A stretch of 64,000 nt of DNA from Planctomycetota bacterium. Lineage in GTDB: Bacteria; Planctomycetota; Planctomycetia; Gemmatales; Gemmataceae. Position numbers and translations under genes: made by a program. Under the pieces are notes generated by a model, which saw only the letters and a list, made by a program, of their open reading frames with translations, was not told the origin of the DNA and searched no databases. Shown here piece by piece: positions 1 through 64,000 of this stretch. The stretch covers positions 1-64,000 of the forward strand of contig JACPPF010000162.1 of NCBI GenBank assembly GCA_016191165.1, written 5' to 3'. Positions within the stretch are counted from its first letter, which is position 1, and every line of letters begins with the position of its first letter.

Positions 1-126
1 GAGATCTTGCAAATTCTCAGCATCACGCTTTTCGAGAAAACCCAGCTTTTTACCATGCTAAACGCACTCGGCGAACAGAAGGAAAAAACGCCCAGTCATA
101 AACAGTTGACACTATTCGACATATAA
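1..126 (+). mobile_element. C-terminal end of an IS4-type transposase (rest lies outside the window)
   Basis: Frame 1 is open from base 1 to the TAA at 124-126 and encodes 41 residues. It begins EILQILSITLFEKTQL and ends KQLTLFDI. This pattern is what I know as the extreme C-terminus of IS4-family DDE transposases. The catalytic core would be upstream of the window. Bases 126-140, just after the stop, probably contain the terminal inverted repeat (AACCGGACAGTAGTG), but the other end is not visible, so this is inference. The element seems to have inserted into the gene that follows. Confidence 0.6.
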
Positions 127-136
127 CCGGACAGTA

Positions 137-502
137 GTGTTCTGGACGAGTAAAAATGACCTCGACCTGGAAGTCGTGGAGCCGGGCGATGAGAAGATTT
201 TCTGGGGCCATCGCCAATCCCGGACCGGCGGGCGACTCGACCTTGACATGAACGTCTTTTACGACAAGGCCGCGAAAAACGCCGTCGAAAACATCTTTTG
301 GCCCAAGGGCAAGGCGCCGATCGGGCGCTACAAGGTCTACGTGCACCATTTCAACAATCATGGCAAGGCCGATTGCGAAGACCCGGCCCGCTTCACCGTG
401 CGCGTGCTGATCCGTGGCACGCCGCGCTGGTTCCACGGCGAGGTGCCCTTCAAGGACGCCCAGCGCCGCCGCGTGCTGGTGCATGAGTTTGACGTGCGCT
501 GA
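137..502 (+). pseudogene. DUF2135/YfaP-like domain protein, 5'-truncated, probably by the IS insertion
   Basis: The 121 residues contain NDLDLEVVEPG, GGRLDLDMN, ENIFWPKGKAP and YKVYVHHFNNHG, the pattern of the DUF2135 (YfaP-like) beta-sandwich found in exported proteins. The first codon (GTG) is already deep inside the first conserved strand (usual form V.L.W....DLDL). There is an in-frame TGA at 107-109 inside the transposase tail. I therefore read this as the 3' remnant of a larger exported protein cut by the insertion sequence. Without its signal peptide and N-terminal part it is probably not functional. It ends 15 bases from the convergent phospholipase D-type gene. Confidence 0.6.
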
Positions 503-517
503 GCGGTGTTTTCCATT

Positions 518-1972
518 TTACAGGTAAGGCATGAACAGTCGGGCCACGCCGTCGCGCAGCTTGACCGGAAACGGGCGCTGGTTGAGTTTCGTGAGCGTCA
601 CGCGCTCGGACCTGGTGATGGTGGCGTCCACGGCGGCCTCCAGTTCGCGCGCCAAGGTGCGATCATAGCATTCGATATTGAACTCGAAATTGAGGCGAAG
701 GCTGCGCGCGTCCCAGTTGCCCGAACCGAGCAGCGTCCAGACACCGTCCACGATCATCAGCTTGGTATGCGGGAACGGATCGGGATCGATCCATACCCGG
801 CAGCCATGTTCGAGCACCTGCCAGAGTTGCGCGGTGGACGCCCATTGGACCAGCCGTAAATCGCCGAATTTGGGCAATACGATATCGATCTGCACGCCAC
901 GCAGGGCGGTGATGTTCAGCGCGGAAATCAGGCCCACGTCGGGTAGGAAATAGGGCGTAACGATGACCACGCGCTGCTGGGCGCTGTTCAGCGCGCCGAG
1001 CAAGACGAATCGTAGTTTCTCCAGATCTTCATCGGGCCCGCTGCTGACGCCACGCGCCAGCACCGGCCCGTGCGGCACGAGCGTGGGGAACCAGCGCGGG
1101 CCGTGCAGCGTTTCGCCCGTGGTAAAACTCCAGTCCTCCACGAACACCTTCTGCATTTGCGAGACGATCAGGCCTTCCATGCGGAACATCAGGTCGCGGA
1201 TCGGATGGGCCGGGCGAAGGTGCAAGCAGTTCCCGTCCCCGATATTCATACCCCCCGTGAAGCCGAGTCGGCCATCCACGACCAGGATTTTTCGATGGCT
1301 CCGCAAATTCGCGTAGGCGAAATAGCGCGGAATCAACGTGCGCAAGAAACACGCCACCGGGACATTCGCCTGGCGCAGCGGACCCACGATGGAACGCCAG
1401 GTGAAGTGAGCGCCGATGTCATCCACGAGGACGCGGACCTCAACGCCGCGCGCGACAGCTCGTCCCAGGGCGGCCACGAACAGGTTGCCCGCCTGGTCGT
1501 TCTCGAATATGTACATGGCCAGGCTGACAGACTGAGTCGCCTCGTCGATCGCCTGCATCATGACCGGATAGGCCTGATCGCCGTTCATGAGCGGCGCGAC
1601 CGAGTTGCCCGGACACAACGGATTCCCCGTGATGGTCTCGCCAAGTTGTGCCAGCGGCGTCAGATGCTCCGCCCCGGTGGCGAGGATGGCCGACGCCATA
1701 TCGCTCAACGGAGCAGTCGCCCCGGTCGGCGTCCGGGATCGGCGAAACTTTCGACGCAACCGGCGGGCACGCCGTTGGATGCGATTGATTCCAAGCAGCC
1801 AATAAAGTGCAACGCCCAGAAACGGCGCGAGCCAGAAAATCGCCAGCCAGTTGACCGCCGTATGCGAATCGCGTTTGATTAGAATGACGCGCGCGGAGAC
1901 CGCCAGGTTAAGGGCAATCAGAACCAACAACAGCAGCCAGGGCCAAATTGATAGCAGGAAATCCACCGACAT
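518..1972 (-). CDS. Cardiolipin synthase-type phospholipase D protein
   Basis: The protein has 484 residues. Two N-terminal membrane helices (about residues 8-30 and 39-62) precede two PLD domains. Both HKD motifs are intact: HRKILVVDGRLGFTGG in the first and HTKLMIVDGVWTLLGSGNWD in the second. Length, helices and motifs fit bacterial cardiolipin synthases of the ClsA type, which join two phosphatidylglycerol molecules at the inner membrane. A phospholipase or another phosphatidyltransferase cannot be excluded. The ATG at 1970-1972 starts the first membrane helix directly. No strong ribosome site is visible. It lies downstream of the DUF1501 gene with a 154-base gap. Confidence 0.85.
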   Translation of the reverse strand: MSVDFLLSIWPWLLLLVLIALNLAVSARVILIKRDSHTAVNWLAIFWLAPFLGVALYWLLGINRIQRRARRLRRKFRRSRTPTGATAPLSDMASAILATGAEHLTPLAQLGETITGNPLCPGNSVAPLMNGDQAYPVMMQAIDEATQSVSLAMYIFENDQAGNLFVAALGRAVARGVEVRVLVDDIGAHFTWRSIVGPLRQANVPVACFLRTLIPRYFAYANLRSHRKILVVDGRLGFTGGMNIGDGNCLHLRPAHPIRDLMFRMEGLIVSQMQKVFVEDWSFTTGETLHGPRWFPTLVPHGPVLARGVSSGPDEDLEKLRFVLLGALNSAQQRVVIVTPYFLPDVGLISALNITALRGVQIDIVLPKFGDLRLVQWASTAQLWQVLEHGCRVWIDPDPFPHTKLMIVDGVWTLLGSGNWDARSLRLNFEFNIECYDRTLARELEAAVDATITRSERVTLTKLNQRPFPVKLRDGVARLFMPYL

Positions 1973-2126
1973 GTCTCGTGAAATGGAGCAGTCGTAGGGT
2001 GGGTCAAGCGCACCGAAGCCGACCAGCGATCGGCGTTACCCCCGACTGGCCTCGCCACGTTCGACCCACGGTACGACAAAACGGCGTGCGTCAATTCCTC
2101 ACGCAGGTTCCAATCCACTCAACCAA

Positions 2127-3443
2127 TCAAATCAACTCCGCAACCGGTCTGCCCTGCACGACGAAATGCGGTCGGCCGCTCGGGTCGGTCACGCGCGTGG
2201 ACGAGTCGTAGCCCAGGGCGTGATAAATCGTGGCGACGAAATCGGAAACGTGGACTGGATTGTCCGCCGGCACGCCGCCCTGCGCATCGCTGCGACCGAC
2301 GACGCGCCCGCCGCGCAAACCACCGCCCGCGAGCACGGTTGAATACACGCGGCCCCAGTGATCGCGGCCGGCGCTGCCGTTGATCCGCGGCGTGCGGCCA
2401 AACTCGCCGGTCCAGGCCACCACGGTGTCGTCCAGCATCCCTCGCTGAATCAAATCTTCCAGCAGCGCGGAGAACGCCCGATCCACCGGCGGCAGCAGCA
2501 TGTGCTTCATCTTGGTGAAGTTGCGGCTATGCGTGTCGAAATTCTGTTCCGATTGCTTGAACACCCACGGCACCGTCACCAGTCCGACGCCGGCCTCGAT
2601 CAAACGTCGCGCCACCAGGCAGCTCCGCCCGAAACGGTTGTCGCCATAGCGTTCGAGATTGCGGCGTGGCTCGTCATCGAGTCGGAACGCTCGCCAGGCC
2701 CGCCCGGAATTCAGCACGTCGAAGGCGAGCTGCTGAAAGCGTTCGTATTCGCGTTCCGGCGCGGAATCAGCCGGGCGGCGATTTTCCACGGTCGTCAAGA
2801 GTTCCGATCGCCCCACCTGCCGCGGACCGTCGACGCCGGGTGGCGCGGTAAAGCCAGGCATTGGATCGCCAGGCCGCCAGGTTTCGTCGAAGATGAAGAG
2901 TGGATCGTAGCGCGGCCCCAAAAAGCCCGCGTGCTGACCGCCCCACATCGCGTTGTTCTGATCGCCGATCGGCCGGGGCAATTGCACCGCCGCCGGCAGC
3001 CGATTGCGATCCCCGCGCAGTTGCCTCACCACCGCGCCGATGCACGGCGGATCGCGCCGATCGAGTTGCGGCTCGCCGGCTCGCCGCGGCGCATGACGCA
3101 GCCCGGTCATGTTGTAATGCACGCCCACGCCATGCGTATCGGAGCCGTGGAAGACGGAACGCAGAATGGAATAGTGTTGAGCATACTGCGCCAGCATCGG
3201 CAAGAGTTCGCAGATGCGAATCCCCGGCACGCTGGTCGCGATTGGCTGATACTCACCGCGAATATTCGACGGCGCGTCCGGCTTCGGATCAAACGTCTCG
3301 TGCTGCGCCGGCCCGCCGGTCATGTAGAGCAAAATGCAAGCCTTCGCCCGCCCGGCACGCGCCGGCGCGGAAGCCAGGGTCTGCCCCAAACTGAGCCCCA
3401 GCGGCGCAAGCACGCCCGCTTGCAAAAATGTGCGACGATTCAC
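2127..3443 (-). CDS. DUF1501 family exported protein
   Basis: The protein has 438 residues. It begins with a Tat-like leader (MNRRTFLQAGVLAPLGLSLG) and continues with the DUF1501 hallmarks: LLYMTGGPAQHETFDPKP, GIRICELLP, SDTHGVGVHYNMTG and VVAWTGEFGRTPRINGSAGR near the C-terminus. DUF1501 proteins resemble the alkaline phosphatase/sulfatase superfamily and are very abundant in planctomycetes, but their substrate is unknown. They are normally encoded next to a DUF1549/DUF1553 protein; this copy has no such partner nearby. The start is GTG, preceded by a purine-rich AGGGGGGGG tract. It is divergent from the galactonate dehydratase-like gene. Confidence 0.85.
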   Translation of the reverse strand: MNRRTFLQAGVLAPLGLSLGQTLASAPARAGRAKACILLYMTGGPAQHETFDPKPDAPSNIRGEYQPIATSVPGIRICELLPMLAQYAQHYSILRSVFHGSDTHGVGVHYNMTGLRHAPRRAGEPQLDRRDPPCIGAVVRQLRGDRNRLPAAVQLPRPIGDQNNAMWGGQHAGFLGPRYDPLFIFDETWRPGDPMPGFTAPPGVDGPRQVGRSELLTTVENRRPADSAPEREYERFQQLAFDVLNSGRAWRAFRLDDEPRRNLERYGDNRFGRSCLVARRLIEAGVGLVTVPWVFKQSEQNFDTHSRNFTKMKHMLLPPVDRAFSALLEDLIQRGMLDDTVVAWTGEFGRTPRINGSAGRDHWGRVYSTVLAGGGLRGGRVVGRSDAQGGVPADNPVHVSDFVATIYHALGYDSSTRVTDPSGRPHFVVQGRPVAELI

Positions 3444-3611
3444 GGTGATGCCCCCCCCTGAACAATGAACCGATTTATTCTACCGTATGTTGGATCGGTT
3501 TGCCACGGGAGATTATCAACAAACGGTTCCTGAAGGGCCACGGGAAGAAACGCCGTTGCAACGGAGAATTCATCGATTAGTATGGACCGAAACCTTTTGG
3601 GAGGCCACGTC

Positions 3612-4820
3612 ATGCACCGTCGAGATTTCCTGGAAGCCGCCGCCGCGGGGTTGCCCGCTGCTGCCGTTGCGGAGGAGTTGCAGCCGAACCCGCCGGTACG
3701 GCCGGGGCGGGCGCTCAAGATTACGAAGCTTGAGACTTTTCTCGTTCGCCCGCGCTGGTTGTTCTTGAAGGTGCACACCGACGCGGGCATCGTCGGGCTG
3801 GGCGAGCCGGTCGTCGAGGGGCGGGCGAATACCGTCGCCACGGCCGTGTCGGAGATCGCTCCCTATCTGGTCGGCAAGGACCCGCGCCACGTCGTGCATC
3901 ACTGGCAGGCGATTTACCGCCACGCCTTCTATCGCGGCGGGCCGATCCTCACCAGCGCCTTGAGCGGCATCGACATGGCTCTCTGGGACATCAAGGGCAA
4001 GGCCCTCGGCGTGCCCGTATACGAACTGCTCGGCGGGCCGACGCGCCGCAAAATCCGCGTCTACGCACACGCCAACACTTCCGCCGCCATGAAGCCGCTG
4101 CTGGCGCGCGGGTTCACCGCCTTCAAGTGCGGCGTCGCCAAGCGACGCAATAGCCGGTACATCGAGACGCCCGCAGCCGTGCGTTACGCGGCCGAGCGCT
4201 TCGCCGAGCTGCGCAAGACCGCCGGTGACGACGTGGACATCGGCATCGATTTTCACGGCGCCATCAGCCCGGCAATGGCCAAGGTGCTCATCAAAGCACT
4301 GGAGCCGTACAACCCGATGTTCGTCGAGGAGCCGATCAACTGCCAGAATCACGACCTGATGGCCGAGATCGCCCGCGGCACGCACATACCGATCGCCACC
4401 GGGGAGCGCGTCTTCACCAAGTGGGGTTTTCGTGAAGTGTTAGAAAAAAAGGCCGCCACGATCCTACAGCCCGATCTCTGCCACGCAGGCGGCATTACCG
4501 AGGTGCGGCTCATCGCGGGCATGGCCGAGGCGTATTACGCCGTCATCGCGCCGCACAACCCGCTTGGACCGATCTCGCTGGCGGCGGGGATTCAACTCGC
4601 GGCGAGCATTCCCAACTTCCTCTGCCAGGAGCAAGTCAGCCTCGGCGAGGGCATCCTGCGTCGCCCGTTTGTCGTCGGCAAGGGCGGCTACATCGACCTC
4701 CCCACCGGACCGGGCCTGGGCATCGAACTCGACGACAAGGCCGTCGCCAAGCAGATCGGCCACAACTGGCGCAGCCGCGAGACGTACGACGACGACGATG
4801 GGTCGGTCGTGGACTGGTAG
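3612..4820 (+). CDS. Galactonate dehydratase-like enolase-superfamily enzyme with a Tat-type leader
   Basis: The protein has 402 residues and is a mandelate racemase/muconate lactonizing enzyme family member. KITKLETFLVRPRWLFLKV, GIVGLGEPVVEGR, FYRGGPILTSALSGIDMALWDIKGKALG, DIGIDFHGAIS, FVEEPI, ATGERVFTKWGF and IAPHNPLGPISLA are the pattern of D-galactonate dehydratase (DgoD), which removes water from acid sugars. The ATG at 3612 is chosen because GGGAGG at 3599-3604 sits 7 bases before it; an upstream in-frame ATG at 3582 has no such site. From 3612 the protein begins MHRRDFLEAAAAGLPAAA, a Tat-like signal, so it may act in the periplasm, unlike classical cytoplasmic DgoD. Exact substrate is uncertain. 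Confidence 0.8.
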   Translation: MHRRDFLEAAAAGLPAAAVAEELQPNPPVRPGRALKITKLETFLVRPRWLFLKVHTDAGIVGLGEPVVEGRANTVATAVSEIAPYLVGKDPRHVVHHWQAIYRHAFYRGGPILTSALSGIDMALWDIKGKALGVPVYELLGGPTRRKIRVYAHANTSAAMKPLLARGFTAFKCGVAKRRNSRYIETPAAVRYAAERFAELRKTAGDDVDIGIDFHGAISPAMAKVLIKALEPYNPMFVEEPINCQNHDLMAEIARGTHIPIATGERVFTKWGFREVLEKKAATILQPDLCHAGGITEVRLIAGMAEAYYAVIAPHNPLGPISLAAGIQLAASIPNFLCQEQVSLGEGILRRPFVVGKGGYIDLPTGPGLGIELDDKAVAKQIGHNWRSRETYDDDDGSVVDW

Positions 4821-4976
4821 CGGGGGATCGACCCAGTCACCCTTTCGCCAGCGAATCGGCGAGGGACGCAGTCTTGCCGCGAGTCACACGCGACCGTGAA
4901 GGTGGGTGGCGACTACCAGGAATTCCCGACAATTCCCGGATGGGCGGCCTCACGCTCTCACAGCGACATGGCAACG

Positions 4977-5858
4977 CTACCCATCCTCGCCAAACGCCAG
5001 CATCGGCTGGGTAAACGGATCACCCATTCCAGGCGCGGTTTTCAAACGAATCGTCGGGCCGGCCTTGCCCTGCACGGCGGTGTGAATCGACAGGGCAACG
5101 CCGAGGCGCTTCAGCACTCCGCCCGCGGCGGCCTGCGCCAGTTCGGGCCGATTGCAATCCTGGCTTAAATGCAGTTGCACAAGTTGCTTGACTCGCCCCG
5201 GGGCGGAAAGCGTGATGACCCTGGCGAGAAGGTCCGCGGCCTGAGCGTTGGACAGATGCCCCGCGTCACTCAGAACCCGGCGGATCAACAGCGGATGCCG
5301 GCCGCTTTGCAGTTGCAGGTCCACATCATGGTTGAATTCCAGCGCCAGCAGATCGACGTCGGCCAGGTGTCGAGCGATCTGTTCGGTCCAGCAACCGAGG
5401 TCGGTGGCATAACCGACTGCCCAGGCCGCTCCGCGGCTTTGCCCCTCCAGGCGAAACGCGCAGGTCGCGCAGCCATCATGCGACACGGCGATGGGGGCCA
5501 GGGCGCAGCGCGAATGAAGCACGATCTTTTGGCCCGGTGCGTAGCAACGCAGCAAGCCCGCCGCCGACAGCGCGGCATGAGCCCGGCTTGCCGGCGCCAG
5601 CGCGGCCGCGTGTTCCGCATGACAATAGACCGGTATTTTGAGCTTGGCCAGATGCGCCAGTGTGGATGCCTGCCAGTGATCGGTGTGCGTATGGGTCAAG
5701 AGCGCCGCATCGATGCGGGGCCAGGCCACGCGGAGACGCTGCATGCGCGGCGCCAGTTGCCGGGGGGATAGGCCGAAGTCGAGCAACAGCCCAAACCCAC
5801 CCACATCCAGAACGCACGCGTTGCCGGAGCTACCGCTCGCCAGGACGTGAAATTGCAT
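4977..5858 (-). CDS. Metallo-beta-lactamase-fold hydrolase (YycJ/WalJ-like)
   Basis: From the ATG at 5856-5858 the protein has 293 residues and begins MQFHVLASGSSGNACVLDVG, the usual opening of YycJ/WalJ-type metallo-beta-lactamase proteins. The metal motif THTHTDH (THxHxDH) follows, then further candidate ligands (FNHD, DAGHLSNAQAA). Families with this opening are predicted nucleases or phosphodiesterases. The reading frame stays open upstream to 6047, but that extension (rich in F, S and R) looks non-coding. The following gene (sigma-kinase) is divergent. Confidence 0.75.
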   Translation of the reverse strand: MQFHVLASGSSGNACVLDVGGFGLLLDFGLSPRQLAPRMQRLRVAWPRIDAALLTHTHTDHWQASTLAHLAKLKIPVYCHAEHAAALAPASRAHAALSAAGLLRCYAPGQKIVLHSRCALAPIAVSHDGCATCAFRLEGQSRGAAWAVGYATDLGCWTEQIARHLADVDLLALEFNHDVDLQLQSGRHPLLIRRVLSDAGHLSNAQAADLLARVITLSAPGRVKQLVQLHLSQDCNRPELAQAAAGGVLKRLGVALSIHTAVQGKAGPTIRLKTAPGMGDPFTQPMLAFGEDG

Positions 5859-6065
5859 GGCGCTGAATCCTACGTGAATGAAAATTGTTCCCATGAAAAC
5901 CGCGGGCGTCTGCCAACTGGCGCGGCGGTAACGTAATAGCGGTTTTTTATTGAAAGAGGAAAAATAGCTTGCACTGCCGTTCGTGATTTGGAATGATGTG
6001 GCCAGGGGGTGGATGGATTCTTGGGTTCCAAAGCGTAGGAACACCATATCCCGAGAGGAAATGTC

Positions 6066-6140
6066 GTGAAGTTGCCTTCCCTCTCCAATTCATCGGACCG
6101 CGAATTCCTGGTAGTTGCTCGAAAGGGCTCACTCCGGTGA
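6066..6140 (+). other. Short frame that looks like the displaced 5' end of the sigma-kinase gene
   Basis: GTG at 6066 follows GAGAGGA (6053-6059) with 6-base spacing, a better start than anything in the main frame. Its 24 codons end in ARKGSLR before TGA at 6138-6140, and include DREFLVVARKG, a usual opening of region 2 of ECF sigma factors. The main frame resumes as DGAALDKLIDRHRPYL from 6139. Skipping one base at the TGA would join both parts. Seen: start, motif and frame relation. Inference: that both parts belong to one gene. Confidence 0.45.
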
Positions 6141-7749
6141 TGGCGCTGCGTTGGACAAGCTCATCGATCGCCATCGACCTTACCTTCACACGCTCGCTCA
6201 GGACGAGGCCGACGCTGGCCTGAAGGCGCTGCCAGCCGAGATTGTTCAGGAAGCCTGCGTCCACGCGCGCCAGGCCTTTGACCAGTTTCGTGGGTCCAGC
6301 TCGAAGGATCTGAATACGTGGCTGCGTAGGATCTTGCTCAACCGGGTCCGCGATTGCCACGACCGTCATCTGGCGCGCAAGCGCGAGGTTGTTCTGGATC
6401 ATCTCGCCTCGTCCGGCGGCGCCGCCGATACCGCCGACGTGGCGGCGGTCCGGACGACTCAGGCCGCGGAGCAAGTTGTCCGACAGGAGGACCGGGATCA
6501 TTTCGAACGTGCCCTGGCGCGCCTCGGCGACCTGGATCGCGAGGTGATCCAGATAAGACAAAAGGAAGGCCTGGCGTTCGTGGACATCGCTCGCCAAATG
6601 GGCCTGACCGAGGAGGCCGCCCAAAAACGCTGGCAGCGCGCCTTGCAAGCCCTGCAAGAAAGGGTGCTTGACCTGGAGAAACCGGCGCGCGTTGAACCGT
6701 GGAGCGAGGCCTGGATCACCGAACTCGTCCAGTTCGACAAGGGCCTGCGCCTCGGCCGACATCCCGCGTTAACCCGGCCTGCCGATCCCGGTTTGACGGA
6801 CGCCCAGCGGTTCCTGATGCGTCTGCAAGGTATTTGGCCACGGACGCCCAAGCGAATCGGTCCCTACACGCTGACGCGCAGCCTCGGCCAGGGAACGCTC
6901 GGCCTGACCTACCTGGCCGAGGACGCAGCAACGCACGATCGGTATGTTCTCAAGCTGCTTTGGCCCAATCTCGCCGCGGAGGCTGGCGTGCGAGTTCAGC
7001 TTTTCAAGGATGCGCAGCGCGTCCGCGCGCTGGTTGACGTGCGGATCGCCGCGTTGCGGGAGGCGCTCGCGGCCGGGCCGGTCTGCTGCGTCGTCAGCCA
7101 GTATTGCCCAGGCCCGTCGCTGGCGCAATGGCGCCGCGAGCATCCGCAACCGCTGGCCTGGGACATTGCCGCGGTGTTCGTGGCCCGGCTGGCGGAGATC
7201 ATCGCCCTGGCTCACGAGGGCGGCGTCGTCCACGGCGATTTGAAGCCGACCAATATTTTTCTTGCCGCCGACCCGCCAATCGCGCCGGCCCAACTCCATC
7301 AGGCTGACTTTTTCATCGCCGACTTCGCCCTGGCGAGTGCGGTTCAACAATCACGCCTCCTGTCGCAGGGCGGCCTTCCCTGGCCCATGCCGCAGTACCT
7401 GGCGCCCGAACAGTTGCGCCATCGCACCCGGGCGCCAGAACCGGCCAGCGATGTCTACGCGCTCGGCATGATCGCCTACGAACTGCTGACAGGCCGTTGT
7501 CCCGTCAGGGGCGCCACGCGCGAGGAAATCTCGTTGCAGACTCAATCCAGCGCCTTCCCGCCGCCGCGGCACTATCGACCCGAGATCCCCGTCGAGCTCG
7601 ACACGCTCTTGGTTCAATGCCTGCACAAAAACACTCGGACGCGCCCGGCGGCCGCACGCACCCTTGCCGAAACACTCCGCGGTTTGGCGCCTGCCCCCAC
7701 ACCGGAGCCAGCCCCGGTATCCTGGTGGAAACGATGGTTCGGCTCTTGA
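6115..7749 (+). CDS. ECF-type sigma factor fused to a Ser/Thr protein kinase domain; start probably frameshifted
   Basis: Numbering from the TTG at 6115, residues 1-185 are an ECF-like sigma factor: region 2 around IVQEACVHARQAFDQF and LNTWLRRILLNRVRD, region 4 around LGDLDREVIQIRQKEGLAFVDIA. Residues about 247-540 are a kinase domain with G-loop LGQGTLG, Lys280, HGDLKPTN (373-380), DFA (403-405, normally DFG) and APEQ. Such sigma-kinase fusions are known in planctomycetes, where phosphorylation is thought to control promoter choice. A stop codon directly precedes the TTG. A GTG at 6066 with a good GAGAGGA site opens another frame encoding DREFLVVARKG, which looks like the missing sigma N-terminus. 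The true product may therefore need a frameshift. No membrane segment is seen. Confidence 0.8.
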   Translation: MLERAHSGDGAALDKLIDRHRPYLHTLAQDEADAGLKALPAEIVQEACVHARQAFDQFRGSSSKDLNTWLRRILLNRVRDCHDRHLARKREVVLDHLASSGGAADTADVAAVRTTQAAEQVVRQEDRDHFERALARLGDLDREVIQIRQKEGLAFVDIARQMGLTEEAAQKRWQRALQALQERVLDLEKPARVEPWSEAWITELVQFDKGLRLGRHPALTRPADPGLTDAQRFLMRLQGIWPRTPKRIGPYTLTRSLGQGTLGLTYLAEDAATHDRYVLKLLWPNLAAEAGVRVQLFKDAQRVRALVDVRIAALREALAAGPVCCVVSQYCPGPSLAQWRREHPQPLAWDIAAVFVARLAEIIALAHEGGVVHGDLKPTNIFLAADPPIAPAQLHQADFFIADFALASAVQQSRLLSQGGLPWPMPQYLAPEQLRHRTRAPEPASDVYALGMIAYELLTGRCPVRGATREEISLQTQSSAFPPPRHYRPEIPVELDTLLVQCLHKNTRTRPAAARTLAETLRGLAPAPTPEPAPVSWWKRWFGS

Positions 7750-7896
7750 TTCTTTCGGAAATGGCGCAAGCTTACGGCTTTGTCCTTGCCGAGAATTGTC
7801 TACCCGTTGGTTCCCTGAGCACGGTTCTGAACCCAAATTCGTCGGGTGTCGCGCCAGTACCAGCACGCTTACCGATCGGATGAAACACCGCCCGCC

Positions 7897-10371
7897 TCAA
7901 TCCTTGAACACAAACTCGGGCGTGTTCAACAGGGCCCAGAGCAAATCTTCCGTTGCCTGGCGGCGCGGGACGCCTTCAAAGCGGCGCAGGGCATTCTTGC
8001 GTTCGAGTTCGCGCGGGGGGCGGTTGTAGACGAGCAGGTAGAGTTCGTCCACGATTTGCTGGGGCGTCTTTTTGCTCGCGGCCAGCTTGGCGGCGCGGCC
8101 GTCGTCGCTGGTCACCTTGGCGTGGAGGCGCGGGGAATTCATCAGGTGCAAGGCTTGCACGACGGACGTGTCGCTGGTTCGTTCGCAGGGCGGGTCCTGA
8201 TTGGGGTCGGGCCGGCCGAAGCTGTCGAGAAAGACCGATTGCGTGCGTACCGTCCACAGTTCCATGGCGCGCGTTCCGGGCGGGGCGGCGGCGAACGCCT
8301 CGGGCACTCCCGTGATGTCGGTCAGGGCGTCCAGCAGTACCTCGCCGCGCAGGCGTTGGCGATAGTGGCGCGAGTAGTTGCGCAGGTCGCCCACGTTCTG
8401 CTTGCCGGGGATCGACGACAGACCGTAGACGTGGCTGGTCATGATCGTGCGTAAGAGTTTTTTCTGATCGTAGCGCACCTTGACGAAATGCTGGGCCAGG
8501 GCGTCGAGCAGGGGGCCATTGCTGGGCGGATTGGTGGCGCGCATGTCGTCGATCGGCTCGACCAATCCACGGCCCATCAGATCGGCCCAGATACGATTGA
8601 CGGCGACCTTGGCGAAGTACGGGTTGTGGTCGTTGACCACCCAGGCGGCGAGGTGGTGGCGCGGGTCGCCACCCTCACCCCCGACCCCTGTCCCAGAAAG
8701 GGAGGGGAGAGGGAAAAGTGGTTTTGGCAACATGATCTTGCCGCTGTTCGGATGCTTGACAACGCCGGTCGGCGCGGTGAAGAAGACCTCCTCGCTGCCA
8801 GAGATCGGGGCGGAGATGCCGGTGCCCTTGCGGCCCAGCCGGCCGAAGTAGGCGGCAAAGCTGTAAAAGTCGTCCTGGGCGTACACCTCGAATGGGTGAT
8901 GGTGGCATTTCGCGCACTCCAGGCGGATGCCCAGGAATAGCTGGCTAACCAGGGTCGTCAGTTCGTCGGGCTTGCGGCGATCGCGATACATGACGACCGC
9001 GCCATTGCGCCAGGTGCTGCCTTGCGCGGTGAGGATTTCCCTCACGAATTTGTCGTAGGGCTTGTTGGCGCGGAACGAATCGCGCAGGAAGCCATCCAGC
9101 GTGAAGACCGCCTTGATGCCGACATGGTAGGGATTGGGCCGCAGAAGATCGGCCCACTTGTTGGCCCAGTAGTCGCCGTATTCGGGCCGATCGAGCAGGC
9201 GATCGATCAGCTTGATCCGCTTGTCGGACGATGGGTCCGCGAGAAACGCCCGCGTTTCGTCTGGTGTCGGCAGTCGGCCGATCGCATCCAAAAACGCGCG
9301 GCGCTGGAAGGTGGCGTCGCCGCACGGCTGCGATGGCGTGATGCCCAGCCGTTGAAGTTTGGCGTAGACCAGATCGTCAATGAAGTTTTTGCGAGGCAGC
9401 CTGGCATACACCTCGGCCGAGATGCTGCCGGGCATGGGAATGACGATGGTGCAGACGGCGAACTTCTCCATGAACCGCGCCATGATCGCGGCCTCGCCGG
9501 GGAGCGGGCCCGCCTTGACTCGGCCCTGGGCATCGACCGACGCGATGACGCTTTCGTTCGACTGGAACATGGTCAGGTGCGTGACATCCTCGGTGGTCTT
9601 GTCGGAGTAGTGGGCGGTGATGAGAAGCTGCTGGGTGGATTCGTCGCCTCCATCCCCTTTCTTGAACGGGAGCAAAAGGCGTTCGCCGGGTTCAATGGTG
9701 ATGCGTTCCAGCGTCGGCGCGTTGGTGGGCGTACGTGGTATGCCGGATTTGATCCAGCGCAGCAGGGTTTGATAATGCACGTCGTCTTTTTGCAAGCGCC
9801 GACCGCCGCCGTGAGGTACTTCTCCCGTGGGCTTGGTGAGCAGCAAGCTGTTCTGGGGCGAGGCGGGGAAGATGCGCCGGCCGCGCGCTTCCTGAGTGAG
9901 CGCATTGAAATCGAAGTCGGCATCGAAGCCCAGCAGCGAGAGCTGGAAGCCATTCTGCCCGCGTTGCTTACCGTGGCAGGCGCCGGCATTGCAGCCGAAG
10001 CGTGCCATGATCGGCTGCACATCGCGTTCGAAGGTGACCGGCAGATTGGTCTTGCCGTTGACGACCGTGAAGGTGGCACGCGCCTCGAGCTTGCCGACGC
10101 GTGCGACCACGGTTCCGGCGCCATCACCGACCGGCGTGACGACGCCCGCGGGGCTAACCGCAATGACTCCTGGAGTCAGCGACTCGAAACGAGCGGTCCT
10201 GGTGTGATCCATGGACTTGCCCGAACTCGTGGAAGTGACGAGCAACTGTTGGCGAGCCGATTTGCCACGCAAGTTTGCCGTGCCGGGAAAAAGTTGCAGA
10301 TCGTCCGCGCGGGCCAGGGCGGGCGCGACCAGGAAGAGGATCAAACCCAGGATGGCGGATGGCTTGCGCAT
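7897..10371 (-). CDS. DUF1549/DUF1553 exported protein with bacterial Ig-like domain
   Basis: The protein has 824 residues with an N-terminal signal peptide. A Big_2-like domain covers about 25-110 (GVIAVSPAGVVTPVGDGAGTVVARVG). It is followed by a cytochrome-like CNAGACHG motif, DUF1549 (FIDDLVYAKLQRLGI, DYWANKWADLLRPNP) and DUF1553 (NPYFAKVAVNRIWADLMGRGLVEPIDDMR). These proteins are typical of planctomycetes. A role at the cell surface with DUF1501 partners is suspected but not established. A repeat-like insert (8671-8720) encodes about 17 residues rich in Pro and Gly between the two domains. It is followed on the same strand at 5' side by the small exported protein gene. The minus-strand gene order suggests a short operon with 10438-11022. 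Confidence 0.85.
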   Translation of the reverse strand: MRKPSAILGLILFLVAPALARADDLQLFPGTANLRGKSARQQLLVTSTSSGKSMDHTRTARFESLTPGVIAVSPAGVVTPVGDGAGTVVARVGKLEARATFTVVNGKTNLPVTFERDVQPIMARFGCNAGACHGKQRGQNGFQLSLLGFDADFDFNALTQEARGRRIFPASPQNSLLLTKPTGEVPHGGGRRLQKDDVHYQTLLRWIKSGIPRTPTNAPTLERITIEPGERLLLPFKKGDGGDESTQQLLITAHYSDKTTEDVTHLTMFQSNESVIASVDAQGRVKAGPLPGEAAIMARFMEKFAVCTIVIPMPGSISAEVYARLPRKNFIDDLVYAKLQRLGITPSQPCGDATFQRRAFLDAIGRLPTPDETRAFLADPSSDKRIKLIDRLLDRPEYGDYWANKWADLLRPNPYHVGIKAVFTLDGFLRDSFRANKPYDKFVREILTAQGSTWRNGAVVMYRDRRKPDELTTLVSQLFLGIRLECAKCHHHPFEVYAQDDFYSFAAYFGRLGRKGTGISAPISGSEEVFFTAPTGVVKHPNSGKIMLPKPLFPLPSLSGTGVGGEGGDPRHHLAAWVVNDHNPYFAKVAVNRIWADLMGRGLVEPIDDMRATNPPSNGPLLDALAQHFVKVRYDQKKLLRTIMTSHVYGLSSIPGKQNVGDLRNYSRHYRQRLRGEVLLDALTDITGVPEAFAAAPPGTRAMELWTVRTQSVFLDSFGRPDPNQDPPCERTSDTSVVQALHLMNSPRLHAKVTSDDGRAAKLAASKKTPQQIVDELYLLVYNRPPRELERKNALRRFEGVPRRQATEDLLWALLNTPEFVFKD
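8671..8720. repeat. Imperfect palindromic repeat inside the DUF1553 gene
   Basis: ACCCTCACCCCCGACCCCTG is followed after CCCAGAAAG by GGAGGGGAGAGGG, the form of a C-rich/G-rich dispersed repeat commonly scattered in bacterial genomes. It stays in frame and encodes the peptide around FPLPSLSGTGVGGEGG, where other DUF1553 proteins have a short linker. No second copy was found in the window, so its dispersed nature rests on general knowledge. Confidence 0.45.
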
Positions 10372-10437
10372 GGAGGTGTTCTTGGATTGAGAAAGCCCAG
10401 GGGCAGCGTTCCCTGGGCTTTCGGTGGGTAAGCAGAC

Positions 10438-11022
10438 CTACTTTGCGCCGAACGTGCGGCCATTATGGATGACCTGGCCGGAAGCGCGGCGAATCGTCAT
10501 GCGGTCGTCATAGCCGTCACAATGGAAGTCGATCAGGTCGGGAGTAACTTTCACGGTCCACAGAATCGTCACGTCTTTGCCATTGACGTTTGATTTCTCT
10601 ACGAACTTGTACGTGCCGTGCTCGATGGCCTGGGCAGGTTTCTTGTCGAGGAAGGGGGCGATCTTGAGGTCGTCGCGGTTTTGCGGTTTGGCTTCGCCCT
10701 TGGAGAATAGAACGTACCATTCGCCGGAGTTGGAGCGATAGTTGACCCAGCCGTTGGAAGTCCAGGGCAGGTAGATGGCGTAGCGAGTCTTTTGATTGAT
10801 GAGGAAGAGCGATTTGCCGCCCTCATCGTAGCGCCAGATGGCCCAGTCGCCGAAATGAGCGCCGGCGTTTTTCTCCAGCAAGTGAAGTCCGATCGTGTTG
10901 CCCTTTTTTGGATCCTTGTCCTGGGCGACGCGGGCGGGATTTCCCGCGCTCAAAGCGCCGGCGAGAACCAGGCCCGCGAGGGCCGCCGCGCAGATGCCGA
11001 TTCGATGCCATCGCATGAACAT
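10438..11022 (-). CDS. Exported protein of unknown function
   Basis: The protein has 194 residues from the ATG at 11020-11022, which follows AGGAGG at 5-base spacing. A signal peptide (MRWHRIGICAAALAGLVLAG) precedes a mature region without known motifs. That region is rich in aromatic residues and beta-strand patterns (GDWAIWRYDEGG, YAIYLPWTSNGWVNYRS, DFHCDGYDDRMTIRR). I do not recognise a family. It lies 66 bases upstream of the DUF1553 gene on the same strand and could be co-transcribed with it. Two other ATGs near the start make the first residues uncertain by two positions. Confidence 0.6.
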   Translation of the reverse strand: MFMRWHRIGICAAALAGLVLAGALSAGNPARVAQDKDPKKGNTIGLHLLEKNAGAHFGDWAIWRYDEGGKSLFLINQKTRYAIYLPWTSNGWVNYRSNSGEWYVLFSKGEAKPQNRDDLKIAPFLDKKPAQAIEHGTYKFVEKSNVNGKDVTILWTVKVTPDLIDFHCDGYDDRMTIRRASGQVIHNGRTFGAK

Positions 11023-11075
11023 GTTCGCCTCCTGGGTAGGAACACGCCGCGTGCGGCGTAGTGTTCGCATGGCGT

Positions 11076-11100
11076 GCCGCGAACGCTAAGCCGCAAGCAG
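11076..11100. repeat. Dispersed repeat, copy 1 (core GAACGCTAAGCCGCAAGC)
   Basis: The core GAACGCTAAGCCGCAAGC recurs at 36545-36570 and, as two inverted arms, at 47941-48017. This copy lies between the small exported protein and the oxidoreductase gene and has only one arm. Confidence 0.6.
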
Positions 11101-11113
11101 CAATCCGTTTTCC

Positions 11114-12589
11114 TTAGAACCGCGCAGGCACGACGAAGCCTTTACGGTATTCGCGGGTCAACATGGCGTTGGCGGCGCGGTCGTCGCCGAAGGTTTCGTT
11201 GCGGACATCCACGTTGAGCCGCCGGCCGATGGTGAGCATCGCCGAATCGAGCGCCACGTTATTGCCGCGCAGGTGAGCGATCGTGCGCGTCAACGTCTCG
11301 TTGGCCTCGCGGTTTTCGCCAAGGGCGCCGTTGCGGCGATCGAAGGCGACCTGTCGGCCCAGACGATAGCTGATGTTGGCGAGGTGGCACAGGGCGCTGG
11401 AGAGGTGCCCTTCGAGGACTTCGCCGTGGAGATCCTGACGTCGGCCCGAACGGATGGCGCGGACGAAGTTGCCGTAATGATCCCCGCCGCCCGTGAACCG
11501 CCGCAACTCGCGGTTGTTGTTGTCAAAGGCGATGGCGGTGCTGTAGTTGACGAAGGCGACGTAGCCGTTGGCGCAGTGGAAGATGTTGCCAATCGATGCG
11601 CCGCGATACGGGTCGGTGCGCAAACCGCGAACCTCGAAGATCAGGTCGGCGTTGCCATAGTCGAAGACGCAAAGCTGAGTGTTGGGGGTTTCGCCGTCAT
11701 CGGTGTAGCCGAAGCGTCCGCCGAGGCTGATGGCGCTGCGCGCGAGTTCGGATTTGCCAAGGCCCCAGCGGGCGACGTCCATTTGATGGATACCCTGGTT
11801 GCCGAGGTCGCCGTTGCCGTACTCCCAGATCCAGTGCCAGTCATAATGAACGGTGCCGAAACGGCCGTTGCGATGAGGCGGGCGATTGGCGGCAGGCCCG
11901 CACCAGAGATCGTAGTTCATGGTCGCCGGCGGGCGCTGGTTGCCGTTGCAACGTCCGATGCTGCCGCGTGGTTTGTAACAAAGGCCGCGGGCGACCGTAC
12001 AGGCGCCGAGTTGACCGGAGCGGATGTACTCGATGGCCTGGCGAATCCCCGGTTGGCTGCGAATCTGCGTGCCGGCCTGGCAGATCTTGTTGTAATGACG
12101 CGACGCTTCGACCAGACGGCGGCCTTCCCAGACATTGTGGCTCACCGGCTTTTCGACGTAAACATGCTTACCCGCCTGCATCGCCCAGATGCCGGCGAGC
12201 GAATGCCAGTGGTTCGGCGTGGCGACCGTGACGATATGGATGTCCTTGTTGTCCATGATGCGGCGAAGATCGCCGACGACAACCGGGGCCGCGCCGCCTT
12301 GCGCCTTTTGAGCCAATGTGACTGCGCTCGCGGTGACGGCGGTATCGACATCGCACAGATGGGTGACCCGGCAATTATGCCGACCTGCCAGGCCGGAGAT
12401 GTGATCGCGCCCCCGGCCACGCACGCCAATCACCGCGACATTGAGTCGTTCGTTGGCGCCACGCGGATTCGGCTGCGCCGGCCGCGGTTGCTGGCCGGCC
12501 TCGGCGTCGTCGGCAAAATATCCGGCGGCGACTAGCGACGCCAGGCCGACGGATTGCTGGATGAACTCACGACGTTCAAGAAATCGCAT
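11114..12589 (-). CDS. Gfo/Idh/MocA family oxidoreductase, Tat-exported
   Basis: The protein has 491 residues from the ATG at 12587-12589 and starts MRFLERREFIQQSVGLASLV, a Tat-like signal with RR. The NAD(P)-binding Rossmann region follows (LNVAVIGVRGRGRDHISGLAG), then HIVTVATPNHWHSLAGIWAM and HVYVEKPVSHNVWEGR, in which EKP carries the conserved lysine of this family. GDLGNQGIHQMDVARWGLG follows further on. These enzymes oxidise or reduce sugars and related compounds. Exported versions are abundant in planctomycetes, but the substrate cannot be told from sequence. Upstream frame extension to 12661 lacks a leader and is unlikely. It is a single gene with about 90-200 base gaps on each side. 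Confidence 0.85.
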   Translation of the reverse strand: MRFLERREFIQQSVGLASLVAAGYFADDAEAGQQPRPAQPNPRGANERLNVAVIGVRGRGRDHISGLAGRHNCRVTHLCDVDTAVTASAVTLAQKAQGGAAPVVVGDLRRIMDNKDIHIVTVATPNHWHSLAGIWAMQAGKHVYVEKPVSHNVWEGRRLVEASRHYNKICQAGTQIRSQPGIRQAIEYIRSGQLGACTVARGLCYKPRGSIGRCNGNQRPPATMNYDLWCGPAANRPPHRNGRFGTVHYDWHWIWEYGNGDLGNQGIHQMDVARWGLGKSELARSAISLGGRFGYTDDGETPNTQLCVFDYGNADLIFEVRGLRTDPYRGASIGNIFHCANGYVAFVNYSTAIAFDNNNRELRRFTGGGDHYGNFVRAIRSGRRQDLHGEVLEGHLSSALCHLANISYRLGRQVAFDRRNGALGENREANETLTRTIAHLRGNNVALDSAMLTIGRRLNVDVRNETFGDDRAANAMLTREYRKGFVVPARF

Positions 12590-12797
12590 GGTTGGCTCCC
12601 GGAGACTCTGGATGGCGCCTCGTCGGTGGAGAGGAGACGCGGAATCAGCGCTTCCTAACAATCTAGCCGCGAGTATGGGGGGGCGTCAATCGAAAAACAG
12701 CTTTGTGCGCGAAACGGGCTGCTTGCCTTGCCATGCTTTGAGCGTTTGCGATTCCGTCGACGGCCGATCCTGAATCGGCATGACGGACTCTCGTGGA

Positions 12798-13232
12798 TCA
12801 GTCTTCCACGATCACGTAGCGATGTTTTTGCCCCAGTAAACAAACCACATCGCGCGGCCGATCGACGATGGCGGCGAACAAGTTGGTGATGTCGCGGCCG
12901 AGGACGCTCATGTCGAGCGCCGCCGGGTCGGTGAAGGCGGCGAATTCGCCATGAAGGGAAACCGACGTGCCATCGGATCGCTTCATTCGGATTGACGTGC
13001 CAAGTATTACTGACGCGACTGCGCCGCCGACGCCTTCGAGTTGGTTAATGGCCGGCCCCACTTGAAATCCCAATTCGCGTAGGACACTGGCGCTGAAAAC
13101 AGTCCGGTCGGCACCACAATCGACGAGAAAAAGCACCGGCACCCAAGTCCCGTCGGTGGATTTCGCTTCTGTCAAAAGCACGGGTCGAACCACGCCATCG
13201 TCACAGATTCGCCATGAACCGTCAACTCGCAT
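12798..13232 (-). CDS. Retropepsin-like aspartic protease
   Basis: The protein has 144 residues. VLFLVDCGADRTVFSASVLRELGF carries the single aspartic protease motif (here DCGA instead of the usual DTGA or DSGA), followed by GVGGAVASVILGTSIRM and LDMSVLGRDITNLFAAIVD, the flap and second hydrophobic-G region. Such single-domain proteins act as dimers. The ATG lies inside the end of the upstream DUF5678-like gene, with an 11-base overlap, so the two are translationally coupled. Cys in place of Thr or Ser next to the catalytic Asp is unusual. No signal peptide is seen, so it is likely cytoplasmic. Confidence 0.75.
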   Translation of the reverse strand: MRVDGSWRICDDGVVRPVLLTEAKSTDGTWVPVLFLVDCGADRTVFSASVLRELGFQVGPAINQLEGVGGAVASVILGTSIRMKRSDGTSVSLHGEFAAFTDPAALDMSVLGRDITNLFAAIVDRPRDVVCLLGQKHRYVIVED

Positions 13233-13515
13233 AAATTCGCGCCGTTTTTGTCTTCGGAATATATCGGATCAGCCTCCCGTCGTCCTCCGGATGCACGGAT
13301 TTTGCCCAGGTGAGAGCCTCCTCGACGGTGTCGGCCACAAAAAGTTCCTGGCCGGCAATGCAAATGTGTTTGCCGCGATGGCTGAAAACCTCTGCGGCAT
13401 GGGCTTCCAGCCAGGCGTAGTTTCGGTCAAACTTGGCGAACCGCTCGCGTGACTTGGCGTTTTCAACGGGATCGGTTTCTTCGGTGATCGTAATCTTGGG
13501 TGCGATTGGTTTCAT
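13222..13515 (-). CDS. DUF5678-like small protein, partner of the retropepsin
   Basis: The protein has 97 residues from the ATG at 13513-13515, which follows GGAGG with 7-base spacing. RNYAWLEAHAAEVFSHRGKH, CIAGQELFVADTVEEALTWA and DGRLIRYIPKTKTARIYAS match the pattern I know from DUF5678 proteins, small proteins of unknown function. It overlaps the retropepsin gene by 11 bases. I recall such pairs from cyanobacteria and planctomycetes, so a functional link (substrate, chaperone or antitoxin-like partner) is plausible, but this is inference. Confidence 0.65.
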   Translation of the reverse strand: MKPIAPKITITEETDPVENAKSRERFAKFDRNYAWLEAHAAEVFSHRGKHICIAGQELFVADTVEEALTWAKSVHPEDDGRLIRYIPKTKTARIYAS

Positions 13516-13587
13516 GGTTAGGCCTCCGCTTGGTCCTTGCCATTCTACCACAAAAGTTTGGACAGTTTCGGCGCCAAACCGGGCGCC

Positions 13588-13872
13588 CTATTCCAATCGA
13601 TTCGACCAGACGATCCAGCCCAGGACGCCGAAGCCGATGCCGCTGGCGATCAGCCCGATGCAGCCGCCAATCAGCCAGAACCAACCTGGTTGATTCGCGT
13701 GTCCCGAATTGCCGATGCCGACAGCAAACGCGATGAGCCCGCAAATACCGACCGCGCGCGAGCCGAGCACTGGCAGACAGCCCAGCATCTGTCGGATGTT
13801 GTGCGCGATCGTCGACTCTTCCTTGCGAATGTCCGGATCGGCGGAAGGCTTTTCGTCGCGGTAGTCCGCCAT
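13588..13872 (-). CDS. Small membrane protein, unknown function
   Basis: The protein has 94 residues with a polar N-terminus (MADYRDEKPSADPDIRKEES) and two predicted membrane helices (about 38-54 and 65-90, LIGGCIGLIASGIGFGVLGW). No family is recognised. It starts one base after the stop of the upstream sugar dehydrogenase-cytochrome gene (13874), which suggests co-transcription with that gene. Confidence 0.6.
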   Translation of the reverse strand: MADYRDEKPSADPDIRKEESTIAHNIRQMLGCLPVLGSRAVGICGLIAFAVGIGNSGHANQPGWFWLIGGCIGLIASGIGFGVLGWIVWSNRLE

Positions 13873-13873
13873 C

Positions 13874-16267
13874 TTATTTCAGCCCCTTGATCCATTCACC
13901 CACGATGCGCACCGCTTGCTCGTCAATGACGCGCGAGCCAATATGTGGCATTCGGCCCAGGCCGGTCATGTTCATGCGTTTGAGCAGGATCGATTGTTCG
14001 GGATGCCCGGGGACGAGCAGCTTGGCGCCGGCGATCTTGAAGTTGCCATGCGCGGGCGGGACGTTGACGATGCCCAGGTCCTTGAGCGGCAGATCGACGA
14101 CCAGCTTGAACTCCGCGTTGCCGCCGCCCCATTTGATGTGGCAATGGCTGCAATTGGAATGCAGGTAGGAGCGAGCTCGGACATCGATCGGCAACTTCTC
14201 GTTGTTGAAGTCAGCGAGCTTCGGCAGCTGCTCGGGTCTCTTCGGCAGCTTCTTGGTGAAAATGCCGATGTGCTCCAGCGTGGCCAGTTGATTGGCGATG
14301 GCGCCGGCCGCCCCGCCCTTGGCGGTGGGGCTCGCGGGGTAGTAGTGGAAGCGGTTCATCTGCATCGTGCTGACACCCAGCGCGAACTTCGCGGCGTTGG
14401 TATGGCACAGCGTACATTCGGCCCGGCTGGGGAAGCGGTAGTTTTGCTCGACCATCTTGTTGCCGACCTTGATCGTTAGTTTTTTGTCGAGACCCTTTTC
14501 ATCGAGAAGTTCGGCATCGGTCTGGGCGTCGTTCCAGACGTAGGTGTAGCCTCGCCAGTACTGGTCGCCGTATTCTTGCGTGCCGGGGAATTGCTGGAAG
14601 TGGAGAATACGCGTCTCCAGCCGTTTGCGGCTCTTGGGATTGCCGCGTTCCATGTCCATGGAGAAAGTTTTCACCAGCACCGTGCCATCGGGGAAGCGCC
14701 AGCCGGGAGGCGCGCCGGGGGACGGTTGCGGATAGGTGATTTCATCGAAGCCGATCTGCCCGTTGCCGGGGATGGCGAGGAAGCGTTCCTTGACGGCATG
14801 ATCGCCCCAGAGTTGGGCGTTGACGGAATAGGGGATGACGCCGGGGGCGATCTTGTGATTCTTCGTCGATGAGAAGATTCCCGTCTCGGACAGTTTGCGA
14901 GGAAACGCTGCTTGCGGTTTCGCGGCCGGCGCTTTCACGAGTTGATGAATCCCGCCGCCGGTGAAATCGACGAAGTAGAGTTCGCCGGCCGCGTCCTCGG
15001 CCCAGGTGACGATGCGGTAGGTGGTGCGGGCGATTTCGCGGTGAACGATGGTCGGCACGAGGCGCTCGAACGGCTTGCCTCCGCGCTTGATTACTTCAGG
15101 CGCCAGTTTTCGCTGATACATCCAGATGCGCCCGGTGTCGAAATCTCCGTAAATATAGGAAGTCGCCAAGCCGCCAAGGTCGGCAAGACGCTTGCCGCGA
15201 TAAACAAATCCGCCGGTGATCGAGCGGAAATCGCTGTGTGGATGCTCGACGACGGGGTTGAGGATCGGGGTTGGACCTTTCTTGCGATCGGGCCGGAACG
15301 GATGCGTGCCTTCCTTGACGGACCAGCCGTAGTTGCCGCCTTTTTCGATCTTGTAGACCATCTCCCAGAGGTCCTGGCCGACTTCGCCGCCCCAGAGATC
15401 GCCGGTCCTGCGGTCGAAGCTGAAGCGCCACAGTTGCCGCAGGCCGTAGGCGTAGACTTCGGGTCGGGCGCCGGGCATTTTGACGAAAGGGTTGTCCTTG
15501 GGGATCGAGTAATTCCCGCTCCCTGACGGTCGCGGCTCGTTGACATGATCCACGTCGATGCGCAGGAGTTTGGCGAAGATGCTGGAGAGATTTTGGCCGA
15601 TGTCAAGCTGGTCGCCGATGCCGGAGCCGTCGCCGGTGACGATGTAGAGGTAGTCATCGGGGCCGAACTTGAGGCAGCCGCCGTTGTGCCCGCCGTTGGG
15701 CCATTCGAAGATGATCTTTTCGGACTTGCGGTCGGCGACGGGCGGCTCGCCCTTGACGGTGAAGCGCGACACGCGCGTTCCTCTCGGCAAGCCTTCCTTG
15801 GACCCGTCGGGAATCCAGGTCACGTACATGTAGCCGTTCTTCGCGAATTTGGGATGAAACGTGAACGCGTAGATCGTTTGCTTCTTGCCAGCGCCGTCTT
15901 TGAGTTCCAGCGCGAGGTCGGACTTTTTCACATCCTTCTTGTTGAGGAACGAGTAGATTTTCCCCATGCGCTCGGCAACGAACAGGCGGTTTGTCCCGGG
16001 CGCATAGGTCATATCGAGCGGCTCGTCAAATTTGGGCAGCGTCGGAAACGCCGGCTCGGTCTTGTACGGCGGCGGGGGTTCGGGAGAGCCGACGACCTTG
16101 GAAGTAGTCCACGGCACGCGCTTCTCGATGCCATACGCCTTGCGGAGAGGCAAAGGCCCGCCGGACGACTTCTTGACGCCCGGACCGGCCTGTTCCGCTG
16201 GAGTGGAAAAAACAAACGCGAACAGGCCAAAGGCCAAAAATGGAGCGAAATATAAACAACGGCGCAT
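13874..16267 (-). CDS. PQQ-type sugar dehydrogenase fused to a di-haem cytochrome c region
   Basis: The protein has 797 residues with a signal peptide (residues 1-24). Residues about 60-430 form a glucose/sorbosone dehydrogenase-type propeller (LDMTYAPGTNRLFVAERMG, FTFHPKFAKNGYMYVTW, NGGHNGGCLKFGPDDYLYI, GGNYGWSVKEG). The C-terminal part has two haem motifs, CTLCH and CSHCH, and resembles planctomycete c-type cytochrome regions. A role in periplasmic sugar oxidation with transfer of electrons to haem is the likely reading. NEPRPSGSG in the propeller is encoded by a dispersed repeat (15513-15543) and looks like an insert in a loop. It is upstream of the small membrane protein gene. Confidence 0.8.
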   Translation of the reverse strand: MRRCLYFAPFLAFGLFAFVFSTPAEQAGPGVKKSSGGPLPLRKAYGIEKRVPWTTSKVVGSPEPPPPYKTEPAFPTLPKFDEPLDMTYAPGTNRLFVAERMGKIYSFLNKKDVKKSDLALELKDGAGKKQTIYAFTFHPKFAKNGYMYVTWIPDGSKEGLPRGTRVSRFTVKGEPPVADRKSEKIIFEWPNGGHNGGCLKFGPDDYLYIVTGDGSGIGDQLDIGQNLSSIFAKLLRIDVDHVNEPRPSGSGNYSIPKDNPFVKMPGARPEVYAYGLRQLWRFSFDRRTGDLWGGEVGQDLWEMVYKIEKGGNYGWSVKEGTHPFRPDRKKGPTPILNPVVEHPHSDFRSITGGFVYRGKRLADLGGLATSYIYGDFDTGRIWMYQRKLAPEVIKRGGKPFERLVPTIVHREIARTTYRIVTWAEDAAGELYFVDFTGGGIHQLVKAPAAKPQAAFPRKLSETGIFSSTKNHKIAPGVIPYSVNAQLWGDHAVKERFLAIPGNGQIGFDEITYPQPSPGAPPGWRFPDGTVLVKTFSMDMERGNPKSRKRLETRILHFQQFPGTQEYGDQYWRGYTYVWNDAQTDAELLDEKGLDKKLTIKVGNKMVEQNYRFPSRAECTLCHTNAAKFALGVSTMQMNRFHYYPASPTAKGGAAGAIANQLATLEHIGIFTKKLPKRPEQLPKLADFNNEKLPIDVRARSYLHSNCSHCHIKWGGGNAEFKLVVDLPLKDLGIVNVPPAHGNFKIAGAKLLVPGHPEQSILLKRMNMTGLGRMPHIGSRVIDEQAVRIVGEWIKGLK
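15513..15543. repeat. Dispersed repeat copy inside the sugar dehydrogenase gene
   Basis: CCCGCTCCCTGACGGTCGCGG, here in frame, encodes NEPRPSGSG on the minus strand. It differs by one base from the right arm of two large repeat copies at 19941-20081 and 56629-56762. That arm reads CCCTTACGGTCGCGGC in the copy at 56.7 kb. Confidence 0.6.
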
Positions 16268-16470
16268 AGTGAGAGTCTCCCGAAAATGGACAACGGCATA
16301 CTCTCATCAAACGAATTTCGGCGGCGAAATGCAAGAACATTTCCGCGTAAGCCGCGAGCGTTTCGGTGCATCCGAAGGGATGGTCACCCCGGTGCGTCTA
16401 GCTCGACGAGGCGAAACAGGAGCGCCAGTTTCTTGCGGCAAGCGTGATCGTCCAGGCTGAGGGCGCCGGA

Positions 16471-16779
16471 CTATATTTCAGCATGACCGGGGTCGTCATC
16501 GAGTGGCTTGGCAACGACCTGCAAACCCAACGCTCGAACATCGCCAACGCGAACGCGGGCTATCCGCGAGCCCTTTTCAAGACTCCCGCCGACTAACGCA
16601 AGAAGGCGCGATGGACCGGTAATTCCACCGCGTGTCACCGATACGCCGGACTCACTCCTGTCATGCCGCAGTTGAAAGTTGGCGCTGGTGATTCGAGGGC
16701 CAGGCGCCTGCCACCAGCTGCCGCCTGGGATGTGACGCAGAAGAAATTCGTCGGCGGCGATGTCATCCGTGGCAGCCAT
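16471..16779 (-). CDS. Conserved hypothetical protein, second gene of a two-gene module
   Basis: The protein has 102 residues from ATG at 16777-16779. ADEFLLRHIPGGSWW, GPRITSANFQLR, ESGVSVTRGGITGPSRLLAL and VVAKPLDDDPGHAEI are reminiscent of small conserved hypothetical proteins in which a polar LLR(R/H)I opening is followed by a GxSV region. No biochemical function is known to me. It starts 7 bases after the stop of the WDGYGA-type gene and is certainly co-transcribed with it. No good ribosome site precedes the ATG, so coupling to the upstream gene is likely. Confidence 0.6.
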   Translation of the reverse strand: MAATDDIAADEFLLRHIPGGSWWQAPGPRITSANFQLRHDRSESGVSVTRGGITGPSRLLALVGGSLEKGSRIARVRVGDVRALGLQVVAKPLDDDPGHAEI

Positions 16780-16786
16780 GTTTTTG

Positions 16787-17155
16787 TCATGCCGCAATCA
16801 CTTGTTGAAGTTCGCGCAAAAAATCCAGATGGATCAGGAACGGAGAAATCTTCCGGGTCGCGATTTCGCCCGTCGCCTTGTTTCGATGGAGGAAGCCGAG
16901 TGAGCCGTCAGGGGTGATTTCGATTTCATGTTCGGTGGCATGGTCTTCCCACTCAAGGAGGATGCCGCCGATTCGGGTGGGACTGGCGTGGAGGGTTCGA
17001 GCGCCCGAGAAGGATTTTCGCAGGGCCGCGTCAATCAAGCCGGCAAGGGCGCTGGCAACGTCCACGGCGCCCGGAGCGGGCGCGGCGGCCCCGTAGCCGT
17101 CCCAGTTCTCGTCTAGCCGCTTGATCGCTTCAAGTTGTTCGGTTGTGGCAGCCAT
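16787..17155 (-). CDS. WDGYGA-type conserved hypothetical protein, first gene of a two-gene module
   Basis: The protein has 122 residues from ATG at 17153-17155. LDENWDGYGAAAPAPGAVDVA, then SPTRIGGILLEWEDHATEHE and IEITPDGSLGFLHRNKATGE, mark a widespread group of uncharacterised proteins in which the motif WDGYGA is followed by a beta-rich part. A toxin-antitoxin-like role for such pairs is conceivable but is inference. The frame stays open upstream to 17458, but that part is antisense to the cytidylate-kinase-like gene. Confidence 0.6.
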   Translation of the reverse strand: MAATTEQLEAIKRLDENWDGYGAAAPAPGAVDVASALAGLIDAALRKSFSGARTLHASPTRIGGILLEWEDHATEHEIEITPDGSLGFLHRNKATGEIATRKISPFLIHLDFLRELQQVIAA

Positions 17156-17241
17156 GTCCAGGAACCCCGGGGAAAACCAGGCCAAGGTCATTCTACCATG
17201 CCGAGGTAAAAAAGGCCGCGCCCACGAAAAAGGCGGGGGTA

Positions 17242-18006
17242 TTAATCCATCCCAACCACCGCCGTCATCTTCGCCTTGGCCGCGGCCACGATCAGGTCGG
17301 CGCTTTTTTCCTCGCCCAACAGGCTCGTGTTGAGCAGCATGTCGTAAAGGTGAATGTCGTTGGGCTTGCGGTGGAAATGCGTTGCAACGAAGTCGTTGCG
17401 GCGATGATCGCGCGTGCGCACCTGGTCGGCGGCTTCCTCCTCGGTTAGACGCAGCCACTGGCTCATGTAGGCCACACGATCGGCCAGCGGCGCGACCAGA
17501 CGTACGTGCAAGGTCGTTCGGCTCGGCAAAATGAAGCCCGCTCCCCGACCCAGCAAGATCACGTTCCCCTGGGCGCCAAGCGCCAGCACGAGCTTCGCCA
17601 CCTCCAGCACATTCGGATGCTGGCTCAGGTTCTGCGCTTCAAGCAGCTCGTCCAGGCGTTCATCGATCCAGGCGCGGCCGTCGGGCGTCAGTCGATCGCG
17701 CAGATCGTCAAGCAAGGCGCCGTTCTGGGCGCTGAATTCGAGCATGTCCTGCGTGTAAACGTCCCAGCCGAGTTTCTCGCCGGCGCGCTTGGCGATGCTG
17801 GCCCCGCGCGCGCCGGCCTCGCGGCTGATCGCGACGGACAGACCCAGCGGCGCCCCCGCGGGCAGCGCTTCGGTGATCGCGCCGCGGAAACCGTGCAACG
17901 GCGTTTCGCCCGTTACATGGACCGAGGTCGTCTCAACCATCATTTCATTTGGCATCATCGGTGGGGTTCCCATAATCTGTTCCGGGGGCGAACCTAGGAC
18001 AAGCAT
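17242..18006 (-). CDS. Cytidylate kinase-like family protein
   Basis: The protein has 254 residues if it starts at the ATG at 18004-18006. A TTG at 18028 or later ATGs are alternatives, as no ribosome site decides. LGLSVAISREAGARGASIAKRAGEKLGW resembles the P-loop opening of cytidylate-kinase-like proteins (Pfam Cytidylate_kin2), followed by VILLGRGAGFILPSR and LHVRLVAPLADRVAYM. The Walker A motif is of the loose type of this family (SREAGARG). Nucleotide substrate is not known. The N-terminal 40 residues are Met/Pro-rich and look non-conserved. Confidence 0.7.
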   Translation of the reverse strand: MLVLGSPPEQIMGTPPMMPNEMMVETTSVHVTGETPLHGFRGAITEALPAGAPLGLSVAISREAGARGASIAKRAGEKLGWDVYTQDMLEFSAQNGALLDDLRDRLTPDGRAWIDERLDELLEAQNLSQHPNVLEVAKLVLALGAQGNVILLGRGAGFILPSRTTLHVRLVAPLADRVAYMSQWLRLTEEEAADQVRTRDHRRNDFVATHFHRKPNDIHLYDMLLNTSLLGEEKSADLIVAAAKAKMTAVVGMD

Positions 18007-18185
18007 ACCTTGCACTTCGGGTTTCTCCAACCCGTGTCGTGCAAAACCGCGGCGCAGCCAGGGTCAGACTATACGGATGCGCGAAAGGCGGGTTTTATTC
18101 CGGTCATTCGCATATAACGTGTTTAGCCGCTCGCCTTGGGCGAGCGCGGGAAAAGAAGCGCGACCTGGCCAGCGGCACCACGACC

Positions 18186-19193
18186 ATGAAAGCCATTGTC
18201 TTCGAGAATTTCGGCGAACCGCGCGAAGTCCTTCAGGTCCGCGACGCGCCGATGCCAGCTGACCCAGTCGCCGGCGAAGTGCGCGTCCGTATGAAGATGG
18301 CCCCGATCAACCCGTCGGACCTGATGACGGTGCGCGGCGCCTACGGCCGGCTGCCCACCTTGCCCGCCACGCCGGGGTTTGAAGGGGTGGGCATAATCGA
18401 TGCGGTGGGACCGGGCTGGCTGGCGAAACTGCGCGGCCTCAAGCCGGGGCGGCGCGTCGCGGTCATCAATGGTCGCGGCGGCAACTGGGCGGAATACGTC
18501 GTCATTCCCGCGCGCACCGCCGTCCCCATCGCCGACGACCTTCCCGACGAACAAGTCGCCGCCTTCTTCGTCAACCCCGCGACCGCTCTCGTCATGACCC
18601 AGCGCGTCCTCCATGTCACGCGCGGCGGCTGGCTGTTGCAAACCGGCGCCGGCAGCGCGCTCGGTCGCATGGTCATTAAATTGGGAAAACACTTCGGCTT
18701 CCGCACAATCAACATCGTCCGCCGAAAAGATCTGGTAGACGAACTCAAACAACTCGGCGCCGACGAAGTGCTCATCGCAACCGAGGAAAAGATTCCCGCC
18801 CGCGTCGCCGAGATCACCCGCGGGGCCATGGCTCCCTACGCGCTTGACTGCGTCGGCGGCCCCGGCGTTGTCGAGGTCATCGAATCGCTGGCGCCCCAGG
18901 GGCGTCTCCTCGTTTACGGCACACTCTCGGGCGAACCCGTCCCGCTCGACACACGTTCGCTCATGGGCGGACAGCGCGCCATCGAAGGCTTTTGGCTCTC
19001 CGAATGGGTCAAGGCCCAGGGAGTCCTGCGAATGCTCGGGCTATTCCACCAGATCACATCGCTGGTCCGCGCCGGCGTACTCACGACGCCCGTGGCCGCA
19101 ACCTATGGGTTCGATCAACTTCCCCAGGCAATCGAACATGTGGAACGCCAGGCGCGCGGCGGCAAGATTCTGCTGAAACTCGACGGCGTGTGA
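18186..19193 (+). CDS. Zinc-independent alcohol dehydrogenase family protein, MECR-like enoyl reductase
   Basis: The protein has 335 residues from the ATG at 18186. The N-terminal GroES-like domain is MKAIVFENFGEPREVLQ, followed by APINPSDLMTVRGAYG and PATPGFEGVGIIDAVG. The Rossmann part contains LLQTGAGSALGRMVIKLGK. NPATALVMTQRVL and FRTINIVRRKD resemble 2-enoyl thioester reductases (MECR/Etr1), which reduce trans-2-enoyl thioesters with NADPH. No zinc-binding cysteines are present. A quinone oxidoreductase role is the alternative. The hairpin at 19212-19233 follows closely. Confidence 0.75.
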   Translation: MKAIVFENFGEPREVLQVRDAPMPADPVAGEVRVRMKMAPINPSDLMTVRGAYGRLPTLPATPGFEGVGIIDAVGPGWLAKLRGLKPGRRVAVINGRGGNWAEYVVIPARTAVPIADDLPDEQVAAFFVNPATALVMTQRVLHVTRGGWLLQTGAGSALGRMVIKLGKHFGFRTINIVRRKDLVDELKQLGADEVLIATEEKIPARVAEITRGAMAPYALDCVGGPGVVEVIESLAPQGRLLVYGTLSGEPVPLDTRSLMGGQRAIEGFWLSEWVKAQGVLRMLGLFHQITSLVRAGVLTTPVAATYGFDQLPQAIEHVERQARGGKILLKLDGV

Positions 19194-19211
19194 CGCGATT
19201 GATATATTTAG

Positions 19212-19233
19212 CCGCGGGGCTTTCCCCGCGCGG
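19212..19233. terminator. GC-rich hairpin after the enoyl reductase gene
   Basis: CCGCGGGGCTTTCCCCGCGCGG forms a strong stem 18 bases after the stop codon of the reductase gene. No T-tract follows, so it may be a factor-dependent stop or a repeat-type hairpin; a similar palindrome lies at 24211-24228. Confidence 0.4.
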
Positions 19234-19282
19234 AAGACACCAACGCTCGGCAAGCCGCACGGATTTATGAGCTGGACAAACC

Positions 19283-19744
19283 ATGACGATCGATCAGCAA
19301 GACCGCGGGACGCGCATTCGGGAAATCTGGCCCTCCGTCGCCCGCGTGCCAGCCGTCGCAAGTCTCGGCAAACTCCTTAACAACACCATCGTGCTCGCGC
19401 CGCTCGGCTGGCTCCTCATGTCCGGGGTCTACTTCGGCAAGGTCCTGCCGATCGTCGGCGTTCGCTATCGGCTTACCGACAAGCGAATCATGATCTTGCG
19501 CGGCTGGAAAGGCGCGATCAGCCAGCAGGTCATTCTGGCCGACATTGACGATGTGCAACTCGATCCCGCCTCGGTGGACAACTTTTTCCGCAGCGCCGAC
19601 TTGAAGGTCATCTCGAATGGCGCGGTCGCCATGACCCTCACTGCCGTCCCCGACGCCGAGTCGTTCCGCCATGCCATTCTCGACGCTCGCAATGCCTGGG
19701 TGCCCGGCAAAGTGAAGCAACTGCCTTTCATCGCAGCCAAGTGA
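19283..19744 (+). CDS. PH domain-containing membrane-associated protein (bPH2-like)
   Basis: The protein has 153 residues. A hydrophobic stretch about 34-58 (VLAPLGWLLMSGVYFG) precedes a bPH2-like domain with YRLTDKRIMILRGW and QQVILADIDDVQLD, then DLKVISNGAVAMTLTAVPDAESFRHAI. Such domains are found at membranes, with unknown ligands. It lies 90 bases after the reductase gene, on the same strand. No specific operon partner. Confidence 0.65.
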   Translation: MTIDQQDRGTRIREIWPSVARVPAVASLGKLLNNTIVLAPLGWLLMSGVYFGKVLPIVGVRYRLTDKRIMILRGWKGAISQQVILADIDDVQLDPASVDNFFRSADLKVISNGAVAMTLTAVPDAESFRHAILDARNAWVPGKVKQLPFIAAK

Positions 19745-19940
19745 GGCGAGAAAAACGCCAAGCCCTCGATACTTGCCACGACGCCCCGCTCGTTGGCGGG
19801 AGCAACCTCCGCGCGCTCAGACAAAACACCTACACCCGACAATCATTTCGGAAATCACCGCGCAGTTCCAGGTGGCGGCTTTTTTCGCATTCCGCTACGA
19901 ACTACTGCGCAGGGACCTGGGAAATGGCCACCCATACCGC

Positions 19941-20081
19941 ACGCGCCACGAAATGACAAATCCCCATCAACGAGCCGCGACCGTAACGGGGCGTTGGGCT
20001 TGTGCCCGCTTCCGCTCCCTTACGGTCGCGGCGCCTAACAAATGTGCCAATCGCGGGCGCGTGCAGTATAGTAACGCCCAA
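19941..20081 (+). repeat. Dispersed 140-base repeat, copy A
   Basis: This copy aligns over its whole length with 56629-56762. The core is an inverted repeat: GCCGCGACCGTAA at 19974-19986 pairs with TTACGGTCGCGGC at 20020-20032 (13 bases, perfect). The flanks CGCGCCACGAAA and GTGCCAATC are also shared. The 457 bases between the PH-domain gene and the next gene contain this repeat and no convincing gene. Confidence 0.7.
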
Positions 20082-20162
20082 TGGGTCAAACCTGTCCGCG
20101 CGAGGTATCGCCCTTTCCTGGCGGTCCGGCTCGCACCAAGTGCCAATCGCTCTTTTGCGTTG

Positions 20163-20168
20163 TATAAT
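20163..20168 (+). promoter_or_regulatory. Likely -10 box (TATAAT) for the downstream membrane protein gene
   Basis: TATAAT lies 33 bases before the ATG at 20201. The best -35 candidate (TGCCAA at 20141-20146, 16-base spacing) is weak. The same word, GTGCCAATCGC, also occurs within repeat copy A directly upstream. Confidence 0.4.
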
Positions 20169-20200
20169 GGTCGCACAACCTTGCAGGAGCCAAATCCCAG

Positions 20201-20710
20201 ATGGCCTCAACGCCTCCAGCTTCCGGCGACCCGTTTCGCGAACCGGGCGGTTTGGGCGTCGCCCGCTCTTTCGCGCGCCGGCGCGACCGTTACGACGACG
20301 ACGATGACAACGATCTCGGCCTGGGTCGCCGCCCGGACAGGCGCGAAGAAAACCCAACGACCGCGGGCATGATGGGGTTCATCTTCTGCGCCGTGTCGGC
20401 AGGCCTTCTCATCGTGGTGTTCATCCTGTGGCTCTTTCTGAAACAGGAAAACCAGGCCCAGGAGAACCTGAGCCGCACGCGCTGGATGCTCTACTGGTTC
20501 CTGTTCCTGGACTTCGTGAGCTTCATCGCCGCCTTGGCCGCCACGGTCCTGGGCGCCCGTTCGATGGCCGCGACCAACACGCTCTATCGCGGTTACGGCG
20601 TGACGGCGCTGATCCTCGGCATCCTTGAGATGATCGTGACCGTGATCTTCGGGTTTTTCATGACCTGCGCGGTTTTACTATTCGAGGCGCTTCGAAACGC
20701 GGGGGGATGA
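20201..20710 (+). CDS. Membrane protein with an acidic, low-complexity N-terminus
   Basis: The protein has 169 residues. A polar start with a run of Asp (DRYDDDDDNDLGLGRR) is followed by three predicted helices (about 55-82, 97-119 and 130-160). AGGAG ends 12 bases before the ATG. No family is recognised. It is reminiscent of a small protein at 56312-56569, which also combines an acidic Asp-rich start with membrane helices and lies near the other copy of the 140-base repeat. Confidence 0.6.
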   Translation: MASTPPASGDPFREPGGLGVARSFARRRDRYDDDDDNDLGLGRRPDRREENPTTAGMMGFIFCAVSAGLLIVVFILWLFLKQENQAQENLSRTRWMLYWFLFLDFVSFIAALAATVLGARSMAATNTLYRGYGVTALILGILEMIVTVIFGFFMTCAVLLFEALRNAGG

Positions 20711-20828
20711 AGAGTTGCCTTGATCGGGCGCACCCCACAATCCGTCAGCAAACCTTCCCGCTCATCCCATTTTGCCTAAAGTAAAAACACCTCACGCTTC
20801 AACCGACTTTATCGCTGGGAGTAGGACA

Positions 20829-21968
20829 ATGATCATTCGCAAATTGGTGCTGCCCTCCGTGTGTCTGATTCTGGTCGCACTGCCACTGGGTGTTTTCGTG
20901 AAGATGTCCGGCACCCAAACCGCGGTTGCCGCCGCCGGCGATGACAAGGCCAAGAATCTCGAAAAACAATTGGCTGACGCGAAGAAGCAAATCCAACTCC
21001 TGACGGACGAAAAAAAGAAACTGGCTGATGCGCTCACCAAGGAAACCAAGCTAACGACAACTCTTCAGAAACAACTGGCCGACGCCAACAAGCAAAACAA
21101 GACTTTGCTTGGCGACAACAAAAAACTCGCCGCGTCTGCCAAGACCCTGGCCGACACGGCCAAAGCCCTCGACGACAACCTGAAAAAGGCGCAAAAATCA
21201 TTGACCGACGCGGAGAAGAACAACAAGGCTCTGGCGGAAGAAAAGACCAAGCTCGCGGTTACCGCGGCGACCGAGCAGAAAAAATACAAGGCCCTCGAAA
21301 AAGTGCTGGCAGCAACCAACAAGAAATATGAAATCCTGGCCGACGAGAACAAGAAACTCGTTCCGCTGGGGCCCCAAAACAAAAAGCTCGCCGCCCTGGC
21401 GGACCTCCGGGCCAAGGAACTTGACGCCAACCGAAAACTGCTTGACGAGGCGATCAAGGCGAACAAAACCCTGGCAACGGAGAAATCCAAACTCGACAAG
21501 GCCCGTATCGACGATCTCAAGCAAATCACCGGGCTGAAAAAATCGCTCGCCGCGGAGCAGAAAAAGACCACCTTCCTGGCGGCCGAGGGGAAAAAACTCC
21601 AGGGAAAGCTCGACGCGACGGTCGTTGACCTGGGCAAGACAACCAAGGCATTGCAAGCTGAAAAAGCACAAACCACCAGGCTGACCGGGGAGAAAACCAA
21701 ACTGCAAGCGACTCTGGCTGAATGCGAAAAAAACCTTACGTCAACTCAGGAGGCCCTCGAAGCCGCCGACGCTCAGATCGCACAAGATACGGCACGGATT
21801 CAGACCTTGCGCAAGAGTTTGACGGCAGCGAACCGGCGCGCTCAGGATGCGGAGCAGCTGGTGGCGATCCTGCAAAACCAGCCGCGCGGTCCGTTGGCGT
21901 CGATTGCCCAGATGCTGCGCGGCGGTTGCCACCCTCCCCGCGTCACCCGCGCCCCCGTTTGTCCCTGA
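20829..21968 (+). CDS. Secreted Lys-rich coiled-coil protein
   Basis: The protein has 379 residues from the ATG at 20829, preceded by GGGAG. A signal peptide or single membrane anchor (about residues 6-32) precedes roughly 310 residues of almost unbroken heptad pattern built of Lys, Ala, Leu, Asp and Glu (for example LEKQLADAKKQIQLLTDEKKK). The end is a short Pro/Cys tail (GGCHPPRVTRAPVCP). It is a predicted long coiled coil outside the cytoplasm or anchored in the membrane. No enzyme motif. It is followed by the Ter-type operon after 59 bases, but no functional link is known. Confidence 0.65.
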   Translation: MIIRKLVLPSVCLILVALPLGVFVKMSGTQTAVAAAGDDKAKNLEKQLADAKKQIQLLTDEKKKLADALTKETKLTTTLQKQLADANKQNKTLLGDNKKLAASAKTLADTAKALDDNLKKAQKSLTDAEKNNKALAEEKTKLAVTAATEQKKYKALEKVLAATNKKYEILADENKKLVPLGPQNKKLAALADLRAKELDANRKLLDEAIKANKTLATEKSKLDKARIDDLKQITGLKKSLAAEQKKTTFLAAEGKKLQGKLDATVVDLGKTTKALQAEKAQTTRLTGEKTKLQATLAECEKNLTSTQEALEAADAQIAQDTARIQTLRKSLTAANRRAQDAEQLVAILQNQPRGPLASIAQMLRGGCHPPRVTRAPVCP

Positions 21969-22027
21969 GGTTGACCCGTGCCTCCCGTTTAGCGCTTGCA
22001 TGACGCCGCACGGGATAGAATCCCTTT

Positions 22028-23035
22028 ATGAAACCGCCCTGCGTCTGGTTCAACAAGCAACTGAGCAACACCTGGGAGTTGATGCCCCTGCTGGCCGAGG
22101 CGCGCCGCGCGGGGGAATTCCGCATGGTGTGCAGCCATCCGCGTCTGGAGGTCGCGCGTCGGTTCGATTGTGATCGTCAGGAACGCGAACCTGCCCGCCT
22201 CGGCGATGACGAGTACGTTCGCTTTTGCCTTGATTTTGCCAGCCGGCACGGCGTAAGATTTTTCTTTCCAGGGCACAAGGTTTTGCCCATCGTTCAGGCC
22301 GCGGCGCATTTTGAGGCTATTGGTACGCGCGTGGTTGCGTCTGCCAAGGCGAGCACGCTGGCGTTGGTGCGTAGCAAGGCCAAGATCTATGCCGCGCTCG
22401 CTGGCGAACCCTGGATTCCCGATCACACCATCGTGAGGGATCTATCCGGTTTTGATGCAGCGTTGAAACAACTGCGGGCACGCCATCGGATCATTTGTTG
22501 CAAGCCGGATACGTCGGTGTTCGGCCTCGGCTTTCATATTCTCCACGATGGCGAGACCCCCGTGACCTCGCATGATCCCGCCCTGCTCATCGAACTTGAG
22601 GCTGCCCGCCGCCGCCTGGTGGAGCGCCGAAGTTCCCGCGATCTCATGCTGATGCAGTACCTCCCTGGCCCGGAACGCAGCGTCGATTGCCTGGCCCGCG
22701 GCGGGGAACTCCTGCGCTGCGTCATTCGCAGCAAGATGAACGACGGTCAGATGCTCGAAGAGAATCCTGAAATTGAATCGATCGTCCGCCAGCTGACAGC
22801 ACGCTTTGGTTTGAACAATCTTTTCAACGTGCAATTCCGGGACGCCGGCGGGCGTTCCTACCTTTTGGAAATCAACGCGCGCATGTCCGGCGGGTTGCCA
22901 TTTTCCTGCCAGTCGGGTTTTGCGTTTCCGTTGTGGGCGATCCGGCTCGCGCTGGGAAAGGTGACGCCTGAAGCGATGCCCTATCCTCGGGCCGGGGTCT
23001 GGGTTCCGCAAACCGCGGCGGCGAGGTCGGTATGA
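22028..23035 (+). CDS. ATP-grasp enzyme of a Ter-type biosynthetic operon
   Basis: The protein has 335 residues. VRSKAKIYAALAGEPWIPDHTIV, RHRIICCKPDTSVFGLGFHIL, LMLMQYLPGPERSVDCLARGG and YLLEINARMSGGL fit an ATP-grasp fold; the last carries the metal-binding E-x-N. Its neighbours (PRTase-TRSP, HAD, PRTase-PELOTA, lyase) identify it as the ATPgrasp_Ter type described with tellurite-resistance (Ter) gene clusters. There it is predicted to ligate an amino acid or similar group to a nucleoside-like compound. The stop codon overlaps the next start (ATGA). Confidence 0.75.
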   Translation: MKPPCVWFNKQLSNTWELMPLLAEARRAGEFRMVCSHPRLEVARRFDCDRQEREPARLGDDEYVRFCLDFASRHGVRFFFPGHKVLPIVQAAAHFEAIGTRVVASAKASTLALVRSKAKIYAALAGEPWIPDHTIVRDLSGFDAALKQLRARHRIICCKPDTSVFGLGFHILHDGETPVTSHDPALLIELEAARRRLVERRSSRDLMLMQYLPGPERSVDCLARGGELLRCVIRSKMNDGQMLEENPEIESIVRQLTARFGLNNLFNVQFRDAGGRSYLLEINARMSGGLPFSCQSGFAFPLWAIRLALGKVTPEAMPYPRAGVWVPQTAAARSV

Positions 23036-24162
23036 AAGACGCCTTCGTCTTTATCCCCCTTCGCTCCGGCACGCTGCGCCTGTCCATCGAAAGGGCCGAC
23101 CTGCCCCTCGCCGACCTGTGCGGCTTCGGCAGTCGGCGCAGTCGCAAGCGCGGCTTCGTCTTCGTCAGCAAGGTGCTTGGAAAACACATTCCCGTGCGGC
23201 CGGAGCGCATGGCGGAGATTCACACGCGGTTGGCCGACAAGTTGGGCGATCCCCCTGGCCCGATCGTGCTGATCGCGCTGGCGGAGACCGCGACGGCGCT
23301 TGGTCACGGCATGGCCGAGGCCTGGCTTCGCCGCACCGGGCGCGACGATCTGCTCTTCCTGCACACGACCCGCTATCGGCTCAATCAACCCGTCGCGCTG
23401 AACTTCGAGGAAGCGCACAGCCATGCGACGCGGCATCTCCTTTACCGCCCGGTGCTGCGCGAACACGCCGACCACTTTCATGCTGCGCGGACGCTGGTTC
23501 TCGTCGATGACGAGATCAGCACCGGGCGTACGCTCGGCAATCTGGCGATTGCCTACCATGCCTTGAACCCGCGCCTGGCCAACGTGCATCTGACGTGCAT
23601 CACCGACTGGCTGGGCGACGAACGCCGCGCGGAGTTCGTGCAGCGGATCGGCGTTCCTGTCGCTTTCACGAACTTGCTTCAGGGAGATTTCAACTTTCAA
23701 GGGAATCTCGACTTTGACCCTGGCCCCATTCCCAACGTGACCGGTTCCACGGAGCGCAAGGACGCCATCTTGGCTCGCAATCATGGCCGACTTGGCGTGT
23801 GCGGTCTGGCGCGGTATGACCTGGATTCCATGATCGACGCGGCGCGTCTCGGCCCGGGTGAACGCATCCTGGTCCTGGGCACAGGTGAATTCTCGTATCC
23901 GCCCTTCCTGCTGGCGCGGCGACTCGAAGCGCTGGGCTGCGACGTGCATTTCCAGGCCACCACGCGCTCGCCGCTTTGCCTGGACGGCGACATCTCCAGC
24001 GTGCTTGAGTTTCCCGACAATTACCACGACGACATCCCGAATTACGTTTACAACGTGGCCGATCGATGTTATGACCGGATCATGATCGGTTACGAAACCG
24101 CACCGCTGCCGACGGGGCACCAGCTCGCTCAGCGGCAAGGCGGCCATGCGATCTTCTTCTGA
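23032..24162 (+). CDS. Phosphoribosyltransferase with TRSP domain (Ter-type operon)
   Basis: The protein has 376 residues. The PRPP loop LVLVDDEISTGRTLGN (about 157-172) identifies a type I phosphoribosyltransferase. The C-terminal part holds TTRSPLCLDGDI (about 310), the hallmark of the TRSP domain, next to GERILVLGTGEFSYPPFLLA. This PRTase_2 plus TRSP architecture is, to my knowledge, specific for the predicted biosynthetic module of Ter stress systems. The base or base-like acceptor is unknown. It is coupled to the ATP-grasp gene by ATGA. Confidence 0.8.
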   Translation: MKDAFVFIPLRSGTLRLSIERADLPLADLCGFGSRRSRKRGFVFVSKVLGKHIPVRPERMAEIHTRLADKLGDPPGPIVLIALAETATALGHGMAEAWLRRTGRDDLLFLHTTRYRLNQPVALNFEEAHSHATRHLLYRPVLREHADHFHAARTLVLVDDEISTGRTLGNLAIAYHALNPRLANVHLTCITDWLGDERRAEFVQRIGVPVAFTNLLQGDFNFQGNLDFDPGPIPNVTGSTERKDAILARNHGRLGVCGLARYDLDSMIDAARLGPGERILVLGTGEFSYPPFLLARRLEALGCDVHFQATTRSPLCLDGDISSVLEFPDNYHDDIPNYVYNVADRCYDRIMIGYETAPLPTGHQLAQRQGGHAIFF

Positions 24163-24210
24163 CGAACGCGCACGCCTTTTCATATAACGAAAACTCAAGG
24201 AATCATTTTC

Positions 24211-24228
24211 CGCGGGGCCGGCCCCGCG
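24211..24228. repeat. Perfect 18-base GC palindrome inside the Ter-type operon
   Basis: CGCGGGGCCGGCCCCGCG is self-complementary and lies in the only gap (79 bases) of the operon, just before the start of the HAD gene with its site GGGAAGG. It could attenuate or stabilise the message. Confidence 0.45.
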
Positions 24229-24241
24229 CAGGGGAAGGCGA

Positions 24242-24991
24242 ATGCGCACTGTCTTGTTCCTCGACCTTGACGACACGATCTTCCAGACCAGGCCGAAATG
24301 CCCGGGCGACGACGTGTTGCATCCGGTCGCTCACCGTCGCGATGGCACGCCGTTGTCATTCATGACGCCCCGGCAACGCGCCTTTCTGGAGATGTGGCTA
24401 CGCGCCGCGACGGTCATCCCCACGACAGCGCGCAATCTCGACGCTTACTCGCGCGTCGATCTGCCCTTCGAGCATCTGGCAATCCTCGACTTCGGCGGCG
24501 TCGTTCTGCTGGAGGACAAAACGCTGGATGCCGCCTGGGACGCCCAGATTCGCCCGCGGGCGCGCGCCTTCGCCCCCGAGTTGCGCATCCTGCACGCCGC
24601 TGTCGAACGCATCATTGCCCGGCGGCGGCTTGGCGCCTACGCTCGGGTGATCGCTGATTTCGACATGCCGCTCTATGTCGTCGTGAAACATCCCGATGGC
24701 GATTGCGCCCTGCTTGCCGTCATCCACGATGAGCTGCGCGCGAGCGCCGACCTGAGCCGTTGCTTCGTTCATCAAAACGACAATAACCTCTCGCTGGTTC
24801 CCGCGTTCCTCGGCAAGGAACATGCCGTGCGGCATGTCGTTCACCATCGACTCGGCCCGGAACCGGTGTTGACCATCGGCATGGGGGACAGCCTCACCGA
24901 TGCCGGGTTTCTCGACGTGTGCGATTACAGCCTGATGCCGCGGGCGTGCCAGCTCGCCAGACAACGACTTCCAGGTTGCGAGGGCGCATGA
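24242..24991 (+). CDS. HAD-superfamily hydrolase (Ter-type operon)
   Basis: The protein has 249 residues. FLDLDDTIFQ holds the nucleophile and acid Asp of motif I, PTTAR is motif II, FLGKEHAV provides the Lys of motif III and GMGDSLTDAGF motif IV with its acidic pair, so it is probably an active phosphatase. A large cap between motifs II and III fits the Cof/sucrose-phosphate phosphatase group. In Ter biosynthetic operons a HAD enzyme is thought to dephosphorylate the ribose-phosphate intermediate. The stop codon overlaps the next ATG (ATGA at 24988). Confidence 0.75.
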   Translation: MRTVLFLDLDDTIFQTRPKCPGDDVLHPVAHRRDGTPLSFMTPRQRAFLEMWLRAATVIPTTARNLDAYSRVDLPFEHLAILDFGGVVLLEDKTLDAAWDAQIRPRARAFAPELRILHAAVERIIARRRLGAYARVIADFDMPLYVVVKHPDGDCALLAVIHDELRASADLSRCFVHQNDNNLSLVPAFLGKEHAVRHVVHHRLGPEPVLTIGMGDSLTDAGFLDVCDYSLMPRACQLARQRLPGCEGA

Positions 24992-26076
24992 ATTTCAGCG
25001 GCAGCTACGCTCCGGACGATGTGACGTTTTTGCTGAAGCGCGTCCACCTCGCGCCGACCGAGTTGGCCGAGAAGGAGCGCCTGATTCAGTCCGGTGAGCG
25101 ACACTACAGCGAGATGATCGGGATGGAACGTGCGCCGACGCCAGCGTATCTGCGTGTTTTTCACGCGGGCCTGGAGCGCGAGAAAGGCCGCTTTGCGCGC
25201 GACCTGCTCGTGTTGGCGCGCCACATCGCGACAACCCGCCGCGGCCCGATCGTCGTCGTGTCGCTGGCGCGCGCCGGCACACCGGTCGGCGTGCTCGTAC
25301 GGCGAATCTTGCGCCGGATGGACCGGTCCGTCCATCATTACTCCGTCTCGATCATCCGCGACCGCGGTATCGATGAGACGGCGCTTCGCCACCTGCTCGC
25401 CCGGCATTCGGCCGAGGCGATCGTGTTCGTGGACGGCTGGACCGGCAAGGGCGTGATCGCCGGGGAATTGCACGCGGCCGTCACGGCGTTCAACCAGCGC
25501 GAAGGGACGTGCCTCGACGCCGGACTGTATGTCGTCGCCGACCTGTGCGGCGCCGCCGCGTTCGCTGCCAGCGATGAAGACTACCTGATCCCGTCCTGCG
25601 TCCTGGGCGCGACGGTCTCCGGGCTGGTGAGCCGATCGATCTTGAACGACGCAGTCATCGGCCCCGGCGATTTCCACGGCTGCCTGTGGCTGGAAGAACT
25701 GGCGCCGGCGGACCAGTCGCGCTGGTTTGTCGATCAGGTCGCCGCCGAGGTCGAACGCCAGGTCCGCCAGGTCTTGACCGGGCCGCAGGACGTATCGTCA
25801 GACCACCGGTCGCGGTTGCGTGCCAGGAGCGAGACGTTTCTGGCTGACATGCGCATGCGTTTCGGCGTGCGCGACATCCACCACGTCAAGCCTGGCGTGG
25901 GCGAAGCGACGCGCGTTTTGCTGCGGCGCGTGCCGGATCGCCTGCTGCTTCGCGACCCCAGCCGGGCCGACGTCGCCCACCTGCTCCTACTCGCCCGTGA
26001 GAAAAACACGCCGATCGTGATCGACCCGGCCCTGCCCTACACCGCTGCCGCGCTTATCAAGGAGATGGATGGATGA
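24988..26076 (+). CDS. StiP-type phosphoribosyltransferase with PELOTA-like C-terminal domain
   Basis: The protein has 362 residues from the ATG at 24988. The start NFSGSYAPDDVTFLLKRVHL, then IVVVSLARAGTPVGVLVRR, HHYSVSIIRDRGID and IVFVDGWTGKGVI fit the PRTase_1/StiP family. The last region, from about 285 on, (DIHHVKPGVGEATRVLLRRVP, DVAHLLLLAREKNTPIVID) fits a PELOTA-type RNA-binding domain. StiP proteins were once annotated as cysteine proteases. The PRTase interpretation comes from work on Ter systems. It overlaps the genes on both sides by 4 bases, so the three are coupled. Confidence 0.8.
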   Translation: MNFSGSYAPDDVTFLLKRVHLAPTELAEKERLIQSGERHYSEMIGMERAPTPAYLRVFHAGLEREKGRFARDLLVLARHIATTRRGPIVVVSLARAGTPVGVLVRRILRRMDRSVHHYSVSIIRDRGIDETALRHLLARHSAEAIVFVDGWTGKGVIAGELHAAVTAFNQREGTCLDAGLYVVADLCGAAAFAASDEDYLIPSCVLGATVSGLVSRSILNDAVIGPGDFHGCLWLEELAPADQSRWFVDQVAAEVERQVRQVLTGPQDVSSDHRSRLRARSETFLADMRMRFGVRDIHHVKPGVGEATRVLLRRVPDRLLLRDPSRADVAHLLLLAREKNTPIVIDPALPYTAAALIKEMDG

Positions 26077-26987
26077 TCGAGGCCCTGCAACTTGGCGCGT
26101 CCCTTTATGTCCCCGCGACCCGGGCGGACCTGTTGCCCATCGGCAACCGGCGCAGGTATCCGAATCTGCGCTCGGTGATTTTTTGCACGGAGGACGCGAT
26201 CGGTCCGGGGGATGTGCATCAAGCGCTCAGCAACGTGGAGCAAATGCTGCCTCGCCTGGAGCCGTCGGGCTTGATGCGCTTCGTCCGCGTGCGCAACGCC
26301 GTCATGCTGCGCCAGATTTTGCAGATGGACGGCGCGCGCAACCTGACGGGGTTCGTCATTCCCAAGGCGACCCGGCACAACCTGGATGATTATCTTTCGG
26401 CGCTTGCGCCCGACGACCCGTATCAGCTCATGCCGATCCTCGAAACCGCCGAGGTATTCGATCCCGCGGAGATGACGAAACTTCGCGATTTGCTCCTGCG
26501 CGATTCTTGCCGCGGTCGAATTCTTTCCCTGCGTATCGGCGGCAATGACCTGCTTCAGCTTCTGGGTTTGCGCCGGCCGCGCGCCCGGACCATCTACGCC
26601 ACGCCGCTGGGATCGGTCATCGCGCAGCTGGTCACCGTCTTTCGGCCATGCGGATTCAACCTCACCGGGCCAGTATGTGAATGGCTCAAACGCGGTCGGC
26701 TTTTGGCGCGCGAATCGCGCGGTGACGTGGCCCGCGGCTTGTTTGGCAAGAGCGCCATCCATCCCGAGCAGATTGCGGCGATTGAATCCGCGTACCGGGT
26801 CAACGAAAAGGACCTCGAGTCCGCGGAGAGAATTCTCGCGGAAGGGGCCGCACCTGTGTTTCGCCTGCACGATGCCATGTGCGAACCCGCGACTCATCGC
26901 GCCTGGGCGATGCTGCTGCACGAACGCGCCCGTCTGTTTGGAGTTCGCGCCGTCGTCCGCCGCTTCAACGGGCATACAATAGCGTGA
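26073..26987 (+). CDS. CitE/HpcH-like C-C bond lyase (Ter-type operon)
   Basis: The protein has 304 residues. SLYVPATRADLLPIG, VIFCTEDAIGPGD, FVRVRN, GFVIPKA, PILETAEVFD and LRIGGNDLLQ follow the strand-end motifs of the CitE/HpcH/HpaI TIM-barrel family. The acidic pair in CTEDAI and Glu in LETAEVF probably bind metal. Its place as the last gene, overlapping the PRTase-PELOTA gene, matches the lyase of the Ter biosynthetic module. The substrate is unknown. There is no clear terminator after it. Confidence 0.8.
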   Translation: MIEALQLGASLYVPATRADLLPIGNRRRYPNLRSVIFCTEDAIGPGDVHQALSNVEQMLPRLEPSGLMRFVRVRNAVMLRQILQMDGARNLTGFVIPKATRHNLDDYLSALAPDDPYQLMPILETAEVFDPAEMTKLRDLLLRDSCRGRILSLRIGGNDLLQLLGLRRPRARTIYATPLGSVIAQLVTVFRPCGFNLTGPVCEWLKRGRLLARESRGDVARGLFGKSAIHPEQIAAIESAYRVNEKDLESAERILAEGAAPVFRLHDAMCEPATHRAWAMLLHERARLFGVRAVVRRFNGHTIA

Positions 26988-27098
26988 CGCCATCGCCCAG
27001 CGCCGGCGCGACCAATAGAACGCTCCGCTTGGCGGTTTCGCGCTGTCGCGCCTCGCCTGATGGAAGCACCACCCCAATACCCGAAAGGTCCACACATC

Positions 27099-27677
27099 AT
27101 GCGTCGTCTTACCCTGTCCCTCACCCTGATCCTCACGAGTCTGCCCGCCATGGCTCACGCGCAAAATACCAAGCCCGCCAAGAAACCCTCGATCTACGAA
27201 TTCAAGCTCACCACCATCGACGGCAAAAAAATCGACCTCGCCAAGTACAAGGGCAAAGTCATCGTCATCGTCAACGTCGCCAGCGAGTGCGGCTACACGG
27301 GCCAGTACAAGGCGCTCCAGGCTCTCCACGCCAAGTATGCCAAGGACGGGCTGGCCATCCTCGCGTTCCCGTGCAACGACTTCGGCGCCCAGGAACCCGA
27401 CAGCGAAACCAAGATCAAGGCCTTCGCCGAGAAGACCTATGGCGTTCAGTTCGATCTGTTCAGCAAGGTCAAGATCGACAGCAAGGACGCGTCGCCGCTT
27501 TTCAAATTCCTGACGTCAAAAGACACGAACCCGAAACACGCCGGCGCGGTGAAATGGAACTTCGAGAAGTTCATCATCGGCCGGGATGGGACCATTGTCG
27601 CACGCTTTCTCTCGGAAACGGAGCCGGACGCGGACGACTTTTTGAATCCGTTGCGGAAGGAATTGAGCAAGAAATAG
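27099..27677 (+). CDS. Exported glutathione peroxidase family protein
   Basis: The protein has 192 residues from the ATG at 27099, starting with a signal peptide (MRRLTLSLTLILTSLPAMAHAQ). NVASECGYTGQY carries the peroxidatic Cys, FPCNDFGAQEP the Gln and Cys of the second motif, and WNFEKFIIGRDG the Trp-Asn of the third, so the active tetrad is intact. It likely reduces peroxides with thioredoxin-type donors outside the cytoplasm. It lies about 110 bases after the Ter-type operon and could respond to oxidative stress, but no regulator site is visible. Confidence 0.85.
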   Translation: MRRLTLSLTLILTSLPAMAHAQNTKPAKKPSIYEFKLTTIDGKKIDLAKYKGKVIVIVNVASECGYTGQYKALQALHAKYAKDGLAILAFPCNDFGAQEPDSETKIKAFAEKTYGVQFDLFSKVKIDSKDASPLFKFLTSKDTNPKHAGAVKWNFEKFIIGRDGTIVARFLSETEPDADDFLNPLRKELSKK

Positions 27678-27709
27678 CACGCCGGCTAGCCGCGATGAAG
27701 AGGCCCTGA

Positions 27710-27773
27710 CCAGCCCCCAGCGCAAGCTGGGGGCTGGGCGGCTGCTCAAACCCCCACGCTTGCGCGTGGGGTT
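27710..27773. repeat. Twin-hairpin dispersed repeat, copy 1
   Basis: CCAGCCCCCAGCGCAAGC with its complementary arm (27710-27737) is followed by CCCCCACGCTTGCGCGTGGGG (27751-27771). Both hairpins recur at 60654-60721. It lies between the peroxidase and thioesterase genes and may also stop transcription of the former. Confidence 0.65.
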
Positions 27774-27847
27774 GGTATCCTGCCGCCTGGCAGTTGCCCC
27801 ACGGGGAAAGCAACGCCCGTTCCGATAGGCGCGAGGTGCATGAAGCT

Positions 27848-28243
27848 ATGATCAGCGGTGAAATCCAGATTCGCGTGCGCTACGCCGAGACCGACCGCAT
27901 GGGGTTACTGCACCATGCCAATTACCTGGTCTACTTTGAGGAGGGCCGCACGGAGTTGCTCCGGCAGCAGGGCCTCACATATCGCGACATGGAGGATCAG
28001 GGATTTTACCTGGTTCTCACGAAGATCCAGGTTCGCTACAAAAGCCCCGCGTATTACGACGATCTGTTGACCCTGCGAACGACGCTCCTGCGGACCACGC
28101 TGGTGAAAATCGAGCACAAGTATGAACTGCTGCGTGCCGGCGTCCTGGTCGCCGAGGCGGAGACCACGCTCGGCTGCGTCGATACCGCCGGCAAGGTGCA
28201 ACCCTTGCCCGACAGTCTGCGTGCCGAACGCGATACCGTTTAG
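27848..28243 (+). CDS. YbgC-type acyl-CoA thioesterase
   Basis: The protein has 131 residues from the ATG at 27848. IQIRVRYAETDRMGLLHHANYLVYFEEGRTELL is a 4HBT hot-dog fold of the YbgC type; the DRMG-HHANY region holds the active Asp and His. YbgC in proteobacteria starts the tol-pal operon (ybgC-tolQ-tolR). Here too it precedes ExbB/TolQ- and ExbD/TolR-like genes with a 54-base gap, which supports a Tol-like assignment of the cluster. Confidence 0.8.
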   Translation: MISGEIQIRVRYAETDRMGLLHHANYLVYFEEGRTELLRQQGLTYRDMEDQGFYLVLTKIQVRYKSPAYYDDLLTLRTTLLRTTLVKIEHKYELLRAGVLVAEAETTLGCVDTAGKVQPLPDSLRAERDTV

Positions 28244-28297
28244 CCGCGACGCCGGTGGTTGCGCGAGGTGACAGGTCAAACCAATCCGAGATATCCC

Positions 28298-28807
28298 ATG
28301 CTCCGGCAACTTCTCATACGCGGGCTGCTTCCTCTGCTGTTGTGCGTCCCGCCGTTTCTGGCGGCCGCCCTCGTGTTGATGTGCATCCCGCACAAGGCGC
28401 TGGCCTTCTTCATCGATCACTTCGGCATGATGGAAGCCCTGATCCTCGGCGGCGGCGCGGCGCTTTTTTGCGTGCAGATGTTCCTGTGCTGGCGTTCCCT
28501 GCGCTGGCGCGGCACCGGCTTTGACGACGGCGGTGATCGCTGGCTTTCCAATCTCGCCCAGGCCGCGGAATGGTTCCCCATGCTCGGGCTGATCGGCACC
28601 GTCGCCGGGATTCTTGAAGCCTTCGCGGCCCACGGCAGCGGCGGGGCGATTCAGCCGCGCGACATCGCTCCCGCCATCACCGCCACCGGCGCCGGGCTGT
28701 TCATGGCCCTGGTCAACATCATGCCCACCTGGGTCGTGTTGCTCGGTCGAGATATGATCCTGCTCCTGTCAGGCACGTCCGCCCAACCGCCGGGGGATGC
28801 GCCATGA
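28298..28807 (+). CDS. ExbB/TolQ/MotA-like proton channel protein
   Basis: The protein has 169 residues from the ATG at 28298. Helices at about 8-30, 43-63, 88-108 and 124-150 are predicted. WFPMLGLIGTVAGILEAF and ITATGAGLFMALVNIMPT match the two conserved pore helices of ExbB/TolQ, with the Thr residues in LGLIGT and in TATGAG that line the proton path. The protein is shorter than E. coli TolQ (230). It is coupled to the next gene by ATGA overlap. It should form an inner-membrane motor with the ExbD-like proteins. Confidence 0.75.
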   Translation: MLRQLLIRGLLPLLLCVPPFLAAALVLMCIPHKALAFFIDHFGMMEALILGGGAALFCVQMFLCWRSLRWRGTGFDDGGDRWLSNLAQAAEWFPMLGLIGTVAGILEAFAAHGSGGAIQPRDIAPAITATGAGLFMALVNIMPTWVVLLGRDMILLLSGTSAQPPGDAP

Positions 28808-29379
28808 TCCACATGCCGCGGCGTAACGTCACGCGGTTTTTCATTCCGCTCATCGACGTGCTGATCCTGCTCTTCTGCATCTTCCTGCTGATGGAGTTCG
28901 ACTCCGCGCGCGAGGTCGACAAACAGGTCGAAATCGTCTCGGAACAATCCGAATCGCTTGACCTGATCCAGGCTGAACTGGAACAACGCACGACGGAGCT
29001 GCGACAATTCGAGGAGGATCGGCCCAAACTCATCGAGCTGGCCGAGCTACGGGCCGAACTCGAACGACTGCGAAAAGCAAGCCAGCGGAATTTGCAGCAG
29101 CAGGCGTTCGTCCGCATCATCGATGTCAATGGCAAGGACGGTTCGATATCCTTCTTCGACGATCGCCGGCCCAAGGATCCGATTGTCCCCATTGTGGGCC
29201 CGAAGTCCGCGCAGGCGTTGATCGACCGGCACAAGGAGGAGGCGAAGGGCCGACAGGTTTACTACTATTTCCTTTACCCACGCACCGGCCGGCGTTTTCC
29301 CACGACGGCCGGGCAAGAACAAGATTACCGAACCTGGTTCAAGGGAGTCGCCAACTCCCTGGTGAAGGTGGGGTCATGA
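28804..29379 (+). CDS. ExbD/TolR-like protein with coiled-coil periplasmic region
   Basis: The protein has 191 residues. RRNVTRFFIPLIDVLILLF is the N-terminal cytoplasmic tail and single helix of ExbD/TolR, with the conserved membrane Asp (residue about 18) that takes protons. It is followed by a coiled coil (about 38-95, QAELEQRTTELRQFEEDR) and a small C-terminal domain without known match. The usual ExbD periplasmic fold is not visible here but may be in the next gene. Overlaps both neighbours (ATGA). Confidence 0.7.
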   Translation: MIHMPRRNVTRFFIPLIDVLILLFCIFLLMEFDSAREVDKQVEIVSEQSESLDLIQAELEQRTTELRQFEEDRPKLIELAELRAELERLRKASQRNLQQQAFVRIIDVNGKDGSISFFDDRRPKDPIVPIVGPKSAQALIDRHKEEAKGRQVYYYFLYPRTGRRFPTTAGQEQDYRTWFKGVANSLVKVGS

Positions 29380-30026
29380 TGTTTGCCCAGACCTTTTTGG
29401 ACATGGGAATCCCGGACGGTGTGCTGCACCTCGTGCGCATCATCGCCGCGGTCGGCGGGGCCGTCGTCGGCTGGTTTGTCTTTGATCCGCTCACCCGTCT
29501 ACTCTATCGCGTTTCCTTCAAGGGCGCGACTCCCACGACGCTTTTGCTCGGCTCCAAGGCGACAGGGGCGGCCACGCTTTCTCTGCTCATCTATTTCTTT
29601 ATCCCCCTGGGCGGCAGCGGGGGCCTTGGCTTTGGCGCCGGTCCCGGCGGCGGCGCCGGCAAAGGACCAGGCCAGGGCGGCGACAGTAAAGTTGCCCGCG
29701 ATGGCAAAGGCGACAAGAAAATCAACGACGCCAAAAAAAACGATGCCACGCCGTCAACCAAGAAAATCGAATCCGTCGAGATCGAAATCATCGGCCGCGA
29801 CGATGACGACGGCAGCGAGCACTATTACCTTCTCAAACGCAAGAAGCCGGCGCTGACCGCCGCTGAGCTGGCTGACTACTTCAAGAAAAATCGCGAACAC
29901 ATCGAGGTCATTCCGGTGTTAACGCGCAACAGCATTGGTGAGGCGCAGGAAAATAGTCCGATCAGTCAACTCATTGCGTTGACCAAGAAATATGACGTCA
30001 AGCGCCTGGCCACCAAGGGACCGTGA
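29376..30026 (+). CDS. Membrane protein with Gly-rich linker and ExbD/TolR-like C-terminal domain
   Basis: The protein has 216 residues. Two helices (about 18-40 and 62-84) are followed by a Gly-rich and Lys/Asp-rich linker (residues 85-128). The C-terminal part (VEIEIIGRDDDDG, LTAAELADYFKKNREHIEVIP, QLIALTKKYDVKRLA) follows the pattern of the ExbD periplasmic domain: strand, helix after (S/T)xxEL, strand, helix, strand. This is my inference from pattern only. Gene order suggests that it works together with the ExbB- and ExbD-like proteins. Overlaps the ExbD-like gene by 4 bases. Confidence 0.6.
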   Translation: MMFAQTFLDMGIPDGVLHLVRIIAAVGGAVVGWFVFDPLTRLLYRVSFKGATPTTLLLGSKATGAATLSLLIYFFIPLGGSGGLGFGAGPGGGAGKGPGQGGDSKVARDGKGDKKINDAKKNDATPSTKKIESVEIEIIGRDDDDGSEHYYLLKRKKPALTAAELADYFKKNREHIEVIPVLTRNSIGEAQENSPISQLIALTKKYDVKRLATKGP

Positions 30027-30073
30027 CGCGGTCGCCTGCCACGCCGCAAGCGGGTTGACGGTAATGTGAAAAA

Positions 30074-31630
30074 ATGGCATCTCCCCGCCTATTGCTGTTC
30101 GGCACCCCGGGCGCCGGCAAGACCGCCTTGCTCGGCGCCCTGGCTCAGGCCGCGCCGGCGCTCCCGGCCGACGACCTTGCCGAGCTGCGAACAAACACGT
30201 ACGACGATCAGCTCTCCCCGACCGAAAAGACCCAGACCTACAACCTGCGCCTTCAAGAAAAGGGGTCAGACCCCTTTTCCGCGGTGGCGGTGCTCGATTG
30301 CGGGGGCCAGGCCGCCCTGGACATGCTTCGCGCCAGCGAGCCGTTCACCAAAAAACAGGCGATGCACAAGCCCGTCCTGGCCGCGGACGTTGTCCTCCTC
30401 ACCGTCGATGCCTCGCTGTCCCCAAAACAACTCGGCGAGGAGTTCCAGCAGTTCGGCCGCTGGCTTCGTGGGCTGCATCACCTGCGCGGGCGGCGCGTCG
30501 AGGTCGGCGATATGCCGGTCTTTCTCGTCCTGACCAAATGCGACCTGTTGGCCAAGAAGGACGACACCTTCGCGAAATGGACCGCGCGCATCGACGAGGC
30601 CAAACGCCGGGTGGAAGAGAAATTTCGCGAATACCTGGACGAACAAGCCCACGGCTTTGGCACGGTCAAGCTGCTCGTGTGGGCCACGGCGATCAAAAGG
30701 CCCGCACTGGCGGATCGTTCATCCACGGCGCTGGAGCCCTACGGCGTCGCGGAGCTATTTCATCAAGGCTTGCGCGAAGCGCACGCCTTTCAAACCCGGC
30801 GACACACGGCGCAGGTTCGGTTACAGAACCTATTCGCTGGCCTGCTCGGTTCAATCGCGCTGCTGGCGTTGATCGTTGCGTTCCTCTATGAATTCCAGCC
30901 CTCTCCCCGCGGTGAAAGGCTGGAGGAGAAGGCCCGTGCCCTGCTGCCGCGCCCCGACGCGAGCACCGTTGGGCGGTTGCAGGGCGGACTCAAGAAACTG
31001 CAAGAACGCGAGGCCAAACTCGCCCAGGTGCAAAACGATGCCGCGTTCGAGGGACTGCCGGAGGAAACGCAGGAGGCGATCAACCATGCCCACGACGAGG
31101 TTGCCAGGTACGTGCAGCTATACCGTGAGTCGCAACATGCGCTCAAGTTGCCCTACCTGGCGAAGGACGAGAAGGAATTTGACGCACTGGAAAAGACAGC
31201 AAAGGCCTTTGTCGTCCCGGATGATTGGAAGGACACCCTTCTGGGCCGCCGCGCTGACAGGTGTCACAAGGAATTCACAGCCGTGAGGCTGGCCGCCAGG
31301 GCGGAGCAAGCCTGGCTACGGGCCGAGACGCTGGCGAACTACACGCTGACCGACGCGTCTGACAGGCTATACCGAGATCTTCGTAATGAGAAAAAATACG
31401 AACCCGCCGCGCTCGACGCCTGGAGGGTTCTGAAAATGAAGTACGACGCGCAAATCCACAAGCGTCCAAGCCCGCCACGGCGGGATTCGATCCCGGGCGT
31501 GAGTCGGTTCAAGTACGAGAATCTTGGCCTGTTTGCGGAAATAAAAAAGGAGCGCTCCAAATGGCGCAAATCGCAGGAAGCACTTCAGGAGCGGGCGGAA
31601 TTCATCGAAGAGCGAATCCCGCGGAAATAA
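30074..31630 (+). CDS. Membrane-anchored P-loop GTPase of a Tol-like cluster
   Basis: The protein has 518 residues. LLFGTPGAGKTALLGAL is the P-loop (G1), LDCGGQ the G3 motif (DxxG), LTKCDLL the G4 motif (TKxD) and VWATAI a G5-like motif, so this is a Ras/SRPRB-like GTPase, apparently complete. A single helix (about 255-277, LLGSIALLALIVAFLYEF) separates it from a 240-residue coiled-coil and helical region that would lie in the periplasm. Bases 30257-30279, a palindrome, encode KGSDPF within the G domain. It starts 47 bases after the ExbD-like membrane protein, on the same strand. Confidence 0.7.
   Translation: MASPRLLLFGTPGAGKTALLGALAQAAPALPADDLAELRTNTYDDQLSPTEKTQTYNLRLQEKGSDPFSAVAVLDCGGQAALDMLRASEPFTKKQAMHKPVLAADVVLLTVDASLSPKQLGEEFQQFGRWLRGLHHLRGRRVEVGDMPVFLVLTKCDLLAKKDDTFAKWTARIDEAKRRVEEKFREYLDEQAHGFGTVKLLVWATAIKRPALADRSSTALEPYGVAELFHQGLREAHAFQTRRHTAQVRLQNLFAGLLGSIALLALIVAFLYEFQPSPRGERLEEKARALLPRPDASTVGRLQGGLKKLQEREAKLAQVQNDAAFEGLPEETQEAINHAHDEVARYVQLYRESQHALKLPYLAKDEKEFDALEKTAKAFVVPDDWKDTLLGRRADRCHKEFTAVRLAARAEQAWLRAETLANYTLTDASDRLYRDLRNEKKYEPAALDAWRVLKMKYDAQIHKRPSPPRRDSIPGVSRFKYENLGLFAEIKKERSKWRKSQEALQERAEFIEERIPRK
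30257..30279. repeat. Palindrome inside the GTPase gene
   Basis: GAAAAGGGGTC and GACCCCTTTTC form a perfect 11-base stem with a single A in the loop. In frame it encodes EKGSDPFS between the switch region and the strand leading to DCGG. AAAAGGGGTCAGACCCC is a well-known dispersed bacterial repeat. Confidence 0.55.
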
Positions 31631-31728
31631 CGACGATGCGGCCAAAGCTAACGTGGCCCCGCGAATCTGGCACGCCGGGCGTACGCCGCCACGCTCGCCA
31701 AAATTTTTGCCAATCCAACGTTTCCGGC

Positions 31729-31758
31729 TTGACAGCCGCTGCAGCGGAATCGTATGAT
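31729..31758 (+). promoter_or_regulatory. Strong sigma-70-like promoter
   Basis: TTGACA at 31729-31734 and TATGAT at 31753-31758 are separated by 18 bases, nearly the consensus. Start of transcription is expected near 31765. No reading frame of note follows for 550 bases, so it probably drives a non-coding RNA. Confidence 0.65.
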
Positions 31759-31764
31759 GATGGT

Positions 31765-32032
31765 GTGGGTGTAGATACACCCACCTCCTTTCTTTGGTGG
31801 TTGGGACTCCTGGGCGATAGCCAAAACATGTCCTGTGTGTGAATGCCGAGCCTTTAATCTCGCGAAAACCAAGATGTAACGTGGGACGTTCGTCTTTTTT
31901 CGCCGCGACGGGATGCACGAAGACATCTCGAAAATAGCGTTGCCGCGCAACGAATTCCGGTCGTCGAACCTTCCGGGAGCGTCGTATTGTTCCTAGCCCC
32001 CCTGGGACTTGCACGCTTCCGGAACTTTTTTT
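31765..32032 (+). ncRNA. Candidate structured non-coding RNA, about 270 nt
   Basis: The region from the predicted start to the terminator at 31971-32032 has no convincing protein. It begins with an 8-bp hairpin (GTGGGTGT, loop AGAT, ACACCCAC at 31765-31784) and has another weak stem plus T-run (AACGTGGGACGTT, then TCTTTTTT) at 31879-31900, which could give a shorter RNA of about 135 nt. I looked for 6S RNA, tmRNA, SRP RNA and RNase P signatures and saw none. The 685 bases between the GTPase and the ABC transporter gene thus hold this candidate and no gene. Function unknown. Confidence 0.45.
31971..32032 (+). terminator. Rho-independent terminator of the candidate RNA
   Basis: TTCCGGGAGCGT (31971-31982) pairs with ACGCTTCCGGAA (32013-32024), 12 bases with one mismatch. 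An inner stem is TCCTAG with CTGGGA, and CTTTTTTT follows directly (32025-32032). Confidence 0.65.
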
Positions 32033-32314
32033 GCATTTCGCGATACTTCCAACGTTTCAGCGAATCGTGATGGACTGGTTTTCAGCGGTTTGTCGCCGTC
32101 TGTTTCGGCTTACAACGTCTGTTTTTGGGCGGAGCGCCCGGAATTGCAGGTACGGTCAGGATTTCCGGTAGTGTCTCCGTTTGGCCGTGGATGAAAGGTA
32201 AGACACATCAAACTTTCTCCGCGGGCGGGAGCGTGGGCGTGGATTGAATTATCACGCTTGCCTGACACAATAACTCCACGCCCTTTGCTCGCTTCTATTC
32301 CTACCGGCACGATC

Positions 32315-33019
32315 ATGAGCCTTACCGTTCAAAACCTTTGCAAGACCTATCCGACGCGCGGCGGCGAGTTGGCGGTTCTCCGGGGCGTCAATCTCACGCT
32401 TCACGTTGGCGAAGCCCTGGCGATTCTCGGTCCATCCGGGTCCGGGAAATCGACGCTGCTTTACCTTCTTGGCACACTTGAACGTCCAACCTCGGGCACG
32501 TATCGGCTCGGTCAGCAGGAGCCGTTTACGTTGACGGACGCCGCGCTCGCGCATTTTCGCAACCGCGCGATCGGTTTCGTGTTTCAGGATCACCACTTGC
32601 TGCCGCAATGTAGTGTCTTGGAGAACGTGTTGATTCCAACGCTCGCCGGGGCCGCGGAGAACCTCGAAGCGCGCGCGCGGGAGTTGCTTGACCGGGTCGG
32701 TCTGGCGCATCGGTTGGACCATCGGCCCGCCGAGTTGTCTGGCGGCGAACGGCAGCGCGTCGCCGTGGCCCGGGCGCTCATCCACAAACCGATGTTACTT
32801 CTCGCCGACGAGCCGACCGGGAATCTCGACCGCAAGACCGCGCAATCCATCGGGCAGCTCCTTCTGGAAATGCATCAGCAGGAGAAGAACATTCTGATCG
32901 CCGTGACGCACAGCGCCGACCTGGCGAAGACCTTACCCAGGCAAGTCGAAATGCTCGACGGTTCGCTCGCCGACTGGACGGGGACGCCCGACCCTCGCAT
33001 CACGGAGCGCGCCCCATGA
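32315..33019 (+). CDS. ABC transporter ATP-binding protein (LolD/MacB type)
   Basis: The protein has 234 residues from the ATG at 32315. LAILGPSGSGKSTLLYLLGTLERPTSG is the Walker A region, ELSGGERQRVAVARAL the signature, MLLLADEPTGNLD the Walker B and VTHSADLAK the His switch. The strong similarity to LolD/MacB-type ATPases and the adjoining FtsX-type permease suggest export or extraction of lipoproteins or similar molecules at the inner membrane. It overlaps the permease gene by 4 bases (ATGA). Confidence 0.9.
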   Translation: MSLTVQNLCKTYPTRGGELAVLRGVNLTLHVGEALAILGPSGSGKSTLLYLLGTLERPTSGTYRLGQQEPFTLTDAALAHFRNRAIGFVFQDHHLLPQCSVLENVLIPTLAGAAENLEARARELLDRVGLAHRLDHRPAELSGGERQRVAVARALIHKPMLLLADEPTGNLDRKTAQSIGQLLLEMHQQEKNILIAVTHSADLAKTLPRQVEMLDGSLADWTGTPDPRITERAP

Positions 33020-36000
33020 CCTTCTCTCGCTTGCTCCTTCGCAACCTGCTCTACCACTGGCGCGGCAACCTGGCCGTGTTCCTGGGGATCGCGCTCGGCT
33101 CGGCCGTCCTCACCGGCGCCTTGCTCGTCGGCGATTCCCTGCGCGGCAGCTTGAAGGCGCTCACGCTCGATCGCCTTGGCTGGGTCGAACAGGCGCTGGT
33201 CCCGGGCCGTTTCTTTCGCGCCGACCTCGCCAGCGGCATTGGCGCCTCGCGCAAGGCGCCCGCGCTGTTCCTTCAGGGCAGCGCCTCGCACGGCGAAAAC
33301 CGCGTGGGCCGCGTGAACGTGATCGGCGTCGATGCCAACTTTTGGCGACCTGATCAGGTTCCTGAAGGCCCGGAGTTTTGGGACTCGGACGCCAAGGAAG
33401 TCGTCCTCAACCGGACGCTTGCCAAGGCGCTGGGTGCGGACGCGGGCCAGAAGATCAAGCTCAACGTGCAGCGTGCCGACAACGCGCCGGGCGAGACGTT
33501 GATGGGCAGTCGCAAGGCCGAAAGCCTGATCGAGCGGATCGAAGTGAAAGTGCGCGCCGTCGTGCCTGACGAGGGCATGGCGCGGTTCTCGCTCAAGCCC
33601 TCCCCCGAACCGGTGCGCAACCTGTTCGTTCCGATCGGGTTCTTGCACAAGGTCACCGACCTGCGCGTCAAGGGCCGGGCTAATGCTCTCTTCGTCGCCG
33701 GCGCCGCGACGGATTTGCAAAACGATCTCCACAAGCAGCTAACCCTCGACGACTGGGACTTGCGTTACCTTTCGCCCAGGAATCGAGCCGAGGCGCTGGT
33801 TGCCATGCTCGATCGTTTCCAGAACTCCGCGGGCAAGCTCAAGAAAATCCGCTGGAGCGGCCGAGTCCCCACCGCACTTGCCATGAGCGCGGAAAAAAAC
33901 GGCGGCATCCTGACCACGAAACAGGTGATCGACTACTACGAGGAAAACCGTAACTATGCGACGCTGGAAAGTAGCCGGATGCTTCTGGAACCCGCCGTCA
34001 TCCGCGCGATCGAAAAACTCGCGCCGCGAGACGAGAACAAGCATCCGCGCTGGCGCTGGACGCCGATCCTGATCTACCTGGCCGATTCGCTTGGCACCGA
34101 CCAAGCTCAGGTTCCCTATGCCATCGTCGCCGGCGTTGACGACAGGATGATTTTCGCCGACGACCGCATCATCCTGACCGATTGGCCCGCATCGCCATTC
34201 AAGCAGGTCAAGCCCAGCGATCCAATCAAGCTCGTCTACTTTGCGCCCGATCCAGCCAATCATCTCGTCAAGCGCGCAGGGGTGTTCAAGCTCTTGACCT
34301 TTCCGTTGCCGAAGCTGGAGGGCGTGCTCGATGATCCCGACCTGACGCCTAGCTTCCCCGGCATCACCGATCAGCTCGATATGGGCGAGTGGAAAAATCC
34401 GCCGTTTCCCTACGATGGAAAGCGCGTGAAACCCCAGGATGAGGATTACTGGAAGCGTTACCGCACGACGCCGCGAGCGTACATCACACTCAAAAAAGCG
34501 AAAGAGCTGTGGGCGAATCGCTTCGGCGACGTCTCTTCCATTCAGTTCCGCACGGGCCTGGACACGCCGGACAAGGTCCCCGCGGCGCTGCTCGCGGAAC
34601 TCAAGCCGGAGCTGGGCGGCTTCGTATTCCAGGAGGTGCGCAAACAAGCGCTCCACGCCAGCGAGGGCACGACGCCGTTCGGCGTGCTCTTCTTGTCGTT
34701 CAGTTTCTTCCTCATCGCATCCGCGTTGCTGCTCGTGGGTTTGCTCGTCCGGCTCAATCTCGATCGCCGCGCCAAGGAAGTGGGCGTGCTGCTTGCGACG
34801 GGCTGGTCGCACCGCCAGGTCCGCCGGCTGCTGCTGGGGGAAGGCGCCTTGCTGAGCGTGCTCGGCGGCTTCGTCGGCCTGGCGGGGGCGATGCTGTATG
34901 CGCACCTGATGCTCAAGCTGCTGGCGGCAAGCTGGCCGGGAGGCGAGAACCTGAACTTCCTCAGCCTTCACGTGGAGGCGTTGAGCTTCGTGATCGGCTA
35001 TGCGTCCTCGGTCGTCGTCAGCATGTTGACGCTCGTCTGGGCGACGCGCGTGTTGGGTAAGCTAACGCCGCGCTCGCTACTGCAAGGCGACACGCTGCCG
35101 AGGGGAGCGGGCGTCGCCTCGCTTGCGCGAGGGGCTGGTCTCGCGGCGCCGGTGTGCGTGTTGGCGCTGTTGCTTGCCGGGGGCATGATCGTCTTCGGTC
35201 TGTTCGCCGAGTCGCCCGAGTTGCAAGCGGGGATGTTCTTTGGTTCCGGCGCGATGTTCTTGACCGCCGCGCTCGCTGCAATCTGGGTCGAGCTGGGCTG
35301 GCTTGCCAACTCCTCCAACCCGCGGCCCACGCTTTTTCGCCTCGGCATCCGCAACGCCGGTCGGCAGGCCGTGCGCAGCGTGTTGACAGTCGCCTTGCTC
35401 GCGTCAGCGGCGCTCCTCATCGTTTCGGTCGAATCGTTTCACAAGGATACCGATCATCACTTTCACCAGAAGACCGGCGGGTCTGGCGGGTTCGCCTTTT
35501 TCGCGGACGGCAGCGTGCCGGTGTTCGAGGACCTCAACAACCCCGACAATCGCGCGGGCCGATTCGATTCGGCGGAAACCAAAAACGCGATTTTCTATCC
35601 ATGCCGCGTCGAGGCCGGGGACGATGCGAGCTGCCTGAACCTGTACAAGCCGCTCAAGCCGCGCGTGATGGGTTTCTCCAAAAAGCTGATTGACCGCGGA
35701 GGCTTTCAATTCGCGAGCAGCCTGGCGACAACCGAGGCGGAGAAGTCCAACCCCTGGTTGTTGCTTGAAAAGCCGACCGCTGGCGGCATGCCCGCGATCC
35801 TTGACGCCAACACCGCCCAGTGGATTCTGCAAGTCAAGCTCGGCGACACCATCGACGTCAAGAACGATCAAGGCGAGAACGTGAAGCTGAAAATCGTCGG
35901 CCTCTTGCAGGAGAGCATTTTCCAGAGCGAGGTGCTGGTGAGCGAAACAAACTTCCTGACGCTCTTTCCCCGGCAGGCTGGCTTCTCGTTTTTCCTGATC

Positions 36001-36510
36001 GACGTCGGCGAGGCGAATCCGAAAGGAATCAAGACAGTCGAGAAACATCTGAGCAAGGGCATGGAGGAATTCAACCTGGAGGTGCAGACGACCGCCAGCC
36101 GGCTGCAAAATTACCTGGCAGTAGAAAACACCTACCTCGCGACGTTTCAGGCGCTGGGCGGGCTGGGGTTGATCCTTGGCGCGGCCGGGCTGGCGATCGT
36201 CCTGCTGCGCGGCGTGTGGGAACGCCGTGCCGAGCTGGCGCTGCTGCTGGCTTTGGGATTCCGCAACGGGCAACTGGCGACGCTCGTCCTTGTGGAGAAC
36301 GCCTTTCTGTTGGTGCTCGGTCTGGCGGCCGGGACGGGGTCCGCCCTGCTCGCCGTCGCGCCGCACCTGATCGGCGCCGGCGCCCAGGTTCTATGGCTGC
36401 GCATCGCGGCCCTGCTCGTCATCGTGCTCGTCGTCGGCCTGGCGTCGGCGGCGCTCGCCGTCTGGTCCACCCTGCGCACGCCCGTGCTGACGGCATTGCG
36501 GCGCGAGTGA
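33016..36510 (+). CDS. FtsX-like ABC transporter permease, long form
   Basis: The protein has 1164 residues. A first helix near the N-terminus (about 14-36, LAVFLGIALGSAVLTGALLVG) opens a large extracytoplasmic domain, followed by an FtsX core with several helices at about 555-580, 605-630, 650-680, 710-760, then a second large domain and a last group of helices (about 1045-1160). This is a duplicated FtsX architecture, roughly double the MacB or LolE size, found often in planctomycetes. It should pair with the LolD-like ATPase. Substrate unknown. Confidence 0.85.
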   Translation: MTFSRLLLRNLLYHWRGNLAVFLGIALGSAVLTGALLVGDSLRGSLKALTLDRLGWVEQALVPGRFFRADLASGIGASRKAPALFLQGSASHGENRVGRVNVIGVDANFWRPDQVPEGPEFWDSDAKEVVLNRTLAKALGADAGQKIKLNVQRADNAPGETLMGSRKAESLIERIEVKVRAVVPDEGMARFSLKPSPEPVRNLFVPIGFLHKVTDLRVKGRANALFVAGAATDLQNDLHKQLTLDDWDLRYLSPRNRAEALVAMLDRFQNSAGKLKKIRWSGRVPTALAMSAEKNGGILTTKQVIDYYEENRNYATLESSRMLLEPAVIRAIEKLAPRDENKHPRWRWTPILIYLADSLGTDQAQVPYAIVAGVDDRMIFADDRIILTDWPASPFKQVKPSDPIKLVYFAPDPANHLVKRAGVFKLLTFPLPKLEGVLDDPDLTPSFPGITDQLDMGEWKNPPFPYDGKRVKPQDEDYWKRYRTTPRAYITLKKAKELWANRFGDVSSIQFRTGLDTPDKVPAALLAELKPELGGFVFQEVRKQALHASEGTTPFGVLFLSFSFFLIASALLLVGLLVRLNLDRRAKEVGVLLATGWSHRQVRRLLLGEGALLSVLGGFVGLAGAMLYAHLMLKLLAASWPGGENLNFLSLHVEALSFVIGYASSVVVSMLTLVWATRVLGKLTPRSLLQGDTLPRGAGVASLARGAGLAAPVCVLALLLAGGMIVFGLFAESPELQAGMFFGSGAMFLTAALAAIWVELGWLANSSNPRPTLFRLGIRNAGRQAVRSVLTVALLASAALLIVSVESFHKDTDHHFHQKTGGSGGFAFFADGSVPVFEDLNNPDNRAGRFDSAETKNAIFYPCRVEAGDDASCLNLYKPLKPRVMGFSKKLIDRGGFQFASSLATTEAEKSNPWLLLEKPTAGGMPAILDANTAQWILQVKLGDTIDVKNDQGENVKLKIVGLLQESIFQSEVLVSETNFLTLFPRQAGFSFFLIDVGEANPKGIKTVEKHLSKGMEEFNLEVQTTASRLQNYLAVENTYLATFQALGGLGLILGAAGLAIVLLRGVWERRAELALLLALGFRNGQLATLVLVENAFLLVLGLAAGTGSALLAVAPHLIGAGAQVLWLRIAALLVIVLVVGLASAALAVWSTLRTPVLTALRRE

Positions 36511-36544
36511 GCGCCGTTTGCGGTTAAGCGCTCACCCGGCGCCG

Positions 36545-36570
36545 CGCGAACGCTAAGCCGCAAGCGGCTT
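36545..36570. repeat. Dispersed repeat, copy 2 (core GAACGCTAAGCCGCAAGC)
   Basis: Identical in its core to the copies at 11076-11100 and 47994-48017; it lies between the permease gene and the next membrane protein gene. Confidence 0.65.
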
Positions 36571-36620
36571 TCGTCGATACAATGCACCAATCGTCCGGAC
36601 AAGAGGAACAGGAGAGCATC

Positions 36621-37292
36621 ATGAATTTCGAGATCTGGCTGGCATTCGTTCTGGGCGCAGTATTGTCCTGGGGGGTCTATGTTCCGGTACTACACGAAGG
36701 ACAGGCGACGATGGGCGGCGGGGCGCCCAGCGCCGGTGCGATCCGGGCGTTCCTCTGCGTCGGGCTGGCGTATTTCGTCACCGCCGTCGTCATCCCCCTC
36801 ATCGCCTTGCAGTTCGGCTTCGCCGGTGGCGAACGGCTTGACTTCACCACCAAGGACGGCGCCGTCAACTCCCGCGCCCTGACCTTCTCCATCCTCGGCG
36901 GCATCGCCGGCGCCGCCGGGGCGCTGTGCATCATCTTCTCGATCAAGAACGGCGGCAAACCCCTCTACGTCGCGCCGCTCGTCTTCGCCGGGGCGCCGAT
37001 CGTCAACGCCATCGTCAGCATCATCTGGCATCCACCCGAGGACGGCGCCCGGCCCGAATACTTGCCCGGCTGGATCATGTTCGCCGGCGGCATCCTCCTC
37101 GCCGCGATTGGCGCCGGGTTGGTGCTCTATTCCAAGGGCATGATCGACCAGAAAGCCCGCGAGATTCGCCAGGCGAAAGCCAAGATGGCGACCGCCATCG
37201 CCCTGACCCAGGACCCACCACCCACGGCGACGCCGTCCACCGGCATCAAGGCGGGGCCGGAAACTGGAGTGCGGGATGGCGGGCATTCGTGA
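36621..37292 (+). CDS. Multi-pass membrane protein of unknown function
   Basis: The protein has 223 residues from the ATG at 36621, which follows AGGAG at 36610-36614. Five to six helices are predicted (about 5-22, 41-66, 84-108, 117-135, 149-172). It resembles drug/metabolite-transporter-type proteins only loosely (FSILGGIAGAAGALCIIFSIKNGG, LYVAPLVFAGAPIVNAIVS, the latter recalling the EamA pattern). The C-terminal 45 residues are polar. It follows the permease gene after 110 bases and a repeat. Confidence 0.6.
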   Translation: MNFEIWLAFVLGAVLSWGVYVPVLHEGQATMGGGAPSAGAIRAFLCVGLAYFVTAVVIPLIALQFGFAGGERLDFTTKDGAVNSRALTFSILGGIAGAAGALCIIFSIKNGGKPLYVAPLVFAGAPIVNAIVSIIWHPPEDGARPEYLPGWIMFAGGILLAAIGAGLVLYSKGMIDQKAREIRQAKAKMATAIALTQDPPPTATPSTGIKAGPETGVRDGGHS

Positions 37293-37330
37293 TTCGATGC
37301 GACACAGGGGAAGCCTCGCGATCGAGCGGA

Positions 37331-37870
37331 TCACCTACGATAAATCGAAATGCCAAAACGCGCCAGAATCCAGCGGAGCCCCAATAGGAAGCCGACAGGA
37401 ACCACCATGGCCACCCTGACGAGCCATGTTTTTGCGATCTCGTTTTCGTTTACGCCATGAAGCTCGTTGCGAAACACGATGACGAGGACGATCTCGCCCA
37501 CGATGACGGCGACCGTCAGTAGAAATAGCAGCCAGCCGACCCAGTTGAACTGGCCTAAAGAGAACGGTTTCGTCGTGGCCTCGTCCACTATTTCTTGCCA
37601 GGTCGGTGATTCATCGGGCAAATCATTGACTTCCGGCGGCGAATGGCCCGCTCCGGGCTTGATGGGGTTTTCTTCACTTTTTGCGAGATTCTTTTCCGCA
37701 GCCACGGAATCGCCCGTTCCTGAGTTTTCGTGATCTAAACAACAAATATCATTGATGACGATGATATCATTGACTTTGATCAAAATAGTGTCAATTGTGA
37801 TTTTTGCTTTTTCGGCGTGGCGACGGCTTGGTGCAAGCCCGCTCGCGCCCTTCCATTTCCGAATCCACAC
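37331..37870 (-). CDS. Hypothetical membrane protein
   Basis: The frame gives up to 179 residues with two helices near the C-terminus (about 113-133, WVGWLLFLLTVAVIVGEIVL; about 150-170). The N-terminal half is polar and may not be translated in full; ATATCAT and ATGATAT form an inverted repeat in the DNA at 37746-37767, and a GTG at SVAAEKNL is a possible later start. It directly follows the stop of the DUF1501 gene. No family recognised. Confidence 0.4.
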   Translation of the reverse strand: MWIRKWKGASGLAPSRRHAEKAKITIDTILIKVNDIIVINDICCLDHENSGTGDSVAAEKNLAKSEENPIKPGAGHSPPEVNDLPDESPTWQEIVDEATTKPFSLGQFNWVGWLLFLLTVAVIVGEIVLVIVFRNELHGVNENEIAKTWLVRVAMVVPVGFLLGLRWILARFGISIYRR

Positions 37871-39343
<1,473 letters not shown>

Positions 39344-39391
39344 CGGGGGAATTCCTGGAATGTAAGGAATCAGTGCCAAAAGATTCGTTGG

Positions 39392-40306
39392 TCACGGCGT
39401 GGCGAGCAACTCCTGCCATGACGATGCGGTAAGCATCGCATCGGCCAGGCGATCGAGTCGGTCGATTTCCTGGATTTCGTTCAACGCCGCAACGGTGGCC
39501 GGCTCCGGCGGTCCAAGGCGTTTCTGTCCCTGGCGCAACAAATAGCGGTGCGCCGTCTGGATGGCGCCTTCGGTCATGCCTTCGGCCATGCCTTTGGCCA
39601 GGCCTTTGGCCATGCCTTTGGCCATGCCTTCTTCGACGTAATAATCGAATGCCGTGGATTCTTGATGCATCACTCGCACTCCTTCGAAAATTGGACCAAG
39701 GGCGTCTCGTTCAACTCTCAAGCCGCTCAGAACAAAAGCCGCCGTCATCAAGCGGACCGCCTTGGCGTGTTCGCATTCCCGAGCGAGCCGCCGATCGATT
39801 TCATGAGCGACCTCGCGCATCGCGTCCGCCAACGCGCGATCGGGCGGCATTTGGCACAACATCGCCAGGGGGAGCCATTGCAAGCCGCCGCTCAGAAAAC
39901 TCTTGACCGGCTGTTCCCACATCCGAATTACTTCATAGTGGAATTCTACACGGCTTTGGCCGCTCGCGTATGTGAGCACCCCCTGGATTTCGCGTGAATC
40001 CGCCTTGGGTCTCAGCAGGATCAGGATCGTTCGGACAGGGACCCCGAAGCGCATGCGCAACGCAGCGCTGTACAGCAGGCCGCGCGCGCCGACTTCCGGA
40101 TCAGGCCCCGATTGAAAATTCAGATCGACAATCTCCTGCATCGGCGCACCGAAGCCAAAAGCGACGTCCGTCGCTGCCGAAATCGTGGACAGATCGACAT
40201 TCAACGAAACGACGGGGCGCGCGCTTGGCAAATCGAAGAGGGCGCCGAAATCTTCCGGCGTCGGCGCCAACAAATCTTTCAAGGTCGCGTCGAAGGAATG
40301 GGCCAT
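39392..40306 (-). CDS. Rpn/YhgA-like nuclease family protein with short tandem repeat
   Basis: The protein has 304 residues. MAHSFDATLKDLL, FQSGPDPEVGARGLLYSA and LRMRFGVPVRTILILLRPKADS match Rpn (PD-(D/E)xK) family proteins, which are linked to recombination and toxin-like activity. The motif before FQ reads VDLNFQ, whereas active members have an acidic residue (LEFQ or LELQ), so activity is uncertain. A 12-base tandem repeat encodes GMAKGMAKGLAKGMAEG. It sits between DUF1549/1553 and DUF1501 genes, with 15 and 48 base gaps. Confidence 0.75.
   Translation of the reverse strand: MAHSFDATLKDLLAPTPEDFGALFDLPSARPVVSLNVDLSTISAATDVAFGFGAPMQEIVDLNFQSGPDPEVGARGLLYSAALRMRFGVPVRTILILLRPKADSREIQGVLTYASGQSRVEFHYEVIRMWEQPVKSFLSGGLQWLPLAMLCQMPPDRALADAMREVAHEIDRRLARECEHAKAVRLMTAAFVLSGLRVERDALGPIFEGVRVMHQESTAFDYYVEEGMAKGMAKGLAKGMAEGMTEGAIQTAHRYLLRQGQKRLGPPEPATVAALNEIQEIDRLDRLADAMLTASSWQELLATP
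39566..39633. repeat. 12-base tandem repeat in the Rpn-type gene
   Basis: Units like GCCTTTGGCCAT repeat five to six times and encode (A/E)GMAKGMAKG on the minus strand. Such near-perfect units can gain or lose copies by slippage without changing frame. Confidence 0.8.
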
Positions 40307-40321
40307 GATGGCTTCCGCCGT

Positions 40322-42619
40322 TCAATCCACAAACACAAACTCGTTCGTCAGCAAGAGCGCCTGGGTGTAGCGTTCCCACGGCGTCATCCCGCGAGTCGGC
40401 CCCGAAATGCCTGCCGCCGTTTTCAGGAATTGCAGACCAATGCGTATTTCCTCCACGTTCGCGGAACGTCCATGGACGATGCGCGTAAGATGTTGAATTT
40501 TCTCGGCGCCGTCTTTCACGTGCTCTAGTTCGGGCCGCTTCAGGAGCGCACGCACCTGCTCATGCACGAACGGATGATTCAACAGGTAAAGCGCCTGCTG
40601 CGGCACCGTCGTCTGGAACCTCTGCGGATTCGATGAATCCGGGCTGGCGAAATCGAATGTGCGAAACACGCCCGGCAAATTCTGGCGATCGACATAAGCG
40701 TACAGGGTGCGACGTTTGCTCCAGGGCGCCCGGGTGATATCGACGCCGGCGCCGCCCATCTTGAGATCGAGCTGGCCGGACACGGCAAGCAGCGAATCGC
40801 GCAACGCCTCGAAGTCAAGCCGGCGGCGGTTCGCGCGTGTCAGCAGCCGATTGTCGGCGTCGATCGCGCGCGCCCTCGCATTCGCCGCGCTCGACAGTTG
40901 ATACGTCTTCGATGTCAGGATCAGTTTGTGGAGTTTCTTGATCGACCAGCCATTTTCCATGAACGTCGCGGCCAGGAAATCAAGGAGCTCCGGGTGGCTG
41001 GGCGGCTCGCTACGCACGCCAAAATCACTCGGTGTGCCTACCAACCCCTGGCCGAAATGGTGCATCCAGACGCGGTTGACGAACACGCGCGCCGTGAGCG
41101 GGTTATCCTTGCTGGCAATGGCCTGGGCCAGTTCGAGCCGCCCGCTGCCATCGGTGAACCGCTGCGGCTTGCCGGGCGACAGGATCGTCAGGAACTGGCG
41201 CGGCACGATCGGGCCAGGATTGTTGGGGCTCCCGCGCAGCAACACGCGCGCATCGCCCGGGTTGGGGCGATCGACAAGCACCATGCCGCGGGGCGGCGCG
41301 AAGCGGGAAGTCGCCTTGAATGCATCAACCTTCTTTTGCAGGGCCCGCAATTCATCGCGATGCTTGCGATTGTTGGCGTTCAATTCCTTCTGGTACTTGG
41401 CCTGGTAATCCGTGACCGATTTTTGCAGACCGGCGACGCGCGTTTGAAAATCGACATACTCCTTGGTCAGTTCCGGCGCGCCCAGGAGCGGCAGCTCCTT
41501 GGGTTCGATCGAACTCGTGAACACACCGTAAAGGCCGTAGTATTCCCGCGTGGGTATCGGATCGTACTTGTGATCGTGGCAGCGGGCACACGCGACGGTC
41601 AGGCCCATCAACCCGCGCGTGACCACGTCGATGCGGTCATCCGTGATGTCGTGGATGTTGTTGAGAAAGCGCCGACCCAGCGTCAGATAGCCCATCGCGG
41701 CTTGCGAAGCCGCTGGCGCCTTGCCCCGGGCGACCAGCCGATCGGCGGCGAGTTGCTGAATAATGAATTGATCGTACGGTAAATCATCGTTCAGAGCTTT
41801 CACTACATAATCGCGATAGGCGTAGGCATAAGCGTAACGGCGTTCCTCCTGAAAGACATATCCCTTGGTGTCGGCGTAGCGCGCCACGTCGAGCCAGTGC
41901 CGTGCCCAGCGCTCGCCGTACCGGGGCGACGCCAGCAAGCGATCCACCAGCTTGGCAAACGCCTCGTTCCGTTTAGCGCCCGCAGCATCCCACGCTTTCA
42001 CAAATTCGTCCACCGCCGCAAACGCCGGTGGCAATCCAATCAAATCGAAATAGACGCGCCGAATGAGCGTGCGGGCATCGGCCGGCGGATTGGGCGGCAA
42101 CCCTCTCGCCTCAAGTCTGGCCAGCACAAACGCATCGATCGGATTCGCCAGCCAAGCCGTTGCCTTCACGCTTGGCGCCGCCGGCTTCTTGATCGGCTGA
42201 AACGCCCAGTGCTTGCGCGGGTCGAGCCCCTTCGCCGTCTCCTTCTCGTCCGGCCAGGCGGCGCCGAGCTTGATCCATAGCGTGATCGCGTCAATGGCTT
42301 GCGCGGACAATTTTTTCTTCGGCGCCGGCGGCATCTTCGCGTCGATCTCGTGCCGAATCGCCTTCACGAGCAAACTCTTCTGAGGATGCCCCGGCACGAC
42401 CAGCGGCTCCTCGCTGATCCTGAACACACCCGCCTTGCGATCGAGACGCACGCCGCCCTTGATCTTGGCGCCGCCATGACATGAAAAGCAGTTATCCGCC
42501 AGCACGGGTCGAACGTATTTCTCGAAGAATTCAAGTTGCTTGCCGCGATCGGCCTGCGCTCGGGAAACGGCGGTGATGAGAAAAAAGGCAGCAACGGAAA
42601 TAGCAAGTTTGCGCGGCAT
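40322..42619 (-). CDS. DUF1549/DUF1553 protein with cytochrome c-like N-terminus
   Basis: The protein has 765 residues from ATG at 42617-42619 with a signal peptide (MPRKLAISVAAFFLITAVSRAQA). CFSCHGG is a haem motif (PSCyt1 region), followed by DUF1549 (IDAFVLARLEARGLPPNP, RWARHWLDVARYADTKGY) and DUF1553 (PLTARVFVNRVWMHHFGQG, DFGVRSEPPSHPELLDFLA). This is the usual planctomycete surface or periplasmic protein of unknown substrate. First gene of the group with the Rpn-type and DUF1501 genes. Confidence 0.88.
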   Translation of the reverse strand: MPRKLAISVAAFFLITAVSRAQADRGKQLEFFEKYVRPVLADNCFSCHGGAKIKGGVRLDRKAGVFRISEEPLVVPGHPQKSLLVKAIRHEIDAKMPPAPKKKLSAQAIDAITLWIKLGAAWPDEKETAKGLDPRKHWAFQPIKKPAAPSVKATAWLANPIDAFVLARLEARGLPPNPPADARTLIRRVYFDLIGLPPAFAAVDEFVKAWDAAGAKRNEAFAKLVDRLLASPRYGERWARHWLDVARYADTKGYVFQEERRYAYAYAYRDYVVKALNDDLPYDQFIIQQLAADRLVARGKAPAASQAAMGYLTLGRRFLNNIHDITDDRIDVVTRGLMGLTVACARCHDHKYDPIPTREYYGLYGVFTSSIEPKELPLLGAPELTKEYVDFQTRVAGLQKSVTDYQAKYQKELNANNRKHRDELRALQKKVDAFKATSRFAPPRGMVLVDRPNPGDARVLLRGSPNNPGPIVPRQFLTILSPGKPQRFTDGSGRLELAQAIASKDNPLTARVFVNRVWMHHFGQGLVGTPSDFGVRSEPPSHPELLDFLAATFMENGWSIKKLHKLILTSKTYQLSSAANARARAIDADNRLLTRANRRRLDFEALRDSLLAVSGQLDLKMGGAGVDITRAPWSKRRTLYAYVDRQNLPGVFRTFDFASPDSSNPQRFQTTVPQQALYLLNHPFVHEQVRALLKRPELEHVKDGAEKIQHLTRIVHGRSANVEEIRIGLQFLKTAAGISGPTRGMTPWERYTQALLLTNEFVFVD

Positions 42620-42825
42620 TGGCAGGTCCATTGGCCGAAAGAGGCGGGAGTTCGCGTTCATTTTAACGAACTTTCGCTTTCGCCGCAACATTGCCGCCTT
42701 GCCAAAGCGATAGAGAACTCCTCATGCTCGGATCCCGGACCTCTTGACGGAACAGCGCGCGGGCGGCAGGAAAACCGCGAGCATGTTTTCACAACCTGAG
42801 CAACGTGACGCCAACCGCCAACCCG

Positions 42826-43740
42826 CTACTTCTCCACCCACTTCTGCACCTTGCTTCCCGAGACGAAACCCACATAGACCGCCCCTTTTTGGTCGACGTG
42901 AATCCAGTGCGGCGTTTGTTTCTTGTTGGCGCTCGCCTGCCAGCTCGTCAGGAGTTTGCCTTGCAGGTCGAGGACGCGGATCTTGCCCGACCGGCCGTCC
43001 GCGAGGTAGACGCGGTCGTTGTGCAGGGCGAGTCCGTACGGCGCGCCGGTGTCCTTCCACTGGGCGAGCAGCTTGCCATCGCGGTCGAAGATTTGCACGC
43101 GCTGGTTTTCGCGATCGCCGACGATTACGCGTTTATTCTTATCGACGCGCACAACGTGAGGGATGACGAACTGGGCGGGGCCTTTGCCCTTCGTGCCCCA
43201 GTCCCTGATGAACGTGCCGTCGCCGGCGAACTTGGCGATACGTGAATTGCCGTAGCCGTCGGCGACGTAGAATTCGCCGTCCGGGCCGACGGCCACATCG
43301 GCAGGCCGGTTGAAGCGGTCGCCGGCCAGACCGGGCTGGTCCTTCTTGCCCAGACGCAAGAGCAGCTTGCCGGCGGGTGAAAACTTCTGCACGAGATGAT
43401 TGGCCATGTCGGCGATCCAGACGTTATCGTCGGCATCGATGCGCAGGCCATGCGGAGTCTTGAAGTCGCCGTTCCAGGAGCGCGCGAATTTGCCGTCGCC
43501 ATGGAAGACGAGGACGAACGGTTTGATGCGATGCAAGAGGAAGAGATTGCCCTTGGAATCGGAAGCGACGGCGGAGATGCCGCCGAACTTCATGCCGGCC
43601 GGGAGCGTGGGCCAGTCCGCCGCGAGTTCGAACTTCAATTCGGGCGGCGGTTTTTCCTTGGTCAGCGCGACGGCGCCGGTGACGATGCCTGCCGAAAGCA
43701 GGAAGAGGAAAAGGCGTCCAGAGAACCGTTGTTTTGTCAT
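42826..43740 (-). CDS. Exported NHL-repeat beta-propeller protein
   Basis: The protein has 304 residues from the ATG at 43738-43740, preceded by AGGAAG. A signal peptide (FLFLLSAGIVTGAVAL) is followed by six NHL-type repeats such as GLRIDADDNVWIADMANHLVQKF, DVAVGPDGEFYVADGYGNSR and IFDRDGKLLAQW. It resembles peptidyl-alpha-hydroxyglycine amidating lyase-type propellers, but catalytic residues cannot be confirmed. Probably a periplasmic or surface binding or enzyme scaffold. The neighbours on both sides are independent. Confidence 0.8.
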   Translation of the reverse strand: MTKQRFSGRLFLFLLSAGIVTGAVALTKEKPPPELKFELAADWPTLPAGMKFGGISAVASDSKGNLFLLHRIKPFVLVFHGDGKFARSWNGDFKTPHGLRIDADDNVWIADMANHLVQKFSPAGKLLLRLGKKDQPGLAGDRFNRPADVAVGPDGEFYVADGYGNSRIAKFAGDGTFIRDWGTKGKGPAQFVIPHVVRVDKNKRVIVGDRENQRVQIFDRDGKLLAQWKDTGAPYGLALHNDRVYLADGRSGKIRVLDLQGKLLTSWQASANKKQTPHWIHVDQKGAVYVGFVSGSKVQKWVEK

Positions 43741-43785
43741 GGGGGACTTCCTGCCAGGCGAATAAGAGTGCAAAAAACAATGAAC

Positions 43786-43833
43786 GTAGGCCAGGCTCTC
43801 CGGCCTGACGGTCAGGCTGGAAAGCCTGACCTA
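43786..43833. repeat. Imperfect palindromic repeat (GTAGG...CCTAC)
   Basis: GTAGGCCAGGCTCTCCGGCC and GGTCAGGCTGGAAAGCCTGA form a strong dyad between the propeller and HtrA genes. The pattern is that of dispersed GTAGG(C/T)CAGGCT repeats. It may also act as a stop for the HtrA gene. Confidence 0.5.
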
Positions 43834-43934
43834 CTTCTTTTCTTTAGACCCCTAAGTCCAGCGGAGTGGCGAGCCAATCGCCAGGCATCGATTGTATCCC
43901 GTTGGTTATTCCACACCAGCAAAATCACGCCGGC

Positions 43935-45077
43935 TCATCGCCCGTCGCCCGTCAGCCGCAAGCGCACGTCGACCGGCTCACCCGCGCGAATGACATGGAC
44001 GACGACCTCCTGCGCAATGGCGTAGTGATCCGCGAGCACCGCGTAGAGTTCCTGCGCGGAGTGAATCTTGTGGTCGTCCAGACCGACGATCACGTCACCC
44101 CAGAGGATGCGGCCATCGTCATCGCGGCTGGTCGGACGCAATCCGGCTTTGTCCGCCGGGCCACCGGGGATCACATCGAGGATGAGCACGCCCGGGATGC
44201 CGCGCTGCCGACTCCATTGATCGGGCGCCTCGACGATGCCAAGTCCCGGGCGAGGCGCCTTGGAGCCGCGGATCAGATTCGGGATGACCCGGTTGACGAC
44301 ATCGACGGGGATGGCGAAGCCGATGCCAGCCGACGCGCCGGATGGGCTGATGATCGCCGTGTTGACGCCGATCAGTCGTCCGGTGCTATCCAGGAGTGGC
44401 CCGCCCGAGTTGCCCGGATTGATGGCGGCGTCCGTCTGAATCAGGCCGCGGACGATTCGGCCATCGTCCGTTTTCATGCTTCGGCTCAACGAACTGATGA
44501 TGCCCGCGGAGAGTGAGTGATCCAGGCCGAATGGATTGCCGATGGCGAGAACGCTCTGCCCGACCTGAAGTTTACTCGATTCGCCGATCGAAATAGGCTT
44601 TCGCTTGGCGGCGGGGATGTCGGTCCACAGGACGGCGAGATCGTGGGCGGCGTCAAATTCGATCTGGGAAACGGAGGCCGTGGTGTGATCATCCAGCGTC
44701 ACGAGCACTCGCCCCGCCCCCTTCACGACGTGGTAGTTGGTCACGACGCGCCCTTTTTCATCCCAGATAAAGCCGGTGCCTGAACCCTTGGGCACCAGTT
44801 GCAGACTCATCGTCAGCAAGTCGCGTCGAAGCTCGGCCGCGGCGATGTTGACGACGGAAACCTTCGCCTTCTCGTAAATGGCGATGCGGCTTTTTTCCTC
44901 GGTCGTCACCGGACCGCCCGGCGCCACCGGTCGCGGCTTCGCGCTGGGGTCATTGCCCACCTCGGGGCGGGTCGGCCAAAAACGCCAGAGCGCCGCGGCG
45001 ATCACCATCAGGAGCGCCAGGTAGAAAATCAACACGGGCCCGATTCGCGGCATGGATTGTTCACTGGATTTCGCCAT
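43935..45077 (-). CDS. HtrA/DegP-type serine protease with one PDZ domain
   Basis: The protein has 380 residues from ATG at 45075-45077. A membrane anchor (about 12-31, IGPVLIFYLALLMVIAAALW) precedes the trypsin-like domain with the triad His in TNYHVV, Asp in AAHDLAVLW and Ser in NPGNSGGPL. The PDZ domain (about 285-375) includes ILDVIPGGPADKAGL and GDVIVGLD. It is a DegS/HtrA-like quality-control protease acting in the periplasm. It is divergent from the pseudo-caspase/S41 gene. Confidence 0.88.
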   Translation of the reverse strand: MAKSSEQSMPRIGPVLIFYLALLMVIAAALWRFWPTRPEVGNDPSAKPRPVAPGGPVTTEEKSRIAIYEKAKVSVVNIAAAELRRDLLTMSLQLVPKGSGTGFIWDEKGRVVTNYHVVKGAGRVLVTLDDHTTASVSQIEFDAAHDLAVLWTDIPAAKRKPISIGESSKLQVGQSVLAIGNPFGLDHSLSAGIISSLSRSMKTDDGRIVRGLIQTDAAINPGNSGGPLLDSTGRLIGVNTAIISPSGASAGIGFAIPVDVVNRVIPNLIRGSKAPRPGLGIVEAPDQWSRQRGIPGVLILDVIPGGPADKAGLRPTSRDDDGRILWGDVIVGLDDHKIHSAQELYAVLADHYAIAQEVVVHVIRAGEPVDVRLRLTGDGR

Positions 45078-45183
45078 CCTCCACCTCCTCCGATGTGACA
45101 CGTTCAACGACCGCCGACGCATGACGCTTCGGGAGCCATCTGTAGTTATCGTAGCCAGGGACTCCTCATTCCAAAAACTGACT

Positions 45184-45212
45184 TTGTCAAAAATTCACGA
45201 ATCAGTTACGAT
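45184..45212 (+). promoter_or_regulatory. Likely promoter of the pseudo-caspase/S41 gene
   Basis: TTGTCA (45184-45189) and TACGAT (45207-45212) with 17-base spacing lie 130 bases upstream of the ATG at 45344. Confidence 0.45.
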
Positions 45213-45343
45213 AAACCTACCGTCCGTTGAATGGACCTGTTTTTTTCGTCATCAAGAAGGGCGGACCGGCAAGTCGTCTTTGGGGTTTGCAGGGCCGGTC
45301 CTGGCTTCGAGGCACGAATCTCCGATTGGAAAGGAAGGCATCT

Positions 45344-47932
45344 ATGTTCCAGCGCGTCGCACTTTGGGCGCTTGTCGTGTTCGTCGGCTGGGCCGCGCCG
45401 GCGCTGCGTGCCGATGAGCCAACCGGTCGGCCGTTTGTTCTGGTCGTGGGTATCGACCAATACAAGGACCCGCAGATCAAGTCGCGCCCGCACGCCGAGG
45501 CGGACGCCAGGGCGGTTTACGATTTCTTTCTGGCCAAGCAAAACCTGGGCGTTGAAAAAGACCACGCCAAACTTCTTTTGGGTTCGGGGCCGTCCAAGGA
45601 TTATCCCGCCGAAGTTGCCACCCGCGCCAATATCCTCAAAGCATTTCGCTGGCTCGAAAAATCCGCCAAGAAGGATGACCTGGTGATCGTCGCCGTCTTC
45701 GCGAATGGGGCGCCGCTGGGTGAGCGGTCATGCTACTTCGCGGTCGATTCGACCTTCAAAAACCGTGCCAAGGACGCAGTCGCATCAGGCGATATTGAGC
45801 ATATCATCGACAAGCTGGCCAGCCATCGTTTCGTCGCGTTCGTCGATGTCCATTTTTTGGGGTTCAACGTTGGCAAGGAAAAGGCGCCGGATTCCAACTC
45901 GCGAAACTTCTATCGCGAATTCCTCAGCCAGGGGGACGAAACCAAAGACCCCCAGCCGAGCCGCGTGCTGTTCATCGCCAATTCCGGGACCAAGCCATCG
46001 CTCGATTTGGCCAAACACGGCATCTTCGCCCAGGTCTTGCTCGACGGGCTCCAGGGTAAAGCTGACAGCGCTGGTTATGAACCTGATGGCAACATCATGG
46101 TCAGTGAGCTGGCCAAATACTTCCGCAAGACATTGCCGGAACGGGCGCAAAAGGACGGCACGACCGAAACGCAAAAACAGCAAAAAGGCGGCGTCGTGGA
46201 AGGGCAGACCACCGACTTCGTCGTCGCGTACCACGGCGCGGTGCGCGCCAAGACGCAGGAACGGCTCAAGAAATTCGCGGCCCTCACCCGGGGCGGCAAA
46301 CTCGACGCCAAACTTGTGGAGGAAGGCCGAAACCTTCTTTCGTCCATGCCCAAGCTCGTCGGGCAACAAGATTTGCGCAAGGCCTACCAGCGCTTCGCGG
46401 ACGGCAAAACCGATCTGGACTCGCTGGCCGCCGAACGCAAGAACGTGCTCGACAGCATGGTGCTGAGCGAGACCGACGCCCGCCGTTTCGCGACCACCAT
46501 CATGAACGCGGTCGGCCTGGTCCGGAGAACTTACTACAAGGACGTGGTCAAGGGGCCGCTCATCGAGAACGCCGTTGCCGGGCTCTTCAAGGGGATCGAG
46601 GAAAAACTGCCAGCGCACCTCAAGGAACAAGTCGGCAAGGCCAAGGAAATGACCGACGCGGACCTTTATCGTTTGCTGACCGACGCCCGCCAGCAGCTGG
46701 GCAAGCGTGAGGACCTCGACAAGGGCCAGGACATCACCTATGCCCTCAACGGCATGCTCGCCAAGCTCGATCGGCACACCGGGTACATCCCGCCGGAAGT
46801 CGTCCGCCGCTTTCGCGACGACACCGCCGGTTCCTTCAAGGGCATTGGCGTGCAAATCCGCCGCCACGATACGCGCGACCAGCTCCAGGTCGTCACGCCG
46901 ATCTTCGGCAGCCCCGCGCACAAGGCTGGCCTGAAGGCCAACGACATCATTACCACGATCATCTCCGAGGTCGATCCCCAGAGCGGCGCGCCGTATGAAA
47001 AGCCAAAGATCACCTCCACCAAGGGCATGGCCACCGAGGGCGCCGTCAAGCTAATCCAGGGCAAGGCTGGCACGCGCGTCAAACTCCTCGTCGAGCGCGA
47101 AGGCGTCAAAAAACCGATCGAGTTCACCCTCATTCGCAACACGATCGAGGTGGAAAGCGTCCTCGGCTACAAGCGCGCCAAGGACGATTCCTGGAACTAC
47201 GTCATCGATCCAGATAATAAGATTTGCTACGTCCGCCTGACGCAGTTTTCCGAGAACACCTACTCGGAGCTCGAAAAAGTGATGCGCGATCTTTACAAGG
47301 CCGGGATCAAGGGCTTCATCCTCGACCTGCGCTTCAACCCCGGCGGCGTTCTGGATGGCTCGATCAAGATCGCCGACCTGTTCATTGACGATGGCCTCAT
47401 CGTCACCGTCCGCCATCGCGGCGGCAAGGAGACCTCCTACGTCGGCCGCGCCGATGGCAGCTACACCACCTTCCCCATGGTTTGCCTGATCAACTCCGGC
47501 AGCGCAAGCGCCTCGGAAATCGTCTCCGCCTGCTTGCAAGATCATGGCCGGGCGATCATCATGGGCTCGCGCAGCTTCGGCAAGGGTAGCGTGCAGACCA
47601 TCCACGGGTTTGACCATCAGAGCATTCTGAAGGTGACGACCGCGACCTTCTGGAGGCCGAACAATCGCAACCTCAACAAGGCCAGCACCAAGGGCCGCGA
47701 CGTGGACGAATGGGGCGTGACGCCCGACAAGGACTTCAATCTCAAGCTGCCCAAGAAGGAGGAAAATGATCTCTTCGATCACCTGAGAGAAAGCGAGATC
47801 ATCCGCGCCGGACCATCGACAACCAAGAGCGACTTCCGTGATCGGCAGCTCGACATGGCAGTCGATTACCTGCGCGGCCAGATCCGCACCGCCTCAAGGC
47901 GCGATGCGAAACGGGCGGCGCAGAATCGATAA
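45344..47932 (+). CDS. S41 C-terminal processing peptidase fused to an inactive caspase-like domain
   Basis: The protein has 862 residues from the ATG at 45344, preceded by AAGGAAGG, with a signal peptide. Residues 25-250 are a caspase-like (C14) domain: FVLVVGIDQYKDPQIKSRPH, DARAVYDFFL and ATRANILKAFRWLEKSAKKD. Its His-Gly is replaced (VFANGAPLG, residues 119-125) and the DxCxSG motif is replaced by DVHFLG (168-173), so both catalytic residues are missing. Following: a helical region, a PDZ domain (KGIGVQIRR to EREGVKKPIEF) and an S41 domain with NSGSASASEIVSA (Ser near 722) and SRSFGKGSVQ (Lys). The S41 part appears active. Located in the periplasm. Confidence 0.82.
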   Translation: MFQRVALWALVVFVGWAAPALRADEPTGRPFVLVVGIDQYKDPQIKSRPHAEADARAVYDFFLAKQNLGVEKDHAKLLLGSGPSKDYPAEVATRANILKAFRWLEKSAKKDDLVIVAVFANGAPLGERSCYFAVDSTFKNRAKDAVASGDIEHIIDKLASHRFVAFVDVHFLGFNVGKEKAPDSNSRNFYREFLSQGDETKDPQPSRVLFIANSGTKPSLDLAKHGIFAQVLLDGLQGKADSAGYEPDGNIMVSELAKYFRKTLPERAQKDGTTETQKQQKGGVVEGQTTDFVVAYHGAVRAKTQERLKKFAALTRGGKLDAKLVEEGRNLLSSMPKLVGQQDLRKAYQRFADGKTDLDSLAAERKNVLDSMVLSETDARRFATTIMNAVGLVRRTYYKDVVKGPLIENAVAGLFKGIEEKLPAHLKEQVGKAKEMTDADLYRLLTDARQQLGKREDLDKGQDITYALNGMLAKLDRHTGYIPPEVVRRFRDDTAGSFKGIGVQIRRHDTRDQLQVVTPIFGSPAHKAGLKANDIITTIISEVDPQSGAPYEKPKITSTKGMATEGAVKLIQGKAGTRVKLLVEREGVKKPIEFTLIRNTIEVESVLGYKRAKDDSWNYVIDPDNKICYVRLTQFSENTYSELEKVMRDLYKAGIKGFILDLRFNPGGVLDGSIKIADLFIDDGLIVTVRHRGGKETSYVGRADGSYTTFPMVCLINSGSASASEIVSACLQDHGRAIIMGSRSFGKGSVQTIHGFDHQSILKVTTATFWRPNNRNLNKASTKGRDVDEWGVTPDKDFNLKLPKKEENDLFDHLRESEIIRAGPSTTKSDFRDRQLDMAVDYLRGQIRTASRRDAKRAAQNR

Positions 47933-47940
47933 ACCCATAA

Positions 47941-48017
47941 AGCCGCTTGCGGCTTGGCGTTCGCGGGGCAGCGCCCTTTCCTCGGCGCTGCCACGCGAAC
48001 GCTAAGCCGCAAGCGGC
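47941..48017. repeat. Large hairpin of inverted repeats between convergent genes
   Basis: AGCCGCTTGCGGCTTGGCG (left arm 47941-47965) pairs with the right arm 47994-48017, 24 bases with one mismatch, with an inner stem (CAGCGCC, GGCGCTG). The arms are copies of the repeat at 11076 and 36545. It lies after the S41 gene and within the last codons of the convergent gene, so it could be a two-way terminator. Confidence 0.75.
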
Positions 48018-48988
48018 CTGATCTTTACCAACACCCCCGCATATTCTTCCCAGGTCAACCCATCCACGGTCGCGGTGGCCTGCCCAGTCACGCCATCGAC
48101 GAGCGGGCCAGCGTCCACCATCACTTCCAGGATTTCTCGTTCACGCACCGGATCGAGCAGAGCCGCGTCGAGGCGCTTGCCGCGCAAGTGCGCCACGCCC
48201 GCCGCCAGCCCATAGGCGCCCCAGTTGCTGACACCGGCGACAACGAGGTGATCCGTCGGAACGCGGCAAGCGACGAGTCCGCCGCCGGGGATATTGCGCT
48301 GGATGACGTTCCAGGGGATTTTGCCCATGCCGATCTCGTTGCCCCCGTCGCCAATGCCGATGGTGATGGGCCTTGACCAGCCCGGAGCGCAAGCGACGGG
48401 GTCCGCCCGCGCGAAGAGACGATGGGCCGGGCTCATGAAATCGGTGATGTCGCGTCCGCGCATGGTGTGGCAGCGATCGCGGTTTGCCGCCGGCACGTTG
48501 TCATGCGTGTGACTCGGTCCGACGCGCTCAATCGCGATGAGATGCGTCAAGTCGGCGATGCCCTTGCGCTCGTCGAAAAATCGCCAGTAGTCGGCATCGC
48601 TCATGTCCCGTGCTTGCACCGGTGTCGGCAACGTCACGAGCGGTACGGTTTTCCGCAGGCCGCATTCTGCCAAACCGGCCTCAAGGGCGCGCACGCAAAA
48701 GTCATCAGTGACCAGAACGACCGAGATGCCCAGCGGTCCAAGCGCCCGCGCCAGGAATAGGGCGCCGAGGGGGCCGTCGGTCTCGCCCGCCGGGGGCGTC
48801 GCGGTCGGGATGAAGAACCCCGTCACGATCGCCAGCCCGGGCGCCGGACGCTCGGCAATGCTTTGGCACGATGCCGCGAAGTCGTCCGGGCAGGCGTTGA
48901 CGAGATTGCGCTGCGGATCGGTGCGCAGGCCTCGCTTGCCGATGTCGTTCTGAATGAGATCGCGTAGGGAATCGAGCGTGGGTTTCAT
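48002..48988 (-). CDS. DUF4392 protein, D-glutamate cyclase-like
   Basis: The protein has 328 residues from ATG at 48986-48988. LAIVTGFFIPTATPPAGETDGPLGA, VVLVTDDFC, IAIERVGPSHTHDN, TIGIGDGGNEIGMGKIPW and VAGVSNWGAYGLAAGVAHL are the hallmarks of the DUF4392 family related to D-glutamate cyclase, which turns D-glutamate into 5-oxo-D-proline. The last residues (RPLAA) and stop are encoded by an arm of a dispersed repeat. Another repeat encodes CAPGWSRP (48378-48402). It overlaps the RluA-like gene by 4 bases. Confidence 0.8.
   Translation of the reverse strand: MKPTLDSLRDLIQNDIGKRGLRTDPQRNLVNACPDDFAASCQSIAERPAPGLAIVTGFFIPTATPPAGETDGPLGALFLARALGPLGISVVLVTDDFCVRALEAGLAECGLRKTVPLVTLPTPVQARDMSDADYWRFFDERKGIADLTHLIAIERVGPSHTHDNVPAANRDRCHTMRGRDITDFMSPAHRLFARADPVACAPGWSRPITIGIGDGGNEIGMGKIPWNVIQRNIPGGGLVACRVPTDHLVVAGVSNWGAYGLAAGVAHLRGKRLDAALLDPVREREILEVMVDAGPLVDGVTGQATATVDGLTWEEYAGVLVKIRPLAA
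48378..48402. repeat. Dispersed repeat copy within the D-glutamate cyclase-like gene
   Basis: CAGCCCGGAGCGCAAGCGAC, then GGGGT, is the same word as at 49703-49727 and, with one change, 49735-49757. In frame it encodes CAPGW on the minus strand. Confidence 0.65.
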
Positions 48989-49683
48989 GACATCGCCTCG
49001 CGCAGCAGCGGTTGGAAGCGCTCGAGCCAATCGCCGGGCAACGGCGCGGTCAGCGTGATCGGCTCGTAGCGGACCGGGTGCAGAAACGTCAGCGCCCGCG
49101 CGTGCAGCGCGATGCCCACGCCGAAAGTGCGCACTGAGCCGTAACGCGCATCGCCGTAGATCGGATGGGCGCGGTGCGCCAGTTGCACCCGCAGTTGATG
49201 CGTGCGTCCCGTTTGCGGCCGAATTTCCAGCCATGAGAGATCACCCACGACGGCCCGGCGCTGGTAATGCAACAGGGCTTGTTTGGCGCCGGGGGAATTT
49301 GGTTCCAGCACGTCAACCCGATGCGTGTCGGGGTTTTTTCGCAGCCAGTCCTCGAGCGTGCCGGCTTCGCGCTGCACGACGCCCTCGACGACGGCCCAGT
49401 AGACTTTCTCGATGGTGCCCTCGCGGAACTGCTCGGAAATCCGGGCAGCCGCCTTGCTGGTGCGGGCAAACAGCATGATGCCGGACACCGGCTTGTCCAG
49501 CCGATGCACAATGCCCAGGAAGACGTTGCCGGGCTTCTTGTATTTGTCCTTGAGATATTCCTTGACGGTGCGGTCGAGCGTTTGCTCCTCGCCCTGAAAA
49601 TGGGCGCAGGTCATGCCGCTGGGCTTGGCAATGGCCAGGCAATGGTTGTCCTCGTACAGGATTTCCAGCGGCTCGGTCAGCAT
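48985..49683 (-). CDS. RluA family RNA pseudouridine synthase
   Basis: The protein has 232 residues. LEILYEDNHCLAIAKPSGM is the usual start of this family; GIVHRLDKPVSGIMLFA carries the catalytic Asp in HRLDKPVSG, and PQTGRTHQLRVQLAH is the conserved second motif. There is no S4 domain, so it belongs to the short RluA/TruC-type group. The RNA target (rRNA or tRNA) cannot be told. It overlaps the downstream D-glutamate cyclase-like gene by 4 bases (ATGA); the two are coupled, though no functional link is known. Confidence 0.88.
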   Translation of the reverse strand: MLTEPLEILYEDNHCLAIAKPSGMTCAHFQGEEQTLDRTVKEYLKDKYKKPGNVFLGIVHRLDKPVSGIMLFARTSKAAARISEQFREGTIEKVYWAVVEGVVQREAGTLEDWLRKNPDTHRVDVLEPNSPGAKQALLHYQRRAVVGDLSWLEIRPQTGRTHQLRVQLAHRAHPIYGDARYGSVRTFGVGIALHARALTFLHPVRYEPITLTAPLPGDWLERFQPLLREAMS

Positions 49684-49702
49684 GAACCCTTCTTTTTCCT
49701 AC

Positions 49703-49774
49703 CAGCCCGGAGCGCAAGCGACGGGGTGAGTTATGCCCGGAGCGCCAGCGACGGGGTAAGTTGTGCCCGGAGCG
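49703..49774. repeat. Three tandem units of the GCCCGGAGCGC repeat
   Basis: Two full units (49703-49727, 49735-49757) and one partial unit (49765-49774) stand upstream of the pseudouridine synthase gene, with 8-base spacers. A single unit occurs at 48378-48402 in the downstream gene. The arrangement is not a CRISPR, since spacers are too short. Confidence 0.65.
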
Positions 49775-49832
49775 GTCATTCGTCATATTGTAATCCATAA
49801 AGCCCCCCGAACCCAAGCCCTGCGATCATCCT

Positions 49833-49960
49833 CCTCGTTCCCAGGCTCTGCCTTGGAACGCACGGCAGGCGAGGCTCTGCCTCGCCTTCTTTCGCCGGAA
49901 CATGCTTGGCCGCCGGGGCTCGCCTGGCAGTGCGTTCCCAGGCAGAGCCTGGGAACGAGG
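49833..49960. repeat. Long inverted repeat (CGTTCCCAGGC type)
   Basis: CTCGTTCCCAGGCTCTGCCT (49834-49853) and its complement at 49938-49960 (AGGCAGAGCCTGGGAACGAG) are the ends of a 128-base element with a further inner hairpin (GGCGAGGCTCTGCCTCGCC). It occupies most of the 308-base gap before the HEAT-repeat gene. Confidence 0.7.
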
Positions 49961-49991
49961 AATGATTTGTTAACTCCCACGGACCACGACC

Positions 49992-51377
49992 ATGACTCTC
50001 TCGCGCTGTCTGATCCTCTTCGTCCTCTTCACGCCCGCGCTGAGCGCCCAAACGGGTGGCGACCCGAAGAAAAAGAAGGGAACCACGGAGCCGCCGGACG
50101 GCCTGAAGGCGCTACAGCATCCCGACTGGCGCGTGCGCTACCGGGCCGCGGAGACGCTGAGCAAGCTGGGTCCGCTTGCCAAATTCGCCGTGCCGCAGTT
50201 GCGTGATGCCCTCAAGGACAAGAACACGGTGGTGCGCGTGAAGGCCGCCGAGGCTCTCTGGAAAATCAATTCGACCTCGCCGAAGACGCTCTTGCCGATC
50301 CTGACGCAGGCGCTCAAGGACAAGGACGCCACGGCCCGCGCCGCCGCCCCGGCGGTGATCGCGCTTTTGGGCGCGAAGGCCAAGCCCGCTCTCCCGGCAT
50401 TGAGGCAAGCGCTCAAGGACCCGAAGGGGGACGTCAAATTATCCGTGGTCACCGCCCTGGGGGATCTCGGACCGGTTGCCAGGGACAGTGTCGCCGACTT
50501 GTTGGCCCTGGTAGCGGACAAGGATTATTTCTTACTTGAGCCGTTCGTCGGCGCCGCGCTGGGGAACCTGGGGGAAGGCGCCGTTCCGGTGCTGGCGAAG
50601 GCGCTGGTCGATGACTCGCTGCCCAAGCGGCGCGTGGCGGCCTACGCGCTGGGCAGCATGGGTCCACCGGCCGCGCCGGCAGTCGGCGAGCTGGCGGTGG
50701 CGATGAAGTCGGACGACATCGCCACGCGCCGCGCCGCGGCCCATGCGCTGGGCAGGATCGGTCCTGTCGCCAGGGCGAGCGTATCCCCGCTTGAGAACGC
50801 CCTGGCGGACCAGGACGCGTTGGTGCGCATCGAGGCCGCCGTGGCGGTTTGGCGCATCACCGGGCAGCCGAAGCACGTGCCAACTCTGGTCAAGCTGCTT
50901 GGCGACAAGTCGGTCGGGGTGCGCGATTCCGCCCTGCAAGCGATCGCGATCCTCAAGGCAGGCGCCGGCAAGGCCGTCGATCCCGTGGCGCGTTTGCTAG
51001 GCGACAAGGAATTGCGCATCCGTGCGATCATCACGCTTGGCGCCATCGGTCCTGCCGCGCGGAAGGTCAAAGGGCCGCTGACGAAATTGCTCGACGACAA
51101 GGACAGTGAAATCCAACTGCGCGCGGCCTTTTCGCTCTGGCAGATCACCGGCGACGCCAAACCTTCGCTCAAGGTGATGAACGAGACCCTCAGTACTGAA
51201 GAGCAGTATTCCCAGTCGATCATCCTGCTGGGCGAGATGGGCGCCGCCGCGCGCCCCTTGCTGCAAACCCTCGTCAACCTCTACCGCTTCGAGGACCTAC
51301 CGGCCGACCGCAAGGCGCTCGGCGTGGCGATCCAGAAGATCGACCCGAAGTTGGCCAAGAAACTGGGAATCCGCTGA
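49992..51377 (+). CDS. Exported HEAT-repeat protein
   Basis: The protein has 461 residues with a signal peptide (residues 1-19). About nine to ten HEAT or PBS-lyase-type repeats follow, for example HPDWRVRYRAAETLSKLGP, KNTVVRVKAAEALWKI, DDIATRRAAAHALGRIGP and DKELRIRAIITLGAIGP. Such solenoids are protein-binding scaffolds, here probably in the periplasm or on the surface. It precedes the M81 peptidase gene by 19 bases, so both may form an operon, but no common pathway is known. Confidence 0.82.
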   Translation: MTLSRCLILFVLFTPALSAQTGGDPKKKKGTTEPPDGLKALQHPDWRVRYRAAETLSKLGPLAKFAVPQLRDALKDKNTVVRVKAAEALWKINSTSPKTLLPILTQALKDKDATARAAAPAVIALLGAKAKPALPALRQALKDPKGDVKLSVVTALGDLGPVARDSVADLLALVADKDYFLLEPFVGAALGNLGEGAVPVLAKALVDDSLPKRRVAAYALGSMGPPAAPAVGELAVAMKSDDIATRRAAAHALGRIGPVARASVSPLENALADQDALVRIEAAVAVWRITGQPKHVPTLVKLLGDKSVGVRDSALQAIAILKAGAGKAVDPVARLLGDKELRIRAIITLGAIGPAARKVKGPLTKLLDDKDSEIQLRAAFSLWQITGDAKPSLKVMNETLSTEEQYSQSIILLGEMGAAARPLLQTLVNLYRFEDLPADRKALGVAIQKIDPKLAKKLGIR

Positions 51378-51396
51378 CCCCACGGAGATCACACGC

Positions 51397-52890
51397 ATGC
51401 CCCGCATCCTGGTGGCCGAGTGCATCCACGAAATCTGCTCGTTCAACCCCGTGCCGACGCGCTACGACGACTTCGCCATCAAGAGCGGCCAGGCGCTGTT
51501 CGACTACCACCGCACGCTCGGCAGCGAAGTCGGCGGAGCGTTGCAGGTCTTCGGCGCGAACCCCGGCGTCGAGCCGATTCCCACGTTCGGCGCCCGCGGC
51601 ATCACCTCCGGCGGCACGATCGCGGCCGCGGACTTCCAGCGGCTGGCGAGCGAATTCCTCGCTGCCCTGCGCAACCATGCCGACGTTGACGCCGCCTATT
51701 TCGCTCTGCACGGCGCCATGGCCGCCGACGGCGAAGAGGACCCGGAAGGCTACCTCCTGGCGGAGGCGCGGAAAATCCTCGGCGGCAAGATACCGCTGGT
51801 CGCGTCGTTCGATCTGCACGGCATCCTCACCGATCGCATGATCGAGCACACCGACGCCATCGTGCTTTACCACACCTACCCGCATGTCGATTTCTTCGCG
51901 ACCGGCCAGCGCGCGGCACGCTTGCTCCTGCGCATCCTGGCGCGCGAAGTCAAACCGGTCACCGCCCGCGTCTTCATCCCCGCCCTCGTCCGGGGCGATG
52001 AACTCATCACGCGCACCGGCCTGTTCGGCAAGATCGTCGACGAAGCCAAAACCATCGAGCAAAGCACGGGCGGGCTGTCCGCCGGCATGTTCATTGGCAA
52101 CCCGTTCACTGATGTTCCCGAACTCGGCTGCAACAGCGTCGTCGTCACCGACAACGATCCTGCCCGTGCTCAGCGGGATGCACTTCGCCTGGCGACGAAG
52201 TTCTGGCAACATCGGGCCGAGATGCAAGCGCGCTTGACGAGCCTCGAAGAAAGCGTCAAGGTTGCCAGGGAGACGACCGGAACCGTCATTCTCATGGACG
52301 CTGCCGACGCCACCAGTTCGGGCGCTTCGGGTGACAGCAACGCGATCCTGCGCCAATTGATCCAGGCGGGATACCAGGGCCGGGTACTCGTGCCAATCGT
52401 CGATCCCGCGGCCGTGGAGGCGGCGTTTGCCGCCGGGGTCGGGGGCAGCGTGCAAACGACGGTGGGCGGCGCGCTGGATGCGCGGCGCTTTCAGCCGCTC
52501 GCACTCACCGCCTCGGTGCGGATGTTATCGGATGGCCGCTTCCGCAGCGAGTCTTTCGGCCAGGAGTGGTACGCGGGCCGCACGGCCGTCTTGCAATCGG
52601 GCAACATCGTCCTCATCGCCACGAGCCGGCCGGTGCATCTTTACGATCGTTCGCTTTTCCTGGCGCACGGGCAGGATCCCCGTCAGTTCGATCTGGTGGT
52701 CGTCAAGTCCCCGCACTGTCAGCCGCACATGTACGCGGACTGGTGCGCCCGGCTCATCAACGTCGACGCCCCCGGTTCGACGAGCGCGAACCTGCCGACG
52801 CTGGGCCATACGCGCTGCCCGCGGCCCACCTTTCCCCTGGAACCGGAGACGCCGTTTGAGCCACGGGTGCGCGTTTTTTCGCGAGGGTAA
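51397..52890 (+). CDS. M81 family metallopeptidase (MlrC-like)
   Basis: The protein has 497 residues. RILVAECIHEICSFNPVPT, FALHGAMAADGEEDPEGYLL, LVASFDLHGILTDRMIEHTDA, YHTYPHVDFFATGQRAARLL, GMFIGNPFTDVPELGCNSVVV and DAADATSSGASGDSNAIL are the family's conserved blocks. The Asp and His residues in FDLHG and YPHVD are likely zinc ligands. MlrC degrades linearised microcystin, but the family is far wider than that substrate, so the physiological target is open. No signal peptide: cytoplasmic. Confidence 0.85.
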   Translation: MPRILVAECIHEICSFNPVPTRYDDFAIKSGQALFDYHRTLGSEVGGALQVFGANPGVEPIPTFGARGITSGGTIAAADFQRLASEFLAALRNHADVDAAYFALHGAMAADGEEDPEGYLLAEARKILGGKIPLVASFDLHGILTDRMIEHTDAIVLYHTYPHVDFFATGQRAARLLLRILAREVKPVTARVFIPALVRGDELITRTGLFGKIVDEAKTIEQSTGGLSAGMFIGNPFTDVPELGCNSVVVTDNDPARAQRDALRLATKFWQHRAEMQARLTSLEESVKVARETTGTVILMDAADATSSGASGDSNAILRQLIQAGYQGRVLVPIVDPAAVEAAFAAGVGGSVQTTVGGALDARRFQPLALTASVRMLSDGRFRSESFGQEWYAGRTAVLQSGNIVLIATSRPVHLYDRSLFLAHGQDPRQFDLVVVKSPHCQPHMYADWCARLINVDAPGSTSANLPTLGHTRCPRPTFPLEPETPFEPRVRVFSRG

Positions 52891-52909
52891 TGGAGATGCG
52901 TTTCGGGAG

Positions 52910-53365
52910 CTAGACCAGGTAGACCTCGGTGCGTTCGATGAGGATTTCGTCCTGCGGGATTAGCGGGGCATTACGCAGAATCGGCTTCAATTCGCGAAAG
53001 AAACGGTCGCTTGCGTCGATGGGGTTGGCGTAAACGAAGATGACGGTATTAAAATCTCGAATCGGCTCTTTGCCTTTGGGCAAATATTCGCCAAAGTAAG
53101 GTGGCCCCGATCGGGACGATGTGCCGGAGCAGCCGCCGAAGCGGGTGTCGAAGAGACCGAGCAGATTCGCCAGGTGTTCCTCCAAGAAAACTCGGTTGCC
53201 GTCGGCCGCGAAGAGGGGAAGGGTCAGCGAAAACTTGAAGGCGTATCCTTGCACGCGCGGCATTTGGCCGCGAAGACTGGGAAGAAAAAGATCCTCGGCG
53301 ACGTTCAGATTCAAGGAGCGTAAATCGGCTGCCAGCCGCGACAGGCTATGCTTTTTTCTTCCCAC
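52910..53365 (-). CDS. Hypothetical protein, second gene of a small pair
   Basis: The protein has 151 residues if it starts at the GTG at 53363-53365 (VGRKKHSLSRLAADLRSLNL). The frame stays open upstream, but that part is antisense-like. Basic at the N-terminus, then a mixed fold ending RELKPILRNAPLIPQDEILIERTEVYLV. No family is recognised with confidence. It overlaps the previous small gene by 20 bases, so translation is probably coupled. No signal peptide or membrane segment. Confidence 0.5.
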   Translation of the reverse strand: MGRKKHSLSRLAADLRSLNLNVAEDLFLPSLRGQMPRVQGYAFKFSLTLPLFAADGNRVFLEEHLANLLGLFDTRFGGCSGTSSRSGPPYFGEYLPKGKEPIRDFNTVIFVYANPIDASDRFFRELKPILRNAPLIPQDEILIERTEVYLV

Positions 53366-53540
53366 GTTTCTTGGCTCCGTTCGCGTGTGGGACCAGCCCC
53401 GCTTCACGAAGAACCTGAAGTTGGAAGGGACCGACCACCAGTTGCCGCGTCGGCTTCGTGCGGAACAAACCGCCCATTTCAAATAGTAAGCCGATCGCCT
53501 TGGTGTATTTTTTCTCGTCACGAATTTGGATGGTTGCCAT
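53346..53540 (-). CDS. Hypothetical small basic protein, first gene of a small pair
   Basis: The protein has 64 residues from ATG at 53538-53540. MATIQIRDEKKYTKAIGLLF, then PTRQLVVGPFQLQVLREAGLV, and a Lys-rich tail (AKKRGKKKA). Small size, basic tail and the overlapping downstream gene are consistent with a regulator-partner pair, but nothing more can be said. Upstream, a 13-base perfect hairpin lies at 53641-53671. Confidence 0.45.
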   Translation of the reverse strand: MATIQIRDEKKYTKAIGLLFEMGGLFRTKPTRQLVVGPFQLQVLREAGLVPHANGAKKRGKKKA

Positions 53541-53640
53541 CGTACCAGTCTCCGCAGGCATTCTATTGGTGTGAGTGCATTCTATCACGCCGCAACGGGC
53601 GCGTTCCAGATGGATCTGCGGATCGATTCCCGAAAATGGG

Positions 53641-53671
53641 GTCGGGACAAGCCGAGCTGGCTTGTCCCGAC
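53641..53671. repeat. Perfect 13-base hairpin
   Basis: GTCGGGACAAGCC (53641-53653) pairs with GGCTTGTCCCGAC (53659-53671), loop GAGCT. It has no T-tract; the type is that of dispersed palindromic repeats. Confidence 0.6.
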
Positions 53672-53759
53672 TGCACAGAGGAGCCGCTCATTGGTCCTGA
53701 GCATCCAGCAATTGATCCTTCTCACGCATCACGATCGGAACGCATGCGCCCCAGTATTC

Positions 53760-54227
53760 CATGTCAGAACCAAGTTGCGAGGCGTTGCGGATTTTGGCGC
53801 TGCGCGAGTTGAGCGTTGTACAGCTTGTCGGCGCAGCGGTTGAAGACATCCTTCGGGTTGACGCGCCAAGCGTAGCGGTCGCCCTTCAGGACAAGCAACC
53901 TGCGGAAAGCCGCTGCCATTGGCAACAGCGCTCCCATGTCCATCCGATGACTCGTATCGACCTGGGTGCCAGGTCGTTTCCACGATTTCCTCATCGGTCG
54001 TCGAAAAGCTCTGCGTACCGGCAACGACATGAATGCGCACGAAGGGATGGGTACTCACGCCAGACGACGATCGCCACGTCGTTCAAAAGGCCGCAAACAT
54101 TGAGGTTTTCGACCAGCGCTGAAACCGCGGCGTCGAGCAGCGGGATGTTGCGCCGGCTTTCAACCATGTTCATCCCGTCCGGTCCGTGCCAGGCCCAGCG
54201 GCTCGCCTTGACCTTCACCTGAGCCAA
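53760..54227 (-). pseudogene. Decayed DUF1501 gene remnant
   Basis: In one minus frame (53991-54227) WAWHGPDGMNMVESRRNIPL, then LDAAVSALVENLNVCGLLNDVAIVVW, resemble the C-terminal part of DUF1501 proteins (WDWHGPDGMN...LDAAVSALIEDLHxRGL...VVVWGEFGRTP). After VVW the frame changes and the expected GEFGRTP and RDHW motifs are absent; another frame (53764-54030) has KDVFNRCADKLYN. No start or upstream domain is visible. The 880 bases between 53541 and 54421 hold only this remnant and a hairpin. Confidence 0.4.
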
Positions 54228-54421
54228 GCCAGATTTCAGGCAACATTTTCACGCCCGCGTTTGTCCGCGGACGCTTTGCGAGCTACCCTAGAGGTGAAGG
54301 TTTATTCCACGCGGCCAGGATTGTTCCGTCCGATCCCCCGGCGCCAGAAGGGCCCGTTGGCGCCCGTCGCCGGGGCTCAGGCTCGGAATTTCCTCCCCCA
54401 GACGCAAGACGCTACACACCG

Positions 54422-55675
54422 ATGTCGATCACTTCCAGCGGCAACTTGATGGACACGCTTCGCCAGCACCTTTTGCTGACGCCCGCCCAGGCCACGGAGT
54501 TGCCTCACCTTGTCCAGGGCCGGTCGGGCGACGCCCGTTCACTGGCCAAGGCACTCATTCAAAAGGGCTGGCTGTCGGTCTACCAGGTCAACCAACTTTT
54601 GATGGGCCGGGCCGACGAGCTGGTCATCGGCCCCTACCGCGTGCTGGAAAAACTGGGGCAGGGAGGGCTCAGTACGGTATTCAAGGCCCAGCACCGCGAA
54701 CATCGAAACCTGGTGGCGATCAAGATCATTCGCCCGGAGGTGTTCGCAAGCACCGATGGCCGGCAGGCGTTCCTGCAAGAAGTCGAAGCGATGGCCCGGC
54801 TCGACCATGCGAACATCGTGCAATTTTGCGATGCCGATCAATGGAACGACACCTACTACTTCGCGATGGAATACGTGGAGGGGACCGACCTGGGCAAGGC
54901 GGTCCGCCTTTCCGGCGCGCTGCCCGTCCAGGAGGCTTGCGATTACATTCGCCAAACCGCGCTCGGCTTGCAACATGCCCATGAGCGCAATCTGATTCAT
55001 CGCGACATCAAGCCGGTGAACCTGTTCTTGACGCAGGCGCCGGTGGACCTTCAGCAAACCGTGGCCGCCCTGTTCGCTACCAGGCGTGAGCGGAACGCGC
55101 CGGGACCGGTGGGATCGAAAGCGACCCTGATGACCAGGCCCACCATCAAGATTCTGGACTGGGGGCTGGCAAACCAGCGCTCCCCAGGCGGGCTTCAGCC
55201 CGAAGCCCCTGGCGAGGCCGACCGGGGCGTCGTTGGCACGGCCGATTATCTTTCGCCTGAACAGGCGCGCGACGCCCGCGCCGCCGACATTCGCAGCGAC
55301 ATCTACAGCCTGGGGTGTACGCTTTATTACCTGTTGACCGGCCAGCCGCCGTTCCCGGACGGCACGCTGGTGCAAAAACTGATGCAGCACCAGTCGGCCC
55401 AGCCGCGGCCGATCGCCGAGTTCCGCGCGGACGTGCCCGCCAGCGTCGCCGCCGCCGTGGAGCGCATGATGGCCAAGCACCCCGACGATCGATTCCAGAC
55501 CCCGGCGTCGGTCGCGCTGGCGTTCTTGTCATTCGTGCGGCAGTCGCCCAGCCTGGCGGGCAAGGCCACGCCCCGCTTGACCATGCACGGCGTGCCCATT
55601 CCTTCCCGCGACGATACCCCCCTGCCCTCCGCCCTCACCGACAAGCCGAAGCCAGGCGATAGCAAACAACCTTGA
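54422..55675 (+). CDS. Ser/Thr protein kinase, soluble, planctomycete type
   Basis: The protein has 417 residues. An N-terminal extension (about 15-65: LLLTPAQATELPHLVQGRSG, LIQKGWLSVYQVNQLLMG) is typical of planctomycete kinases. The kinase domain has G-loop LGQGGLSTVF (78-87), Lys101, HRDIKPVN (193-200), DWG (246-248, normally DFG) and SPEQ (278-281). The segment between DWGLA and GTADYLSPEQ contains SPGGLQPEAPG, encoded by a small palindrome (55183-55212). No transmembrane helix or sensor domain follows. Its targets are unknown. Confidence 0.88.
   Translation: MSITSSGNLMDTLRQHLLLTPAQATELPHLVQGRSGDARSLAKALIQKGWLSVYQVNQLLMGRADELVIGPYRVLEKLGQGGLSTVFKAQHREHRNLVAIKIIRPEVFASTDGRQAFLQEVEAMARLDHANIVQFCDADQWNDTYYFAMEYVEGTDLGKAVRLSGALPVQEACDYIRQTALGLQHAHERNLIHRDIKPVNLFLTQAPVDLQQTVAALFATRRERNAPGPVGSKATLMTRPTIKILDWGLANQRSPGGLQPEAPGEADRGVVGTADYLSPEQARDARAADIRSDIYSLGCTLYYLLTGQPPFPDGTLVQKLMQHQSAQPRPIAEFRADVPASVAAAVERMMAKHPDDRFQTPASVALAFLSFVRQSPSLAGKATPRLTMHGVPIPSRDDTPLPSALTDKPKPGDSKQP
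55183..55212. repeat. Small palindrome in the kinase activation-loop region
   Basis: GGGCTTC (55190-55196) and GAAGCCC (55202-55208) pair, extended by CCAGG/CCTGG. It encodes SPGGLQPEAPG between DWGLA and the SPEQ motif. Confidence 0.4.
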
Positions 55676-55765
55676 ACGACGAAACAACCAACGCACTTTT
55701 TCTGGCGGCCAGCCGACCCGGACGGACCCGTCCACGAATCAAACTCGGGTGAGTCCCATCGCCGG

Positions 55766-56197
55766 TCAAAGCCCGATCAAAGTCAGCAGCCAGTTCGTGA
55801 TCAACAAACTGATGAGCACCAGCGCGCTTATTTTCGAAAGCGTGGCGCCGAGCCTGAATCGCCCGGAACCCCACAGCAGGTGAGCCCGATAGGGAATCTG
55901 AAAAAGCGCCGCCGCCATGAGAAGCCAGCCCAGGCGGTGGGATTGCACCGACGCACTCCAGTCGCCATGCGCCAGGTGGACGAAGCTTCGGGTCAGGCCA
56001 CACCCGGGGCAGCTGACGCCAAACATCTCGCGCGACAGGCACGTCGGCGGGAGAACGAGGCCAGGAACCCAGCGCACGCCTACTCGTTCGCCGCCGCGCA
56101 CATCCAGGAACGGCGACGCAACCAGGGCCAGTGCGCACAGAACCAGCATTTCCAGATGCCGGCGCGAGGGCACAACGTTGGGTGTGGCCGTTGACAT
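55766..56197 (-). CDS. DUF2752 membrane protein
   Basis: The protein has 143 residues. LVLCALALVASPFLDV and two further helices (about 88-105, 120-141) frame the hallmark CPGCGLTRSFVHLAHGDW, which identifies DUF2752, a small membrane family of unknown function with a conserved CPGCG motif. It converges with the kinase gene after a 90-base gap. Confidence 0.8.
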   Translation of the reverse strand: MSTATPNVVPSRRHLEMLVLCALALVASPFLDVRGGERVGVRWVPGLVLPPTCLSREMFGVSCPGCGLTRSFVHLAHGDWSASVQSHRLGWLLMAAALFQIPYRAHLLWGSGRFRLGATLSKISALVLISLLITNWLLTLIGL

Positions 56198-56237
56198 TGC
56201 CGTGGTTAGGCGAGCGGCAGGCGGGAAGATACCTGTC

Positions 56238-56263
56238 GTAGGATGGACTTCAGTCCACGCTAC
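56238..56263. repeat. Short palindromic repeat (GTAGGATGGACTTCAGTCC)
   Basis: GGACTTCAGTCC is self-complementary apart from its centre, and GTAGGATGG with CCACGCTAC extends the dyad imperfectly. It lies upstream of the DUF2752 gene. Confidence 0.45.
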
Positions 56264-56311
56264 ATCTTTTCATGCGTCTGCCGGCGTGTAAATCAATTCC
56301 TGCCGCTCGCC

Positions 56312-56569
56312 CTAGGGCCGCAATCCTCCGTTGAGGGTGAACCATACGATGTTCTTGACAATACCAACGGCGAGCGACAACCCAATCATCTTGGCGGCTT
56401 TTGGTCTTCCTTGGATCAACCAGACGATGCCCATGATGCAGCCGATTCCCGAACAGAGGACGGCCAGGACAATCTCGCCGCCCGACAAGTTGGCATCCGG
56501 ATTGGCTTGATCCGAATAAGGCTTGCGAATGTCCAGGTCATCCTCGTTGTCGCGGTCGTCGTATGCCAT
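56312..56569 (-). CDS. Small membrane protein with Asp-rich start
   Basis: The protein has 85 residues. An acidic start (MAYDDRDNEDDLDIRKPYSD) is followed by two helices (about 30-49, VLAVLCSGIGCIMGIVWLIQ, and 57-75). No family recognised. It recalls the protein at 20201-20710 in its polar acidic start and is likewise next to a copy of the 140-base repeat. Confidence 0.55.
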   Translation of the reverse strand: MAYDDRDNEDDLDIRKPYSDQANPDANLSGGEIVLAVLCSGIGCIMGIVWLIQGRPKAAKMIGLSLAVGIVKNIVWFTLNGGLRP

Positions 56570-56628
56570 CGTAGCTCCTCGACAATAAACTCAAAGCGGC
56601 CCCGTTTTTTTCGCGGACGAAATCCTGC

Positions 56629-56762
56629 ACGCGCCACGAAACGATCCATCCTCATTAACGAGCTGCGCCGGTAACGAGGCGTTGGGCCTGTTCCCGCTCC
56701 CTTACGGTCGCGGCTCGTAACAATTGTGCCAATCTCGAGCGTGTGCAATAGAACGCCCAGGG
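56629..56762 (+). repeat. Dispersed 140-base repeat, copy B
   Basis: Aligns with 19941-20081 with scattered differences. The right arm (CTTACGGTCGCGGCTCG at 56701-56717) is well kept. The left arm (AGCTGCGCCGGTAACG, 56661-56676) has diverged, so the hairpin is weaker here. It lies between the small membrane protein and aspartokinase genes; the 290 bases hold no gene. Confidence 0.7.
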
Positions 56763-56860
56763 ATGAGGATTTCGAGCCTAGTGTACATGGAAAACCGCGC
56801 CAATCCAGAAATGTTTGGCTGATTCCGCGTTTTTTTCGATCGTGACCTCGAGTCCCCAGG

Positions 56861-58699
56861 TCACGGCAATTTGAATGCCTTTTTCAGGGCTTCCAGCGCT
56901 TCCTCCCCGCGCGCGCGATCCACGACGACGCTCACGCGAATCTCGCTGGTGTTGATCATCGCGATGTTGATGTGTCGCTCGGCCAGGGCGCCGAACATGC
57001 TTCGGGCGACTCCCGTGTGAGTTCTCATACCGATGCCGGAGACGATCAAGCGGGCGATGTCGGGATCAGCCGACGCGCTGGCGCCGGGGTCGATTTGCTG
57101 GAGGACCGCCTGCGTCACGTCCAGGGCGCGTGGTAAATCCTTGATCGGCACGCTGAAGGAGTTCTGCGCCAGGCCGGCCTCCATCGGATTGCCGACGATC
57201 ATGTCCACCACGATGCCAGCAGCCGCAACCGCCTGAAAAATGCGCGAGCAATTCCCGGCCCGGTCGGGCAGATTGACGATGGTGATACGGCCCTGGTCCA
57301 GATCGAGGACAGCGGCACTGACGACGATATCCTCCATGCTCGCCAGCTGGGTTAGCAGGTCCTGCTCGTCGCGGGTTTCTTGATTCGCGAGGGCGGGGCG
57401 TTTTTGGAACCGGGTTTCCTCCGGTCGCCCATGCTCCCGGCTCGTCGGGACGATGGGCGCGCCGGCGCCGGGCCGCGGCTGATCGAGCTGGAAGGCCTGG
57501 TGAACCGCTCGCAACGCCTTGACGCCGTCGGCCTTGTCCACCAGGACGGAGATCTTGATGTCGCCGGTCGTGATCATGGTCAGGTTGATGCCGGCCTCCG
57601 CCAGGGCGGCGAACATGCGCTGGGCAACGCCGGTGTGCGTGCGCATCCCCGTGCCGACGATGGAGACCTTGCTGACGTTTTCCTCGGAAGTGACGCGGGC
57701 GCCCAGCTCCGTGATGACGGGCTCCAGCGCCTTGAGCGTCGCGTGAAGTTCAATGGCCGGCACCGTGAAGCCGATGCTGGCCTTGCCCTGCGACCCGACG
57801 TTTTGCACGATCATGTCCACCGCGATGTTCTTGTTGGCGATGGCCGAGAAAATCTTGAAGCTGACGCCGGGCTGGTCGGGCACGTCCACGACGGCCACGC
57901 GGGCCTCGTCCTTCACCAAAGCGGCGCCGCAGACGACGACTTCGTTCATCCACTCGGCTTCCGGCACGATCCAGGTTCCCTCGACGTCGCTGAACGACGA
58001 ACGCTTCTGGAGCGGCACGCCGAACTTGCGGGCGAACTCGATCGAGCGGGACGAAAGGACGTTGGCGCCGACGCTGGCCAGCTCGAGCATCTCGTCGTAG
58101 CTGACCACGTCGAGTTTGCGCGCCTCCGGCACCAGGCGTGGATCGGTGGTGAAGATGCCGTCCATGTCGGTGTAGATGTCGCAGCTGACCTCGTTCGCCG
58201 CTTGTTTCATGACGGCGGCGAGGGCCACTGCCGTGGTGTCGGAGCCGCCGCGGCCGAGCGTGGTGATATTGCCCGTCTCATCCGTGCCCTGGAATCCCGC
58301 GACGATGACGATATTGCCGGCGTCGAGCGCTTCGCGCAGTCTTTCGGTGGAGATGCTTTTGATGCGCGCCTTGGTATGGCTGGAATCGGTCACGATGCCG
58401 ACCTGAGCGCCGGTGAAGCTGATGGCCTTCTCGCCGACCGTTTGAATCGCCATGGCCAACAGCGCGATCGAGATCTGCTCGCCCGTGGAAAGCAGCATGT
58501 CCATTTCGCGCGCCGGCGGGTGTTCGCAGATTTGGCGAGCTAACTCGATGAGTTCATCGGTGGTGTCGCCGCGCGCACTGACGACGACGATGACCTGGTT
58601 GCCGGCCTTTTGCGCGCGAATCGCCTTGCGGGCGGCATTCATGATGCGGTCCGCCGTCGCCACACTTGAACCGCCGAATTTTTGCACGACTAGAGCCAC
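56861..58699 (-). CDS. lysC: Aspartate kinase with four ACT domains
   Basis: The protein has 612 residues from the GTG at 58697-58699, preceded by CAGGAGA at 8-base distance. VVQKFGGSSVATADRI, STGEQISIALLA, GRGGSDTTAVALA and YTDMDGIFTTDPR are the catalytic hallmarks of aspartokinase, the first step to lysine, threonine and methionine. Two ACT pairs follow: one about 265-410, a second about 455-612, each with RTHTGVA. E. coli-type enzymes have one pair; the doubled form fits planctomycetes and some cyanobacteria and suggests complex feedback by end products. The linker (about 410-445) is poorly conserved. Confidence 0.9.
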   Translation of the reverse strand: MALVVQKFGGSSVATADRIMNAARKAIRAQKAGNQVIVVVSARGDTTDELIELARQICEHPPAREMDMLLSTGEQISIALLAMAIQTVGEKAISFTGAQVGIVTDSSHTKARIKSISTERLREALDAGNIVIVAGFQGTDETGNITTLGRGGSDTTAVALAAVMKQAANEVSCDIYTDMDGIFTTDPRLVPEARKLDVVSYDEMLELASVGANVLSSRSIEFARKFGVPLQKRSSFSDVEGTWIVPEAEWMNEVVVCGAALVKDEARVAVVDVPDQPGVSFKIFSAIANKNIAVDMIVQNVGSQGKASIGFTVPAIELHATLKALEPVITELGARVTSEENVSKVSIVGTGMRTHTGVAQRMFAALAEAGINLTMITTGDIKISVLVDKADGVKALRAVHQAFQLDQPRPGAGAPIVPTSREHGRPEETRFQKRPALANQETRDEQDLLTQLASMEDIVVSAAVLDLDQGRITIVNLPDRAGNCSRIFQAVAAAGIVVDMIVGNPMEAGLAQNSFSVPIKDLPRALDVTQAVLQQIDPGASASADPDIARLIVSGIGMRTHTGVARSMFGALAERHINIAMINTSEIRVSVVVDRARGEEALEALKKAFKLP

Positions 58700-58799
58700 G
58701 AAACCAATCTCCTGAAGCCCCAAGGGCGTGGGTCACGCGATTACCTTGTGCATGATATTGCGGAGCGCAGTCGATGCGACGACCGGCGCGGAAAAAAAA

Positions 58800-58836
58800 C
58801 AGCCCCAGTCAAGGAAAAACACCTTGACTGGGGCCG
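58800..58836 (-). terminator. Rho-independent terminator of the lipoprotein gene
   Basis: GCCCCAGTCAAGG (58802-58814) and CCTTGACTGGGGC (58822-58834) form a perfect 13-base stem. On the minus strand it is followed by TGTTTTTTTTC, an excellent terminator 20 bases after the stop codon of the lipoprotein gene. Confidence 0.85.
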
Positions 58837-58855
58837 CTCCGTGGAGGACGGAGGC

Positions 58856-59329
58856 CTACTTCGTCAACGGGATGTCAAAAGTGTGCTTGCCGGCTTTCAT
58901 TTCATACGTCAGGCCGCTGGTGTCGGCCGAGGCGTATTTCGTGGGGGGTGACGCGCCCATCTTCATTGTGGACGTCGGCATCTTGGACATATCCTGGGCC
59001 TTTGAAATGTCCTTGTCCTTGTTTTCAACCTTGGCACCCATGTTGGGAAAACCCTTGATCGTGACCTTGTAACTTCCAGGCGGCGGATTCACGGTGTATT
59101 TCCCGTCCGGACCGATCGGGGATTTATGTTCCTTCCCGTCGCTGGATGTGAAAATTACCTCCCCCGCCACAATCTCATCGCCCAGGGTGACCTTCCCGGT
59201 GACTGCATTGGCGGGGCCCGACGTGCAGCCGGAAAGGCCAAGGAGGCCGATGAAAAAAAACAAAGTGAGGATGCCGGTGACGGAAAGCCACGGAGAAACC
59301 CGATGGCTTCCTGACGAGATGGTGTACAT
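58856..59329 (-). CDS. Lipoprotein with carboxypeptidase regulatory-like fold
   Basis: The protein has 157 residues from ATG at 59327-59329 behind AGGAGCC. A lipobox (GLLGLSGCTSG) marks a lipoprotein. VTGKVTLGDEIVAGEVIFTS, then GPDGKYTVNPPPGSYKVTIKG, fit the small beta-sandwich (carboxypeptidase regulatory-like, Cna-B type) seen in hundreds of planctomycete lipoproteins. It precedes a strong terminator and is probably a single-gene unit. Function unknown. Confidence 0.8.
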   Translation of the reverse strand: MYTISSGSHRVSPWLSVTGILTLFFFIGLLGLSGCTSGPANAVTGKVTLGDEIVAGEVIFTSSDGKEHKSPIGPDGKYTVNPPPGSYKVTIKGFPNMGAKVENKDKDISKAQDMSKMPTSTMKMGASPPTKYASADTSGLTYEMKAGKHTFDIPLTK

Positions 59330-59421
59330 GAAAAGGCTCCTGGGGGTAAAACAGGGGATGGATTGCAACGCGATTATAAGACAGCGTATGAAAAGAAGTC
59401 AAATAGAAAAGGGCCCGCAAA

Positions 59422-59458
59422 CACGAAACGCCGGAAACTTCCGTTCCGACGTTTCGTG
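59422..59458 (-). terminator. Hairpin terminator after the first DUF1559 gene
   Basis: CACGAAACGCCGGAA and TTCCGACGTTTCGTG form a 15-base stem with one wobble. On the minus strand GGGCCCTTTTCTATTT follows. It lies 51 bases after the stop codon of the DUF1559 gene. Confidence 0.65.
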
Positions 59459-59508
59459 CTTGAAAGGCCCTCAAGTCTCGATCGGGAGAACCCGTCGAGA
59501 AAAAACAG

Positions 59509-60363
59509 TTACTCCCACGTGAACGGCTGGTTGTCGTTCGGCTGGAGGGCATAATTCCACGTATTGGAATTGATGCTCGCGCTGATGCCGCGGACCGTGC
59601 CGTCCATGATCAGGAGCTGCATAGTGGCATGCGCGCTGTTCGGATAGTACGGATGGGCCTGGGTCGTGGTCGCCGGAACCTGTGGCATGTAGGCGCCGAA
59701 GACGCCATAGTGGTGAATCCACTGATGGTACATGCCCCACTGGGAGAAAGCCGTCGGGTGGATCGCCATGTTGCTCCAAGTGTAGGACTGGAAGTTCTGG
59801 AACCGTTCGACGATGCCAATCGTGTTGGACGAGCCATCGGGAATGTTGCCGACGTTGTACATGCCGCGCGTGATGTTTTGACCGTTGTTCGAGTTGTAGA
59901 CGTTGTTGGAACCGAACATGTAGGTCGTGCAGGAATAGCTGGTGGTGAACCAGTTGTTCCACATGCTGTGGCCATCGGCACTGGTCGGGTCGGACGGGCA
60001 AATCAAGGCCGGCACCACGACGTTATGGTTGTTGTTGCCCCAGCCATCCGTACCCGCACCGCGGCGATACAGGGCGTCCTGTTCGATGTACGGATACAGC
60101 TGGTAGAAGAACGGCATCCAGTTGTACGGCGAGTTACGGCCGTAATCCAACATCGGCGGCAGTTTTTTGGTGGCGCTGTTGTAATTGTGGAGCGCGACGC
60201 CGAGCTGCTTGAGGTTGTTGGCGCAAGTCGTTCGCGCGGCAGCCTCGCGAACCTTCTGAACGGCGGGCACCAGCAACGCGATCAAGATTGCGATGATGGC
60301 GATGACCACCAGCAACTCGATCAGCGTGAAGCCGGACCTTCTTGGGGAAATCCCTCGGACCAT
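59509..60363 (-). CDS. DUF1559 protein with prepilin-type leader
   Basis: The protein has 284 residues from ATG at 60361-60363 behind AAGGAG with 6-base spacing. [20 protein letters not shown] is a type IV prepilin cleavage and methylation motif with its hydrophobic helix; [21 protein letters not shown] and ICPSDPTS are hallmarks of DUF1559 (SBP_bac_10-like) proteins, which are among the most numerous planctomycete paralogues. [12 protein letters not shown] is the usual end (DGSVR...). Likely a pseudopilin-like surface protein exported after leader cleavage by a prepilin peptidase. Nearly identical to the next gene. Confidence 0.88.
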
Positions 60364-60653
60364 GGTGAACTCCTTGACAAAGGAAAATAAGTCAACCCGA
60401 ACATCGGGTCGGTTGAAGCTTTCGTAAGAATTGTAGCCAATAATCAAAAAACCCGATGGCGCAATCGGGCCGCTGATAAAAGCCTATCGTCGCCTTCGCC
60501 GGAAATCAACCACAAACTTGGGTTGCGAACGAAATGTAATAAATCAAAATGTTGATTTAACTTGATTTTCATAATTGCCATTCGAGCCGGATGGTGGAAG
60601 TGCATGCTGAATCGGCCTGTTCGACGCAATGCCGTGCGTAGGTGAGGACTTAA

Positions 60654-60721
60654 CCAGCCCCCAGCGCAACCTGGGGGGTTTTTGGAGGCTGCTCAACCCC
60701 CACGCTTGCGCGTGGGGCTGG
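60654..60721. repeat. Twin-hairpin dispersed repeat, copy 2
   Basis: CCAGCCCCCAGCGCAACC and CCCCCACGCTTGCGCGTGGGG repeat the pattern at 27710-27773. The first hairpin is imperfect here. It lies in the 420-base gap between the two DUF1559 genes, which holds no gene. Confidence 0.65.
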
Positions 60722-60783
60722 TGTCGCTCGGGTTGACGAACGGTTTCCTGTCCGTGGCTAGGTAACTGCCGGAAAAAACCCCG

Positions 60784-61638
60784 TTATTCCCAAACAAAAG
60801 GCTGGTTGTCGTTTGGATTGAGGGCATAATTCCAGGTGTTGGAATTGATGCTCGCACTGATACCGCGGACCGTGCCGTCCATGATCAGGAGTTGCATGGT
60901 GGCGTGGGCGCTGTTCGGATAGTACGGGTGGGCCTGGGTCGTGGTGGCCGGGACTTGCGGCATGTAAGCGCCGAAGATGCCATAGTGGTTGATCCACTGG
61001 TGATACATACCCCAGTAGGAAAAAGACGTTGGGTAAATCGCCAGGTTGCTCCAGGTATAGGACTGGAAGTTCTGGAACCGCTCGACGATGCCGATCGTGT
61101 TGGATGAACCGTCGGGAATGTTGCCAACGTTGTACATGCCGCGGGTGGCATAAAAGCCGGCGTTGGAATTGTAGACGTTGTTGGAACCAAACATCTTCTG
61201 ATTGCTGGCATAGCTGGTCGTGAACCAGTTGTTCCACATGCTGTGGCCATCGGCGCTGGTCGGATCGGACGGGCAGATCAAGGCCGGAACCACGACGTTA
61301 TGGTTGTTGGCGCCCCAGCCGTCCGTGCCGGAACCCCGGCGATACAACGCGTCCTGTTCAATGTACGGATACAGGGAATAATAGAACGGCATCCAGCCGT
61401 AGGGTTGATAACGGCCGTAATCGAGCATCGGCGGCAGGCGCTTGGTCGCGCTGTTGTAGTTGTGCAGCGCCACGCCAAGCTGCTTGAGGTTGTTGGCGCA
61501 GGTCGTTCGCGCGGCTGCCTCGCGAACCTTTTGGACGGCGGGAACCAGCAACGCGATCAGGATTGCGATGATGGCGATCACCACCAGCAATTCGATCAAC
61601 GTGAAGCCGGACCTTCTGGAAGAAGCCCTCTGATACAT
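60784..61638 (-). CDS. DUF1559 protein with prepilin-type leader, paralogue of the previous
   Basis: The protein has 284 residues from ATG at 61636-61638. The earlier ATG (61644) sits directly on the AAAGGAG site, so the second ATG with 6-base spacing is preferred; it gives the same leader length as the paralogue. [20 protein letters not shown], the VQKVREAA block and [12 protein letters not shown] are the same as in 59509-60363. Differences cluster at about 30-80 and at 155-185, where residues around [21 protein letters not shown] differ. The pair is a recent tandem duplicate. Confidence 0.88.
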
Positions 61639-62023
61639 GACCATCTCCTTTACCGAAAAAAAGAAGAAAAGAACTTGCCCGAACATCGAGCCAGTGGAAA
61701 CTCTAGCGCAACAGAAAGAGAATGATAAACATTAAACAGTTCTAATTGATGAGTCAACTCTAACAACTTCGTCGCCAAGTGTCAACAAATTAAGCTGAAA
61801 AAAATAGAAAATTACAAAAAAACTCATCCAGTTGGTCTTGACGGAAAATCCGTCAGCCCAGCACCCACGAATCGGCTGACGATCTGTGTCGCAACCGTTT
61901 ATAAAAAAACAAGTTACGACATCGGAATTTTTATAAATGGCCAGGAGATGACCGGCGGAATATCTATCGCGTCGCCGCCGGAACGGACTTTTTGATTCCG
62001 AAAATGCGTCAGCTGCGGGTAAA

Positions 62024-62053
62024 TTGACGTTCCCACAAGCCAGGCGGTATAAT
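62024..62053 (+). promoter_or_regulatory. Promoter of the di-haem peroxidase gene
   Basis: TTGACG (62024-62029) and TATAAT (62048-62053) with 18-base spacing lie 39 bases before the ATG at 62092. The upstream 300 bases (61700-62000) are AT-rich for this genome and hold no gene. Confidence 0.65.
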
Positions 62054-62091
62054 GCCGCGGCCATGATCAGGGTTCCGCTGGAGTCATTCCA

Positions 62092-63528
62092 ATGATGCGG
62101 TTTCTGCAAATTCTCGGTTTTTTCTTGGTTTTCTTGGGTTTCGGCTGCGAGCGGGCTCAGCGTTTCCCTTCTCCAGCTGCAAGGAAAACCACTACAAACG
62201 ACCCGAATAACGGTAAGGACGAACCGCCGCCGCGTCTCAGCTGGATGGAACCCGAGCCTCGCAGCGGCGACCTGCCGATCCATTTCGTGGCCGACAGGGA
62301 CGCTGAATGGCGTCAGCTGCCTGGTTTTTGGACCCATTACCCGCCCATTCCGCCGTTTTTTGCTCAGCCGCCGCTGGCAGCCCTGACCAGCCTGGTGTGG
62401 ACCGAGCAGGTGCGGGCGATCAAGATCAAGGTTCCACGCGGGCTGCCTGATCCGACCCCCAACTTTCCGCCCAACAATCCGCCTACCTATGGCAAATGGC
62501 GTCTGGGCAAGGAGCTTTTCCATAAACCGCTGCTCAGGGCCGGCGACAAGACGTTTTCATGCGCGTCATGCCATGTCCCGGGGACCGGATTCACGCAGGA
62601 CGAACGCCGGCCTCCCGACGGCAGGTACAACACGTTGAGCCTGGTGAATGTGGCGTTCAACCGCCGGCAGTTCTGGGACGGCCGCGTGCGAACCTTGGAG
62701 GAAACGCTTTTCCGCAGCCTGGCGGACGAACGCAACCTGACCGATACGGAAAGCCGAACGCTCGCGCTGGAGCAGCACGTGTGGGGCGGTTTCGTTCGCG
62801 CGTTGTTTGAATCGGACGACGCGAGATTGGAATACCAGTTCAACCTGGTATTTGGAGTGAAGCACCCGACGCAGGATACCGTGGCGAGGGCGCTGGCGAC
62901 CTACCTGCGGACGATTCTCTCGGGCGATTCGCTCTACGACCGGGCCGAGAAGATCCGCCGCGATCGCCAGGAACCCCAATTGACCGAGGACCATTTCCGG
63001 GAACTTTTGAAGGAAGGCAAGGCCGGGGATTTTCTCGTCGAGGGGCTGGCGATCAAGGCCAGGGGCGCGACGTTGCCCGCGCTGATCGTCACGGGGCGCG
63101 ACCTGTTTCATGGCAAGGCGAAATGCAGCCAGTGCCATGCCGGTCCGTTGTTCACTGATCAGGACTATCACAACATCGGTTACCGCGGACCGGAGGGCTG
63201 GCCCGGGCCAGGCAAGGAAACCGGCCGCGCGGTCCATGTCCCGATTGGCCTGAAGGAATCGCGTTTCATCGGAGCGTTTCGCACGCCGAGCCTGCGCAAT
63301 CTTTCGCGAACCGCGCCGTATTTTCACGACGGGTCGCATTGGCTTCTGAAAAACGTGGTCGAATTCTACGACGCCGGCGTGCAACCAACCGCGCACCTGG
63401 CAACGGCCTTGCGAGTCGGCGGGCGTGAGCAGCAGTTGCAACTCACCGAGGCTGAGCGGGCTGCCCTCGTCGTCTTTCTTCGTACGCTGGACGGGGTACC
63501 GCCCGATCCCATCGTGGCGAACAAATGA
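62092..63528 (+). CDS. Di-haem cytochrome c peroxidase/MauG family lipoprotein
   Basis: The protein has 478 residues. A hydrophobic leader ends with GFGCERA, a lipobox-like Cys. CASCHVPG (about 160) and CSQCHAGP (about 345) are the two haem-binding motifs. GFTQDERRPPDG, RQFWDGRVRTLEE, FIGAFRTPSLRNLSRTAPYFHDG follow the pattern of bacterial cytochrome c peroxidase/MauG. It should reduce peroxide or oxidise a protein cofactor in the periplasm. Two candidate ATGs (62092, 62095) exist. Promoter is at 62024-62053. Confidence 0.85.
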   Translation: MMRFLQILGFFLVFLGFGCERAQRFPSPAARKTTTNDPNNGKDEPPPRLSWMEPEPRSGDLPIHFVADRDAEWRQLPGFWTHYPPIPPFFAQPPLAALTSLVWTEQVRAIKIKVPRGLPDPTPNFPPNNPPTYGKWRLGKELFHKPLLRAGDKTFSCASCHVPGTGFTQDERRPPDGRYNTLSLVNVAFNRRQFWDGRVRTLEETLFRSLADERNLTDTESRTLALEQHVWGGFVRALFESDDARLEYQFNLVFGVKHPTQDTVARALATYLRTILSGDSLYDRAEKIRRDRQEPQLTEDHFRELLKEGKAGDFLVEGLAIKARGATLPALIVTGRDLFHGKAKCSQCHAGPLFTDQDYHNIGYRGPEGWPGPGKETGRAVHVPIGLKESRFIGAFRTPSLRNLSRTAPYFHDGSHWLLKNVVEFYDAGVQPTAHLATALRVGGREQQLQLTEAERAALVVFLRTLDGVPPDPIVANK

Positions 63529-63584
63529 AGCCTTACGTGGGTCGAGGCAACCTTCGCTCACGCTTCAGGCTCGGAATCCCGCGC

Positions 63585-64000
63585 TCAATATCGAAATTCC
63601 AATCCCGCGTTCAGGCCGTGGGCCCAGAAGCTCGACGTGTGAAACGGCACGCGTGGCCGAACCTGGGTGACGCCAGGGAGGTCCTGGCCCCGATTGGGGA
63701 TGGTGTTGAAGTCGAGGGTCTGGTCGATCTGATCGCCAGGCCGGACGACGCTGTGCCAGTAGAGGAAATCGTAGCCCGCATAGAGGCGAAGGTTGTCGGT
63801 CAACTGGCAACCGATCTTGAGGCCGAACTCCGGCACGACACTGAAGCGCGTTTGGGAGTGATTCCCGATGTTGCTTTGCAGTGCATACAGGCCGCCGCGG
63901 AAGTTCTGCACGGCGCCGTTGGCGCGCGTCACGGTCTGTCCGCCGTCGATGTCGATCGACTGCTGGGTCGCGCCCAGGGCGAGTTTGACGCTGCCTCCAA
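63585..64000 (-). CDS. BBP7-like outer-membrane beta-barrel protein, 5' part outside the window
   Basis: The frame is open to the window end and shows 138 residues of the C-terminus. VKLALGATQQSIDIDGGQTV, RFSVVPEFGLKIGCQLTDNL, RLYAGYDFLYWHSVVRPGDQ and the end SSFWAHGLNAGLEFRY alternate aromatic and polar residues and end in Tyr, as in outer-membrane barrels. RLYAGYDFLYW...RPGDQID is a hallmark of planctomycete BBP7 proteins as I know them. The remaining barrel, signal peptide and start lie beyond 64000. Confidence 0.65.
   Translation of the reverse strand, partial: GGSVKLALGATQQSIDIDGGQTVTRANGAVQNFRGGLYALQSNIGNHSQTRFSVVPEFGLKIGCQLTDNLRLYAGYDFLYWHSVVRPGDQIDQTLDFNTIPNRGQDLPGVTQVRPRVPFHTSSFWAHGLNAGLEFRY

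Follow-up and report, generated by a model that had tools for sequence, protein, structure and literature searches.

The five plus-strand genes located at 27848-31630 of the window (the whole 64,000-nucleotide stretch of Gemmataceae DNA that was analysed), hereafter P1 to P5, are best explained as encoding an envelope motor of the TolQ/TolR kind that is driven by protons and specific to Gemmatales, with its own output protein, P5, in the place of TolA, TolB and Pal, a reading to which we give a probability of about 0.6. The core of the sequence-only reading, in which a membrane-anchored GTPase is linked to a Tol-like motor of TolQ/TolR type, was supported, and the arrangement is conserved in related planctomycetes. 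In the Gemmata group of planctomycetes, cell division proceeds without FtsZ and the membranes are elaborate. The operon is a concrete candidate for how this group energises or coordinates its envelope: it belongs to the core gene set across the order, and its presumed output protein carries a GTPase.

All the ORFs of the five contiguous genes were found, as follows:

P1, 27848-28243, + strand: YbgC/FadM-type hotdog acyl-CoA thioesterase, 131 aa (TIGR00051, 4.5e-26; 4HBT_2, 2.5e-19)
P2, 28298-28807, + strand: TolQ/ExbB-like channel subunit, 169 aa, with about four hydrophobic helices (PF01618, 2.1e-9)
P3, 28804-29379, + strand: candidate TolR/ExbD/MotB-like axle, with one TM, an invariant D18, a coiled coil and, at the C-terminus, a small domain
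P4, 29376-30026, + strand: second TolR-type protein, with a TM hairpin, a Gly-rich linker and a predicted TolR/ExbD-fold domain (about 29766-30023)
P5, 30074-31630, + strand: membrane-anchored GTPase, 518 aa (AF2 model, Ras-fold Z-score, family alignment)

Concerning P2, the ATG at 28298 is the start supported by the family, the mechanical ORF list beginning at TTG 28259. The three genes said to overlap by ATGA are P2, P3 and P4, which are joined by two such overlaps (P2/P3 at 28804 and P3/P4 at 29376), and a spacer of 47 bp separates P4 from P5.

The proposed homology of P2 to ExbB/TolQ was borne out by profile searches: P2 reaches 37.7 bits (2.1e-9) against PF01618 (MotA_ExbB), for a Pfam cut-off of 22.9, and a family profile built on 24 orthologues matches the structures of TolQ (6e-5) and ExbB (0.002-0.005). 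Residues T101 (28598-28600), T130 (28685-28687) and E91 are invariant in 24/24 orthologues, the two threonines aligning with the TolQ motifs GTV and ATAIGL, where the MotA/TolQ/ExbB family has its pore-facing Thr. As for P3, D18 (28855-28857) lies in the TM and is invariant in the family alignment (A4). The single P3 sequence matches ExbD weakly (0.0065), and ExbD is matched by 8 of the 25 P3 orthologues (best 9.5e-5). For P3 there is also a match to the MotB TM, at 0.01. A single TM with a proton-binding Asp, as in TolR and ExbD, is thus a feature of P3, while P4 has no such residue. At the level of the alignments, the putative proton-path residues are conserved.

P4 had been described as a second membrane protein with an ExbD-like C-terminus. 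Neither a family search nor a PDB sequence search gave a sequence match for it, and Foldseek alone gave no match. Its AlphaFold C-terminal domain superposes (VIA-align) on TolR 5by4 (Z 8.0, rmsd 3.4, 78 residues) and on ExbD 8p9r (Z 7.8, rmsd 2.4, 71 residues), which rank first, unrelated rows scoring 5.4 or less; the values of 8.0 and 7.8 are close to the highest that can arise between unrelated folds. In 29 of 30 orthologues, the TMs are separated by a loop of net positive charge, so that, by the positive-inside rule, the loop would be cytoplasmic and the TolR-like domain periplasmic; by charge, P4 is predicted to be an N-out, C-out hairpin. Since no acidic residue is kept in the P4 TMs of the orthologues, P3 rather than P4 is the candidate proton-carrying axle. 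The refined reading is that P3 and P4 form a pair of unlike TolR-type proteins.

P5 consists of a GTPase domain, a long helix with a TM at about aa 251-272, and a helical part extending to aa 518; the single membrane helix and the part of some 240 residues beyond it, both predicted beforehand, were recovered (about 245 residues for the latter). The AlphaFold model has a mean pLDDT of 90.7, and its N-domain (aa 1-240) shows a Ras/Rag/Arf fold, with a Z-score of 18.6 to RagC/RagD and similarity to Arf/Arl. The GTPase side is taken as cytoplasmic, and the C-terminal part would then be periplasmic. Not all of the G motifs announced for P5 could be placed: the P-loop GTPGAGKT (10-17), DCGG (75-78) and TKCD (154-157) were located, whereas G2 (switch I) was left unassigned.

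The DO-GTPase2 model was matched by 21 of 34 P5 orthologues (E<=0.01, best 8.9e-7), while the P5 of the window scores 18.2 bits against DO-GTPase, below the Pfam cut-off of 27. The Glu of the DO-GTPase Walker B is absent, the P5 motif reading DCGG or DCDG. As to P5 being an IcmF/TssM protein, matches to IcmF-related_N at five P5 loci stayed below cut-off and spanned only a small stretch of the GTPase domain, and the profile comparison was weak. PDB sequence searches with P5 returned P-loop matches only, and no vWA domain was matched in P5 or its orthologues. None of the 34 orthologues has a His in the TM core, which rules out P5 as a transducer of the TolA/TonB type acting through an SHLS/His motif; the SHLS attachment is not used, and P5 would attach differently.

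Most members of the P5 family are longer, an additional C-terminal region bringing them to about 820-870 residues, and the short form (about 520) occurs in the genus of the window and in neighbouring genera, which form one clade on the P2-P3 tree. The P-loop was lost in the branches g14, g19, g7 and f2, all of which retain the TM and the periplasmic part, and a further one (g22) has a weakly matching P5-like protein, also with the P-loop absent. The P5 of f2 (locus L066) still carries GPPESDKS and the motif TQAD, remnants that point to decay from an ancestral GTPase. Because the P-loop decayed in several branches while the motor stayed, the GTPase is probably a regulator rather than the engine of the machine; the same losses indicate that GTP is not needed everywhere. 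A GTP-controlled machine, as first proposed, is plausible, but such control is not essential in every lineage, given that the motor and the TM-periplasmic part persist where the P-loop has decayed.

The gene order P1-P2-P3-P4-P5 recurs in most intact loci among 40 loci from related genomes. In 73 Gemmatales loci (including Gemmata sp. IIL30, Zavarzinella formosa, Limnoglobus roseus and many MAGs), P2 is accompanied by P1 in 63 cases, P3 in 70, P4 in 59 and P5 in 44, with contig ends accounting for part of the missing neighbours. In several genomes P4-P5 or P5 lies apart from P1-P3, as does P5 in Limnoglobus roseus. The order is kept in dozens of genomes, with protein identities of about 15-85%, and this is more than chance would give; the gene order, on which the sequence-only reading could have failed, therefore held across relatives. 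Within the order, the P2 profile matches 91 of 102 genomes in all and 70 of the 71 good ones. About three of these 70, from family f2, match weakly and through another ExbB-like protein, which leaves a true P2 homologue in about 67 of the 71. Beyond the order P2 is seldom found: at E<=1e-10 it matched in 5 of 391 genomes sampled from the rest of the phylum. The operon looks old and vertically inherited. Spread by plasmids was rejected, P5 having no match among 72,556 plasmid records.

The claimed absence of tolA, tolB and pal holds at the locus and, by family models, across the order. TolA (PF06519) was found in 0/51 genomes; among the controls only E. coli was positive, so this model is narrow. 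TolB (PF04052) was likewise found in 0/51, with controls positive in three genomes, and Pal (TIGR02802) in 0/51 above cut-off, with one sub-threshold match. TonB_C was above cut-off in 4 of the 51 genomes, that of the window not being among them. The usual Tol-Pal partners thus seem, as far as these models reach, to be absent from Gemmatales. With Tol-Pal itself the operon shares the ybgC-tolQ-tolR order, the TolQ homology of P2, the TolR-type Asp in the P3 TM and the TolR fold predicted for P4; it differs by its two unlike TolR-type proteins and by a GTPase-TM-periplasmic protein in the place of TolA, TolB and Pal.

In two other families of the phylum (f46 and f74), related clusters carry a P2-like gene, a P3-like gene and a P4-like gene of reduced length; the next gene encodes a right-handed beta-helix (NosD-like) protein anchored by a TM, the GTPase being absent. 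In hhalign comparisons with the operon, their TolQ parts scored 3e-15, their TolR parts 4e-5 and their P4-like proteins 1e-4, the latter over the C-terminal end only; no homology was established between their beta-helix proteins and the TM-periplasmic part of P5. A beta-helix protein thus stands at the fifth place, where the operon has its GTPase, and this position looks like a slot for exchangeable outputs. In the relative G013, a second cluster (L242) encodes, besides TolQ and TolR, two more membrane proteins and a TM-bearing DO-GTPase1 protein (PF19975, 1.7e-7), whose GTPase aligns with the P5 family at 9e-7 (hhalign). This paralogue cluster is rare in the order, and a quick look at the flanks of weak matches revealed no motor genes.

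Among published systems, the nearest relatives are the force transducers with vWA domains that occur in PVC bacteria, arranged as TPR-tolQ-tolR-tolR-vWA with two unlike tolR genes (PMC12204202). There, as here, a TolQ-like gene and an unlike tolR-like pair precede a single-TM output protein. In contrast, P5 has a Ras-fold GTPase and a helical periplasmic part and no vWA domain, their SHLS/His TM motif is absent from P5, and ybgC takes the position of TPR. Taken with the f46/f74 clusters and L242, the vWA transducers suggest a common, reusable platform of TolQ and paired TolR-type subunits, whose output protein (vWA, beta-helix or GTPase) is exchangeable. In a literature search, which misses most subscription journals, no description of a planctomycete TolQ/TolR-GTPase operon was found.

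In the proposed mechanism, P2 would be the TolQ-like channel, P3 the TolR-like axle, whose Asp would bind the proton, and P4 a periplasmic accessory of TolR fold. P5 would span the inner membrane, from a cytoplasmic Ras/DO-GTPase-like switch through one TM helix to the periplasmic part. The proton gradient would power the work of the motor, the nucleotide state of the GTPase would signal when or where the motor engages the periplasmic part of P5, and this part would act on the wall or the outer membrane for envelope maintenance. Complex formation, the role of GTP as a switch and the load are inferred. The operon is read as encoding a lineage-specific motor of PMF type with a built-in GTPase that is probably switch-like. 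Its fuller version, in which the output subunit of the motor is the inner-membrane-spanning Ras-fold GTPase, whose cytoplasmic GTP state gates a periplasmic force or signal, and which replaces Tol-Pal through most of the order, is put forward tentatively, at somewhat less than even odds.

A more specific form of the preferred reading would make the operon a functional replacement of Tol-Pal that constricts the outer membrane when cells divide or bud without FtsZ. The tol-pal-like gene order, the 51 genomes in which the family models found no TolA, TolB or Pal, and the core-gene status are in its favour, but the operon has no identified outer-membrane or peptidoglycan-binding partner, and we hold this form to be doubtful. 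That P5 is instead an independent envelope factor which only shares the operon, a plain TolQ/TolR motor having another, unlinked output, is unlikely: the separation of P4-P5 or P5 from P1-P3 in several genomes and the lack of the motor-binding His of TolA/TonB would fit it, but it has to contend with a P1-P5 order kept across many genera, with a different membrane-anchored protein at the same place in f46/f74, and with a second TolQ/TolR cluster that has its own TM-GTPase. The detached P5 genes, the P-loop losses and the missing TM His were also counted against the preferred reading of an envelope motor with P5 as output.

In Myxococcus, the TolQ/TolR-like gliding motor AglRQS is under the control of a Ras-like GTPase, MglA, a general precedent for a motor of this kind working with such a GTPase. 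A gliding-type motor whose GTPase sets assembly or polarity is nevertheless very unlikely here: MglA is separate and soluble, whereas the GTPase of P5 continues into a membrane helix and a periplasmic part and is encoded in an operon with ybgC, in which no Glt-like genes were seen.

The least probable alternative, to which we give hardly any weight, would be a defence against phages in the manner of Zorya, or a conflict system based on DO-GTPases. DO-GTPase (double-GTPase) systems (PF19993/PF19975) are often membrane-linked (PMC7159879), and P5 shares with them this membrane link and the DO-GTPase2 matches of its orthologues, which make its GTPase a distant relative; Zorya, for its part, links a MotA/MotB-type motor to other factors, so that the theme of a motor with an NTPase is common. 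The operon differs from the former in having no match to a GAP1 partner gene, in not being mobile and in its DCGG/DCDG motif without the Glu, and from the latter in its gene set, which has neither ZorC nor ZorD, and in its lack of defence context. PADLOC gave no significant match for P1-P5 (best 0.005, from weak P-loop and coiled-coil noise). The defence role raised earlier is not supported by these results, and a defence island was rejected on the PADLOC result together with the near-universal, core-gene status in the order, the vertical pattern and the neighbourhood of the genes: lepA and lepB, a housekeeping context, lie upstream in many loci. In the genome of the window the lepA-lepB link is gone, and a glutathione peroxidase gene and Ter genes are found upstream.

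Clusters resembling the P1-P5 operon were found in other genomes of the phylum, and a further TolQ-like gene was found in the window's own genome:

L242 (genome G013, contig C7), 7092-12083: second TolQ-TolR cluster, which also encodes two more membrane proteins and a DO-GTPase1 protein anchored by a TM
L227 (window's genome, contig C104), 3707-7760: TolQ-like gene adjoining the genes of an FHA protein and of a vWA protein with a TM anchor (VWA_2, 1.5e-8)

The cluster of locus L241 (genome G063) resembles that of L242, its final protein being without a P-loop. TolQ-TolR-TolR2 clusters are also present at five loci (L236-L240) in two further families of the phylum, where the output position, i.e. 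the fifth gene place, held by the P5 GTPase in Gemmatales, is taken by a membrane-anchored right-handed beta-helix (NosD-like) protein. As for L227, its gene set recalls the published vWA force-transducer systems of PVC bacteria (PMC12204202). In an order-wide search, IcmF-related proteins of ~500-600 aa were found in about half of the Gemmatales genomes, with none above threshold in the window's genome.

Concerning P5 itself, a second match to its periplasmic part (profile 298-514) lies in the next ORF at locus L045 (7195-9569; genome G029), which is likely a partial duplication.

Directly upstream of the operon lies a Ter biosynthetic module:

22028-26987, +: ATPgrasp_Ter, PRTase_2/TRSP, an unassigned ORF whose start is HAD-like, StiP/PELOTA and C-C bond lyase genes

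Upstream of P1 at loci L145-L217, lepB frequently occurs next to lepA as a tandem pair of copies that have a long middle region. Finally, two adjacent genes of the window (59509-61686, -) encode pseudopilin-type N-termini.
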